A DNA stretch of 64,000 nucleotides from Brachycybe producta (Eukaryota; Arthropoda; Diplopoda; Playtdesmida; Andrognathidae), in contig JAUPFP010000006.1 in the NCBI GenBank assembly GCA_036925085.1, positions 8,065,325 to 8,129,324 on the forward strand, given 5' to 3'. The position numbers and the translations under genes are program-made. The number at the start of each line of letters is the position of its first letter. Within the stretch, counting starts at the first letter, position 1. Below are positions 1 to 64,000 of the stretch, piece by piece. The notes under the pieces are model-generated. The model was given only the letters and a program-made list of their open reading frames with translations, was not told the origin of the DNA and searched no databases.

Positions 1-800
1 TCTCCGAATATGGAGAATTCCTTGTCAAGGCTAAATTAAGAGCTAAATTCCTTCTCAGAGATGTTCAGAGCAATGTTCACTTACAAAGTTTTGCTCTCAA
101 TGCCCAAGTTATGAATATAAGACAAAGTGTGGCTCAAACGTCAATACGGAATAGCATTTCAATGGAGCCCCAAAAACGTGGTATTTCCAGTCCAATCCAA
201 GCTAGTGCGCCGGGCTCGACTGAAATGCTCGTTATAAAAATATTCCAATTCGTTCCATTCCGACCCAATGTAGTGTATGGCAAGTTTCACCACACTCAGT
301 TATATATTCCTAACCAAACCTTAACATAAGAGTTTTGCTACCTTTATATTTTTATCTTGTCTCGAACGCAGCAAATACGGCGCCATCCAGCGCCAATATA
401 CATAATTATCAATAATCATAATTTCAAATTATGTAATCATTTATTTCTACTATTGTTTTACACTCAAAGCTACAACCACTTTTGTGCTTTGATTGAAAAA
501 AAAAAAGAAAAACAATAACAGAATTCATACATACGAAATATGACAATAAGTTAGAAAAGACAACGGAACTAAACCCGAACGTTAGCTGAAAAAATAATAA
601 CGAAAGAAAGAGAATAGAAGAAGATAAAACTACTTGGACCTTTGTTGAAAGCTTTTAAAATGCAACAAAATCTTAAATGTTCCTGTGCAAATGAAAAAAG
701 TTCCCCAGTTTTTGTTGCAGTTTTTATCCAATATATGTCTATAACTACGAGTGGATACATTTTAAGCCCATAATGTATATTTGCTACATTAAATGGTCAT
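1..800. other. HSF1 downstream flank, no gene seen
   Basis: This is the 3' flank of the minus-strand HSF1 gene. No coding exon is convincing. A minus-strand AATAAA (plus TTTATT near 439-444) could serve as its polyadenylation signal, but there are several candidates. The short open frame at 111-329 has no recognisable similarity and is probably chance. Confidence 0.5.
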
Positions 801-3800
801 CTAATTTGTTTCTAAGCTTTCGTTAGGAGTTTTGTTAAAGATTTCGGCCGTACAAGCGCTAAGAGGTGAAAGCGTTGCTGCGGACGCTAACGTTGGGTTC
901 ACTAAAAAAGAAGAATCATCGTTAGATGTATCGGGCAAGGATATTTCGACGGCTTCAGGGTCGGCTTTATCGTCCGCCTCAACGGATTCTATGCACTCGA
1001 ATAGAGAACTGTTCAAGCAGGAGTCGCCTTCGACGTTCGGCAAGATGGATTCCGCATCGAAAATGGGCTCGTCTTCATCCAGAAAGCTCAACACACTATT
1101 CGGATTGTACTGTGTCAACTCCGTGCCTTTTATTGTAAAAGAAGAACAAGATTAAAATATAACATTCAGTGGAAACCGTTTAACACGAAATCGAAAGGAC
1201 CAGCCTCCTTTTTAGTTTTAAACAAATTTCGCTTTCGTGAAAAGAAAATTTGTTTATACTATTTTCAGTTACCGAACCGAAAGTATATTTCGGGTTAAAC
1301 GCTTTTCACTGTCATAAAATGGCAAAAAAGAAAATTCTTTAACAAATAAATCTGGTCGCCTAACCAACTATTTCGTTTCCGTTACTCGTTGATCTTCCGC
1401 TAAAATCGACCTTAAAAGGAAAACAAAAAAAATAAATTATGCAACACATGACATTCTGTTAACTGACGTCATACTTACGAAAGAGTCCATCATATTCTTG
1501 CCATCATCTGAAGAAAATAACTAAGAAAACATAAAAAAACATCCACAAATTGTAAGAAACTCGAATAAAAAATGTGTTGCATTCATAAGTGGTTCCCAAT
1601 TATTCTTCTTTGTTAATCGGCACACAGTTCAGTTCACTTTATAAGTGTAAAAAGTCCAGACAACTCTGCTTTCCAGAATAAAACACGCCTACGTAATCAC
1701 GCAATCACCTTTTGTATAGAGCTGGCATAGTATGTATTCAATTCAATTCAATTCAATGAGATACACCTGCAATCAGCTTGAAAGCCATGTGGCAGGGGGG
1801 ATTGCTCCCAATCATGAGTGATTGTCATTATTTAAAAATAAGACATTATCATGAAATTGAAATCGTCCTAACAAAGAACTATTCACAGGAAGAGAATTCC
1901 ATAGTCTAACAACATTAGGAATAAAAGACCAAAATATGCATCAGTCCTAGCCATTAATTCTTTGAAAGTCTTTGAATGTCCAAATCTACCTTTACGAGGA
2001 TTTCTAGTTAGTAAACCATTAAGCAGGGTAATGTTATCACAAGACAGCAAACGTCCCAGAAGAGCGAGGCTTTGCTCATTTCTTCGGCCTGCTAATGATT
2101 CCCATTCTAGCTCTTGGAGCATAGACGATACGCTGTCAGTATACGCATACCGTCCCTTTACAAATCTTCTATTTCTTGTTTTAGATTACTTCTAAATGGG
2201 CTCCAAATTGGGGAACAATATTCTAAGATAGGTCTAACTTGGGTAAAGTAACAGACCTTCTTTACATTTTCTTTACAATGTTTAAGGGTGTGTTGGACAA
2301 ACCGCAGCCTTTGATTAGCTTTGGCAACTGCTTTGGTTATATGATCTTTCCAAAGCATGTCCTTGGACAAGGTTAAGCCAAGATATTTGATGGTATCAAC
2401 ATGGGTTAGCTGAACATCTCCCATTGTGTAATCTGCCATGCGCGATTCTCGCTTTCGGGGAACTCGCATAACATTGCATTTACTTCGATTCACTTGTAAA
2501 TGCCACTCAGAGCACCACTCTTCAACACTGTCTAGATCTCTTTGGAGGACATCACTATCCTCATTATCCCTAATCCTCCTGTAAACAACATCATCTGCAA
2601 ACAACTGCATTGTACTGTTGCATCTGTCAGACAGCACACCAAATCGGTTACCACCCATGGTAGCAGAACTACCATTAGCCACGACACTGGCAAAGGTTTT
2701 TCTGTGGCCGAGATCCTTTGTCTTTGACCACCATCCATCCATGTCCTGTCTGGGCTGCCTGATTCTTAACTACCAAGTTAGTTCCTACAGATACATTGGA
2801 TGAAATGCCAGGCACAACATCACTTGTCTGGCATCTGCCGAAGGAACAATTCCTTCAACTCAGCAACCTCCTTCTGCAAACAGGCGATATCACGGGATGC
2901 CTGCACTGAACGAGTGGAAGGTGCACCAGGTGAGGTCAAAGTCATAAGAGGCATAGTTAAAGCCTAAGAAAGAAAGCCATAGAAAGAGCCTAATAATTTT
3001 AGAGAAGAAAAAAGCGTCGATGTTAAGCGTTTTTTTTAAACTTTTCGGGCCTAAAGTGGCGTTTTGATTTGAAAATGCGATATCTCAGAAACTACAAGTC
3101 CGATTTTGATTCTGCTTTCACCAGCGTGTTAGGCACGCTGAGATTTACAACATCCTATAAGGAAACCAAGTTTGGATAAGAAATTTGTTGCGTTTTGTGT
3201 AAAAAACGCACACAAACAAAGGAAACAAAAAAAAGGAGACAAAGTAGCGTCCTAAACTAAAATCGCTCTAACTCAAAAAATAATTATAAAAATTGGAATC
3301 CGATTTCACCACTGTATTCAGGAGACAAAACACTATTAAAAACACCGTACTATACCCTCCGATGACAAGTTTAAATTAGTAAAATAGCCAAAAAATCGGA
3401 GACAAGAAAAAACGTGCATCTCCTTATGATGCTTAGAGGTGTAGTCTATGTAAACTTAAAAGAGCAACAAAACATACCTACCATTATTCCGTGTTACAGA
3501 TGCAACAGACGAAATTGAACTTGTTTTAGAAACTAGAAATGCTCGACTCATGTTGAACACCATTCACTTTAAAAAAAGTTCACCTCACAGGGTAGGTTTA
3601 TCCGCCAAACTTTGCTACAATTTGCAAGCTTTTTCAGCTCCTGAAAATTAGCTCCCCAAAGCTTAGCTTTTTCATACAAACATGTGGTCTAGCATGGTTT
3701 ATGGTATTTTATAAAATTTCTACTCCATAAAACACAGATACAAAACAACAGAAACCCTGGGAAAAAAGGTGTGACTTGTTCACCCCATTTGTGTATCTGT

Positions 3801-6800
3801 TTCATGCTTCGTGCTGCTAAGCTTTGAAAAGTAGAACAATTTCAAAGCTATCTTTGTGCTCTGGCAAAGGAAAAAATCTAAAGCTCTAACGTCATTTTTT
3901 AAGCTTCATAGGCTACTTTGCCACTTAGCTAGGAAGTATAAACGAAGCCTGAGTTCTTTAAAAACATCCTTCAGCTTTAAAGAAAATTGGGTATATATCT
4001 TAATATATGTTTTACAAGTAGTAAGGTAAATGCGTGGCGGATCAAGTTGCTGCTTAATGTAGTTGCTACAACCATTTAGGCAATTTTTGAATTGTAAAAT
4101 TGACCGTGTCTTATGAAACTCTGGAGTGGCTAGACTCTTAATACTGAGTTGTGAACAATAACTGAAGCTGAAATAGCTTCATGAATGTTGTGGCCACGTA
4201 TTAAAGTCGTTTGGTTCCAACATTCAAAAGGGCTAAGTCACCTTTTGGTTGTATAGAAACATCTTTCAGCTATAAGAAAAATTACGCGCATTCCTCGCCT
4301 ATGTTCTTCGGGTCTTAAGGTAATTTTATGACGTTTCAAATTGCCGTTTGGTTGCTGCAGTCATTTGAGCAACATGCGAACCGTAACATTGACCGTGTCT
4401 TGTGGTACGTGAAACTAAGTAATGTCTACGCCATTAATAAGGCATTCATGAATCGAGTAACTTTTTAGTAATCGAAGATGTGGTTTTCGTGTTGCCGATG
4501 GGAAACCACTTAAGAGCACAACACAATGAAAAACGACTTAGGCAATAAATAATGTGACAAAACTGAAAAACTGTTACATCGTAACCAAAACAAAACAAAG
4601 ACACTCCTAATTAGGCGTGTGTCACCTTTTTTTCTAAAATGGATGCTCTGACCTGTAAAAATGATGTAGGACTGGAACATACCCCCAATAGCGCAGTTGG
4701 ATCAATCGTACAACCACTTCCCGAAAACATGTCTTTCAGAGCGTCGAGTTCGTGCTGAAGACTGTCCAGATGATTCTCAAAATGAGCCCTTTAAAATTTT
4801 GTACACAGAACAGAACAGAAAACCGATTTCAAACACGAACAAAAACCCTAACATTCATGCGAAACCATCTCTCGTTCTTCTTCCTTGTTTAAAAACATCA
4901 TTCAAACATGAAACATGGCCAAAAAATCCCAAATCAAATACAAACCGTAACACATCCGTTTATAAAGCCATAGTAGAATATAAAAATACGCTTAAGAGAC
5001 AACCGATCGATCTAGAGCTCAAATATAAACCTTACTTGTCGAGTTCCTTATCGACGACAGAGACTTGGATGTCCGACGTTTGAGCGGGAACGTCATCACT
5101 GACGGCCGAAGTGCCGTTGACATCGTTACTGCTGTTAATCACCTGAATCAGATCTACCAGATTGTTCGTTTCTCTGTACAAAAAAACGGAACAAAAACGA
5201 TGGACACACCATCGTCAATGCCACATTTTCTCTCTCTCTATCTCTTATTTCTCATCAACAGTTCAATAAAGAAACACAGAAACGATCGCTAACAATTAAG
5301 TTAAGTAAATTATATAAAAAAACAAACCCTGTGGGCTGCTCGGACGAATCCACTTCCACCGATGAAGGTGTTCCTTTAGAATCTTCAGAATTGGACGTTC
5401 CGGCAACGTCTTCGTCATTCTTTATTAAAAACGATGGCGAATCGACCTGCACATTTGGTATTCCATCGACGTCTCCCGTCAAAAAAGCTTCTGTGTCAAA
5501 GGTATCAGTGATGTCACGAATCACAGGACCGGACGGAGATGAAACATCTGTTATCTGCGCTCCCGAAGACTGCTACAAAATCGTTCGAAATCGAAACAAG
5601 TTATACTCTCTCGTTCTAATCAAAATGAAGTAAAACGTCTAAAAAAAAAATCCCCACCGAGTTAAAAACCTTAAAACCTAAAAATCTTACTAACTACTTC
5701 ATTACAAATTCTAAAAATCACAACTTAGCAAAAGCGGAGTAAAAAAAAAAGTTACCAAATCGGATTGAATTCGGGTTCCGTTTCCACCTTCCATCGAAAA
5801 AGATCGACCGTATCGCGGCGATTTAGCCGGAGACGCGTCGTCCAACATCAAAGGAACCTTTCTTCTAACTCCGAGCCGATGGTTATGATGAACCAAACTC
5901 AACAGAAAGTGAATTAGCTGCAAGAATAGATTCCGTTAAGACCGTATCTTAACAATTAAAGCGATTGTAGACAATCGTTTCAAACCACCTTATTGACTAT
6001 CTGTTGCTGTTTCTTGTGTTGTTCTCTTAGGTTAGCGACCTCACGCCAAAGTACTTCGTTCTCGCTATGTTTTGACAATAAATTAAGTTACACCAAAGTG
6101 AGCTTTCAATCAGAAATCAATCAAGATGTTTTACCTTTTCAAGTTGGATAACTGTCCATCGAATGTTTCCTGTTTTCCGTACAAGAGTTTAACGTCGATT
6201 AACATTTTGTTCACTAGCTCCGGTCGTATCTTCATTTCCTCCTGTGCTCCTTTTCCCATCGAAATCTGAAAACAAAACACAAATAAGATCGAGTTTCTTT
6301 AACATTAAAAAAACGAATGTAGTACTTTTCGTTTAATAAGTTCCAGAAGATATTCATGTCCTTTCAGAAAGTACATATGTTGAAATTCGATCTCGTCTTT
6401 CTCTGCACGAAGTCCTCCTTGTTCGATGCCGACAACTTTACGAAAACCATCTTGCAAAACATGACAGAAAAAAAAAGAAAAAAGTCTCATTATGGATGTA
6501 AAAAATTAGGAGGAGAGAGCCGAATGCCAGTTCCTTACACATATTCAGTTGTCGTACGAAGCTCGCCATGTTGCTGTGTTTGAAGTACATCGGAAGAAGT
6601 TCTTTTGAGAAACGAGACTGGTCTCGAATTATAAAAGTGGTTCCTCCCTACAAATAAATAGACACGTCATTTTATTAGCAAACATTGCAAGTTATGCGAA
6701 TTGAAGACGACGAGCAAATCGAGTAGAATTCCTGTTATGTTGCGTTTCGAAGCCGCGAGAAATTGAAAGTTTTAAGAAATACGACTAAATAAATCACCAG

Positions 6801-7897
6801 AAGAGTAGTTTCGAATTCTCCATTTAAACCTTTTCACTAAAAAAAATCATTTCACATCGTCCAAAAACGTAAAAACTACTTCTTTTCAACATACCATAAA
6901 GTTCATTATTAAAAATTGCACTCGATGAGAAAATCCCTGAGAGTCAATTAGTAACTTTCTAGTTTTTAAAATAATTTGAAATCCTATTTTTATATTGCTT
7001 CTAAAACTTACAAGAGCTAGAGATCACAATACAGAAGAGAAGAAAAGAAATCATAAAATTGTGACAATTTCTATGACTGTCATATTAATTCTGAACACAA
7101 ATCAATGGTGATCGGAATTATGATACTGTGTTTAATTTTATCATACCTTCATTTGTAACTTATGAAGTTATGACTTATATACAAGGTCATAAACTAGATA
7201 TGACAATAATATTATGCCCAACTCCCTCCCCCCCCCCCCCCCACCACCAGCACCTCAAGGGTCATAATCATGTTTCAGCTTATATGAGTGTAATTAAATG
7301 TCTTAAGAAAAGCTATATTTTCTATCTTCTTAAGCCAAAGAGCCACCAAAAGAATAAAAGTAGCTAATAACAATCATCTAAAATACTTTTTACACTACTT
7401 AAAAAAAAACTCTAGTCATATTTTTTGGGGTTACTTTTGACCTTATATGGCCATTTAATGAATGAATCACATAGCAATGAACACCATTTCACGCCTGATT
7501 TTATCATTGAAATGTCTTTAAAACATTCAAATTATTGAAATGGATCGTTTATTTTTATAATTTTCAGCGTCACCCAGTAATACATCATAGTTTATTTATG
7601 TTTGAAATGAAGAAAGCGTGAAAAAAGTGAGTTCCGCAACCAAAAATAACTTGCAACCTCATTAAGACGGTGAGAACGGAGCGCACGGATTAGTTGGATC
7701 TCCATAGACCACCATTGAATAGGACTAAAAAGAGCGGTTATTAAAAAAACAGGACAGAGGTTCTTTATGGAACTTACAGAACTCCAACAGATGAGTTCGT
7801 CGCATTTGTTGTCTTCTACGAGTCTCCATAACTTAGTTAGAAACGCCGGAACATGGTTTGCATTGACGGCCGTCGTATGCATTATATCAGAACGCAT
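801..7897 (-). CDS. HSF1: Heat shock factor 1 (HSF1), 12 exons, complete
   Basis: Master transcription factor of the heat-shock response; it trimerises and binds nGAAn repeats in the nucleus. Minus-strand exons: 7897-7778, 6647-6539, 6450-6326, 6265-6135, 6064-5989, 5917-5756, 5572-5328, 5173-5036, 4798-region exon 4788-4683, 1520-1479, 1410-1386, 1126-801. These give 1605 nt (534 aa; human 529) with every splice phase consistent. Residues ~16-118 are the winged-helix DNA-binding domain ([34 protein letters not shown]). Residues ~119-215 are the HR-A/B coiled coil ([18 protein letters not shown]), followed by [14 protein letters not shown] lies near 373-390 ([16 protein letters not shown]) and continues into TALLGLFSS. 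The C-terminus is acidic, as expected of an activation domain. The ATG at 7897 is the first in frame after an upstream TGA. The intron after ICWSS is at a position I recall as conserved in animal HSFs. The weakest exon is the 25-nt one (1410-1386), chosen because its phases fit. Confidence 0.93.
1735..2960 (-). mobile_element. Internally deleted non-LTR retrotransposon in HSF1 intron
   Basis: The minus strand encodes reverse-transcriptase remnants: a FADDVV catalytic-type motif, then a thumb/C-terminal region typical of jockey/CR1-like ORF2 ([21 protein letters not shown]). Frameshifted C-terminal pieces continue to about 1883. The 3' end carries a (TTGAA)n microsatellite tail, seen on the plus strand as ATTCA repeats at 1737-1756. 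Upstream (2740-2960) is an ORF1-like stretch with a coiled-coil heptad and [10 protein letters not shown], joined almost directly to the RT motif. A large internal deletion has therefore fused ORF1 to ORF2. It lies in the HSF1 intron between 1521 and 4682, in the same orientation as the gene. Confidence 0.75.
2961..4682. repeat. HSF1 intron remainder with a diverged tandem duplication
   Basis: No exon is visible. Two diverged copies of a ~240-bp block lie at about 3960-4200 and 4257-4460. Both contain a CATCnTTCAGCT start, a TTGCTGC/GTTGCTGC segment, the shared stretch ATTGACCGTGTCTT, and a CATGAAT end. The part at 3040-3420 reads like generic repeat sequence. Confidence 0.45.
7228..7242. repeat. 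Poly-C tract in HSF1 intron 1
   Basis: A run of about 15 cytosines followed by CCACCACCAG. It is simple sequence inside the 1.1-kb first intron of HSF1 and has no sign of coding. Confidence 0.9.
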
Positions 7898-8026
7898 TAA
7901 AAAATCAAAAACAACACGAAAAAGAAACAAAACTCATCCTCACGGCGAGAACACACGACGAAATAAACACAATGACTGACGACAACTGCCGCAAATAACT
8001 CATTCACACGTACGCACTTGCAAATC

Positions 8027-8034
8027 TTACGTCA
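8027..8034. promoter_or_regulatory. CRE/ATF-like site TTACGTCA
   Basis: One-mismatch variant of the cAMP response element, inside the divergent promoter. It is a sequence match only. Confidence 0.4.
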
Positions 8035-8145
8035 CTGTATGATGAAATACTTTATCATAGGTTAACATGGCTTCGAAACGCGTAAAACCATCCAAATACT
8101 TGCAGATAAAAATCATAAAACTAACGTAACAAAAAAATAACCGGT

Positions 8146-8155
8146 TATATATATA
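8146..8155. promoter_or_regulatory. Bidirectional TATA-like run
   Basis: TATATATATA next to ACCGGT. It is self-complementary, so it could act as a TATA element in either direction. It lies 249 bp from the HSF1 ATG and 486 bp from the BOP1 ATG. In an AT-rich genome such runs also arise by chance. Confidence 0.35.
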
Positions 8156-8210
8156 AAAAAAGAATCGGTTGCAATGGTTATTCGTAGTACAGCAACCGAG
8201 CCATCAAGTG

Positions 8211-8218
8211 TGACGTCA
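8211..8218. promoter_or_regulatory. Perfect CRE palindrome TGACGTCA
   Basis: Exact 8-bp CRE in the middle of the divergent promoter, within GTGTGACGTCATGTC. Promoter position and palindromy suit a CREB/ATF site. The same 8-mer occurs in several MITEs in this window, so it is not unique evidence. Confidence 0.45.
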
Positions 8219-8559
8219 TGTCAGCAACATTTTACATACAAAAATTGCTAAAGATTAGTTAATCGTAACACTAAGAAACATGCTGAGTTGCTTGTTAAAC
8301 GTTATGACAAAAATACATTACCTCATGCATTTGATGCCTAAAATAATTTTAAAGAGTGTGTACGAATATGGCGATAGTAATGTTAAATTAATTGTAGGTG
8401 AACGCCATATTCAGTTACCCAACTTCATCTCCTTTATGGTCATGTAGACCACAACCTTTGCTTCAAGCCATCGCTTTAAAAAGTTAATTCTTGCCCGCTT
8501 CGTTTTCTCTCGTAGCCTTTCGTTTCTGAAATCGGACGGATGAATGGGATGATATTTAC

Positions 8560-8565
8560 CACGTG
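8560..8565. promoter_or_regulatory. Canonical E-box CACGTG upstream of BOP1
   Basis: Perfect Myc/Max-type E-box 76 bp upstream of the BOP1 ATG. A second copy lies at 8713 just inside intron 1. Ribosome-biogenesis genes, BOP1 included, are known Myc targets in mammals. Confidence 0.5.
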
Positions 8566-8640
8566 TAATTTTGCCGATTCTCTTTTCCAAGGCATTTGAA
8601 CTATTTATAGTGGTATTTATTGGTGTTTAGTCGTATAAAC

Positions 8641-11600
8641 ATGGTGAAACGAGTATCTACGAATAAGAAACAGCAGGTAAATCGTCATTACTTTTATATT
8701 ATATTGGCTGTGCACGTGGTCTGTTTTGGCGTTTAATCTGTCTTTATGGCAACGCGCGTGCTCCTCGTATATTGGGGCATACGCGTGTGCAGTTTGTTGC
8801 TATGGCAACGATGTAAATGTAAAGGTTAATAGATGTATAGTTAATGAATAAGCCCTTAACTAAGAAAACTCCAGTGAGACAAAAATTAGTATTTAAATAT
8901 TATTTAATACAACAAAAAGACAAATGAAATACATTAATATCTACAGCTGTTTAGTTCACAAATTTAAATAAATAGTTGCATTAAAATATAATTAAATAAC
9001 CAAAAAAAAATAGAGATAAGATTTCTATTGCTTCTAAGTCTAGAGGAAGAACAACTTCAACTCTAACAAGACTTAAACCGAGAAATGGAGCCAAACATGG
9101 AGTTAGGAGTATTCATTCCAACCAGTTCTGTTTCTTGGTGGAGTGGATTACATGCAAAACCAGATGATTTGAAGATAGATGGTATTATGATGATGACTGG
9201 ATGAACAATCCAACAATGGTTGAAAATAGTTCATACTAGTGACGCGTGTTTTATTTTGTTTAGGGCATTTGTTTATCCGTGCCTTTAGCATTGTACGTAT
9301 TGCATTGTTTATTTTTGTGTTTTCATTTAAGAATTTCAGTGAAAATGGTTCATTAAAAGACGATGATGTTAAGGAACAACCATCTGAGGAAAGAATTCAA
9401 GAGAACAGACATGTATCCGATCCGGAATCTGACGTTGACGCAAATTCGGACACGGATTCTTCGAGTGTCTATTCCGCTTTAGAGGAAGAGGAGGAAGACG
9501 ATGATACGAGTAGTTCTGAAGGCGAAGTGGAAGACGCAGACGAACAAAATGTGAATTAAAGACGAATATCATCGTGATTTAGTTTTATTTATCTCGCTTT
9601 ACTTGTAAATCTTTTTAAACAGGAAAGTCTTAGTGACTTAGAAGACGAAGAAGTCGGAGACATCGAAATGAATCCAAACATGGCGTTAGAACTTTCAAAA
9701 CCTGTCGTTGATGAGTACGAATACGATTCTTCGGACGAAGAGGTTTCAACGTAGACAATTTTGTCTCCGAAAAACTTTTCGTAATGTTTCCCGTTTTTTT
9801 TTTAGGATATACGTAACACTGTCGGTAACATACCGATGGAATGGTACGATGACTACGATCATCTCGGTTACGACTGGGACGGAAAGAAGATCATGAAGCC
9901 GGCATCGACAGACGAACTGGACGATTTCCTCAGCAAGATGGACGATCCATACTATTGGTCTCTCGAAAACAAAACGATATATTTCCAATGTATTAATATC
10001 GTTGTTCTTTCCTCTCTCTTTAAACAGGAGAACAGTTAACGATCCGATGACTGGAAGAAACGTAATTCTGTCGAACAGAGACGTCGAAATGATTAAACAG
10101 ATACAAAAAGGACGTTATCCAGATAAGAACTACGATCCATACGCGGTATAATCAAATATTTCTCGTTTTACTTAAAAGAACTATTAAATTAATACTTGAC
10201 TTCGTAATTTTTCTCTTAAGCCTTGGATCGATTTCTTTACACACGAAACAATGATCCACCCCGTGTCGAATCGTCCGGAGCATAAACGTAGTTTTGTTCC
10301 GTCGTACATCGAGAAGGCGAAAGTCAGTCGATACGTGTATCGTATGAAAATGGGACGTCTAAAGCCGCAACCACCGAAAACAGAAGACGACGATGACAAA
10401 CCAAAATATTATCTCATGTGGGAAAAGAACGATGTAAAATAACCTCAAAACTGAAACGGTTGCTAAAGATTATTTGACGAATCGTACTTGGTTTCGTTTT
10501 CTAATAGGATCCAGTGCATAAGCGGATTCAAAATCGAATTCCGGCTCCGAGGATGAAGTTACCAGGACACGAAGAATCTTACAATCCTCCACCGGAATAT
10601 CTGTTTACACCAGAAGAGGTTCGTAACAAAAACACTTGAGTTTTTTGTTATTTTTGTGAAAGTTACATCGTTCAAAATTCGTTATTCAAACAGGAAGAGA
10701 AATGGAAAAATCAGGAGCCGCACCTACGCAAACTTAACTTCATTCCGCAGAAATATTCTTCCTTGCGAGCCGTACCGGCTTACAAAATGTTTGTCAGAGA
10801 ACGGTTCGAACGTTGTTTGGATCTTTATCTTTGTCCGAGACAACGGAAGATGAAAGTGATTAAAATTAAAATTATTTTTGAGACAAAAGTCGTGATATTT
10901 ATAACGTGATGCAGCAAAATAGGATGAACGCTTTTTTTTGGAAGTCTATAATATATATATTTATTTAAAATTAAAAGAGTAACAGAATGAACTGAAGCTA
11001 CTTCACTATATCTTTTTTTTACAAAAAAATTTTTTTTATCGCCGTTTCAAACTGTTTTTTTTTTAAAACATTTTCGTTGGTAAAAAACGCTAAAATTTGT
11101 AACTGCCGTAAAGTTTTATTTTGAAAGATATCTTTAAATAATCTACGGACTTTTACGTTTAAAATTAAAAATAAATTCTTTTAACAGGGTTTCCACCTAC
11201 CTCGAATTTTCCGAGAATTTAACGTTCATTTAAAATCTAGAGAAATATGTAAAAAACAAGAAAAAGTTTAAAAACACCGTCTTCGCCTTAAATTATAAAG
11301 AGAAGAGAAGACGAAGAAGAAATTTTAAAATGATATTTTTACTCGATGTGTCTTGACCTATACTGTAGTAATAATAAATAATTCGTTTTAAATATTCTCC
11401 AAAATTTCTTAAAATTAATTTTGAAAAATTAAAAAACTAATTTAAACAAGAATTTTAATATAAACAAAGATAGTTGCTGTTTCACTCACAATTATGAGTT
11501 TATGACTATCCTGTTATAAAAATAACAAAACGCACTTAATTCGAAATGGCAGCCATCTTGTTTACGGTATATTCAAATTCTTCTTGGTATTAGTTTCTTA

Positions 11601-13607
11601 ATGGCTTTTTAATTCTTAAAAAAATCAATTTAAAAAGAATTAATAAATATTTTTTTCACAAATACTTCAACGCGATTCAAACGACCAAAATCCCAATGGA
11701 AAACTCGCGAAAATGAAAATTGATTTTTGGTGGGAACCGCGGTTAATAATTAAATTCCAAAAAAAGTGTTCTACCATGTTTGAAAACTTTATAAATTGAA
11801 ACACACTTGTATTTTTAGTTGAACATCGATCCCGAGGATCTGATACCGAAGTTACCAAAACCGAAAGACCTGCAACCGTTCCCCACCAAACTGACATTGG
11901 TATCTTACATCGGATGTTTCTTATTAGAGAAGTACGCTTGCGAGTAATTTGAATTTCGTTCTTAGATTTACAAGGGAAACAAAGATAAGGTTCGGTGCTT
12001 GACTGTCGAGCCGTACGGTCAGTTCTTAGCATCTGGTTGTGATGACGGCATTGTTAAGATCTGGGAAGTGTTGACTGGACGTTGCTTTGGAAGCATCAAG
12101 ATGGAAGGAGCCATAAAAAGCATTGCTTGGTGTCCCAACGCCAGCATCTGCGCCATCGCAGTTGCAGTGTTAGTTTCACACTTCGAAACGATTCTTGTCG
12201 ACACACAAAAAAAGAATCGCATTAAAAGAATGTTTTTGTTTTCAGTAACAACAATGTTGTAATCTTGAACCCGAAAGTAGGCGATAAATTGGTTTTCGGT
12301 AATACGGACCAACTACTTGGAACTCAGCTTAATGCTTACAAAGGTAAAACTCAAGAGTTTCAAATCTTGTGAACGAAGTTTGGATATGAAGTTCTTTTGA
12401 TCATTTACAGCAGGAAAAAGTTCCTCTGTTGTTTGGCGATTAGCAACGGACAAGGAACACATGAAGGGTTACAGGATAGTCATCGAACATCCAAAGGTCT
12501 CTTCTTCGGGTTTTTAATTTCTATCTCGATTCTAAACGGTTTTGTTTCTTTAAATATCACAGGAAGTAAAACAAGTGACGTGGCATTGCAAAGGAGATTA
12601 TTTTGCAACTGTAATGTCGAATGCCGCAAATAAGTCTGTCTTGATGCATCAGTTGACGAAACGACATTCGCAGGTAAATTTGGATACCACTGTATTTATT
12701 GTTAATTGGATTATATAAGTGACAATTTTATTGTTTGTTTGTTTTTTGTCTCAGGAACCGTTCCGTCGTTCTAAGGGCCTCGTCCAATGTGTTCTGTTTC
12801 ATCCCATTCGTCCTTTCTTCTTTGTCGCCGTGAGTGAACATTATAAGGTTCATTTTCTATGTACTCCGTTACAAAATCTTTTATATTTAACGCACAGACG
12901 CAACGTTACGTTCGTATTTACAATCTGATGAAACAAGAACTGTCCAAGAAACTGATGGCGAACTGCAAATGGATTTCGAGCATGGCCGTCCATCCTGCAG
13001 GTACCATCAAATTTTGTTTTGATTATTTTTGATGGAATACATTGCAAAGTATTGGGCTACAAACATGTTTAACGTCATATCTGATATTTACTCTTCTCTG
13101 AAAGGTGATAACTTAATCATCGGCAGTTACGACAGCCGCCTCAGTTGGTTCGACTTGGATCTGTCGAGCAAACCGTATCAAACACTCAGGTGACTCGAAG
13201 TGCTTTACATAATGTGTTTTACGATAGATCAGTTTAACCCCTTTGTTCTTTGCAGGCATCACAAAAAGGCACTTCGTCAGGTGTCGTACCACCGTCGTTA
13301 CCCGCTATTTGCGTCAGCTTCCGACGATACTTCCGTCATCGTTTGTCACGGAGCAGTTTACAAGTAAGCCAATACAAATCAATACGTATTATTTTAAAAG
13401 CATTTTCGGTAACGTTGCCAATTGCCTTTTGTTTTTTTTTGTTTTTTCTTTAGCGATTTCTTGCAAAATCCATTGATCGTACCCGTCAAGGTCCTTCGAG
13501 GCCATTCGACCAAGGACGACCTCGGTGTTTTAGATTGTCAGTTTCATCCAACACAACCGTGGATTTTTACTAGTGGCGCGGATGGACACATTTTCTTATA
13601 CACTTAA
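8641..13607 (+). CDS. BOP1: Ribosome biogenesis protein BOP1, 18 exons, complete
   Basis: Nucleolar WD40 protein of the PeBoW complex (PES1-BOP1-WDR12), needed for 28S/5.8S rRNA maturation and 60S assembly; yeast Erb1. Exons: 8641-8676, 9332-9550, 9623-9742, 9806-9957, 10028-10145, 10221-10433, 10508-10618, 10694-10855, 11819-11899, 11966-12168, 12246-12343, 12411-12496, 12563-12673, 12755-12829, 12898-13000, 13105-13189, 13256-13363, 13454-13607. The total is 2235 nt (744 aa; human 746) with all phases consistent. Residues 1-125 are acidic and low-complexity. BOP1NT spans ~126-390 ([68 protein letters not shown]). WD40 repeats run ~405-744 ([42 protein letters not shown]). The 963-bp intron 8 shows no feature. 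Exon 12 has a tandem NAGNAG acceptor. Confidence 0.96.
8713..8718. promoter_or_regulatory. Second E-box CACGTG, BOP1 intron 1
   Basis: Perfect E-box 37 bp into intron 1. With the site at 8560 it brackets the first BOP1 exon, 147 bp apart. Confidence 0.4.
8740..8753 (+). promoter_or_regulatory. RFX X-box match, first copy
   Basis: Fourteen bases matching the RFX consensus GTHNYYATRRNAAC at every defined position, in BOP1 intron 1. A second full match begins at 8796. Confidence 0.5.
8796..8809 (+). promoter_or_regulatory. RFX X-box match, second copy
   Basis: GTTGCTATGGCAAC, a full match to the 14-bp RFX consensus and close to an ideal inverted repeat. It is 42 bp downstream of the first match and in the same orientation. 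Confidence 0.55.
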
Positions 13608-13743
13608 TTTTTTATGAAATTCGAAACGAACTTCACGAAATCGCAACAAATTAAAAATCCACTTAAACGAGTTTTTCGAATTTATCTTTGCTTCTTTTTT
13701 TGAAATTCTTTTAAGTGAAACGTCAGAACGACTTTTATATTGC

Positions 13744-13749
13744 AATAAA
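13744..13749 (+). promoter_or_regulatory. BOP1 polyadenylation signal AATAAA
   Basis: First AATAAA after the BOP1 stop, 137 bp downstream. It sits in the tail-to-tail spacer with PIGU. Confidence 0.6.
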
Positions 13750-14202
13750 TTCCATCGTACATTTCTACGGAAATATAATTTGGTTTTCAGGTTGCAATAG
13801 TAAACTGATAAGGTCAAACAGATGACCTTTTTGCTCGCACGATCGATTAGTGTTGCGGTTTCAAAGTATTGTTGCTTTGTATACTTCTAGCTTGGAGAAG
13901 CCATTCTTTAAGTCTGGTTCTTTTTTAGTGAAAAACCGAAAAGCGATTTTTTCAAATGAACAAAAACATTATAATATTTAAGTGTAATTTCACATTTCGA
14001 GTTTCTAATAAATTAATAATAATGGAAATGGTATATCGTAATTTCTTCGTAAAGAAACTGAACAGTGTAAAATAACTCGTACTCTATCCTACCGTTTCAG
14101 AAACAATGTTAATATTCTTAAAAAATAAAACTTTTTATGGCAATTTCAAATTATTGATTTTTGTATTTCACTTCAACCAAAGCCAATAAATTAGGCTCTT
14201 GG

Positions 14203-14432
14203 CAAACGGGCGACATTAGAAAACAGTTTTCGGCGACAAAAAAGAAGTTGACGGTCGCTAGACCGTCGTCGCAATGTATGTTCTATGAAAGGACGCCAAC
14301 CTTGCCACACAGTTAAAAGTTGCCTGCGTGCCAAGGTTGCCGTCCTTCCATAGAAAAATACATGGCGACGACGGTCTAGCCGACCTTCGACTTCTTTTTT
14401 GTCGCTATTTTGTCAAAAAACGCCTGTGTTTC
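14203..14432. repeat. Foldback MITE between BOP1 and PIGU
   Basis: Long inverted repeat. The arm at 14232-14306 (GGCGACAAAAAAGAAG, ACCGTCGTCGC, CTATGAAAGGACG) pairs with the arm at 14335-14405 read backwards. Weaker outer arms extend it on both sides. A relative lies in PIGU intron 10. Confidence 0.7.
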
Positions 14433-14489
14433 TACCCTTATAGTGACCTTAAGAAGCTAATTTCCTTATAAATTGATTTCATCAACATT

Positions 14490-14495
14490 TTTATT
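14490..14495 (-). promoter_or_regulatory. Probable PIGU polyadenylation signal
   Basis: Minus-strand AATAAA 193 bp past the PIGU stop codon. It is the first good match downstream of the gene. Confidence 0.4.
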
Positions 14496-14687
14496 TCACA
14501 CATTATGCTTCAAAAACGTATTTTCACGAATGGCGAACAAAAATAACGTTCACTTCGGATTGCTCTTTGCAATTTTATATTTGTGACCTATTCAATTAAC
14601 TTCAACACAGATTCAAGGAAATCAAAGAGCTCTCAAATATTGTGCAAGAATGATAATAAAAAGAATCGTGTCCTACCACTTTTAACT

Positions 14688-17600
14688 TCACTCCAGAACA
14701 AGTTTTTTTGTTTTTCCACCATCGACACTCAAGTCTAGTCCATTAAGAAGATGATAATCTCTTTTGATGTGTGCAAACAGCAAATCCGTGACAAGAAATA
14801 TCTTCAAAGTTAAAAAAAAAACGGTTCAAATTAAATTACGAAGGACACTGGAACCGTTTCGTGCGTATCTCGCGTTTACCTGAGCGACATTCAATGCTAG
14901 CGTGGTGCCGAAGAAAAAGTTCGCATTGGCACTGCCGGCATAGAGCCACATGTGATAGAGAACTGGACCGAGTACGGAACACGCGAGGAAAATACAACTG
15001 ATAACAAACGGTTGCCTCATGTCTAAAAATGTCAGAAAAATTATTAAAATAAACTCACAAATGTAAATATATTCCGATAGCTTAAATCACGGGCTACTTT
15101 TTGTCGTTCTGTAGCTGCTACTAAAAAGGCGCGCCAAATGAAACGCATTGTTCGAAATGGTATTTGCTAGACGAGCAATTACAACATAGACGTAACTAAA
15201 AAAAAATACTACTAGTTTCATTTGTGAGCGTGACGACAGGCTTGTGATCTAGTACTTTGATTAATTTAGCGATGCATGCGCACATGAATACTACTTCAAT
15301 GAAATCAATATTTTGTAACAAAAAGTGGACGATGAAATGACGATCATAAAAACGGGCCATTGCACTACAATAAACGTAACCCGTGTGTAAGCGGTCTAAG
15401 GCCCTTGGCGCACAGGCGGCTTTTGAAAGACTTTTCAAAAAATCTGTTCGAAATTGGCGACAAAATGCCCTCTTGACGAAGAAAAACATATCGAATGTAA
15501 TATAATCAAACGTAATATGAAGTACCACACAATAAGAGTAACATCAAAGAGACCCGCCATGTCGTTAAAAAGTGTTTTCAAAGTCGCCCGTGTGCCAAGG
15601 TTGGCGCCTTTCCATAAATTAATACATAGCGACGACAGTCCAGCGAACTTCGACTTGTCGACTTTGTTGTCGAAAAGTGTTTCAAAACAAATCGTCTGTG
15701 TGCGAAGGCGCTCAACGGGTGGATTTCTCAAATAAAAAATATCTCACATTGATATAAATGTGACCATACTGGAAGGAGTGACGTATACAGAGCAATATCA
15801 CCAACACTCGGATACGATTTGAATATACTCATTAGAGCAATAAGAATAAATGCAACAAACATGGAATCATTTCTAGAAAAAGAAATACGAAAAAGATTAA
15901 AAAAAAAGTTACTTCGACAATTCCAATAAATATTCAACTCACGGACCTAAATTTGAACATCAACGGCAAGACGTAGATGAAAGCGTTCATCTGAAATGCA
16001 CAGATGAAGAAGTCACGAAAGTGATCGAACATTTCGGTGAAGAAATACCAGAAGAGACCGATATTCGGAGTCAAGTCTTCGACATACAACCTGCACAGTT
16101 TCAAACGAACGAAACATGAAATTGACTTACGATAAAGTAATATTCGATAAAATATCTCTCACATGAACCCGTAGACTCCTTCGAGATAATTCCACGATCC
16201 CAAAAGCGAATATGACGTAATTAAGAGTAGACCCGTGAAGAAAGCATAAGCGAGAAACGTCACGAACATCAAAAGCCATCTTTTTATGCCGGGATTTGAT
16301 ATAGACTGCTTCTGTTTCAAAAGATTTGAAATTAACACCTAACCTCACAAAATGTCGTCATAGGTGCCGAAACTTGCATACTTAAGATGGCTGAATAGAT
16401 ATTTTGTTTTTGATTCCCCCCCCCCCAGGATGGCGCCACTGCAGTGGCTATTATGTTCTATTGAAGGTCTCTTCCCTTCCACCAGAGGTAATTTGAAAAA
16501 TTATATTTTTCAAGCAAACGTTTTTCAGAAGAAATATTACGTTAGAACCTGGAATAGTTGGTGATGATAATGCTAAACATTTTTTCATGAAGATATCTTT
16601 CAAAATCAACCTTAATTTATGACAGTTTGAAAACAAAAAGAAAATATTTTTTATGAAATGTCAATGAAAACCCCTAAAACAGGTGTCATTTTCAAACTAG
16701 AGTCCTGCATCGACCAGGGTGGTCGTTAGCCGATAGCTGTTGGCCGAATTTTTTATATAGGTTATAGACAAATTCTTTTTTGTGTGTAGCCTATTTGTTT
16801 AATTTGCCAACAGAAACCAATGGAAAAAAAATTAGTGGGTCGACCAGCTTTTCTATTGGTCGATTGGGCCGTTTGGGTCGAATGGGCCGTTTGAGTTGAA
16901 TGGGTCGAATGGGCCGTTTGAGTTGAATGGGTCGAATGGGCCACTTGGGTTGAATGGGTAGAATGGGCCACTTGGGTTGAATGAGTCGAATGGGCCACTT
17001 GGGTTGAATTTTTTTTTTTTTTAACATACATTTGTTGTCCCACATTAGCCTTCTCTATAATAAACCTAAAGGAAGCTTCACATGGGTCAGTCCTGAGTTA
17101 CTGCTCTACTACTCTTTATGCTTAAGAATTCTGAAGTGGATGTTTTACAGCCAACAGAAATGTTTGAATTTTGATATAATTTATAAAAAAAAATCAATAT
17201 TTACTTTGTTGATTCTTTTAATAGCTTTATTCGGCCCGGCAGTTTAATTCGGCCCGGCCACTTCATTCAACCCGGCTGATTTCTGGTCGACCATGGCCGA
17301 CCCCACATTGTATGTTGAACCAGCTTGGTCGACCCTCAAAAAAATAAAAATGCAGGACTCTATTTCAAACTACTATAAAATGTTTATTTTTAAAATATTG
17401 TCATGAAAAAACTTTTAACATCATCCTTTTTTTTTCTCTCGTAACGTTAATTCTAAAAAAAAAGTTCGCTTGACGTTTTTACGTCCAAATTTTCCAAAAA
17501 CATCCAAGAAGCTTAGTAGCGCCATCTGAGGAACACAATAACAAAATAAATATCTATTCAGAGCTACTCTAACTTTTTAGAAATAAATTTTTTTTGTAAA

Positions 17601-19304
17601 CAGATTTAAAGTTCACTTGAAAATGTAAACATCAATCAACTCTTAATGATATTTCCACAAAAAAATTAAAAAATTAACCGCAGAAAAAGACAAAAATTTA
17701 CGTTGTTTTCTTTATCTGCTAGCTTAAAAGTGAAAAATGAAAATTATGTTTGTAATTAAATCTGAAAATAAGCTTAACCTATTCCGTGACACTTCTAGTG
17801 TCTTACAAACTTAAGTTTCTTCTTACAAGGTGCTCATCAAAAAAGGTACCGCATTGGCCCGAATATAACGCAGCCTCGAACTTACCAGCGCGACCAATTA
17901 ATTTGCCATCAAAATACAATGCGAGCCCTTATTATATAAAAACAATAGATCAAAAAACATCGCCGTTATATTCGGGCTAATCATGTTACTTATAAGAAGA
18001 AAAAAAAAGGTTCTCATTTCTTACTCTCCCCTGAACTCTGTTCTTCGTTCATTCTAGTAGGAATTCTATTTTCGCCAAACAAATTATTCAATCGCATTCT
18101 TCTTTGTACTGCAGAGACTTACATGAACAATGTACCTGGATAACGGCAGAATCAACATAGCCGGATAAAAACTCTGATAAGTTGCGAAAGAAAGAAACAA
18201 AGACATCGGAATCGCTTTTCCTAAAAAAAAAAAAACACCCAACCCAATTAATCGCTTCAAAAAGTAACAACGTTATCGCGGACACAACGATCACCTAAGA
18301 CGGCGAAGTAAATCGAAAGAGAAATGACGAGATTAGCAAAAACGGTTGTCGTCATTCCGCAACAAGAAGCAATGCCGTAAGGATGGAACAAGTAGCTTTT
18401 TGAAAATAGAAAAAAAAAAAAAAACTTAAAACAAGAAACTCATCCCTTCTTGAGAAACAAAAAAAAAACTCACAGAACTGCGACTGTCGACGGAAGCCTC
18501 TTCAGATCGACAGCTTTTAAAAGCAGTTTCGAACTATCGGATGAATACGAAGCAACGTTTTTGTTCTGATCGACTAACTAGAAAGCAGAAAAAAAGATGA
18601 CCACTTCATTTGAACTCGACGGTAACAAGATAACTAACAATGTTCTTTAAAAACTCGTTTGTCAACCTCGAAAGAACGAAAGCCGTCGTCAAATCGCACA
18701 ACTGTCAAAAGAAAGATAAGTTCGTTAAGTGAATAACACATTTTTTCAGATTTTTACGCTCGCTTCGAGCTGTTTTTTGGGGCTCACCACGAATATGAAT
18801 GGGACAAAAACATCAGAATTCTTCGTAATGAAGTCGAAAACAACCAAAAACAAAGGAGTCTGCAAGAAAAATGACACCTAAGAAGTTGAAAATAACATGA
18901 TTTCGTGTAAAATACGAGTAAATACTTCATGAAAAACGCCTCCAGAATATGGATTAAGGCCCTTTCGATATAAATATATGCCCTCCGTTACTGTAAACGG
19001 AAAATAAAACAATGAAACAACCCGTTTCTTACGACAGTAAAACAAACGTGGCCCACACTATATAACAAAAGGACAAGATTGCTATAGTAGTATATGGATG
19101 GGCCACGTTTGTCCTACGTCCACTCTACGGCCAACCATTTTAACCTTCTGAGTGGCCGTAAAAACACTAACCTCTTTTCCATGAATTCAATGGCGTCGTT
19201 ACACCAACGCCGTGAAAAATCCATGACAATTTACCAGGCATAATTAATAAATAAAGACGAATTGCCGCGCCTAAAACAAATAACAACAGCCACCTTACCG
19301 CCAT
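14688..19304 (-). CDS. PIGU: GPI transamidase subunit PIG-U, 12 exons, complete
   Basis: Multi-pass ER membrane subunit of the GPI transamidase that attaches GPI anchors to proteins. Minus-strand exons: 19304-19172, 18990-18926, 18859-18788, 18701-18639, 18577-18474, 18395-18295, 18220-18123, 16311-16163, 16090-15947, 15872-15748, 15022-14880, 14801-14688. The total is 1311 nt (436 aa; human 435) with all phases consistent. Family landmarks in order: [104 protein letters not shown], and an [12 protein letters not shown] tail. Hydrophobic segments throughout fit the polytopic fold. Intron 7 (1.8 kb) contains a large TIR element and intron 10 a foldback element. Exon 9 ends at a weak GTCCGT donor; the stronger GTGAGT 6 nt away would break the frame. 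Confidence 0.95.
15397..15720. repeat. Foldback element in PIGU intron 10
   Basis: The right half (about 15590-15715) shares long stretches with the element at 14203-14432: GTGCCAAGGTTG, ACATAGCGACGAC, ACTTCGACTT. The left end (GCGCACAGGCGG) is partly complementary to the right end (GTCTGTGTGCGAAGGCGC). It belongs to the same MITE family, more diverged. Confidence 0.6.
16701..17363. mobile_element. TIR element with internal minisatellite, PIGU intron 7
   Basis: Bounded by the terminal inverted repeat GAGTCCTGCAT / ATGCAGGACTC with TA on both sides, as in a Tc1/mariner-type duplication. Subterminal GGTCGACC blocks (16716-16860 and 17285-17335) are also inverted. The middle is a minisatellite. 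A one-ended relative lies at 41069. Confidence 0.65.
16858..17010. repeat. Minisatellite TTGAATGGGTCGAATGGGCC
   Basis: Degenerate tandem array with a repeated core such as GGTTGAATGGGTCGAATGGG and an alternating GCCGTTTG/GCCACTTG. Open frames across it translate to Ser-Thr-His-Gln repeats but have no support as genes. Confidence 0.8.
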
Positions 19305-20190
19305 TTTATTTTTAACATTCAGCGAACTCAGCGCCATCTATTAGCTAAGTTAAGAGTTAAGAGACTACATCGCAAAAATACTTTGAAAAATCTCCGCAAA
19401 GAGCGCTAGCATCGTTTTTATATTGAGAAAATAGACCCCTAATGTTAAAAAAACAAAAAAATGTTAATAAATTTTAAAATACACACAAGTCGCAGCGGCA
19501 ATATGTTTATTTTTCATATTTAAACTTGTCCTTTGTTTTCAAAATGCAACGTGCACCTTAAATATATGCTGATCGAGTGATAGACAATTAATTGTCACGT
19601 TGCACTGAACAAAAATGAAAACTGTTCAGTGAAGTCCATAGAGAGTACAATCCAATGGAACAATGGATTGTACTCTCTATGGACTTCACTGGACAGTTTT
19701 CATTTTTGTTCAGACACCTCCGGTTCCGGAAAGTACCAGCCTTTTGAAACACCATTAAGGTATACCCCAAGGTTATCCTAGAATGGAAACCAGAAATGGG
19801 ACAAGTCTGAAACTTGTTCCATTGGACATGGCCATTGAGAGTACAATCCGATGGAACAACCTTTTGGTATACCTTAATGGTATTTCAAAAGGCTGTATTT
19901 CTGGAACCGGAGCTAGCTAGTGTTTGAACAAAAATGAAAACTGCAGTTTTCATTTTGGTTCAGACACATATCCGGTACCGGAAATAAAGTCTGTTGAAAT
20001 ACTGTTAATACTTTGAAATAATGTTGTCCCATTTACAAAAAAGTTTGTCCCACTTTGGGCTTTGGGGTACACCTTAATAACAGCTGCAGATCACAACATC
20101 CGGATCGTCTGTTTCATAATACATGTATTATGAAAGAGACGATCCAGATGTTTAAAGTACACACTGCACTTGGCAATTGAAAGCTGTTTC
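19305..20190. repeat. PIGU upstream flank with nested palindromes
   Basis: No gene is seen. A near-perfect palindrome at 19605-19713 has arms of about 49 nt (TGAACAAAAATGAAAACTG, CCATAGAGAGTACAATCCA) and a short loop. Diverged pieces of the same arms recur at 19830-19860 and 19925-19965. GGTTCCGGAAAGTA and TACCTTAATGGT segments are inverted around them. This is a composite foldback element. Confidence 0.7.
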
Positions 20191-21337
20191 GTCATACTTT
20201 GGGGAAACAAGTACGGAACCGGGTAACTGTTGCAAGAATAATAATCGATTTTGCCATTTTCTTTTCGTATAAAACAGCTGTCATATTCCATTTCATTTTT
20301 TCTAAGGGCGTTCATAGGCGAGCGACGTTTAGTGGCCGAAATGAACTGCAACCGACCACTCAAGTCGACTCTATACGACCAGTTTTTGCAGCCCAGTCAA
20401 CTATATACTTGTAAACCTTTCCAACCACTGGCAGTCGACTTGAGTAGCTGGTTTTACCAACACCACCCACTTTTTGTAGTCCATCTCGACCACCAAGGGC
20501 CTTGTCACACAAACCACTTTTTAATGATAACGAGTTCGACTTGCAAAATGTAGTTGGCTTGTCTCGCCAAAACCGACAACTCGAGTTGAGCGTGTAAGTT
20601 GAGCGAACTGTAAAACAGTGGTCGTCATTGACAACAGGAACTGATATGACGTTTGCGAAAATAAACTTTGACAAAGGAAACGCTTTCGTTATGGTTTCTC
20701 CGTCATAGGAATTGAACACAATAAAAAAAAAGTCGCGACAGGCCGTTTTAAACTGTTTCTTGTCTAAAAGACAACCCGATCTGTCGTCGATGGCGGAGAT
20801 CGACCACTTTCAGGCGACAGAAGTTTGAAAGTTGTTAAAACACCGCTCATACGAGCGGTATCATTTTATAGGAATGCAAATGTCAGCCACAGCTCAGCCA
20901 CCTGTGACAACAGTTTAGCAGTCGAACTCGACCAATAAAAAAAAAGTGGTTCGAGCGACACGGACCTAAAATGCTCTCATCTGTTGAATGCCTTAAAAAG
21001 CAAACATGTTCACCAGATCAATTTCTTGCACGAGAAATGTATACGGAACTCGCAAAGTTACCACGTACTTTTTTGTTAAAAAAAAAATGAAAAAGATGTA
21101 TGATGTTTTTTCAAAAGCTATTTAGTGTTTTTGTAAAGTTCGATCAGCTCCATTGGTTCGAACAAAATAATGAAACCTGTCAAAATGAAAATTAAATCAA
21201 TGAAAAAAAAAAATGATTGCCATTATCATTTTAAAGTAAATGAAAACCGATACCGCGTCAACCAATACATCCTTCACGTGGAACAGGAAATTCGTATTTC
21301 AACAACCCAGGTGGTTACACATGTACCAACTGGATAA

Positions 21338-21343
21338 TATAAG
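21338..21343 (+). promoter_or_regulatory. TATA box of defensin-like gene A
   Basis: TATAAG 65 bp upstream of the start codon, well placed for a short 5' UTR. The same spot in copy B (near 24155) reads TACAAG. Confidence 0.5.
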
Positions 21344-21407
21344 TCCATCCAATAGGCAGGCAAAAACTGCCAAACTTCATTTAGTTGTCTGGTTGCCTGT
21401 GTATAGT

Positions 21408-22529
21408 ATGTCTGGTTCCAAAGCAATTATTTTGGTGGCTTTCGTCTTTACGATCCTGTTTGTAAACGGTAAGAAAACGCATTGAAAAGGAAGCTGGTTA
21501 TAAATGTAGAAATAAAAACCCGCTTCGTAAACGGGAGTTGCTATTTTGATGAACGGCAGAACGGATCGGAACAGACGGAAGGTTAGGTTTAGTTAAATTA
21601 AGCTTGTTGCAGAGGGTCTTGGGAGCGCAGCCCTCCAATTTTCAAAGAATTAATTCATCAAATTTGTCCAATGTTCGGACCGTTGAACAAATTACGGAAC
21701 ACTGGACTAATTTGATGAAAAAAATCTTTAGAAACTGTGGGGCTGAACTCCCAAGACCCTCTGCAACAAGCTTAATTTAACTAAACCTAACCTTCCGACT
21801 GTGTCTACTATTTTTTCCGACTGTTCCTACCGTTGTTCCGACCGCGTTCATCAAAATATAGCACCACCCCTTTCAAACTCTCCTAATTCTGTTTTCCAGA
21901 AGAGCAAAAATTAAGTGAAACACGTCGTTTAGAAACTAGAAGAGCTACCAGTTTGAAAAATGACATAAATTTAAAGCACAGTGTATTTTTTTTTTAAATT
22001 TTTACCTATCAAAAGTTCATTTTGAAAGATATATCAAACATGAAACTACTAAATGAAATGATTCAGCTACCATTTTAGCTTCGAACACATTTTCAAGTTC
22101 GCCTTACAAGTGTTGCTCCTGTATCAAAAGAAACTTGAAAGTGATTTAAAAACTAGAATGGTAGCTTAATCACTTAACCAGATAAACCAGAGATTTCGAA
22201 AATCGGCTGTTTTCATAAAACACCTTACATTCGTATAAAATTGTTTCTATAATTCTTAATATGTAACTTGTTATCCTCGTTAAATAGTTACATCCAGACG
22301 GTTCTTCGGTTGTTACTCTTGGTTTCATAGTTGGTTTTACAGTGGTTGTGGCAAGGAATGTCCTGTAGGATATGGGAATTATAAATGTGCTCATCACGAA
22401 AACCACTGGCAATGCCTTTGTAGTACGGGAGAGACAGTAGACGGTGAAAATTGGCTCACAGTGCCAGAAGCAGAACAGCAGAGAAGAAACGGAGGAGGAA
22501 ATGTTGACGAATTCGAACATCAATTTTAA
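21408..22529 (+). CDS. Secreted six-cysteine defensin-like peptide, copy A
   Basis: Two exons, 21408-21468 and 22288-22529, joined in phase 1, giving 100 aa. Exon 1 is nearly all signal peptide: Met, a Lys at 5, then a hydrophobic core of about 13 residues. Exon 2 begins with a Thr-Ser-Arg-Arg dibasic stretch and holds all six cysteines at residues 29, 41, 45, 54, 63 and 65. The pattern C-x11-C-x3-C-x8-C-x8-C-x-C is the CS-alpha-beta signature (CxxxC with CxC) of invertebrate defensins. Two SWF motifs lie between the first two cysteines. A tail of about 35 residues follows, with an Arg-Arg at 86-87 and acidic residues; bivalve mytilin/myticin precursors also carry acidic C-terminal extensions. 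It is probably antimicrobial; the same scaffold also serves toxins, so function is inferred. The start was set by signal-peptide position and the TATA box. Confidence 0.8.
21571..21803. repeat. Inverted-repeat MITE in copy A intron
   Basis: Arms of about 75 nt (GGAAGGTTAGGTTTAGTTAA, GCAGAGGGTCTTGGGAG) with AATTTGATGAA inner arms and an asymmetric loop. The same element at the same place in copy B pre-dates the duplication. Confidence 0.85.
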
Positions 22530-22648
22530 GAAGATACAATATTTCAAAAAAATTATCATTACAATGAAAAGACAACAATGTACTGTATCTCCTATGTTCA
22601 TATTTGATTAAAACTGTTTAATGAATGATTATTGTTTAATTAAAATCT

Positions 22649-22654
22649 AATAAA
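22649..22654 (+). promoter_or_regulatory. Polyadenylation signal of copy A
   Basis: AATAAA 120 bp after the stop codon. Its counterpart in copy B has been pushed to 26333 by an inserted LTR. Confidence 0.6.
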
Positions 22655-22671
22655 TGTGTCGTAGTTTTTTT

Positions 22672-23079
22672 GTTGTAATTAATAAATTTCGTCACAAATT
22701 GACGAGAGAAAAAATGAATGCAAATTGCAGTTTGAATTTTTCTAAGACATCTCTCTCTCTCTCTCATTCAAATTGATAAACAACGTCCTTTGTGCCAAAT
22801 TCTGATAATGGCCACAGCTGAATAATGGAACCATTCATAATGAAGGAAGTTAATTAGTTGATCTTCGGAAGCTTTTCACACATTTCATCGATCGTGATCA
22901 TTTTTTACTATAGTTCTAACTGCGATAAAAGTTGCCAACTGTTTTTTTTTCTATTATTTCCTTTGAGAAATCAGCTTTTTCTGCGATACTCAAACAATCA
23001 AATTCACATAACCTCAAAATGAGACTTCGCAATGTTTCTCAATTAAATACGAATCATTTCTGAGCTCCATGTCATTATT
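22672..23079 (+). repeat. 408-bp repeat between the two peptide genes
   Basis: Almost identical to 33577-33993 over its whole length: a handful of substitutions plus a CT-microsatellite length difference. Both copies begin GTTGTAATTAATAAATTTCG and end TGTCATTATT. No terminal repeats are seen. Confidence 0.9.
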
Positions 23080-24224
23080 GGGGAAACAAGTAAGCAACCC
23101 GGCAACTGTTGCAAGAATATTCCTCGATTTTGCCATTTTCCTTTCATATAAAAACAGCTGTCATATTCCATTTAATTTTTTCTAAGGGCGTTCATTGGCG
23201 AGCAACTTTTAGTGGCCGAAATGGACTGCAACCGACCACTCAAGTCGACTCTATACGACCAGTTTATGCAACCCAGTCAACTAAACCTTTCAACCACTGG
23301 CAGTCGACTTGAGTAGCTGGTTTTACCAACACCACCCACTTTTTGCAGTCCATCTCCACCATCAAATGCCTTGTCACACAAACCACTTTTTAATGATAAA
23401 CAGTTCGACTTGCAAAATGTAGTTGGCTTGTCTCGCCAAAACCGACAACTCGAATCGAGCGTGTAGTTGAGCGAACTGTAAAAAAGTGGTCGTCATTGAC
23501 AACATGGAACTGATACGTTTGCGAAAATGAACTTCGACAAGGAAACGCTTTTGTTATGGTTTCTACGTCATAGGAATTGAACACAATAAAAAAAAAGTCG
23601 CGACAGGCCGTTTTAAACTGTTTCTTGTCTAAAAGACAACCCGATCTATTGTCGATGGCGGAGATCGACCACTTTCAGGAGACAGAAGTTTGAAAGTTGT
23701 TAAACACCGCTCTTACGAGCGATGTCTTTTCATAGCAATGCAATATCAGCCACACCTCAGCCACCTGTGACAACAGTTTAGCAGTCGAACTCGACCAATA
23801 AAAAAAGTGGTTCGTGCGACACGGACCTAAAATGCGCCCATCTGAAAAGCAAACATGTTCACCAGATGATTTCTTGCAAAGTTACCACGTACTTTTTTGT
23901 TAAAAAATGAAAAAGATGCATGATTTTTCAAAAGCTATTTAGTGTTTTTGTAAAGGTCGATCAGCTCCATTGGTTCGAACAAAATAATGAAACCTGTCAA
24001 AATGAAAATTAAATCAATGAAAAAAAAAATGATTTCCATTATCATTTTAAAGTAAATGAAAACCGATACCGCGTCAACCAATACATCCTTCACGTAGAAC
24101 AGGAAATTCGTATTTCAACAACCCAGGTGGTAACACATGTACCAACTGGATAATACAAGTCCATCCAATAGGCAGCCTAAAAACTGCCAAACTTCATTTA
24201 GTTGTCTGGTTGCCTGTGTATAGT

Positions 24225-25459
24225 ATGTCTGGTTCCAAAGCAATTATTTTGGTGGCTTTCGTCTTTACGATCCTATTTGTAAACGGTAAGAAAACGCATT
24301 GAAAAGGAAGCTGGAAATAGAAACCCGCTCCGTAAACGGGAGTTGCCGTTTTGATGAACGGCAGAACGGGTCGCAACAACAGTAGGAACAGTCGGAAGGT
24401 TAGGTTTAGTTAAATTAACCTTGTTGCAGAGGGTCTTGGGAGCCAAGCCCTCCAATTTTCAAAGAATTAATTCATCAAATTTGTCCAATGTTCGGACCGT
24501 TGAACAAATTACGGAACACTGGACTAATTTGATGAAAAAAATCTTTAGAAACTGTGGGGCTGAACTCCCAAGACCCTCTGCAACAAGCTTAATTTAACTA
24601 AACCTAACCTTCCGACTGTGTCTACTATTACTATTACTCTACCCTTTCAAACTCTCCTAATTCTGTTTTCCAGAAGAGCAAAAATTAAGTGAAACACATG
24701 GTTTAGAAACTAGAAGAGTTACCAGTTTGAAAACTGACATAAATTTAAAGCACAGTGTATTTTTTTTTAATTTTTACCTATGAAACATGAAACTACTATA
24801 TGAAATGATTCAGCTACCATTTTAGTTTCGAACACATTTTCAAGTTCGCCTTACAAGTGTTGCTCCTGAATCAAAAGAAACTTGAAAGTGATTTAAAAAA
24901 TAGAATGGTAGCTTAATCACTTACAAGATATTTTCATGTTGATTGATATCTTTTAAAATAAGCTTTTTTATACGTCAGTTTCAAAATTATTAAACTTTAA
25001 GCAGACGATATATTTTTTAAAACTTTACCTATGATAATAAAAGTTTATTTTGAAAAATATCAATCTTATAGTTTCTAACCAGACTCCCTTAGTGTTGTGC
25101 TCTTCTGTTATGCAGAATAACCAGAGATTTCAAAAATCTGCTATTTTCATAAAACACCTTACATTCGTATAAAATTGTTTATATAATTCTAACATGTAAC
25201 TTATTATTCTCGTTAAATAGTTACATCCAGACGGGTCTTAGGTTGTTACTCTTGGTTTCATAGTTGGTTTTACAAGGGTTGTGACAGGGAATGTGGAGTA
25301 GGATATACGAATTTTAAATGTGCTCGTCACAGAGCCCACTGGCAATGCCTTTGTAGTACGGGACCCGGCATAGACGGTATTCAGAATTGGCTCACAGTGC
25401 CAGACGTAGAACAGCGGAGAGGAAACAGAGTAGAAAATATTGACGAACTCGACGATTAA
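24225..25459 (+). CDS. Secreted six-cysteine defensin-like peptide, copy B
   Basis: Two exons, 24225-24285 and 25221-25459, phase 1, giving 99 aa. The signal exon matches copy A except for one silent change (CTG to CTA). All six cysteines and the SWF-SWF segment are kept. In the mature exon I count 11 replacements up to the last cysteine and about 15 more, plus indels, in the tail, with no silent change. Several raise the positive charge of the cysteine-rich part (Ser to Lys, His to Arg, Glu to Arg). The frame is open and splice sites are intact, so it looks functional, but the TATA box is altered and an LTR sits 102 bp after the stop. Same family and same caveat on function as copy A. Confidence 0.8.
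24388..24620. repeat. Inverted-repeat MITE in copy B intron
   Basis: Copy of the element at 21571-21803, carried along by the gene duplication. Confidence 0.85.
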
Positions 25460-25561
25460 CTTTAAGAAGATATAATATTTCAAAAAAATGATCATACAAT
25501 GACAAGACAACAATGTATCTCCTATGTTCATATTTGATTAAAACTGTTTAATGAATGATTA

Positions 25562-26313
25562 TGTGACGTGGCTGGCCCTCTTGCACCGCCCGGTTGGGGT
25601 GGTGCGGGCTGCGGACCAGCCACCATGAACGATTTTACCGCTTGCGACATGTCTGTTCTTTACAGTCTTTTCGCGAGTTGGTTCATCCGCGCTCTAAGTC
25701 CACAAAAAGACTTTTACTCTCGGGAACCTTCGGTATAGGGCGTGACGACTCCGGAGTTACCGCTACTGTTTTATCGAGTTACTTAGAGGCCCCAAGCGGA
25801 GAGACTCAGATAGTACCCGAGTACCGTCGTTGGGAGTTCCGTTCCTGTTCGGAATTGCAAACTCAAAATCACAATACACAACACTGTATATATTAAATCC
25901 AGGTAGATTGAATAAAAACTCTTTACTCTTTTAGGTTACATTGTTGTATACATCGGTACTTTTACATTCATTTAATTTACAACTCTACTCTTCGATCGAT
26001 CGCTGTTTTCTAACTGTCCTCACACATAGGTCCCACCGTACTCTCCTCCGGTCTCCTGGGAGGGGCGACTGTCACCTCAGGGCTCAATGATTGACCAACT
26101 GGGCCAATCATTGCCCTGGGCTGAGAATGCAACCTTATAAGGGAAGGTATTTTTGAGTCTCTTTTCCCAATTCTCACGGTTCGACTGGGTTCCACGAATT
26201 CACACAGAATTCGGGCCACCCAAGACTGGACATCTGTGCACCGAGGGGTGCCATACTGTCAGACAGGAATTTCTACAGGGTGTTCCACCATTCTGTTGCT
26301 ACAGGGTGTCACA
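25562..26313 (-). mobile_element. Solo-LTR-like element after copy B
   Basis: 752 bp bounded by TGTGAC and GTCACA, flanked by ATTA on both sides (probable target duplication). Read on the minus strand it starts TGTGACACCCTG, has a TATAAGG promoter-like site and an AATAAA-rich zone, and near its end an ATG with a short open frame (MSQAVKSF). The empty site survives in copy A near 22629, which fixes the boundaries. Related copies lie at 48837 and 50973. Confidence 0.75.
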
Positions 26314-26530
26314 ATTATTTTTAATTAAAATAGAATAAATGTGTCGTAGTTTTTTGTTGTTGTTGTTCCTATTTTAGGTGATGGTGTTAATTTGGTTAAG
26401 GTGTCTATCTATGCACTTAAATCCCCCGCCCGGGTCTTTCAAAAACGTTTCAACGCCAAACTTCTTTCAGGATCGAAACATTACAAAATAAGATGGAGAT
26501 GTTTTAAACTTGTTAAAACCACCAAACTGC

Positions 26531-26585
26531 TAGTGAATCTGCAAAATTTAATACATTTCAGGTGTTGAATTTTGCAGATTCACTA
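26531..26585. repeat. Short perfect hairpin
   Basis: TAGTGAATCTGCAAAATT pairs with AATTTTGCAGATTCACTA around a loop of about 18 nt. It is isolated and of unknown origin. Confidence 0.7.
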
Positions 26586-27613
26586 TCAGACTGATTTCGA
26601 TTTCGCTTTTCATAAATGATTTGATGAAATGATGACTAAAAGTAAAAAAAACCATCGATTTGCATCGAACACTAACTAAATTTTAATTCCAATAATATGC
26701 AACTGACATAATAAACGTTTGATAAGTTTTTATCAAAAGTGGTTAAAACAGGTTGAAGTTTAACCTTATTTAAGCAACGTTTTTGAATATAAGGGTTCAT
26801 TTTTAAAACGTCTGTCAAAAATTGTAATCCCGGTTTAAATATTAGCTACACTTCTACAAAAGTCTTACAAAAGTCAAACAAAAGTTTTCCTGAAATCAGC
26901 TATTCATAAATCATTTTAAGTCTCCAAAAAAAAGTCTTAAAAATTCCTAAAAGGTCTCTAAAGTAAAATATTTTATTAGGTGAATAACAATTACATACAT
27001 TTTAGACACATTTTCACACAACTTTGAAACGGAAAAAAAAAAAGAATTTCGTAAAAAAAGAACTTAAAAAATGAGAAAAAGAAATTTATTCTATGTTTTA
27101 AGTAATGGAAGCAAATTTCGTTTAATTACTGAAGAAAACAAATTGTTAAAAGAAAATTTGGCACTTAGGATAAAAGAAAAATGTCTTTAAATCGTTTATT
27201 CTTTTCTCTTAACGATTAAGTAGAAATTATTAAATTATTATTTTGACATTTAAAAATAAGTGAGCGGAAGAAAAAAACCCACTTTTGATTAATTTTAGAC
27301 TTGTAGATTGGAAATAGGAATTTGTTTTTTAAAAAAATAGTCGAAGATATAAAAAACACACGGAAAACAAAAGACAACAACAAAAGAATTAAAACATAAG
27401 AAAGAAAATTGACATCCATTGAGTTAAACAATAAAAAAGACGACAGAAAAAAGATTAAATTACAAATTAATTCGTTTTGTTCGTTAAAAAGCAAGAAGAG
27501 AACGAAAAACAACACAAAACACAGAATGGAATAAGAATAAACAAGAAAATATACAAAATTCGTTATTTCACTAAATTCGGATTTTGGCAAGATCAAAAAC
27601 AGATTCAAGTCTC

Positions 27614-27625
27614 ATTAATAATAAT

Positions 27626-27664
<39 letters not shown>
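27614..27664. repeat. (TAA)n microsatellite
   Basis: About sixteen TAA/ATA units. Poly-Asn and poly-Ile frames across it are artefacts. Confidence 0.9.
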
Positions 27665-27666
<2 letters not shown>

Positions 27667-27990
27667 CATTCGAATATATTTTATATTTTTATCTACAAAT
27701 TCATATTACGAAGACGGTCATAGCTGCATCATACTAAAAGCTAAAGCCCCAACTTCAAGAAGAAAACATGGCACTTGAATTTCAATTTGACGCCTCTGAA
27801 CAGGGGGTCCAAACATACAAAAATAAGTCTTTCACGAAGCTCCCTTCAATAAGGTTTTTCCGTCTATGTTGTAACCCTGCCGAGAGTGTTCAGTTCAAGT
27901 GCCGAGTTTTAGTTCTTCGAACTTGGGCCTAATTCTATAACACCGTCAAAACAAAAAAAAAATTCATTTTCAAAAATATACAAACATAAC

Positions 27991-28138
27991 TACGGAGCAC
28001 TGCTGCCCTGTAAAGCCCCATACAGTGAAAATAATTTTCATTACAGTTGACATTTTTTTTCTGTCAATTGACAAAAAAATTGTGTCAACTGTAATGGCAA
28101 TTATTTTCACTATGGGCTTTACAGGGCAGAGCTCCGTA
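27991..28138. repeat. Foldback element, 148 bp
   Basis: Arms TACGGAGC...GCCCTGTAAAGCCC and GGGCTTTACAGGGC...GCTCCGTA, with inner arms GTGAAAATAATT / AATTATTTTCAC and CAGTTGACA / TGTCAACTG. It forms a near-complete hairpin. Confidence 0.85.
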
Positions 28139-28959
28139 CATAACTTATAAAGAGAATAAATGCTGAGTTTTGTTGTGCGAAAACGAACTAAAATAAAAAA
28201 CATTATCTTCAGAAATCTCACTTCAACATGGATACAAAAATTCAAATAGAACGACTTTATAAAACAACTTTTAAAAAGAAATTTCAAGATGCCTTTTAAA
28301 ACTAGAAGAGTAAAAAAGATGCAATAAATACATATTTATGATGACATCTTTTAAAATAAACTTTTTATTGCCGTTTAAATTGTGCATTTCTGTTTTTCAT
28401 CAGAAGTTGGTTCGAAAAAAAAAAAAAATGGATAATTTTAATCATTCCACAAATGTTTCTTAAAGATTTCTAAGTTTTTCAATTTTTCAAGATTTTGTAA
28501 TCATTTTCAAACTAAAATAAAGGTTTATTATTAAATAATACAATAAAATATTCTTTTTTTTTTAAATTAAGTAGTCTTAATTATTCCAAGATTCAACTAA
28601 TTATTTAAGAAAACAGAAATAATTTATTGCATTAATTAATTTGAATCGTCAAAAACTCAACATTATTATTAAAGATTTTTTTGAATTGTCACAAATGTAT
28701 GTTAAACAATTTTAAGGTTTTAAATTTTTTTTAAGATTTTTTAATCATTTTCAAACTAACACAAAATTTTATTATTAAATACATTTTAACATTTTTGAAT
28801 CGTTTTCAAACTAACATGGAAGTTTATTATTACATTTTTTTAAGATTTTTTTTTTAAATTTTAAGATTTTAATCATATTCAAACAACTATAAAAGTTTAT
28901 TATTAAAGATTTTTAAGATTATAAGATTTTTTTTAATAACTTTCAAACTACTGTAACTA

Positions 28960-29166
28960 GGCTTGCCACCTTTCCTCCTTTGTGGAGGACAGTCCTCCAA
29001 TCAGAAGAAATGTAATCCGGTTAGGACAGTCCTCCACGCAGAGGCAAACATGTCCTCCACACAATAAATTGTGTAAAAACTTAAAATACGTTCATGGAGG
29101 ACGGGGTCCTGGCCAGAGGATAGTTCTTCCGAATGGAGGACTGTCCTCCACAGGTGGCAAGCCTTA
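28960..29166. mobile_element. MITE built of TCCTCCAC palindromes
   Basis: Terminal inverted repeat GGCTTGCCACC / GGTGGCAAGCC. Inside are repeated self-complementary GTGGAGGACAGTCCTCC blocks. CTGTAAC occurs on both flanks and may be a target duplication. Confidence 0.75.
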
Positions 29167-29904
29167 ACTGTAACAGCCTATTTTCAAAAACTTATTATTA
29201 TTATAAAAAAAAATATATTTACCACGTTCTTTAACTCTTCTAGTTTAAAAAAAACAAAACACAAAAAAATTCTTTTAAAAATTGTTTCACAAAAAGCATT
29301 TTAGTTCAATTTCTGAAATACATATAATATTGGAATGGAAAAATGAATCGAAATTTTCATTAATTTCATTCATAAACATACGTCACTGTTTAAATATACA
29401 AAACCACTTTTCTCCTTTTTTCGTCCATTTCGAAAAAAAAAAAAACTTTTCAAAATTTCATATTAATATCTACAAAAAAAGAATATTTAATATATTTAGA
29501 TTTATATATATATATAGACAATATGTATTTCTTATGTACAAAAAAGAAAGTGTGTAGAGAAAAAGAGAGATTGTAATTTCTGCTGAAGCAATGAAGCCAA
29601 TTAAAAAAAAAGGTTACTTTTCACTTGAAGTTCAACTTAAAAATATCTCGAACAGAATTTCAAACTTAGAAAACTCTTTGTTTTACGGAGTACCCTAGGT
29701 TTTTTTTTAATTTCAAAGTTAAACCCTGTTCAGAGGTTTCGATTTAAAGTTCAAGTACCAAGTTTCCTTTTTGAATTTGGTTCGTAGACTCATTTAAGCG
29801 TTTAGATTATAATACAAACTGATTTTTAAATACAGTTAGTTCTAAGTACAAGTAGCAAATGAAAAAAAAAATGTTGACGTTCAGTGTTAGCTCCTAATAA
29901 TAAG

Positions 29905-30810
29905 TCACTAATTCTTAGCTACGATACCTTGACGTATTACGACTTCAAAAAACATGGCAGTATCGCAGGCTACGAATGAAACGACCCAACGTCCGAGATC
30001 GAGAAAGTTGTTTTTATCAGCGTAATCTAAAACGTTGCTTAAGATAAAGTTACGCTCAAGGGTAGTATTCTTAATGATGGCTAAGTCAAAAAAGTATGAA
30101 GTAAAAGTTGATGAGTTTAGCAATAGCTTTGTCTTAAAAGTCATTAAGAATACAAACCCCCCAAAAACATGATGTAAAATAAAACTCTCTATGAAGAGTT
30201 TTCAAGTTTAGTTTTGTGTTAAGTTGCCCTTTGCCTTAAAGCAACTTTTAAGATTACGGCCGTTAGTGAAGGACCACCGCAATTGAAATTCAAGTAATTT
30301 ATATGGAATACCATTTGAAAAAATGTGTGCCACGAGCAAGAAGGAATATCGACGAGAAAAATAGATCGTAGTATCTCGTGATCGTATTCCATTTCTTAAT
30401 AATTGCTAATTGTGAGACTGCTAAAGATAGGGTCGTATTCTTAATGATTGCTAAGTTCAAAGTTCGAGCTAAACTTACGAACTTTCTTCTTCTTAATGGA
30501 ATTAGCGCATGCTAAAAGAGGCCTCACGAGACCTCGTGTTCGGCACGAAGATAAGAAGACATTTCCTTCGATTTTATTCAAAATATGTAATGCGAGGTGG
30601 CGAGCCACTTCTAAGCTAAACACTTGACTAGCTGAGCTGAGAACCAGTGCGCATCTCTAAGCACCCATTAAAAATACCACCTCTTCCGTGCTAAGAGTCG
30701 TATGATTAACAGTTTTTAAGTCAAAGCTATTGCTAAATGTTTCTATCTTTTACACGAAATCATGAGTTTAGCAAACCTTTGACTTAACAATCATTAAGAA
30801 TACGACCTTA
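29905..30810. repeat. Foldback family TTCTTAATGATTGCTAAGT
   Basis: Several inverted copies. One pair is 30068-30090 against 30115-30150, with GTTGATGAGTTTAGC inside; another runs from GTCGTATTCTTAATGATTGC (30432) to CAATCATTAAGAATACGACC (30807). Relatives lie at 34727-34830 and 47705-47835. Confidence 0.65.
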
Positions 30811-31364
30811 AACTCGTTAACTTTTCATTCATGTAAAAGTGGAAAAATCTAGAACCAGAAGCTTTCACTATTTCAATCATCAATCATTAAGAAAATACGA
30901 CCATATTGGTCGAATTTCAACTTTAATTAGACTCGAAAACCTCAAAAACCTTCGTAATCTCTCGAGATCGCCAAGAGCCACAATCGAATTTCGAATGTTA
31001 AACACGATTGGCTACAAACCTACCGTTTCTCTCGAACAGTCTCGCAATATTATGGAACGTAAAACGATGCTCGGAACATAAGGAATGTAAATAAATCGAT
31101 GTTCGTGGACATATGGAATGTGTTTGTTCGACGCTATAAGAAATAGTTACTAGAAAATACTCATAAAACCTACGATTTGTTTGAAAATTCTGATTCAGAA
31201 CGAAGACAACTTCTCGAAAGGGCAGATCTTTGTCCGCTTCTTTCTCGTACATAACTTTAAATTAAGGTACATACCGGTTTGGAAGTGACAAGAGGCAAAT
31301 GAAGACGTTTTCTTTCGAGAATCTGCTTAGTTATGAAATCGAACTGATGTTAATAATAAGTCCC

Positions 31365-34300
31365 TTAATAGATGGACGAAAGATCCAAATGTAAATCTCT
31401 CGACGGCTTCGAACCGTTCGATTGGGACGACAACGGAGGTCCTTTTATTCGCCTCGGAAAAGTTGCGGCCGTCTTCTGTTTGGCTCCCAAGCTGCCACGA
31501 CTCGCCATTATCGTGTGACACATCATGGCTTTGCACTCCTTACAGATGGTCATTAGAGAACCGCGTAGTTTTTCTTGGTGCTCTAAAGACGGTCGCTCTG
31601 TTTTGCGAACGGTCCACGATCGTAATAACGGAGCTCTACGTTTAACGGCTACGGGCGTAGCTTTCGAATTCTCTTTCCAACTCTCGTTGGCCGTGGGAAT
31701 AACTGGCAACGAGGCCATCGAATGTGTTTCGCAGTTGGTGTCCAGAGACGGTATTGGCGGGAGAGATGATGGTGGTGTGTTTGATTTTCTATGGTTTGCT
31801 TTGGTTGGAGTTGTTGGAGATGTCGGCACCGATCCAGAACTGTTTAATAAGAAATTTATAAGCAAAAAAAATAAATCACTTTAAAACATCTCTCGTTCCT
31901 GAATTCCGAAATAATTAAACTGTAATCAGAATTATTTTCTTAAAGTAAACAACTTTAAAAGCTAGAAATTTCATTCATGCCTTCCAGTTAGAAATCCAGC
32001 AAGGTCCATCAACCTCCACGAAGGTCCATCATCGCTCGCCGGTGAAGGACTTGGACTTAACGTGTAAACCGGAATACTAGCAAAATGTTCGGTCGGAATA
32101 CGCATCTAAAAACGAACCGAAAAAACAAATATTTATATAGAAAGTTCAAATTTAACACGTTCGAGTAAAGAATAATAAAAAAAAACCTTGGAGCAGCACT
32201 TGTCGCAAACTGTCCTCGTGCACAGCTTGCACTTATTACCCCAGGGACCAAACATCGCAAATCGTGTTTTCCGACAAGTGAAACACAACTAAAACAACAA
32301 CAACGACGACGACGACGATAACAATAAAAACCATAAAAATGAATGTTCACACTTGGATTGAAATTAAATGTTTCTGATATTATGTGGGTGGTTTTCATAA
32401 CTCACCTTTCTGTTGAGAATGTCGTTATAATGCGGTGTGTCGGCCAACATCGTTTCTAATTCGGCTTTGGTCAGTTCACTTCGAATGTGGACCACTTCTT
32501 CGAGAGTCAGAGACAGGCAATCCGAGAGACTACTTTGCCGTATCATCTACGCGTCAAAAGAACCAAACAGAATGTTAAATATACAAAGTGTGTACGGAGA
32601 AAACAATGCCACACTTTATTTTTCAAATTATTACTTGGATGGAAACCGTCTATTGTTTAATTTGAAATATTTCCGAAACAATAAATGCAACTTAGTAGTT
32701 AACAACATACTAAAATGTAGTTATTTTAAAAATAGAATAATTTAAAAAAAATTGATTGTTTTTTTTAAAGGTTTCAAAAAAAGGGTTAAAAATAAGTTTG
32801 GTTCAGCAAAAAAAATTACAATTAAAACCTTATTTTTATTTTAATAACTGTCATCTCCCTTGGAATTTCTTTCAAGTTGGGTGACAGACAGTATACTAAA
32901 ATATATAAAGCAAAGCTTAAATAAAGCTAAACTTAAAATAGAAAAATTTAACCAGTCAAGTTTAAAGTATATACGATTCCTCAAACTATTATTTTACCTT
33001 TCAGAAGCAACATTAAGAAAAACTTGTATTTTCGAAACTAGAAAGGTCGCAGTTCAATAACTTACGGGTATTTTTCATCTCTTTTAAAATAAGCAGACGA
33101 CAATTTTGTCAATAAAAAGTTTATATTGAAAAATAAACGTGATTCAGCTCCCATTCTAGTTTCTAAAACACATTTAATGTCTCCTTAGTGTTGCTCTTCT
33201 GAAACGCAAAATAATCAGAGTTTCAAAATTATCTATCTGTCCAGAAAACATTTTAAACGGTATATAGACATTTGCCCTAAAGACACTTGCCCTACGGACA
33301 CTTACCCTAAAGGGCCATTTGCCCTAAAGTCACTTTTTTGTTCTCTCTTTTCATACGGTTTAGTGTCTTTCGGTGCAGTATGTTAAATTGGTTCTGCGCC
33401 CACAAAAAACGCCAAATGATGTAAATTTACATTCCTGATTAGGACAAATGTCCTTTTAGGGCAAGTGGTTTTAGGGCAAATGGCTTTATGACAAGTGTCT
33501 TTAGGTCAAATGTCCCACACCCATTTTAAACAATGTTTTTCGAATAAAATAAAATAAAAATATTTCAGCCATGGTCGTTGTAATTAATAAATTTCGTCAC
33601 AAATTGACGAGAGAAAAAATGAATGCAAATTGCAGTTTGAATTTTTCTAAGACATTATCTCTCTCTTTCTCTCTCTCTCATTCAAATTGATAAACAACAT
33701 CCTTTGTGCCAAATTCTGATAATGACCACAGCTGAATAATGGAACCATTCATAATGAAGGAAGTTAATTAGTTGATCTTCGGAAGCTTTTCACACATTTC
33801 ATCGATCGTGATCATTTTTTACTATAGTTCTAACTGCGATAAAAGTTGCCAACTGTTTTTTTTTCTATTATTTCCTTTGAGAAATCAGCTTTTTCTGCGA
33901 TACTCAAACAATCAAATTCACATAACCTCAAAAAGAGACTTCGCAATGTTTCTCAATTAAATACGAATCATTTCTGAGCTCCATGTCATTATTAATTAAA
34001 ATGCAATCATTGTACATCTTTTTTTTAAAAAAACAACCAATTATCTAAATAAAAACGTTCCCCTCAAGGCACAACCTCCTCTGGAAGTAAATTAAACTGA
34101 AATGTACCCCATTCCAACTGAATTTCTGCAGAAACGTGCAAAAATCTCTCATTTTCTTAAGAGTGGTCACATTTCTCATATCGCACCTCGGTTGGAAGAG
34201 TAGCGCACAACTAAAAAAAAAAACACTTTTTGGGGGAAATAATTTTAAAGTTGTATTTTTCCTATTTCAATCTACCGTAGGGGAGCCAAATAAACCGATA

Positions 34301-37300
34301 TTCTGAATAGTTAAAGCGGTTTTTGCACTTGAAGAGCTCAGCAAAGTAAGCCATCAATCTCCCCTTAACTTTCAAAGTCATTTTCCCCCAAAAAGTGGTT
34401 TATTGAGTTGAGCCACTCTTCCATCCGAGGTGCGATATATACAGCTTTGCACAGTGCACTAGCGTTTGGCTTGGAAGTTGGGACAAGACCCCGCTACCAT
34501 ATTTTTTAAGTGTGTCGAGACTGAAGTCAGCCGTACGAACTTATGCTAACATGTCCGGCTGCTGTCCCACCCAGGTTCTGATAGAATTTTTTAGTCACGC
34601 TTTCCGAGTAATCCCATTTCCCGGAAACAAACCTGACCGCTCTGCATTGGACCATTTCAACAGAATGAACTAAAACTCCAGACATTAAAAAATCTTTATG
34701 AATGCGACAATTAATGACAATTAACGGTGAGGTATTCAAAGTTAGTGCTAAACTCGTCAACTTTTGATAGGATTTTTCCTATAAAAGTTGATGAGTTTAG
34801 CACTAGCTTTGAATATCTTACAAGTTAAGCCTTTCTTCGTTTAAAAAAAAAGCTGGATAACCAAATCAATTCAAATAGGAATTTCTCATATTAATTTAAA
34901 AATTCAAAAACAGTTCGCAACCTTAACGCAATAATACCGTCAAATGTTTAAGTAACCAATTTTCTTTCCCGTGTGTGCATTGGACAATTTCATAAACGAA
35001 ATTCATTAGTGCGGATAATTATTAATTAATTCGACCCATGCACTAATTAAAAGCATCTCTCATGCAGAAATTATGTAACATAAGAAACACAAAAGACTAA
35101 AAAGCTCAAACCAAATTGAAAATGCAAATAAAAATTAAACATTCTTAACAAAAAAAAAAAAAAGCCATTCAAATTGAATGCAAATTTTAAGCGTTACGAA
35201 CTGATACGTTCACAAATTGGACAATCACATAATCAGGTTATATTCTAACTAAATCCACCTAATGATGTTTAAGCAATACAATAGTTACTCAAAATCATAT
35301 TAAAAAAAAACCAAAAAAGACGCACATCTAGTCGCCTCAGTGTAACTTAAAGCTTGTGACGTCAGAGGTATGACATATAAAATGACATCAATGACAACTC
35401 AAGAAAAAGTTTTCGTTTTAAACTTTTGTTATATGGTCCATTTCCATTCCTGACGTCAGCATGCTTTCAGTTACAGTGAGGCAACTGTACGAACATTTTG
35501 CAAAATTTAAATTTTCTCAAAAAGACAGGTGGTGAAGGAGCCCCCCCCCCTCCTTCACCACCCGTCTTTTTGAGAAAATTTAAATTTTGCCTCCTTTAGA
35601 ATATGTAATATCCATGCAGGCGCACCATCTAGGGGGCCAAAATCAAAATACATCTATCTATTCAGCCACCTTAAGACGTTTCATAAGCAAAAACATGCAA
35701 ATGGCAATTAACAGTGAAATAGAACTTTAGTTATTCTGCGTTTTAGAATTCTCATAAAATATATTATTATAAAAAATGTCCTAAAATGTTATAAGACATT
35801 CGGTTAAAAGTAGAGTTGGGACAAATCCTAAATTTTCTCGAATCCGAATCCTAAATTTTCTCGAATCCGAATCCTAAAAGGTTCTCGAATCTATCAAATC
35901 TTTCATACAAGAATCCTATATTATTCATTAAGAAGATAAATTATTATTAAATATTAAATTATTAATAATAAAAAGGCAGTGTCGCCACAAGGTGATAGTG
36001 GTGATCCGGGTTGCAACAATCGCCGGGTTTTTTCTCTCTAGTGAATGCTTCTATTGGACGTCAATAGAGTTAAAACTAGTTTTACCAAAGTTTTAAACAG
36101 TTTTTTTTAGGTTAGGATTCGAAAGACAAAAAAAGCGCGAAGATTCGAGTTTTCGAATCTCGAATATTTTTTTTCAAGATTCGCGGGATTCGAATGGCCC
36201 ATCCCTATTAAAAAGAAACCTAATTCAAATGTATTTCGCCTACTACAGTATTTTGAACAAATAGAAACACTACATAAAAGGCAAATTTTCATGGTTGATA
36301 TCTTTAAAAACAATTTTTTATGACAATTTCAATTTCTTGATTATTACTGTTTTCCAATTAAGTTAGGCCAAAAGTTGAAAAAAATCTAATGATAATGTAA
36401 CAAAAATTAACACTTGGTTAATTAATTTAATTAATTTTGTCATAAAAAGTTTATTTCATAAACTGGACAATACGCTTTATTTGGCGACTCAGTTACTCTT
36501 CTAGTTTCTAAAACACTGACATTTTTTCTTATAGCACAAATCCACATGCAGAAAAAAAGCAAACTGAAAATATAATTTGTCCAAATCAAATATTTCTATT
36601 CTAATTAATTGGCAGAAAAGCAAGCTGAAATTGTTTAACTTTTTTTTTTCTATTCTGCCACATGGAATTACATTTTCTCATCCAATAGGAGGAAGACATC
36701 CTTTTTCTACTCTTTTACAATTAAAAAACTAAAGGGAAGAATCACACGCGCTGAAAAAACAAAAACAAACTAAAAGTAGAAATAAACTTTCTATGTTCCT
36801 TTGCACTCTCAACAATATATGGCGCTTCTAGTAAATTCCTTACAAAGTGAAAATCAGTGGGATTTTATTCAGCACGCGTGTGATTCTTCCAGCACTCAAA
36901 AAAATCAACTGCAAGGGTTTGAACGCCAAGAAAAGCAGAAACGTCATTGTTATTTTCTGCTTTTTTTCATGCATGTGTGGGATTCCAGGTTTCCAAAACG
37001 CAGATTATCCAGAGTTCTAGTGATGTTTTAGTGTACACAAAAGCAAGACAGACAGACACACTACTTACAGATTGCAACAGTGGGTTGGACGTCTGTGCAT
37101 AAATGTCACGGGATAAAGAAAATGGTTTGTGATGAAAGGATAAGGAGGAATTGCTGTTGCTGATGGTTGTGGCGTTGTTCGTAATCGAAGAAGAAGAAAA
37201 CTGGGAAAGGGTTGCCATTGATATGGACATTTCGACTCGGTTATTAGTGCTGGTAAAGCTGCCGAGACTGTGCCTCCTTTCGGGCATTATAACTTCACTA

Positions 37301-39462
37301 TGAATGGTCATGTCACGAGTAACTAAAAGACAATAAATAAAAAAAAAACAGATCCAAAGACAATTAAAACACACAAGATACAAAAAAAAGACCCTGTCAG
37401 ATAGGACCCAATTTGCAATTTCATCGTGTTCACTAGATCCCAAAAACAAAAAAAAAAAAAAAACAATGAACAATCCCGAAGATCAGGTCCTTTCTGCCAT
37501 TTTTACGGTCTATCGAGACTTAAATTAAAATACCTCCTCGGGATCTATTGGTTTAGGAGGTGATTGACAAACAGCCAAACTGTAACGACGTTCGGGTTTG
37601 AATTGCGCAGACTGAGTTGCCAAATCCAAGCAAACTGAAAGCAATTGAGGATACCACAAAGAAAAAAAAAAGACCCAACAAAATAAAAGAACCAACCACC
37701 AAAAGGGTTAAAATTATATATAAACGCATAAACCAAACTGAATTAAAAGCTAACACTTGTGGAAACGACACTAGAAATCTGCATCATGAAAGCAACTTGA
37801 CAAACACAGAAGTGTTTTTTTTTATAAACTAGACGCGTAACTGAATGGTTTGAGAGATTTTTTGTCGTTGTTGGCAGCTTTTAAGTGAAAAACAAAATTC
37901 AGAATAGTAAAACTGCCATACAAATGTTTATTATTCAAGTTCTTCAGTGATTCATTTACTCTTCTAGTTTTTAAAACACTCAACATCTGTTTAAAGTTGC
38001 TTTTAGAACACGTTCATATTCAGAAAAGGCAATAAATTTGTCACATGACATTAAATTAATAAGCTCACCAGCATGCGACAATCGCAAATGCAAATTACAC
38101 ACAGTTTTATTATCGGATTTATATGCAATGTCAAACAAATGCTTCTCAATTCGTGGCCCAAGTGCCAATTTTAAAGCAATCATCATCCATTACCTCAACC
38201 ACAATTATGCTTTTTTTTAATCAAAAAGACTGCTCAGAGTCTTCATTGTTTGGTTACTATCAATTCTAGCCTCTAACCAGCGTTTTTAACTTAAAAAACA
38301 ATTTTTGGTTTATTGTTACTTCACAATTGGTGTCACATTGGGCCACAAGATTGAGAAACATTTGCTTGACATTGCATAAAAATCTGAGCCCTGATTATGA
38401 CAAATACTGTCATATGTGTATCATCCTTATGACAGCCACTGGCTGCAGTAAATCATAGTATGATAATCATAAAGTTGTGATAATCGTTAGCTATGACTGT
38501 CTCATTTTATTAGGATTGTTTGTTTCTTTAATGTGAAGCCAGTTCAATGGCAGAAAGAATGGCAGGTCACACATGTGACAGTATTTATCACGTGTCAAGT
38601 GACAGTCTTAATAACAATCTGTAACGACTAGGGCTCGGATTTTTATGGAGTATCACGCAAATGTTTCTCAATCTGTGGCCCATGAGCTAATTGTGAAGTA
38701 ACAATCCCCTGTTTCGATCAACCAACAATTATGTTTTTTTCTCTCTCCAATCAATAACACCGGTTAGAGGCTGGAACTCTAGTTGACAACTGTTAGTAAC
38801 CAACCTTCCTAACCTCTAACGAGCCTTTTTTGATTAGCAAAAAATATAATTGCAGTTGCTCTAATGATGATGATGATAATTATTTCACAAATTAGCACTT
38901 GGGCCACACATTTACTTGATATTGCATAAAAATCCAAGCCCTAGTAATGACCCCCTTCTTCCAAGAGTTCTAGTGACCGTTTTGACATTTTGACACAAAA
39001 GTTCGTTGAAAGAACGACTTTGGAACTGACTTTTATGTTCACTTAACCGTGAAACAAGCAAAGACAGTACCATCATGAAATTACGAACGCGTTCTTAAGT
39101 AATTTCCAGCGTCTTGATGATAGTAATTAGTATTTTTTAAATTTAAAAAAAAAAAAAAAATGAATCGCGCTCTCAATTTTTTTTTTCTGTAAATAATGTA
39201 ACGCTTGAGAAATGAACATTGTTAAATTTCTAAATGTTGAAGATGTATTTTTGAATGACATTTTCAAACACACCCAGAAAAAGGAATCGAAGAACGACAA
39301 ATTCCCTTCGGAAAACACCTTTTTTTTTACCAGTGACAGATTTTAGTGACCGATGTTGAGGCATGCGTACTGCTGCTGCTGTTCCCAAATGTTTCAAAAT
39401 AAATTTTAAAAAACCCCATTTTTTCCTGAGCGTGTGTACAATTTTTTATATAAATAAATAAA

Positions 39463-39514
<52 letters not shown>

Positions 39515-42500
39515 CTAATTAAAACCTAGAAAGGTCATCCTCGTAAACAATGATTAAGTCACTTTTAGAAAAACCTACTTAGAAAAAAAGAAAACAAACT
39601 TGAAAAGAAATAAACCCCTTTCGTAGACGAACACAAAAGTTAATACCACAGAACAGCATCACGTTTAATTAAAAGCTCAAGGGAGGAAAAAAAGAAGAAG
39701 ATTTGCTAATTACAAAAGCAAATTAAAGGATATGAGCAACCAACCGACTTAATTTGAATTTATTTATGCATGCCAGAAAACCAGAAAATAGAATTTTCGT
39801 TAAATTGTTCGTAAAACGCATTCGCCAATGCAAAGCAAGCACGTAATAATAATTAGAAAAGAAAAAGGAGAAAAAGAGGAGGGGGGGGGGGATGAATTTA
39901 AGTACCTGTTTTCAACCAGGGTGACTTAAGCTCCGATTCGGAGATCTGTTCTGGTTGATCCGTGTCCGGTGTAAGCAAGTCATCGTCATCTTCCTGCTGT
40001 TAATTAACAAAAAAAAATAAAGAAAGTATAAATAAATTGCAAAATTAAACAGGAAACACATAACGTTTCACGATTTTCACTAGAGTGAATCCAAACTTAA
40101 ACACCATATTAAAGAAATTAAAAGTTTGATTTGAAAATATAAAATAATAAAATTCATTTTTGGGTAAAAAAAAATAATATAGTAGAGCTAGCTAGTGAAG
40201 GGCAATTTCGTGCAATTTATTTTGTTGAAATATTTCATGAAATTTATGAAAAGTAGTGAAATATATATAAGAAAATGAAAAGTTGTAAAATTAATTGAAA
40301 TCCATAAAATAAGATAATTGCATCAGTTTACATTTACTTTATATACTAATGGTCTATATGATTATTTCTCACATCATTTGACTAATGATTGTAAAATAAT
40401 TAAGACAATAGTGTTATAGGCCTACTATGTACACACACGAGTTAAATAAATTCAAATTAAGTGTTTATAGGTGAATTATACGGAATCCTGTTAAGGACAT
40501 GAACACCAAATAAAAATTGACTTTGTTATTAATATTTTAAATTGAAATACTAAATCAATATTTTAATGTCAATAGTTTCTATATTAGATTTAAATATTAA
40601 CTCAATATTTTGAGATTATTAATTGAATAAATTGAATTCGACATATTGTTTGTTTGCTCTTCACACAGGGCTCTCTGTAGAACACATTTATTGCATTTAA
40701 ATGCATTTTAAATTATCAGGTGTGTACTTGGTATTAGAACATTAAAAAAAAAATTTCATTTATTTAAAAATGCTTGAAGAAAATGAAACAGATTCCAAAA
40801 ACTTTGAACAAAAGTTTGACACCATTTTTGTGTCAAATTTTAAAAACCATTTTTTCAATGATTGTAAAATGGTTCATATATGAACCATTTTACAAATAAT
40901 TCACATTTTTTTTTAAATATTTCAAACTCATACATATCATGTGAAATATTTTTAAAAAATGAAATATTTCACGGGAAACATTTCAATGGCACATCACTAA
41001 GTGGTGCGCATCCACTAAAGTTTAAATTGCACACTCCTTTTCTGTGGCTTTAAAAGCAAAGCTTTGCATAGAGTCCTGCATTTTTATTTTTTTGAGGGTC
41101 GGCCAAGCTGGTTCAACATACAAGGTGGGGTCGGTCATGGTCGCCCAGAAATCAGTCGGGTCGAATGAAGCAGCAGCAGCAGCAACGCGTATTTATTATT
41201 TATACAGTCATAAGGTACATCCGCACTATTGCCAAGCGGCTTTAAATCTCCTTTCATTTCATTTTCTAGTTTCTAAAATACTTCCAATTTCTGTTTTAAT
41301 ATTGTCAGTATAATTTGCATAATTTGAATTGGACGCTTATAAAACGTTCTGCAGCAGCAGCATACCAACAAATTAAATCATTATCTAAAAGTGGGTTCCG
41401 CACTTATTTGATGACTACATGTAGGCCTATGTTGTTAAAAGTGAGGCGTGGAACGCTTTTCCTATCAAACATACATTATATGAAATGTGTTTATTACAAC
41501 AACAACAACAAAAAAGTGAAAGTAGAAAAATGTTCAACGAGAAAAAAATGATTTCACTTTCTATAAACCCAATTCGTTATCACCACACCTTACTTATAAC
41601 ATAATCAGTATGTGGGACGTCCCAAAAAAAAAAGTGAGAACAGCACGCATTAAAAACTTGTTTCATTTAGAAATTAAAATTGGAGATACATAATTGACCT
41701 TAATTTCGAACATTTTTGAAAGGTAAGAATAGTAAGCAACATTCAAAGAATGAAATATTTATTTATACAGAATTTTCGCCAAATAACAATTTTCATTTTG
41801 TACGTTTTTCCAGGTTTTCCAAAATGAAAAAAAAAAAAAAAAAAAAAAAATAACACCTAAAATTTCTTAGTTAATTTCTCTGATCAATTTGAACTTTTGT
41901 TTTTGCATTAAGATGACCAGTGACGTCTGTCCTTCGAAGGGTTTAACAGACTTTTCATGTTCATATTTTTCAAAATAAACTTTTTATAGACAAAAATTTA
42001 AAAACAAATAGCCTGTGCTTAACATGAAAATCGCCTGAACTGTTTGTGCTACCCTTCTAGTTCCTAAAACACAAATCAAGTTGAACTTTATTTTGCAAAT
42101 GAAATACAATAATAAGAGTTCGAGAGGCGCTTATACCTTGTACACACACACATGAGTTAAATGAATTCAAATTAAATGTTTAGGTGAATTATACGGAATC
42201 CAGTTAAGGACATGAACACCAAATAAAAATTGACTTTTCATTATTAATATTTTAAATTGAAATACTAAATCGATATTTTGTCAATAGTTTATAAGTTAAG
42301 TATTAACAGCATATTTTTAGATTCTGAATAAATTGAATTCGACATATTGTTTGTTTGTCCTTCACAAAGGGCTCTCTGTAGAACACATTTATTGTTTAAA
42401 TGCATTTAAATTATCAGGTGTCTACTACGTATTACACTTTAAAGCCAACTTCAATTTTTTTTTTTTTTTATTTTTTTTTTTTTTTGCAATTTCGGCCATC

Positions 42501-42807
42501 TTGTCAGAAATCCATTTTGAACTTTTAACCACGAACTGACACTTTTGTCAATTTTGAAGTTGATTGCACTCTCACACCCACATTCTATGACATACAGTTT
42601 CTTGTCAATCGATTCTCACATTCGTCAAGAATTAATTAATACGCTTCAATGAGAAAGAAGAAGAAAAAAAAAATAAGATTTCAAGCGAGAAACTAGAAAT
42701 AGTAAGTAGCATAATTTGTGACACTTAATTCCAAGTCACCGAAAAGAACAAAATGAAAATAAAACAACATTGGCAACAACCAGAAATTAAACATTTGTCT
42801 CAAAAGT

Positions 42808-42847
<40 letters not shown>

Positions 42848-45800
42848 AAGCGTACTTTAGAATTATTGTTAGCTATTTTAAAAATTGGTACAGGCTTTTT
42901 CAATTCCGGCATGTCAATCATGGCTTGTTAACCGTGAATTGTCTTTAAAAGCCTTGTGTTCTTATCTGTACGAGACTGTGTCCACAGACCGCGTCTCAAT
43001 TGATTAAGCCTAGCCTAAGCCTAATCCTAAGCTAAGCTGGAATAATAAATTCAAGATGGAAATTAGGCACTTTCACAACTTGAGCCCTCCAAGCAAGGCT
43101 CTATTTTTCTATGCTGAAATCCTCTCCAGCGGGTTCAAAAATTTTCTTCTTAAATTTCGATCTTTTAGTTAGTTATTCAGTTATTTAAGAAACTGAAGTT
43201 ACTATTTTCTCCAATGCTCTATAGTATTTTGTAACTGAGTTCTCTATTGATCCTTATTAAATTTATTAAGAAAAGTAAATTATTATTTGGAAGTTATGAA
43301 TACTGGATAATCTTAAAGTAACGTTATTACTACTGTCTTGAAACATTGTTTTACATCTCAATTGTGTAAAGCTTAATTTCCTTTCGTTGAGTATTAAGAT
43401 TGTGTGTCTTATTTGGCAATCAATTTTGATATTAGGCCTGAAACATTACCCTACTTTATAAAGAGAGAAAAAGTTGAAAACAAGTCAATTTTGCTCAAAG
43501 AAAGCAAAGAATAAAAAAAAATTTCAAACTTTGTTCGAAACCAGACGAGAAAAGAAATTACAGTAAAAGTAAAAGTAATTTCATGAAAGATATTTGTTCA
43601 AAATAAAACATTTTATGAAATGTTCGAATAAAATGCTTCCTTTTCTACTAATATTTGACTTTCGAGACTCGAAATAATTTTTTAATAATGACATGGATTT
43701 ACTTTTACATATAAGTAATTCCTTTTTATTCTTCTAGTTTATATAACTAATTTTTTATTTCATTCTTAAGGACCTGATTAGGCTGCCCATTAATTACTTT
43801 TGCTTTATCTTTTTTTAGTTTTTCCCTTGTTGTTTACACGTTGTAATTCGAGAAAAATAGCTTTTTTTTATATATATTTATTTAAAATAGCCAACCCAGA
43901 AATCTTGAGTTGCCAAATAATAAAAGAAAATCTCAAAATTACAGTAAATAAATTAATAAAAGACACAATTCCCACCTTTTTTAATAAGGTTAATCAAACA
44001 ATTTAAACCTAAAACCAACAACAACATTCAAATTTAGAAATTTCCTACCACCCAGCCAGCCTATACGCCTACAATAAGAATTATTCCTATATGTTACGAC
44101 TTTTATGAATGACCTAATTGTGCATATAAGAATAATATTAAGTGGAACACAAAAAACGCCAACTTTTTCATCTATAGTCCAATTTTTAAATACCTTTCTT
44201 TCTTTCACAGTTGTCTTTCTTTTTCTCTCTCTCTCTCTATCCTATCTTATATACCATAAATTACAATAAAAATTCATTGTACAAAGAATGAGTTTAGTCT
44301 TTTTTGTGTGTGTGTGGAGTATTTCAAAGCAACCAACAAAAAATATGTTCAAGATTTTTGTGTCTACAATAAAGATTACAAGAACAATTTTAGTGTCCCA
44401 GTTTGCCTTTCTCTCTTTTATCCTCTCTCTCTCTCTATCTCTATAATATACCTTTTCTTTCACTATTATATAATGAAGCTAAGTTTCAATCAAATTTAAG
44501 CATGAAATCGAACTTTCGATTGACTTGCTATTCATTCTTTATTGATTATTTTTTTTATTATAATATAATCAATCGTATCTTCAACTAGACTTGAAGAAAG
44601 TGTTATGTATATCAGCATTGTTATCAAAGAATATCATAGTAGCTAAATGGCGCCAGCGTTTGGAAATGCCTATCTTTGTCATAAATGTAACAATCATAGG
44701 TTGTTGTACATGTATCTCAGTTACTGGCAGCAGGAGTGAATTTCACTCAAAACAGTAGCCAAGAGTCTGATTCATACGTGCTATAAGGCAGCACACACAA
44801 AGACGGAACACCATCATCATGAACGCCATGAGCGTTACACGAATGCTTACCCTATCACTTTCCATAAGTCATTTGCCTGCTTCGACTACTAATTATAGAT
44901 CTGCAACTTCTTTACATAATTTTTAGCAGTTAAAACTTGTTGTATTGAAGTCGTGACTAAACGAGATTTCCTTAAACTTCAACATAACACAGTACAACCA
45001 GGTACATACTTGCTACAAAATCCTATTTCGTCAATAACTGGCATCGACGCTTCGCCCCATTCTTTTTTTCCTAGTGGCAAGCGAAGCGAGCCACAACAAA
45101 GTAGTCTTGAGAACTTATCAGTTTCAATAGGCTATGCTTAGGGGGCTTCTTAATTTTGTGAGGTTCCAAGCACTACACAGTTTCGAGAAACTTCTGTGAC
45201 TCTAGTGGTCTTGCAGTTTCGAGAACATCATAGCACTTTCACAATTTCAAGAGGCCGTCCAATTTGTCCCATATGGAAGGCTACTGCAAGGATTGACATA
45301 TTGAAAGCTCTTTCATGATTTCTGTAAAAATTCTACTGTACCACCCGGCATCCATGTTGGCGAGTATATTTAAAAATAAACTAAACTGATAGGTTGGCTT
45401 GACACCATTTTGGCAGGCCACTGTTTCCTAATAACTGCGGTGACGTTTGTCGTACAATGGCAGAAACAACCAAAATAACATGCAAGATTAGTAGATGATT
45501 TGTAGAAGCTGCAAACCAGAGACCTACATTGAGTAAAAATTTGAAGGCGAGCCCAGCCCAAAAGGCCCACGAAGCCCACCAGGCCTTTAACATAAATATG
45601 CCGATCCAAGCCCAGCCAGCACAAAAGCCCACCATCCCATGGGTGTTGTGTAGGTCTCTAATTTCCACACTAAATGGTTCACAGGTTCACATGCTTACCA
45701 AGAAAAAAAACTGCCCTATTAAAGGCTCTAATATGTTTATTTTATTGATTGGTCAGTGAGGAATTTGTTATACTTTTATTAATGTGTGAAATAATATATC

Positions 45801-48194
45801 TGGTTCAGTTCTATACATTTGTAAAGAACCCCAAGAGAGATGTGATCAAACACGCCTTCCAAACCCATGATGCCCACAAAGCCCACCAGGCCCACGAAGC
45901 CCATGGGCCTTTAACATAAAAATGCCGGCCCAGGCCCAGCCCAACCCATGGGCTGGGCTGGGCTTTTGCAAAAGCCCACCAGCCCATGGGCTTTATGTAA
46001 GGTCTCTACTGCAGACAAGTGAAAATGTAGTAAGAAACCAGCTGAGGTTCTTATCGAAGTTGCACGCACGTTTTAGTACAGAGATTAACGCTAGTATACT
46101 CTCTTGTGACCTAGTGTTTGTAAAGTGATAATGTTAGTAGAAGCAACTATCTTTGTAAAATGCTTCTAGCAGTGCAACATATATTGTCATTTTCAAAGAC
46201 ACCCCAGGTTAACTGTTATCAGGGCTCAGATTTTCCTGCAACACCAAGAAAATGTTTCTCAATTTGTGACCCATGCGCCACCAATTGTGAAGTAATCATC
46301 ATCATTAGAGCAACTGCAATTATGCTTTTTTTAATCAAAAAGGTTAGAGGCTAGATGTCTTGGTTACTATCAGTTGTCAACTTGAGTTCTAGCCTCTAGA
46401 TATTATTTTTGATTGAAAAAGACCATAATTGTTGGTTGATTTAAACGGAATTATTACTTCACGTCTATGAGTGCACGGTAGGACACAGGCAATTAGAAAT
46501 CGGGACGAACATAAGTTGGCTCCGCCCTTTTTATGACGACCAGCAATTTCTAATTGGTTTGTTGTGTGGTTCGACGTTGAAAAGGGCGGAGCATGTGACG
46601 TCAGACTACATAACCAACCAATTAGAAGTTGCCGTTCGTCATAAAAAGGACGGAGCCAAATTGTGTTCGTCCCGATTTGTAATTGCCTGTTGGTAGGACT
46701 GAGTATGAATTCAGCCGGGCATTTCCAAATGTAGCCTCTATCTCTCCTTCGAAAACACTCATCAAAGAAAATACCTCTATGAAATAAACAAAAAAATTGC
46801 TTTTTATGAACTCTTTTTTCCAAGAATTTCTATCACGACACATAAACAATAATAATAATAATAATAATTTGTGACACCCAAATTGTATTGTGACGTCAAC
46901 TAATTTCCCCTCCGTTTTCTAAAGTAGTCCACACACATGTGATGCAACTCCGGAATGAATGCTTCAATGCTTTTTTTATTCATTAAGGTATAATGATCGT
47001 GAAATTAGAATTGATGCACAAACAACACACCATTCTTGCCATTGATTTGCCAATAAAATACATTAGATGTGTCTTGTGTGCGATCTACCCATTGTTGTTG
47101 TCTTGCCTGTCCTTTTTCGTGTTTTTTTTTGTTGCCATATGGCTCCGATGCTCTGGGTAAGTATACACTTGACAAAACTTCACCAGCTCATTCTCAAAAA
47201 AGTTCCAATGTTTCTATAATGTGAGTATTTTACCACCAAGTTAGAAAATCAATCATTCTGCACTATGATTAGGCAATGTTGTAACACCACCAATAAAAAG
47301 TAAATCTGCCTAATTAATAACATTTTAGGCATATTGTAAAATGTCTAAAACTAAATCAAAAACACATTATGTCATTAAGATGGTTAATAAACAAGATGAT
47401 TTTTTTTTAACAACTGATTATTCTGTGTTTCAGGAGCAAAATTATAAGAAACTAGAAAAGTGTTTTAGAAACTAGAAGAGTAGCTCAATCATACAAAAAG
47501 TTTATTTTGAAAGATAGCAACGTGAAAGCACTACTGAGTGATCAAGTTCCTCTTCTAGTTTCTAAAACACTTTCGAGTTTCTTATAATTTTGTACCCGAA
47601 AGAGAGAATTAATGATCGAGAGGCGTTTATACTTTTAAAAACTACCGACATATTGTACATGTACTTTGGCCTAAAACACTACTCAATGTGAAGATTTGCG
47701 GTGGCGTTTTTTTAATGATTGCTAAGTCAAAGTTAGTGCTAAACTCATGACCCTTTGATAGAAGGTTACATTTCAAGTAAAAGGTGATGGGTTTAGCACT
47801 ATCTTTAACTTAAAAATCATTAAGAAAACGAAACTTAACACCAAATTGGTGATTTTGTAGATTGACAAGTCAATCTTAAAATGTGTTACCAGCTCCTGTT
47901 AAATGTGAAACGGAATTAGTCGTAAAAAACACACATCGAGCACGTACACAAAAAAGCAATATAAAACGTTTGAAAACCATTTTCGTCAAATTGCACTGAC
48001 AATTTTCCGTTCCAATAATGAGTGTTTCGAAGAACATAAAAAAAAACACCTCTCTTAAGGTGAATTGGATTTCTAACATACAGTACTTACATCAGAACTG
48101 TTGAAGTTCAAAAGTTTCATATCCGCTTTTATTAGAAGTCGAGTCGGTTGTGGTTTGGTTTCGCCTTCGGTTGATTTCGTCCATGAACTCGGAA
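31365..48194 (-). CDS. SPIRE1: SPIRE actin nucleator, 3' exons only (partial)
   Basis: SPIRE nucleates actin at vesicle membranes through KIND, WH2, Spir-box and membrane-binding domains. Minus-strand exons: 48194-48091, 39996-39906, 37634-37534, 37322-37069, 32546-32406, 32288-32187, 32105-32014 (or to 31981), 31839-31365. The Spir-box is clear: [20 protein letters not shown], then [37 protein letters not shown]. The last exon has CKECKAMMC and ends at a stop; I see only two CxxC-type pairs, not a full FYVE finger. Ser-rich linker exons ([19 protein letters not shown]) lie between. Phases agree except between 37534 (phase 0) and 37322 (needs phase 1), so a small exon is missed or the splicing differs. 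The KIND and WH2 exons are upstream, outside the window or unrecognised. The symbol is by family; the paralogue is not resolved. Confidence 0.85.
33262..33518. repeat. Foldback element ACTTGCCCTAAAG
   Basis: The left arm holds serial ACTTGCCCTA and CATTTGCCCTAAAG motifs. The right arm (33450-33515) holds the complements GGGCAAGTGG, GGGCAAATGGC and GACAAGTGTC. It lies in the intron between SPIRE exons 32546 and 37069. Confidence 0.75.
33577..33993 (+). repeat. Second copy of the 408-bp repeat
   Basis: Near-identical to 22672-23079. The flanks differ from both peptide-gene units. It lies inside a SPIRE intron about 10.5 kb from the other copy. Confidence 0.9.
34170..34440. repeat. Foldback MITE
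   Basis: Arms ATATCGCACCTCGG...AAGAGT...ACTTTTTGGGGGAAA and TTTCCCCCAAAAAGT...ACTCTTCC...CGAGGTGCGATAT. Confidence 0.8.
34725..34835. repeat. Foldback copy with GATGAGTTTAGCAC arms
   Basis: TTCAAAGTTAGTGCTAAACT pairs with AGTTTAGCACTAGCTTTGAA around TTTTGATAGGA / TCCTATAAAA. Same family as 29905-30810 and 47705-47835. Confidence 0.8.
35500..35590. repeat. Near-perfect 40-bp hairpin with C-run loop
   Basis: A stem of about 40 bp from GCAAAATTTAAATTTTCTC to its complement, with one A/C mismatch. The apex is GGTGGTGAAGGAG, a run of C, then CTCCTTCACCACC. Confidence 0.9.
38000..38950. repeat. Repeated inverted segments around CACAATTGG
   Basis: Segments carrying GAGAAACATTTGC, TTGGGCCACA, ATAAAAATCTGAGCCCT and CTAGCCTCTAACC recur in both orientations at 38010-38220, 38240-38400 and 38630-38945, and again at 46215-46440. 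They look like ends of one DNA-transposon family (AGGGCTCGGATTTTTATG termini). Confidence 0.6.
39466..39510. repeat. (TA)n microsatellite
   Basis: About 22 TA dinucleotides. Confidence 0.95.
40425..40730. repeat. Interspersed repeat GAATTATACGGAATCC, copy 1
   Basis: About 300 bp. It starts at a CA-rich microsatellite (ACACACACGAGTTAAAT), then AGGTGAATTATACGGAATCC, GTTAAGGACATGAA and ACCAAATAAAAATTGAC. Also present at 42130-42440 and 57541-57700. No coding content, and the element class is unclear. Confidence 0.7.
41069..41165. repeat. One-ended relative of the 16701 element
   Basis: AGAGTCCTGCATTTTTATTT, then GAGGGTC, AGCTGGTTCAACATAC and CAGTCGGGTCGAATGAAG match the right end of 16701-17363 in inverse orientation. 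The other end is missing. Confidence 0.7.
41827..41850. repeat. Poly-A run
   Basis: About 24 adenines. No retroposed body is recognisable upstream. Confidence 0.9.
42130..42440. repeat. Interspersed repeat GAATTATACGGAATCC, copy 2
   Basis: Collinear with 40425-40730, including the TTCACAnAGGGCTCTCTGTA segment and the ATCAGGTGT end. Confidence 0.75.
42811..42846. repeat. (CT)n microsatellite
   Basis: About 18 CT dinucleotides. Confidence 0.95.
45515..46010. repeat. Paired GCCCA-rich repeat units
   Basis: Two units (45515-45662 and 45860-46010) share CACGAAGCCCACCAGGC, CTTTAACATAAA, TGCCGnnCCA and AAGCCCACCA, and end in AGGTCTCTA. The first also begins with AGAGACCTACA, so it is bounded by inverted repeats. 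The second has the hairpin CCCATGGGCTGGGCTGGGC. Confidence 0.7.
46484..46690. mobile_element. Palindromic MITE ACAGGCAATTAGAAA, copy 1
   Basis: About 207 bp, inverted along its whole length. Ends ACAGGCAATTAGAAATCGGGA / TCCCGATTTGTAATTGCCTGT; inner arms GGCTCCGCCCTTTTTATGACGA; centre GTGACGTCAGAC. Also at 51787, 59502 and 63883. Confidence 0.85.
47437..47590. mobile_element. Foldback MITE AGTGTTTTAGAAACTAGAAGAG
   Basis: Complete inverted copy: ATAAGAAACTAG...GTGTTTTAGAAACTAGAAGA against CTTCTAGTTTCTAAAACAC...TTTCTTATA, around AAAGTTTATTTTGAAAGATA. Single arms of this family (CTCTTCTAGTTTCTAAAACAC) occur widely, e.g. near 37960, 42052, 49921 and 59268. It is the most abundant repeat here. Confidence 0.8.
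47705..47835. repeat. Foldback copy with GTTTAGCACT arms
   Basis: TTAATGATTGCTAAGTCAAAG and AGTGCTAAACTCATGACC pair with GATGGGTTTAGCACT and TTAAAAATCATTAAG. Confidence 0.75.
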
Positions 48195-48444
48195 CTGTTA
48201 ACAAATACACACAAAAAAAGAAAATAAAAATTTGAAATTTAAAATATTATAATAAATCAGAAGCAACGATAAAAAGCAACTTTAAAATCAAATTAAAAGT
48301 ACTTTATTTAAAAAGTAGACTAGTACGTGTAAAAAAATATATGCCTAAATTTATATTTTCATATGCTGATGCATTTTTATAATAAATAAGACAATAAGAA
48401 TTCTACTTTTTTTGCAATGAAAAAAAAGCACCCCTACAAGGGGC

Positions 48445-48800
48445 AGGCCCCCTGGGTTGTAGGCAGGGCCGTCTTTAAGTGTTTTGTGGCCCCTTGCACA
48501 AGATTTATTTGAGGCCCCCAACCATGCCTTACAAATAACCCCAAGGAACCAATGTTCTATATATAAAAAGTATTGATGATTCCATGATGATTTCCATTGT
48601 ATATATTGGAACATGACTTTTAGGAAGTAAATCATATAAGTGAATTGGCCTATTTTTTAAAATAGTAAAATGTTTTTGATGTTGGATAAATTGAAATTAA
48701 AGATTTAAAAATACAGAAAATAGTGACAATTAACTGACTGAGGTCCTAGTTTAAACGGAGGGCCAGGGTCCAGTTAGCCCCCCCCCCATTAAGATGGCAC
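48445..48800. mobile_element. hAT-like fragment
   Basis: Contains CAGGGCCGTCTTTAAG and GTGGCCCCTTGCACAAG, resembling hAT terminal sequences (CAGGGCCG). The opposite end is not clear. It is followed by a C-run and GATGGCACTGG. Confidence 0.4.
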
Positions 48801-48836
48801 TGGTTGTTGGTTAACTCTGACCTCTAATCAGTCTCT

Positions 48837-49671
48837 TGTGACACCCTGTAGAAACAGAAGGTGAAACACACTTTAGTCAAAATTCAGTCTTGACAGTATG
48901 GCACCCCTTGGTGCACAGATGTTCAGACTTGGGTGGCCCGAATTCTAGTGAATTCGTGGAACCAAGTCCGACCGTGAGAAAATTGGGAATAAGTCCCAAA
49001 AATATCTTTCCTTATAAGTAATATCCCCGGCCCAGGGCAATGATTGGCCCAGTTGGTCAATCATTAAGCCCTGAGGTGACAGTTGCCCCTCCCAGGAGAC
49101 CGGATAAGTGAGCTTGAGACTTGAGTGTGAGGACAGTCAGAAGATAGTTAAAACGAGAAAGTCTTGAACTAGAGGCAGAGTTTTCGAGATTTAGAGAAGT
49201 TAAAGTTTTAACTGAAAAAGAGGATAATTATTATGTAAAGAACTGTACACAACCTTGTTATGTTTGTCATAATTATCGAAGTAAAAGAGTATATTTTATT
49301 CAACCTAAAAGGCCCTGTGTGCAGAATTTATTGGGTTTTTGGCACTCCTAAAATAGAGGAGTATCCAGCAGAAGGCACTCAGACACAGCCTGAGTCCCTC
49401 TGCCTGGAGCCTCCAGCAACTCAACGAAAAGGACAGATAGTGCCTTCGGCATCGTCAAGCCCTATATCCAAAGATCCCTAGGAAAGACGGCCTTTTTGTA
49501 GGCCGTTACCAGGCAAGGCAAGTAAATGTCACGCCCGGTGAAATCAACCCTCAACAGAGGATCAGAGGCTGGCCCGCAGCAGCCGACAACAGAGTCGACC
49601 CCGGCACCACCGGCTCAACAACGTCAAAAGAGTACGCAAAACGGTGGCGCCAAAGGGCCAGCATCGTCACA
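48837..49671 (+). mobile_element. LTR-like element TGTGAC...GTCACA, forward copy
   Basis: 835 bp, the longest of three. It carries TGTGACACCCTGTAG, the AGATGTnCAGACTTGGGTGGC and CACCTCAGGGCT-type blocks shared by all copies, a TATAAG at 49014, and near the end an ATG frame (MSRPVKSTLN, Pro/Gln-rich) running past the terminal GTCACA. The frame could be the start of a gag protein, as in elements whose coding begins in the LTR. No internal domain follows, so this is a solo copy. Confidence 0.65.
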
Positions 49672-50972
49672 CTATTTTTATTGCAAAAGGTTTAATTCGT
49701 TATGCTTTATGCTAAACATTTTATTGAAGTTTAGAAATGTCAAATATCAGTTTTTCACATGAAGTCAACTTTCAAGCTTTTTCGATTTTAAGTTTTAATT
49801 TAAACATGAAAATTTAAGTGTTTTACAAACTAGAAGAGACTATAGGAAGAGAAACACACAAAAACGTAAAATTTGAAACTACCATAAAAATCACAGCAAG
49901 AAATTATTTTTAGTGATATTTTAACTCTTCCAATTTCTAATTTTAAACACTTTCCATTCCACCTTTTTAATGTTGCTTCCGAAACGCAGATTAATGACAT
50001 TTCTATTCAACTGTTCTTGTTTTATTTTCAATATTTTGTGCAATGGCTATTTGTTGTTAAATGCTAAAATAAAAACGCATTCTTGGATGTCCCTAAGTTT
50101 AATTGATATTTATTACAGTAACAATGAATTTGTTAAGATTTGTATATAATACAATCAATATATAAATGATACTGTCAGAAAAATAAAAAAAACTTCCAAT
50201 AGAAATTCCAAACTTTGATCAAATAACGTGACCAACAATACCACTGTCCAAATTAGGTACATACAAGTAATATATCCTTTTTAGATAAAAACACAATAAC
50301 ATTATTTTTTATTGTTTTCTTTAGATTGCTGATTCAACCTTCGATTTGAAGCTTATTTTTACCCATTGTCTTACTAAGAAGAACAACCCAGAAAAAAACC
50401 CCACATTTTGAAGGGTATATGATGGCTGAGGATGCAGAAAGAAGAACAAAAAGTGGTGTAAACAACAACTACTAATCACACTGACCATAACCCCCCCAAC
50501 CCCCCAAAAGAAAGATTGAAAGAAGAAACCAATCTTATTCGTGATTGACCGACCACACACTGTGGTCAATCACGAACAAAATGTGAAAGACCAATAATAT
50601 AAAAGGGATCATCATCCACAATGACCACAAACACTTTTTTCTCTCTCACTAAACTGATTGTGAAATTGAGAATTTCTTTCTCTGTTTCATTCAGGTCAAA
50701 CAATTAACTCCAATTTGACTTTTCATCTGATTTGGAAATTATAAGTAATTCAAAATAAGTAATTGCAATTGACTTTCTTTTATTAATCGTAATTCTAATT
50801 AAATTTGTCAACGATGTAAGTTAATTAGAAGCTCAAAATAAATATTTAAATTAAAATTAATTAATAATTATTTTCATTTCTTAAAGTTGAATGAACTTTT
50901 ACTAAACGCCTGCAAATAATTTCAAAACTTTCAATAATTGTTTTTGTAATCCTGGCTAAAAAACCAAATTCA

Positions 50973-51733
50973 TGTGACGTGGCTGGCCCTTTGGTGCCCC
51001 GTTTCGACTTCTTTGCTGAACCGGGGGTGCCGGTGCCGACTCTGTTGTTGCCGGGGTTGCCGATTTTACCGCTTACGACATCTATTGTACGACCGGTTCA
51101 ATTGCTCTTGTAAGTCCACAAAAAGACTTTACACTCTCGGGAATCTTCGGAATGGGGCGTGACGATACCGGTGGTACTACTTTCATCCTCTTCACTTCCT
51201 TGGAGGATACAAGCAGAGGGACTCAGATTGTGTCCGAGTACCTCTGTTGGTAGTCCCTTGACTTTCAGGGCTTGGAACTTATTAGCGGACACAACACTTA
51301 CACAAGTTTCCATAAATAAAACATCAAACTCTTTTTACTTCGTATGCTTTACATGGTTGTGTACACTTTGTTACATTATTCTTGAACTCTTAATTTAGTC
51401 AGGACTGAACACTCTTCCAGATCTGACTAACTGACTCCACGCATAAGTCGCACGGCACACTTGTCCGGTCTCTGGGGAGGGGCTCCTGTCACCTCAGGGC
51501 TCAATGATTGACCAATTGGGCCAATCATTGCCCTGCGCTGAGAACACTACCTTATAAGGGAAGGTATTTTTGGGACTCTTTTCCCAATTCTCACGGTTCG
51601 ACTGGGTTCCACGAATTCACATAGAATTCGGGCCACCCAAGTCTGGACATCTGTGCACCAAGAGGTGCCATACCGTTGACAGAAAGGAATTTCTATAGGG
51701 TGTTCCACAACTCTGTAATTACAGGGTGTCACA
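50973..51733 (-). mobile_element. LTR-like element, third copy
   Basis: 761 bp in the same orientation as 25562-26313 and similar throughout. The terminal ATG frame is broken by an early stop (MS-stop-AVKS). No convincing target duplication, so it is probably older. Confidence 0.7.
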
Positions 51734-51786
51734 TTAACATTTTTAGGACTGAAACACATTCAACTATGGTTCAACACAATACTAAG

Positions 51787-51993
51787 ACAGGCAATTAGAA
51801 ATCGGGACATACAAAAGTTTGCTCCGCCCTTTTTATGACGACCAGCAACTTCTAACTGGCTTGTTGTGTGGTTCGACGTTGAAAAAAGGGTGGAGCATGT
51901 GACGTCAGACTACTTAACCAACCAATTAGAAGATGCGTTCGTCATAAAAAGGCCGGAGCCAACTTCTGTTCATCCCGTTTTCTAGTTGCCTGT
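51787..51993. mobile_element. Palindromic MITE ACAGGCAATTAGAAA, copy 2
   Basis: Same structure as 46484-46690. It lies 53 bp after the LTR-like element. Confidence 0.85.
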
Positions 51994-53264
51994 TATATAT
52001 ACATGTATATATTATCTTCCAAAAAGAAGCAGGTGACAGCTTAAAAAAAAGGTACTACATTGTTTCTATTTCATTGTCTAAAAATATGTAACATGAAAAT
52101 TATTCATTTTAAAAATGTTGGACTCAATCTCATATTTAGCAACAAATAATAATTTTGAATAAAAATCTGACATGACTGCATTAAAATGTTGATGCTAATA
52201 ATACACTCAGGTAGGGTGTACTTTCCCCCCCCCCCCCCAACCCCCGCAAAAAAAAAACAATTAAAAAAGAAAACCACCACCAGACGTGGACAGAATGAGT
52301 TCTACTCATCAAAAAGCCGTGTAGTTTTTTTTAGATTTTTGATTGGCATAATAACTCTTCATTGTGTATTCAATGTCTATTGTGTGTGTGTTATTTATGC
52401 TAAACCAAATCATACATATTATATTAAAAAACATTTTAACGAATTCAAAGAAATTGTTTAAAAAGACAATGAAGATTAACAAAAGTTCTTCAATTGTAGT
52501 AAAGATTTTTTTTAAAATAAACTCTTTATCCTTGACACACTTTTATATAAAAAAACCTGCCGTTACATATGTGTAATAATAATACTATAAATAACACCCA
52601 GTTCCTGTCCAAAATGAAATTAAATATCTTCCTTTTTTGTTGGTTTTCTTAATAACATAAAACAGATCAAATTATTTAAAAGATGACCTCTTCTTCCACA
52701 TAATTTACAAACACACACAGGTGGGCCACAGATAAATACTTCCGCTAATTAGAATAATTTGTTAAATTACCTAACATTGACATTAATACCTACAACAACA
52801 AACAAAAAACACACAAAAAAGGTCAATTCTATTCAATAAAAAAATATTAAAAATTGTAATTGTATATATCTTATTCGTTAACCTTCTCAACGTTGAACTA
52901 AAAATGAGGTTGACTTTTGTTTTTTTTTAAAAAGGGGTTGAATTCGCACAGAATGTAACAGTAATTTACCCACTTGTGAACTAATTATTTAAGTTAAACA
53001 CTCACTTTGTAGAAGTGTTTTTCTACTTCTCCAAAAAAATGACTTGCTACTTACTGTAAGTTACTACATTTGCTACATTTTTTACTAGAAACCTAGCTTA
53101 GTTATGTCACATTACAATAAAAATAAAATTAATTCAGAAAAATCACAATGACTTTGTGTTGCACTACTGTCTCAAAAATTAAGACATTATTTACTTTAGA
53201 ATGTGACATACATACAGTATGAACCAGAACCAGCACCCCTCCCCAGTCTATTATTAAAGAACTA

Positions 53265-53590
53265 TGGGGTAACCCGTCATAAATGACGGGAGCAAAATTC
53301 ACAGGCAATTGTGCGCATGCGCGTCGCTTTTTCCTTTTTTTATTCCTTTCATTTCAATTTCAGTCACCCCCTCCCCCTTCTACACTTTCCAACCCTTTCC
53401 CCTCACCCCCTCCACTTTTCTCTCTCTCTCCCCCCTTCTACACTTTCCAAAGGAAGAGTTCAACATAGTTGACCTTGAGAAAAAAAAACAGTTCATTTAT
53501 TCAAATATAAATTCCGACGTGCTTCAAGGGTTTTGTACAGTGTTACTCCACACACACACATACACAGACCTGGGATATTATATATATAAC
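53265..53590 (-). mobile_element. Helitron-like element 1
   Basis: Read on the minus strand it ends with the hairpin CCCGTCATTTATGACGGG, then TTACCCCA and a degenerate ATAG. The body has a pyrimidine-rich stretch (CCCCCTCC, CTACACTTTCCAA). It abuts element 2. Confidence 0.6.
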
Positions 53591-54165
53591 TAGTGGGGTA
53601 ACCCGTCATAAATGACGGGAGCCAAATTCACAGGCTATTGTGCCCAGCATTAGAATTTCTTTTCCTCCGCCCTTTTATGACGTCAGACCAAGTAATAAAC
53701 CAATTAGAAATTGATGACATTCATAAAAGGGCGGAGCAAAAGAAATTCTAATGCTGGGCACAATTGCCCGTGATAAATTCTAGTTTAATTTTGCTACTGT
53801 TATCCCCTCCTCTTTTTTTATATTTGAAAGAGAAAATGCGCCTTTCATTTTCTCTGGTGCGCGCATGTGCGTCGTTTGTTCCTTTTTTTACTCCTTTCAT
53901 TTCAATTTTAGTTTCCCCTCTCCTTTTTTTTCCCCCCTCCACGTTTCTCTCTCCCCCTCTACCCTTTCCAACCTTTTCCCCTCTCCAATTTAATATCATG
54001 GGGTTCTTGGATGGGGAGAGCGCAACATATAGTTGACCTTTAGAAAAAAAAGCGGTTCATTTAAATTTATATAAATTCCGATGTGCTTACGCGTTTTTGT
54101 CCTTGTTTGCACAGTGTTACACATACACTGACTGACAAACTTGGCTTAATCTATATATAATATAA
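53590..54165 (-). mobile_element. Helitron-like element 2, carrying a nested palindrome
   Basis: The minus-strand 3' end is the hairpin CCCGTCATTTATGACGGG plus TTACCCCA plus CTAG, followed by T: the Helitron layout (hairpin about 8-12 nt before CTRR, insertion next to T). It contains a 125-bp palindrome at 53637-53763 that elements 1 and 3 lack. Confidence 0.65.
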
Positions 54166-54260
54166 TACTTTGGTTGCGCAGTCTGTCTGTCTCTTTAAAG
54201 TTGAATATCTCAAAAACAATAGAAAAAAAAGCTACAAATCTGAAACTTAATTTAGTTTGG
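54150..54260 (+). mobile_element. Possible Helitron 5' end
   Basis: TCTATATATAATATAATACT followed by GTCTGTCTGTC and ATATCTCAAAAACAAT, a form common at Helitron left ends. No 3' partner was identified downstream in the same orientation. Confidence 0.35.
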
Positions 54261-55292
54261 CATAAAAAAACGTAGAACTTTGGTAGAACACATGGCTTAT
54301 AAATGTCTCAAAAGGACCATTTGCGTGAATTGACAAGCTTTTAAAACAAGAAAACATAATATGCTCATGTTCAAATTGTTACCTTTTGCAAAGAAGAGAA
54401 CACACGAGCAATTAATTAGTTAAAACAAGATTTAAAAAAAAAATAGACAAGAACTGGTTTGAACAACTTTGCGAGACAATTCAGGATTAACAAGCCAGAA
54501 TTGATCGTTTGTAACCAGCCATAAAGTGTCTATGGGACAAGCATACCAAAAAATACCAACATCCTCCCCTCCTCCTCCTGGTGTGTGTTTTCTATCTTCC
54601 ATCTTCTAACACAATTAAGTAGAGGTGGATGAACCAAGAATAAAATGAAATTACTTTCATTTGACAAAATAGCAAAGGAAAAAAAAAAGAAGGTAATTTG
54701 TTCCTTCTAACAGTAGAAATGGGTAGCCATTTTTAACATATGGCCACACCAAAATAGCTTAGATGGACATCTTACAAATGACATTTGTATTAAAGAAAGA
54801 AGAGTTGAAATGGGGACAAGATAGTAAAAGAAAAATAGTGGAAATAGGAGAGAGAGAGAGAGATGGTTTCTGTAGTTCACTTTGACATTTATTATGTCTT
54901 ACGAATTACACACACGCACTCTTATTTGAGTAATAAGCTGCTTTCTACAAAGAAAAGCAGTGAACTAGAAATTTTCTTCCATTTTATCCAAATATGGCAA
55001 CCCATTATTAGACTACTACCATAAGTGCTCTAAGTACTGAGTTTGTGTTGGAGTTAGGACACAACAGACAGTCATAAAAGAATTTCATACCATTTAATAA
55101 TGTACACCACCAACACATAAAAGCTACTTCCATCTTCTTTTTTTTTTTTAAAAAAATGAAACTACAGTGTGTTCCAAAAATATATACACACTTTTTGGTT
55201 GTTAATAACTACCATGTTTATTTTGCATAAATTTAATTTTTTAATAATTTTTAAATAATTTTTTAATAATTAGAGTTCTACAACAACAGCAT

Positions 55293-55961
55293 TAAGCCGG
55301 TATTACACTAGCGACCTCCAATGCAATTCAACTTGCAATGCAACTTGTGATGTGACTTGCAACTAGAACTTTGTGATAAACTTCTATATCACACTATTGC
55401 AACCTAGTTGCCAATCAAGTTTTCGAAACTTCGTTCATGTCAAGGAGCCGACACATTCGGGTGAATCTCGTACTCTATTCGGAGAGCCATTTTAACTTTT
55501 AATCCGAGTTTTACTGAATTTTAAAAATTTTAATTTATTCTGGATATCCAAGAAAAATGCAGCTAAAAAGTAAAATGACTTTCTATCCACACTATTCTGC
55601 TGTGAATCTTAGTGAAAATCGTACATGATTTTCTGTTCAATGTCTGCCCCCTTTTGTTTGTGTCCATATTGTGATCAACTAACAAGAAGTTCATAAAACG
55701 AGGAAATCATGAAACCGCGAATTCGTTCAATGTTACATATGTCATTTCCGGCAAACGGCCTGATTGGTTTTTTGTCAGAAAGTTTACTTGAAAAGTCTCT
55801 CAAAGTTGAACATGTGCAACTCAATGAGACTTGAGTTTGACACTAGTTAAAAGAAAAGTTTTATCAAGTTGCATGTAACATCACACTATAAACAAGGAAG
55901 TTGCAATGTCACATTGCACATTTTATTGCATCAAAAGTTGCTAGTGTAATACCGGCTTTAC
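55293..55961. mobile_element. MITE with 19-bp TIR AAGCCGGTATTACACTAGC
   Basis: Perfect inverted termini; internal sequence includes repeated GCAATGCAACTTG and AGTTGCATG motifs in opposite orientation. No transposase frame. The ends resemble the element at 63279. Confidence 0.8.
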
Positions 55962-56853
55962 ATGTTTTATGTTTAAATGATGAATTATTATTTATTACCT
56001 CAAGAGTGTTTCAAATGTCACCCAATTTGCATTGCTGACATTTGGTAAGAAGTTGATCTGCAAACTTTAAATTAACTTATCTCTTTGTCATTGTTAAGAC
56101 GGTTCTTTTCGATTTGCTGCCATAATTGTATAAACGGCAAGAAATTAAAGAGAACAACTGTCGCAACAATTACAAGAATACGTTAATTGCTGTTTGCAGA
56201 TCAGTTTCTAACTGAAATTAAGCAAAGCGAATGGACGACACTTTTAACACTTGAGATAATAATGCCTCCTCATTTAAACATAAAACATGTAACGCTGTTA
56301 TATCTAACCTTTGTTGTAATATTTATTTTTAATTATAAAATTGAAAAATAAAATAAAATAAACATGGTAGTTATAGTTATTAACAACCAAAAGTGTGTTT
56401 ACATTATTAGGGGACATGTTGTATAAACGGAAAATGGATAAAAAAAGCTTATACATTTTATATAAAAGAAGCAACTTGTTCAATGTTTTCTTCACTTGGT
56501 GATTGAAATATTTTAACTACATGACAGTTCACCTTGTTCTACATTGTAAAATTAATGTTCAAATGAAGCAAAAAAAAAAAAAAAAATACTGCGCACAAAA
56601 GATTCTGAGAGAAAATGTGTTAATGTTCACACATTTTCGTTTGACAAAAATAAGTTTAAAATTTATTCCAACCATAAGTGAATTGTGACTGAAAACACAA
56701 TAGAAGTCAACTTAATTAATGAAAATGGGTCAAAACGTACTTTTTTATGATTGATAACTCTGAAATAAGCAGTTTAAGACAGTTAAACATAATGATTGTA
56801 ACTGTTGTTATTAGTAGTTAAATTTAAGAGGAATATGTAATACAAATATTACA

Positions 56854-57230
56854 AACTAGTGGGGTAACCCGTCATAAATGACGGGAGCAAAATTCACAGG
56901 CAATTGTGCGCATGCGCACCCCTGCCACTTTTCCCCCCTCCCACTTTTCTCTCTCTCTCCCTTCTACACTTTCCAACCTTTTCCCCTCACCCCCTCCCAC
57001 TTTTCTCTCTCTCTCCCCTTCTACACTTTCCAACCTCTTCCCCTAACCCCCTCCCACTTTTCTCTCTCACCCCCCCTTCTACACTTTCCAAAGAGAGAGT
57101 TCAACATATAGTTGACCTTGAGAAAAAAAAAAACGGTTCATTTATTCAAATTTATATAAATTCCGACGTGCTTCAATGGTTTTGTTACTCCACACACACA
57201 GACCTGGGATATTATATATATAACTAGACA
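56854..57230 (-). mobile_element. Helitron-like element 3
   Basis: The minus-strand 3' end is CCCGTCATTTATGACGGG, TTACCCCA, CTAG, followed by T. The pyrimidine-rich body is tandemly repeated (three CTACACTTTCCAA units). It lacks the nested palindrome. Proline/serine-rich frames across it are not genes. Confidence 0.65.
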
Positions 57231-57540
57231 TGGCATCCGATTTGAATATGTAGATAAAGAGGACGTTTAGTAGGTGAATGCGATACTAGGCCCTACTTGC
57301 TAAAAGCATTTTCCCATTATGTTAATAATGTCTTTATACATTAACATTATACGGAAATTTTGAAAAATATTCAAATTTCATAATTTAAGTGTTAAGGCCA
57401 TGTTTCCACTTGACAAAAATGAGGATGAAAACATGGTTTAAACTGGGAAAACTGTATCATTTCTATATCCTGGTGAATTTTCCCAAAGTTAAAATAATTT
57501 TCATCAAATGGAAACATGGCCAAAAAAATGAACTTATTAT

Positions 57541-57700
57541 ACCTTGTACACACACACACACACGATTTAAATGAATTGAAATTAAATGTGTTTAGGTGAA
57601 TTATACGGAATCCAGTTAAGGACATGAAAACCAAATAAAAATTGACTTTTATTATTATTTTAAATTGAAATACTAAATCAATAGTTTATAAATACTAATA
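57541..57700. repeat. Interspersed repeat GAATTATACGGAATCC, copy 3
   Basis: Shorter relative of 40425-40730 and 42130-42440. It starts at a (CA)n run and is inserted next to palindromic AAACATGG / CCATGTTT sequence (57395-57530). Confidence 0.7.
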
Positions 57701-58661
57701 GGTATTAGGGTGCGTTCAGTTATTCGGTTTGTTTTTGAAAGCAGCTTGAGAAATTCGCGATTTAATGAGACATCCATATCACTCAGGTAAAAAAAAAACA
57801 GACTGAATTTTTATGTCAGTCATTCAATTTTAGTATTTGATTGAATTTTGACATGAATGGCCTCTCATACATAGCATATTCTTCAAGCTACTTAGAAAAA
57901 AAGCGCAAGTACATGTAACTGAATGCACCAACTTACTAAGTGCACTTCATCTCCTAAACTATGTTTAATATCTAATTTGAATATTTTCTTAGCAACTTCA
58001 GCACCATATTTATTTATTGAGGTCTCTCTCTCTCTCTCTCTCTGTGATACTCTTTGAGCCACCTTTAAATTATATGAAGAAATCTAATTCCGTGTTTGTT
58101 TATCAAACAAATAGGCGTGGATCTCGGTATTGAGCACTTCCTGTTGACACACAAAATGGATTTTTGGGTGTGTATTCATAGGATGTGTTTTGTTGATTGA
58201 TCCTTTTGATTTATTTTCAGTCGAAATGATAAGTGAGTGTCAGGTGTCGCCACATAGGTGATTTTGCTATTGAGAAATTGATCCTGGTTCAAGTATTCAT
58301 TCATTCAAGTCTCAATAGGCTCATTTGATTTTGGCCAATTTCACTTTGATCATGAAATAAATTGCTCAGAGCAAAGAAACAAGAGAAGAAATAACATTTA
58401 TTTCAACTTCAAACCCTCTAGAGGTGCTGCTAGTTATAATTACATTTTTCTGATCTTGATCGAAAAAGTTAACACTTATTTTTTTTTGTGCTAAAACAAT
58501 TTTTATTTTCATCTTCTTTTTTTTATGTCTGTAGAATTTAATTTCTTATTTTTTTCTTCTCACAAGAATGAAAAATAAATGCAACCATAATTAAAATTAT
58601 ATATTTAATGGGTAAATTCAAAAAGGAAACTTGTTACTTGAACTTTCAATTTGAACTACAG

Positions 58662-59157
58662 CAGCGGTCGCCAACCGGTGGTCCGCAGAAAAATCTGGAC
58701 AATATTTATTAAGAATATCTTTTTTGTTTTATTATTAATAAAACAAAAAAGATATTCTTAATAAATTCTTCTATTCTGAATGACAATTTTCGCCTTTCTA
58801 TTGCACTAAATTGACGAAATGTACTTAAGAGTCTATAGTACAGTTCTCGTGAAATACGGCGGCACGTGAGAGAGAGAGCTACATTTCGTTCAGTTTCCCC
58901 CCTCCCCCACCACACGCTTCTCCCCCCCCCCCCAACCTAAGCTTCAATTATTTTCTAATAATTAAACTAACTTTTATAATTTTGTTACAATTAAACAACC
59001 TTTAAAGATTTTTTTCTATTAATAAAATGGAAGTTCTCTTGATCATTATTTGACAAACGTATTTATCTTTTTAAAAAAACATTCTTATTAGTGGTCCGCG
59101 GGATTTCAAATTTTTGAATTTAGTGGTCCGTGAAATCCGAAAGGTTGGCGACCACTG
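58662..59157. mobile_element. hAT-like MITE, TIR CAGCGGTCGCCAACC
   Basis: The 15-bp inverted termini CAGCGGTCGCCAACC / GGTTGGCGACCACTG differ at one position and have the hAT CAG...CTG form. GGTGGTCCGC repeats are also inverted just inside. A matching 8-bp target duplication is not apparent. Confidence 0.7.
58707..58765. repeat. Loopless palindrome, about 29-bp arms
   Basis: TTATTAAGAATATC...GTTTTATTA is followed immediately by its exact complement, inside the hAT-like MITE. Confidence 0.85.
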
Positions 59158-59501
59158 TTCTATGCGACCATCTGCTTATACAGTTGGGTCATTTTCAAAT
59201 TGACACTCAAAAGCATATTTTGATAGATATCAACATGAAAATATCCTTTAGTAATTTAGTTACCAATTCTAGTTTCTAAAACACATTCAAGTTTGTCTTT
59301 ATATTGCACCTGAAAGACAGAATAATCAAGAGTTTACACTTTTAAGTTAAAATTAGCTTAACTGACATGTCGATTCAAGTTATTTTGTTGTTGTTTTTTC
59401 ATTAAAATCTTTTGTGATTATGTTTTGCAATTATTATTCCTTTTCAGTTTAGTTAAAAAAATATATTTTGACATTGGCTGAGCATCGTGCCATCCTCTCA
59501 T

Positions 59502-59706
59502 AGGCAATTAGAAAACGGGATGAACAGAAGTTGGCTCCGCCATTGTTATGACGACTGGCAACTTCTAATTGGATTGTTGTGTGGTTCGACATTGAAAAGG
59601 GCGGAACATTGTGACGTCAGACTACATAAGCAACTAATTAGAAGTTGCCGTTCGGCATAAAAAGGACGGAGCCAACTTCTGTTGATCCCGTTTTCTAATT
59701 GCCTGT
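59502..59706. mobile_element. Palindromic MITE AGGCAATTAGAAA, copy 3
   Basis: Same arms and TGACGTCA centre as 46484-46690. Confidence 0.85.
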
Positions 59707-60741
59707 CCACCACTCTACCTCAAAATATCTCTTGAAAGGGTCAAAGTCCAGATGTTTTTTTAAATTTAGAAAAGTATTTTCCTATTGGCTATTTATGAAA
59801 GGGTTAAAGAACTTTCTTTTAAACTTTAACAGGTACATTTTTTTTTTTATCTAAATGCATTTTTGTACTTCTTGAGAAAAAAAAATCCCTTCTCCTCCTC
59901 CTCCTCCAATGGCTTGAGTATGTGCATAATGGAATAATATTGATTAGTCATGCCACAACAGTATGCCCATTGTCCATATTGTACCATTGTCCTAAATTGG
60001 ATGTTATCATATTTTGAAGTACATAATAATTAACTTAAAAAAACAGTGTTTTGCCGCGGTTTTCGGGTCTAGGATTTCCTCATCTAAGCTTTTTTTTTCT
60101 CTCCTTATACTGACATAGTAATAATTAAAAAAAAATTGAAACAGAAAGTACAAGAATGAATTTAAAAGGTTAAAATCTAGTCCACACCCAATAAGTTAAA
60201 GGCATTTAAATATAATAAACGTGTGCTTTACAGCAGTGCCACAACTAGGAATTGTGTGCCCGGAGACTACATTAAGTACTGTGAACGCCCCTTACCTCCC
60301 TGCAGGCTACTCACACAAATCTGAATAAATGTGAATTTTTAGGCTTGCAAGTGTTAGCTTAAAATCAAAAGCTACTCTATTCTCTTTAGCATAGGTATTG
60401 CTTATAGCACAGCCTACAACTTTTTGTAAATTTTGCAAATTGCACGACAGGTTTAATAGTGTGAATAATTTGTACAATACATGAAAACTTCTATATTAAT
60501 ATGCAATAAAGAAAATAGTGGGGAAAAAAGTAGAATTTCAAAATTTATAAGTCTTTTTTTTAATTTCTAAACGTTTGGCGCCCGGAGATTAACTTTTCCC
60601 CATCCTCCTCCTCGTTGTTGCGACACTGTTTTACAGAGCACCACCACAAACAAATAGAAAATTATACTGTCATAAAATATTGAAATATTAAAGCCTCGTT
60701 TTCAAGTTGTCAATCATCTTTTCTTGAAGGTAAAATATATA

Positions 60742-60752
60742 CTATATATATA

Positions 60753-60824
<72 letters not shown>
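60742..60824. repeat. Compound (TA)n-(ATT)n-(TA)n microsatellite
   Basis: About 83 bp of alternating AT dinucleotides with an ATT block in the middle. It abuts Helitron-like element 4. Confidence 0.95.
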
Positions 60825-60830
<6 letters not shown>

Positions 60831-61317
60831 GCCAGGTCTGTGACTGTGGTTCTTTGAGTAACCTGTACAAATAATTAAGGACTAAAACCTTGAAGCACGT
60901 CGGACTTGAACGTCAACTATATATTGCACACTCCCCATCCAAGAACCCCATGATATTAAATTGGAGAGGGGGAAAAGGTTGGAAAGTGTAGAGGGGAGAG
61001 AGAGAGAGAAACGTGGAGGGGAAAAAAGTGGGAGAGGATGACTGAAATTGAAATGAAAGGAGTAAAAAAGGAACAAACGACGCGCATGCGCACACCAGAG
61101 AAAATGAAAATCTCATTTTCTCTTTCAAATATAAAAAAGAGGGGAGGAAATAATAGTAGCAAAATTAAACTAGAATTTATCACGGGGAACTGTGCCCAGC
61201 ATTACAATTTCTTTTCCTCCGCCCTTTCTAAAAGGGCGGAGGAAAAGAAAATCTAATGCTCGGCACAATTGCCTGTGAATTTGGCTCCCGTCATTTATGA
61301 CGGGTTACCCCACTAGT
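60825..61317 (+). mobile_element. Helitron-like element 4
   Basis: Plus orientation. It ends CCCGTCATTTATGACGGG, TTACCCCA, CTAG (61317), followed by T. It contains the nested palindrome (61190-61270) found in element 2 and the same purine-rich block. Confidence 0.65.
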
Positions 61318-62169
61318 ATATATTATGTTATTACTAAAAATAATGTATTTCATTATAATATATTGAATATTCGTTTAAGAGGAATGAATTTTCATTTCCA
61401 CGATTACAGGTAAAACATAAAATAAGGCAACTCCGAATTTCTTCCATTTTCTTTATGGAAATTAATTATTAACTTAAGTATTTGTAATATTAAAATGCAG
61501 TTCAGCTAATTAGAATTATTAACTAATTTTATTTAACCTGTTTTCTAATTACACTTTTTTTTTTGTTTTAAACGGAACCCCATTTTGACTAATTTCCATT
61601 TTACTCTAACCTACTTTAATTTTCTTTCTCTTATCTTAACTTGCCATTTTTATCTAATCTGTAAATATCCTACTTTTACCTGGTTTTTAATTTGCCTAAT
61701 TACAAACTTTACACAAATGTGCAGAGTGCATATTGACATATTTAATTACTAAGTCAGTAACAAAAATCATTGCAGCATTTTGACACAGAAAAAAAAATTC
61801 TTTGGTTGCCATGGTTAATTAAGGAATTAAATGTGGTTAATAACGAGGCATTTGTAGTTAAGTTACAATGTACAAATTGTACAATGCAGTGATCAAACCC
61901 TAAAAGTTGGTGATTTGTATGATAAACAGAGGGCGGAATAAAATGTTTTTATTATTGGAAAATATGTACATATATATGTACTCAAAATGGGCAAAATATG
62001 TATTAAAATATTTTTAAATTCCTAAATATTCTTTAATAAGCAAATAGTCTGTTTAATACTTTTAATTCGTTTATTTTAATTTTCTTAGAAAGTAAAAATG
62101 TTTTATCATCAGAATTATCATAAAATGTAGATGTTAGATAATTGATAGTGAGAGACCACTTTACTACAA

Positions 62170-62619
62170 TAGGGACTTAGCGAAATTTAGTACGAAATTA
62201 AGTTTCACGAAATTTATATATTTAAATTATGTGATTTCGTTTTCGTTTCAATTTCGTTATTGTAGTTAGCGAAGCAACCCAAAAACGTAAACGAAATCAT
62301 TCACCTTTTACGGCGATTTGTGTGGTAATTTTTGCCTAATTAATCGCCACTAAGCGTAGATTTTTTTAATTTTTATTGTTCTTTGCACTTAATATTTTTG
62401 CTTTAATCGGAAATCTTTCATATAGGGTTGGTTATTCTTTTTAAAATGACGTCGTTTTCCATCGACAAAATCCAACTACGAAATAATTTTATAATTTCGT
62501 AAATAAAGGCCTCATTTCGTACGAAATCTTTGTGTTGTAACGAAATCAGCCGGAAATGACGTCAAAATAATGGATTTCGTAAATAAATTTATTTTGTACG
62601 AAATTTTGCTAAGTCCCTA
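62170..62619. mobile_element. Tc1/mariner-type MITE, TIR GGGACTTAGC
   Basis: GGGACTTAGCGAAATTT... and ...AAATTTTGCTAAGTCCC, flanked by TA on both sides. Internal CGAAAT/ATTTCG motifs recur many times in both orientations. No transposase frame. Confidence 0.8.
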
Positions 62620-63278
62620 ATACTTCACAAGTTACTGTAAAAGACAAATTTTCTTTCAAATAGTAAATGGTTTTGTTAAATTTCATTAACAACTGAAAAA
62701 CAGACATAAAATAACTTAACTTTCTTTGTCTTCTTTGTTTCTAACATGTGGTCTCTACTAACCGTATATAAAGTAACCAATGATTCACGAAATAACATTT
62801 AGATACTTGAAAAATTATAATTTTGTTAGTTTCTTTCCAATTCAGTGATTAATAATGATTGTGATTGGTATAAATATTTGAAATTTGAAAAAAAATATTT
62901 ATATGTTTAAATTTCAATAAATATTTACAAAAATATGTGTATTTAAATATTTTCCAAAATATGTAAAATATGTATTTATAAATGTAGTTTATTCAATTCC
63001 TAACATTCTGAAATGGATGGATATTAAATTTGGGCATGATAGCTGAATGTATTTGGAATATTTTTTATAGAATTCCGCCCTCTGATGATAAAATATAAAA
63101 GCGAAATGTGCAATAAGAATTATAGTTGCTTCATTGTAAGATGAAGCTTGTGACGTCAGGGGGGGTGGACAAAATAAATACAAGCTTGTGTCATTTAGAC
63201 TGATAGAAACTTAACGATAGTAAAATAACACTAGCCTCAATTTTCTGTCATCTTTTCTGATGTCAAAAGCTTACTCTA

Positions 63279-63711
63279 ATGCCGCAGTCACACTAGGCTG
63301 GTTTCCCAGCCGCTGGTTGCTGCTGGCTGGTTGCAGCATAGTCCGAACTGCTACTAGCAGCTGCTTTCTCCAGCAGGCTAGTGATTTTAACAGCGGCTGG
63401 TGAAGTTGGACATGTCCAACTTTAGCAGCTACCAGCTGGTCATGTGACTCCCTTCCTGCTGCTGCCATCTAGTGTGAACTTTTTCTTGCTAGTAGTGTCA
63501 CTAGTGGGCACTGGGCAGTTGAAACTCCACTGCTTGGTTTGGTTGTTGTTAGAGTTTGTGTTTTTGCAAGACAGTGATTGGATGACTTGCACACTGCTAA
63601 TACCAGCAGTGACTGGACAAGTGTGAAACCAAAGCAGCTGCTGCTTGCTGTTGCTGCTAATTGCCAGCAGCAACCAGCGGCTTCTAAACCAGCCTAGTGT
63701 GACTGCCGCTT
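63279..63711. mobile_element. MITE with CAGC-rich self-complementary body
   Basis: Termini GCCGCAGTCACACTAGGCTG / CAGCCTAGTGTGACTGCCGC. Nearly the whole body is CAGC/GCTG words, so open frames on both strands are artefacts. Confidence 0.75.
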
Positions 63712-63882
63712 TACACTCAAAATCTTACACTTTTAAAGGCCTTCCTAGAGCTCAACAAATTATTTCTAAAAAATATTTCTGAAATGAAAACAAAGAGTTC
63801 TATTCCTAATGTTTTCCCTAAAGCTCAACAAAACCTCTAAAATGAAAATTCTGAAATAATGAACACCATCTAGTGAAAGTAT

Positions 63883-64000
63883 ACAGGCATCTGTAGACAG
63901 AATTTCATTGGCTCCGCCCTTTTATGAGCGTCGTCAATTTGTAATTGGTTTGTTACTTGGTCTGATGTCACATGCCTAGCCCTTTTTTATTTCTAATTGG
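63883..64000. mobile_element. Palindromic MITE relative, cut by window end
   Basis: ACAGGCATCTGTAGACAGAA, then GGCTCCGCCCTTTTATGA and TAATTGGTTTGTT, as in the AGGCAATTAGAAA family but more diverged. Confidence 0.6.

Follow-up and report, generated by a model that had tools for sequence, protein, structure and literature searches.

The window, the whole 64,000-nucleotide stretch of Brachycybe producta DNA analysed here, contains two adjacent genes, apparently for small secreted cysteine-rich peptides, that are nearly alike outside the mature exon and markedly different within it. This raises the question of what has driven the divergence, and to which kind of peptide family the genes belong.

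A tandem pair of two-exon genes

Both genes are carried by a tandem duplication with a unit size of ~2.5 kb. The copy A unit (5' flank, two-exon gene and 3' flank) occupies 20199..22671 and the copy B unit 23078..25562, both on the forward strand. The two match in blocks of 86–98% identity and were also aligned globally, with ends placed by blastn. The spacer at the unit junction (22672..23079) is 97% identical to window positions 33577-33993. The copy B unit is interrupted near its 3' end by a solo-LTR-like insertion (25563..26312; TGTGACG...TGTCACA with ATTA/ATTAT flanks), and continues beyond it at 26314-26360. The insertion separates the copy B stop codon from an AATAAA at 26334, the counterpart of the copy A AATAAA at 22649. 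It also introduces a further AATAAA, at position 25911.

As originally predicted, both genes are intact, with GT..AG phase 1 introns and open frames that read from the DNA as products of 100 aa (copy A) and 99 aa (copy B). In copy A, exon 1 (21408..21468, forward strand) consists of a hydrophobic signal-peptide sequence, MSGSKAIILVAFVFTILFVN, plus one base (phase 1), and is directly adjoined by the GT donor; the same form of exon is found 5' of other family genes. An intron of 819 bp (21469..22287) leads to exon 2 (22288..22529, including the stop codon), which encodes the mature peptide and an acidic tail, with the cysteines of its six-cysteine module at 22311-22421. In copy B, also on the forward strand, the signal-peptide exon (24225..24285) differs by one silent change, the intron (24286..25220) is 935 bp long, and the mature-peptide exon (25221..25459) has its cysteines at 25244-25354. 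Each gene has a single module with the spacing C-x11-C-x3-C-x8-C-x8-C-x-C, and 34–35 residues of acidic tail follow it. All six cysteines and the segment CYSWFHSWFY, which includes the SWF-SWF segment originally noted as conserved, are retained in both copies.

Typical defensins are cationic, unlike these mature peptides, whose net charges are -4 and 0 in the two copies; for the core alone, copy A has 0 and copy B +3 (His not counted). The neutral to acidic character overall would suit peptides that target symbionts or work inside the gut lumen to keep resident bacteria in check, and that are not directed against pathogens. A parallel exists in the bean bug Riptortus, which has cysteine-rich peptides associated with symbiosis, and we consider such a role quite unlikely here.

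Divergence of the mature exon

The intron and flanks of the same duplicate serve as a built-in neutral reference. Counted over aligned columns of copy A versus copy B, divergence is 66/1153 (5.7%) in the 5' flank, 1/61 (silent) in exon 1, 35/736 (4.8%) in the intron, with 8 indel events over a further 282 columns, and 3/97 (3.1%) in the 3' flank, giving 5.2% for noncoding sequence overall. Exon 2 differs at 39/242 columns (16.1%), and a sliding scan shows divergence climbing there relative to the flanks. The introns, flanks and signal exon are thus close to identical, as had been proposed, except that the introns are of unequal length (819 versus 935 bp). Equal divergence of intron and exon 2, which had been named as counting against acceleration, is not seen (4.8% versus 16.1%).

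Among 78 comparable mature codons, 26 are replaced and none shows a purely silent change; there are also length differences of one codon and of two codons. This agrees with the predicted number of replacements (about 26, plus indels). The accompanying claim of no silent change requires qualification, because NG86 places ~3.3 synonymous steps within codons changed more than once, so that dS in exon 2 is not zero. Nine replacements lie from C1 to C6, and together with two immediately before C1 they make up the 11 originally counted in the cysteine-rich part.

Under the noncoding rate, 37 or more changes in 234 nt would occur with P = 2.3e-9. The rate of change at replacement sites is 3–4 times that of the intron (Fisher odds ratio 4.4, p=1.9e-8). 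When the 37 changes were placed at random in 722 stop-free runs, 8.9 ± 2.3 were silent, whereas NG86 path averaging gives 3.3 for the actual pair (P=0.0055). Pairwise omega for the whole mature part is 5.5, and omega=1 is rejected by a likelihood-ratio test on the two sequences (p=0.010). The same test does not reject omega=1 when restricted to the C1-C6 cysteine-rich part (p=0.13) or to the tail (p=0.11), and the contrast of replacement and silent change within exon 2 is not significant (Fisher p=0.070). The accelerated evolution originally proposed is therefore supported for the mature part as a whole, the results for core and tail taken singly being non-significant. These comparisons support the conclusion that the mature exon diverged by accelerated, replacement-driven change while its surroundings stayed alike.

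Relaxed constraint, with one copy drifting, could give an excess of replacements without positive selection, and is compatible with a comparison of two sequences only in which neither the core nor the tail alone gives a significant test. However, it predicts replacement divergence equal to that of noncoding sequence, whereas the observed rate at replacement sites is 3–4 times higher (0.18 versus 0.052); the frames are also intact, and both copies retain the six cysteines and the splice sites. This explanation appears very unlikely. Alternatively, exon 2 could be an older, unconverted tract between flanks homogenised by gene conversion, which would account for the rise in the sliding scan. Such a tract should show high silent divergence, but exon 2 has 3.3 silent changes over 46 sites (7%), close to the ~5% of noncoding sequence, and only 3% divergence is seen in the 3' flank directly behind the stop codon. 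Gene conversion of this kind is highly improbable.

Relatives in the genome and predicted fold

Three other one-module genes occur in the genome, bringing the total to five with the window pair, and at least nine others each join five or six related modules within one open frame. A profile built from the modules of the long genes alone retrieves the five one-module genes without exception, at E-values from 8e-11 to 3e-4, the next ORF having 0.64. Judged by this sequence relationship, the window peptides are not orphans but one-module members of a family with five- and six-module proteins. The family framework is C-x9..11-C-x3-C-x8-C-x8-C-x-C, frequently with G-x-C. The 32 modules analysed include 27 with the full scheme, in which the first loop has 6–13 residues and the C4-C5 loop 8–10, and G-x-C4 is present in 19. 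At the DNA level, a signal exon followed by a phase-1 intron was found for 7 of 10 genes (both window genes and five of eight others examined), including at least two long genes; the search found no signal exon for the other three. The one-module genes resemble a module 1 that has become a gene in its own right, and would be derived rather than ancestral. The module tree is weakly resolved, and an alternative grouping of the one-module genes with last modules is not rejected (p-AU 0.32).

Searches against named families gave little. Pfam returned no match above cut-off where cut-offs were shown. When the 32 modules were searched singly, the best E-values belonged to unrelated families (PBCV1_P7, 0.0024; EGF_2, 0.018), and the scorpion-toxin, defensin-like and gamma-thionin profiles gave E-values of 0.039–0.18 with one module each of the 32. 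A protein database search with the peptide, a five-module protein and the 32-module profile found no significant match. The best match in a PDB profile search had E=0.051, and the other three were a fluorescent protein and two betacellulins. In profile–profile comparison, the score against seven defensins (14.3) is within the range of shuffled controls, being exceeded by 1/20 column shuffles and 2/20 cysteine-kept shuffles, and is lower than that against three EGF-like factors (15.8). Two AlphaFold2 models, both of low confidence, have a helix-strand-strand order and differ at the end, which is a helix in the first and a strand in the second. ABF-2 (ASABF type) and Blo t 19 are the best two of 544 PDB chains re-aligned to model 1, a weak match; for model 2 there is no recognisable CS-alpha-beta chain among the 49 matches listed. 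The CS-alpha-beta assignment originally made is thus compatible with the cysteine framework, lacks a convincing Pfam match or a confident model, and may be called plausible. The disulphide pairing would then probably be C1-C4, C2-C5 and C3-C6.

Toxins and venoms are known to share both this fold class and replacement-driven evolution, and the peptides could be secreted toxins or venom components instead of immune effectors. Replacement-driven change with conserved cysteines and signal exon would suit this role, as would the aromatic-rich first loop and the weak match of 1/32 modules to the scorpion-toxin Pfam profile, which at E=0.039 does not surpass the matches to unrelated profiles. However, the nine multi-module relatives are built much like X-tox and nasonins, which are immune proteins, and just 2/9 multi-module frames contain an RxKR-like cleavage motif. 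A toxin function is therefore considered unlikely.

Comparison with known defensins and proposed role

Invertebrate CS-alpha-beta defensins such as the scorpion BmKDfsins are described as having two exons, one phase-I intron, the mature peptide in exon 2 and the framework CX4-15CX2HCX6-9GX1CX4-9CX1C (PMC6435467). The window genes, as read from the DNA, share this exon–intron organisation and six cysteines with C-x3-C and C-x-C, at compatible spacing. Both copies differ from that description in lacking His before C3 and G-x-C4, and from these defensins in their 34–35-residue acidic tail and the absence of a significant sequence match.

The X-tox proteins of Lepidoptera (the defensin rosary; Spod-11-tox, Gall-6-tox) are described as lineage-restricted secreted proteins with many tandem CS-alpha-beta-like modules each, the Spod-11-tox module being C-x4-C-x3-C-x7-G-x-C-x3-K/R-C-x-C with non-conserved spacers (PMC2728511). 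The nine long relatives, with five or six modules, share this tandem architecture, which is absent from the window genes with their one module each. The 27 full-scheme modules depart from the consensus given there (first loop 6–13, C4-C5 loop 8–10), and, unlike X-tox, one-module genes of the same type coexist here with long ones. Among the nasonins of Nasonia vitripennis, according to their published description, nasonin-1 has one module and nasonin-2 and -6 have 4-5; a phase-1 intron follows the signal peptide, protease processing signals are absent, the modules of nasonin-6 lie in separate exons, introns are reported to have been lost from nasonin-2, and accelerated substitution in Nasonia defensins is reported as an exceptional case (PMC2853521). 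Compared by description only, the present family is similar in that genes with one module and genes with several share a genome, in the phase-1 intron after the signal peptide and, apart from the RxKR-like motif in 2/9 long frames, in the absence of protease processing signals; it differs from the exon-per-module nasonin-6 in that five or six modules lie within one open frame. The family is best read as resembling, yet distinct from, lepidopteran X-tox and, by description, wasp nasonins. The suggestion of an undescribed defensin-like family thus stands insofar as no named family was matched, although the pair is one corner of a larger family with an architecture paralleling X-tox and nasonin-2/-6.

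On balance, the products of the tandem duplicates are probably secreted one-module peptides that are stabilised by disulphides, most likely adopt a CS-alpha-beta (defensin-like) fold and act as defence effectors, presumably antimicrobial. Exon 1 would supply the signal peptide that directs secretion, and exon 2 one six-cysteine module, matching the repeating unit of the five- or six-module proteins, together with the acidic tail. Following duplication, selection probably favoured amino-acid change at non-cysteine mature positions, for example in core charge (0 versus +3), as would be expected of an effector tracking shifting microbial targets. More tentatively, the family could represent a third, independent origin of poly-defensins in arthropods, outside Lepidoptera and wasps, with module 1 repeatedly set free as an independent peptide and thereafter evolving under positive selection; the long proteins would therefore be a source of new effector genes.

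X-tox proteins have reportedly lost antimicrobial activity although they are built from defensin modules. Since one genome here carries modules of one type both chained and singly, the functions of the two forms are directly comparable, and the family offers a test of the question that X-tox left open.

The gene pair in the window

The genome holding the window comprises 295 Mb in 442 contigs, and the window is part of the contig labelled C6. Two genes, copies A and B, lie here head to tail within a duplicated unit of ~2.5 kb. Copy A (exon 1 21408–21468, exon 2 22288–22529) encodes 100 amino acids and copy B (exon 1 24225–24285, exon 2 25221–25459) encodes 99, each with a phase 1 GT..AG intron. 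The tandem two-exon pair of the original prediction is borne out, both genes being readable across 21408–22529 and 24225–25459. The hydrophobic leader from exon 1 is identical in the two copies, and the product of exon 2 in both consists of cysteines spaced C-x11-C-x3-C-x8-C-x8-C-x-C followed by an acidic tail.

Several repeats occur in and around the pair. A solo-LTR-like insertion (25563–26312) separates the copy B stop codon from an AATAAA at 26334 and contributes a second AATAAA, at 25911. The 3' end of copy B may therefore differ from copy A's, where the AATAAA is at 22649. Sequences related to the insertion occur at 51111–51732 (76%) and 48838–49142 (85%). A sequence of ~410 bp, perhaps a mobile element, is found at the A/B junction (22672–23079) and, 97% identical, 10 kb downstream (33577–33993). 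A long imperfect inverted repeat (21571–21802 and 24378–24629; arms of 106–116 nt, 85–88% complementary, 20 nt loop), perhaps a hairpin-type mobile element, is probably older than the duplication because both introns hold it. Elsewhere in the window, exon-like open frames at ~9230–12260 on the plus strand appear to resemble the ribosome-biogenesis protein BOP1, and 2158–2769 on the minus strand is presumably a reverse-transcriptase-like fragment of the non-LTR retrotransposon type. Eight weak odorant-receptor-family (7tm_6) matches occur on contigs C2, C6, C31 and C71, several in long uninterrupted frames, and point to the genome being that of an arthropod.

Divergence of the mature exon

Divergence between A and B is 5.7% in the 5' flank (66/1153 aligned columns), 1.6% in exon 1 (1/61, the one change silent), 4.8% in the intron (35/736), 16.1% in exon 2 (39/242) and 3.1% in the 3' flank (3/97). 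The pair and this pattern are observed with high confidence. The replacement pattern claimed for the mature exon is confirmed: of its 78 codons, 26 carry a replacement and not one differs by silent change alone, with 14, 15 and 8 changes at codon positions 1, 2 and 3. Replacement-site divergence is 0.18, whereas the intron reaches 0.048 (Fisher p=1.9e-8) and noncoding sequence as a whole 0.052 (p=4.0e-9); the replacement/silent contrast of exon 2 taken alone gives p=0.070. For the proposed dN/dS check, the fitted codon model gives an omega of 5.5 for the whole mature part (2dlnL=6.6, p=0.010). The same model gives 20.6 without the indel block (p=0.0024), 4.7 for the first to sixth cysteines (C1–C6) alone (p=0.13) and 4.3 for the tail alone (p=0.11). 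Positive selection on the mature exon is very likely. An old unconverted tract was considered as the cause of the replacement excess and rejected, because the silent sites of exon 2 have diverged about as much as noncoding sequence. The net charge of the core, histidine not counted, is 0 in A and +3 in B.

A family of one-module and multi-module genes

A protein search of the genome turned up one gene with 47% identity, at C6:6185 kb, and a distant one on C13. Two weak matches from a second search, one at C6:6190 kb (E=0.0015) and the other at C6:8657 kb (E=0.58), have the same cysteine framework. A profile of the first ten modules (six-cysteine units), those of these two genes included, was then applied to six-frame ORFs from the window plus further stretches, 304 kb in total. 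It yielded ten genes, of which five have one module; the other five are long genes with 5, 5, 5, 6 and 6 modules, in every case within a single open frame. A check that avoids circularity used a profile of all 27 modules from the five long genes, with the one-module rows left out. Each of the five genes with one module is recovered by it (A 8.4e-11, B 2.8e-6, C6:6185 2.3e-6, C6:8657 1.8e-6, C6:6190 2.9e-4), and the next-best ORF has an E of 0.64. With a five-module protein as genome query, further matches appear on C3, C14 (two genes) and C17, plus more on C6. The C3, C14 and C17 genes, when read, have six domains each by profile, three of those on C14 being weak (E 0.002, 0.011 and 0.054). 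Family size is a lower bound, because three match groups at C6:4.686–4.695 Mb and one at 4.675 Mb are known as matches alone.

Seven genes (A, B, C6:6190, C6:8657, C13:4652, C13:4656 and C6:6185) are preceded by a signal exon that ends in N-G or A-G and runs into a phase 1 GTAAG; none of that form was found upstream of C13:4648, C6:4714 and C6:4707. This filter gives 10 matches in 468 kb summed over both strands, the window's own two exons among them. The full six-cysteine scheme is present in 27 of 32 modules; nine of the 27 share the commonest spacing, C-x9-C-x3-C-x8-C-x8-C-x-C, and 19 have a G two residues before the fourth cysteine. With a looser limit between the fourth and fifth cysteines, the C3, C14 (two) and C17 genes contribute 19 more full-scheme modules, 17 with that G. 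Module 2 of three five-module C13 genes (L024:8260–8442, L024:4034–4222 and L025:2453–2638, on two stretches of genome sequence) keeps the first, second, third and sixth cysteines and lacks the fourth and fifth, so its disulphide pairing must differ. In C6:4707, module 5 lacks the fourth cysteine, and module 6 is outside the full scheme since the excerpt begins past the first. The alignment consensus after the sixth cysteine is Y-T-x-x-E-A, the strict form of which is satisfied by just 15 of 32 modules; the window peptides show NWLTVPEA and NWLTVPDV there.

The 32 modules were placed in a maximum-likelihood tree (55 columns; 4 of 29 inner branches well supported), where those of the long genes cluster largely by position across genes. 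The one-module peptides, all five of them, group with the five module-1 rows at a support of 85/95, which the program rates as neither shown nor rejected; the test does not reject putting them with the last modules instead (p-AU 0.32). The few columns, the few supported branches and this second placement make it a favoured hypothesis, and not a result, that each one-module gene represents a module 1 standing on its own.

Known parallels and putative role

According to PMC6435467, scorpion defensins resemble the window genes in having two exons, a phase-I intron and a similar cysteine rule. The X-tox proteins of Lepidoptera chain defensin modules as the long relatives do, but with a different module consensus, and no antimicrobial activity was found for one of them, Spod-11-tox (PMC2728511). 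PMC2853521 describes 4–5 modules in nasonin-2 and nasonin-6, alongside one-module nasonins, and mentions repeats in fungal defensin-like peptides. Two-module defensins are on record for birds and a legume, and the superfamily reference array in PMC5116183 has ten cysteines. Among the literature matches listed, for one query 12 of 1058, there is no further multi-module arthropod defensin family; most subscription papers are outside this scope, and absence from print is not implied.

The predicted fold of the peptides is probably CS-alpha-beta. A putative role in defence is somewhat favoured, and roles in venom or in symbiont control are less likely. If the acidic tail stays on, a net charge that is neutral to acidic speaks for a specific target and against simple attraction to membranes. 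Candidate cleavage sites are RR pairs close to the N terminus and within the tail. Wholesale cutting of the long proteins into single modules is not suggested by their sequences, because an RxKR-like motif occurs in 2 of 9 multi-module frames read. Most likely, the A and B peptides would be secreted, folded by three disulphides and active on microbes or microbial products, with selection after the duplication falling on the non-cysteine residues.
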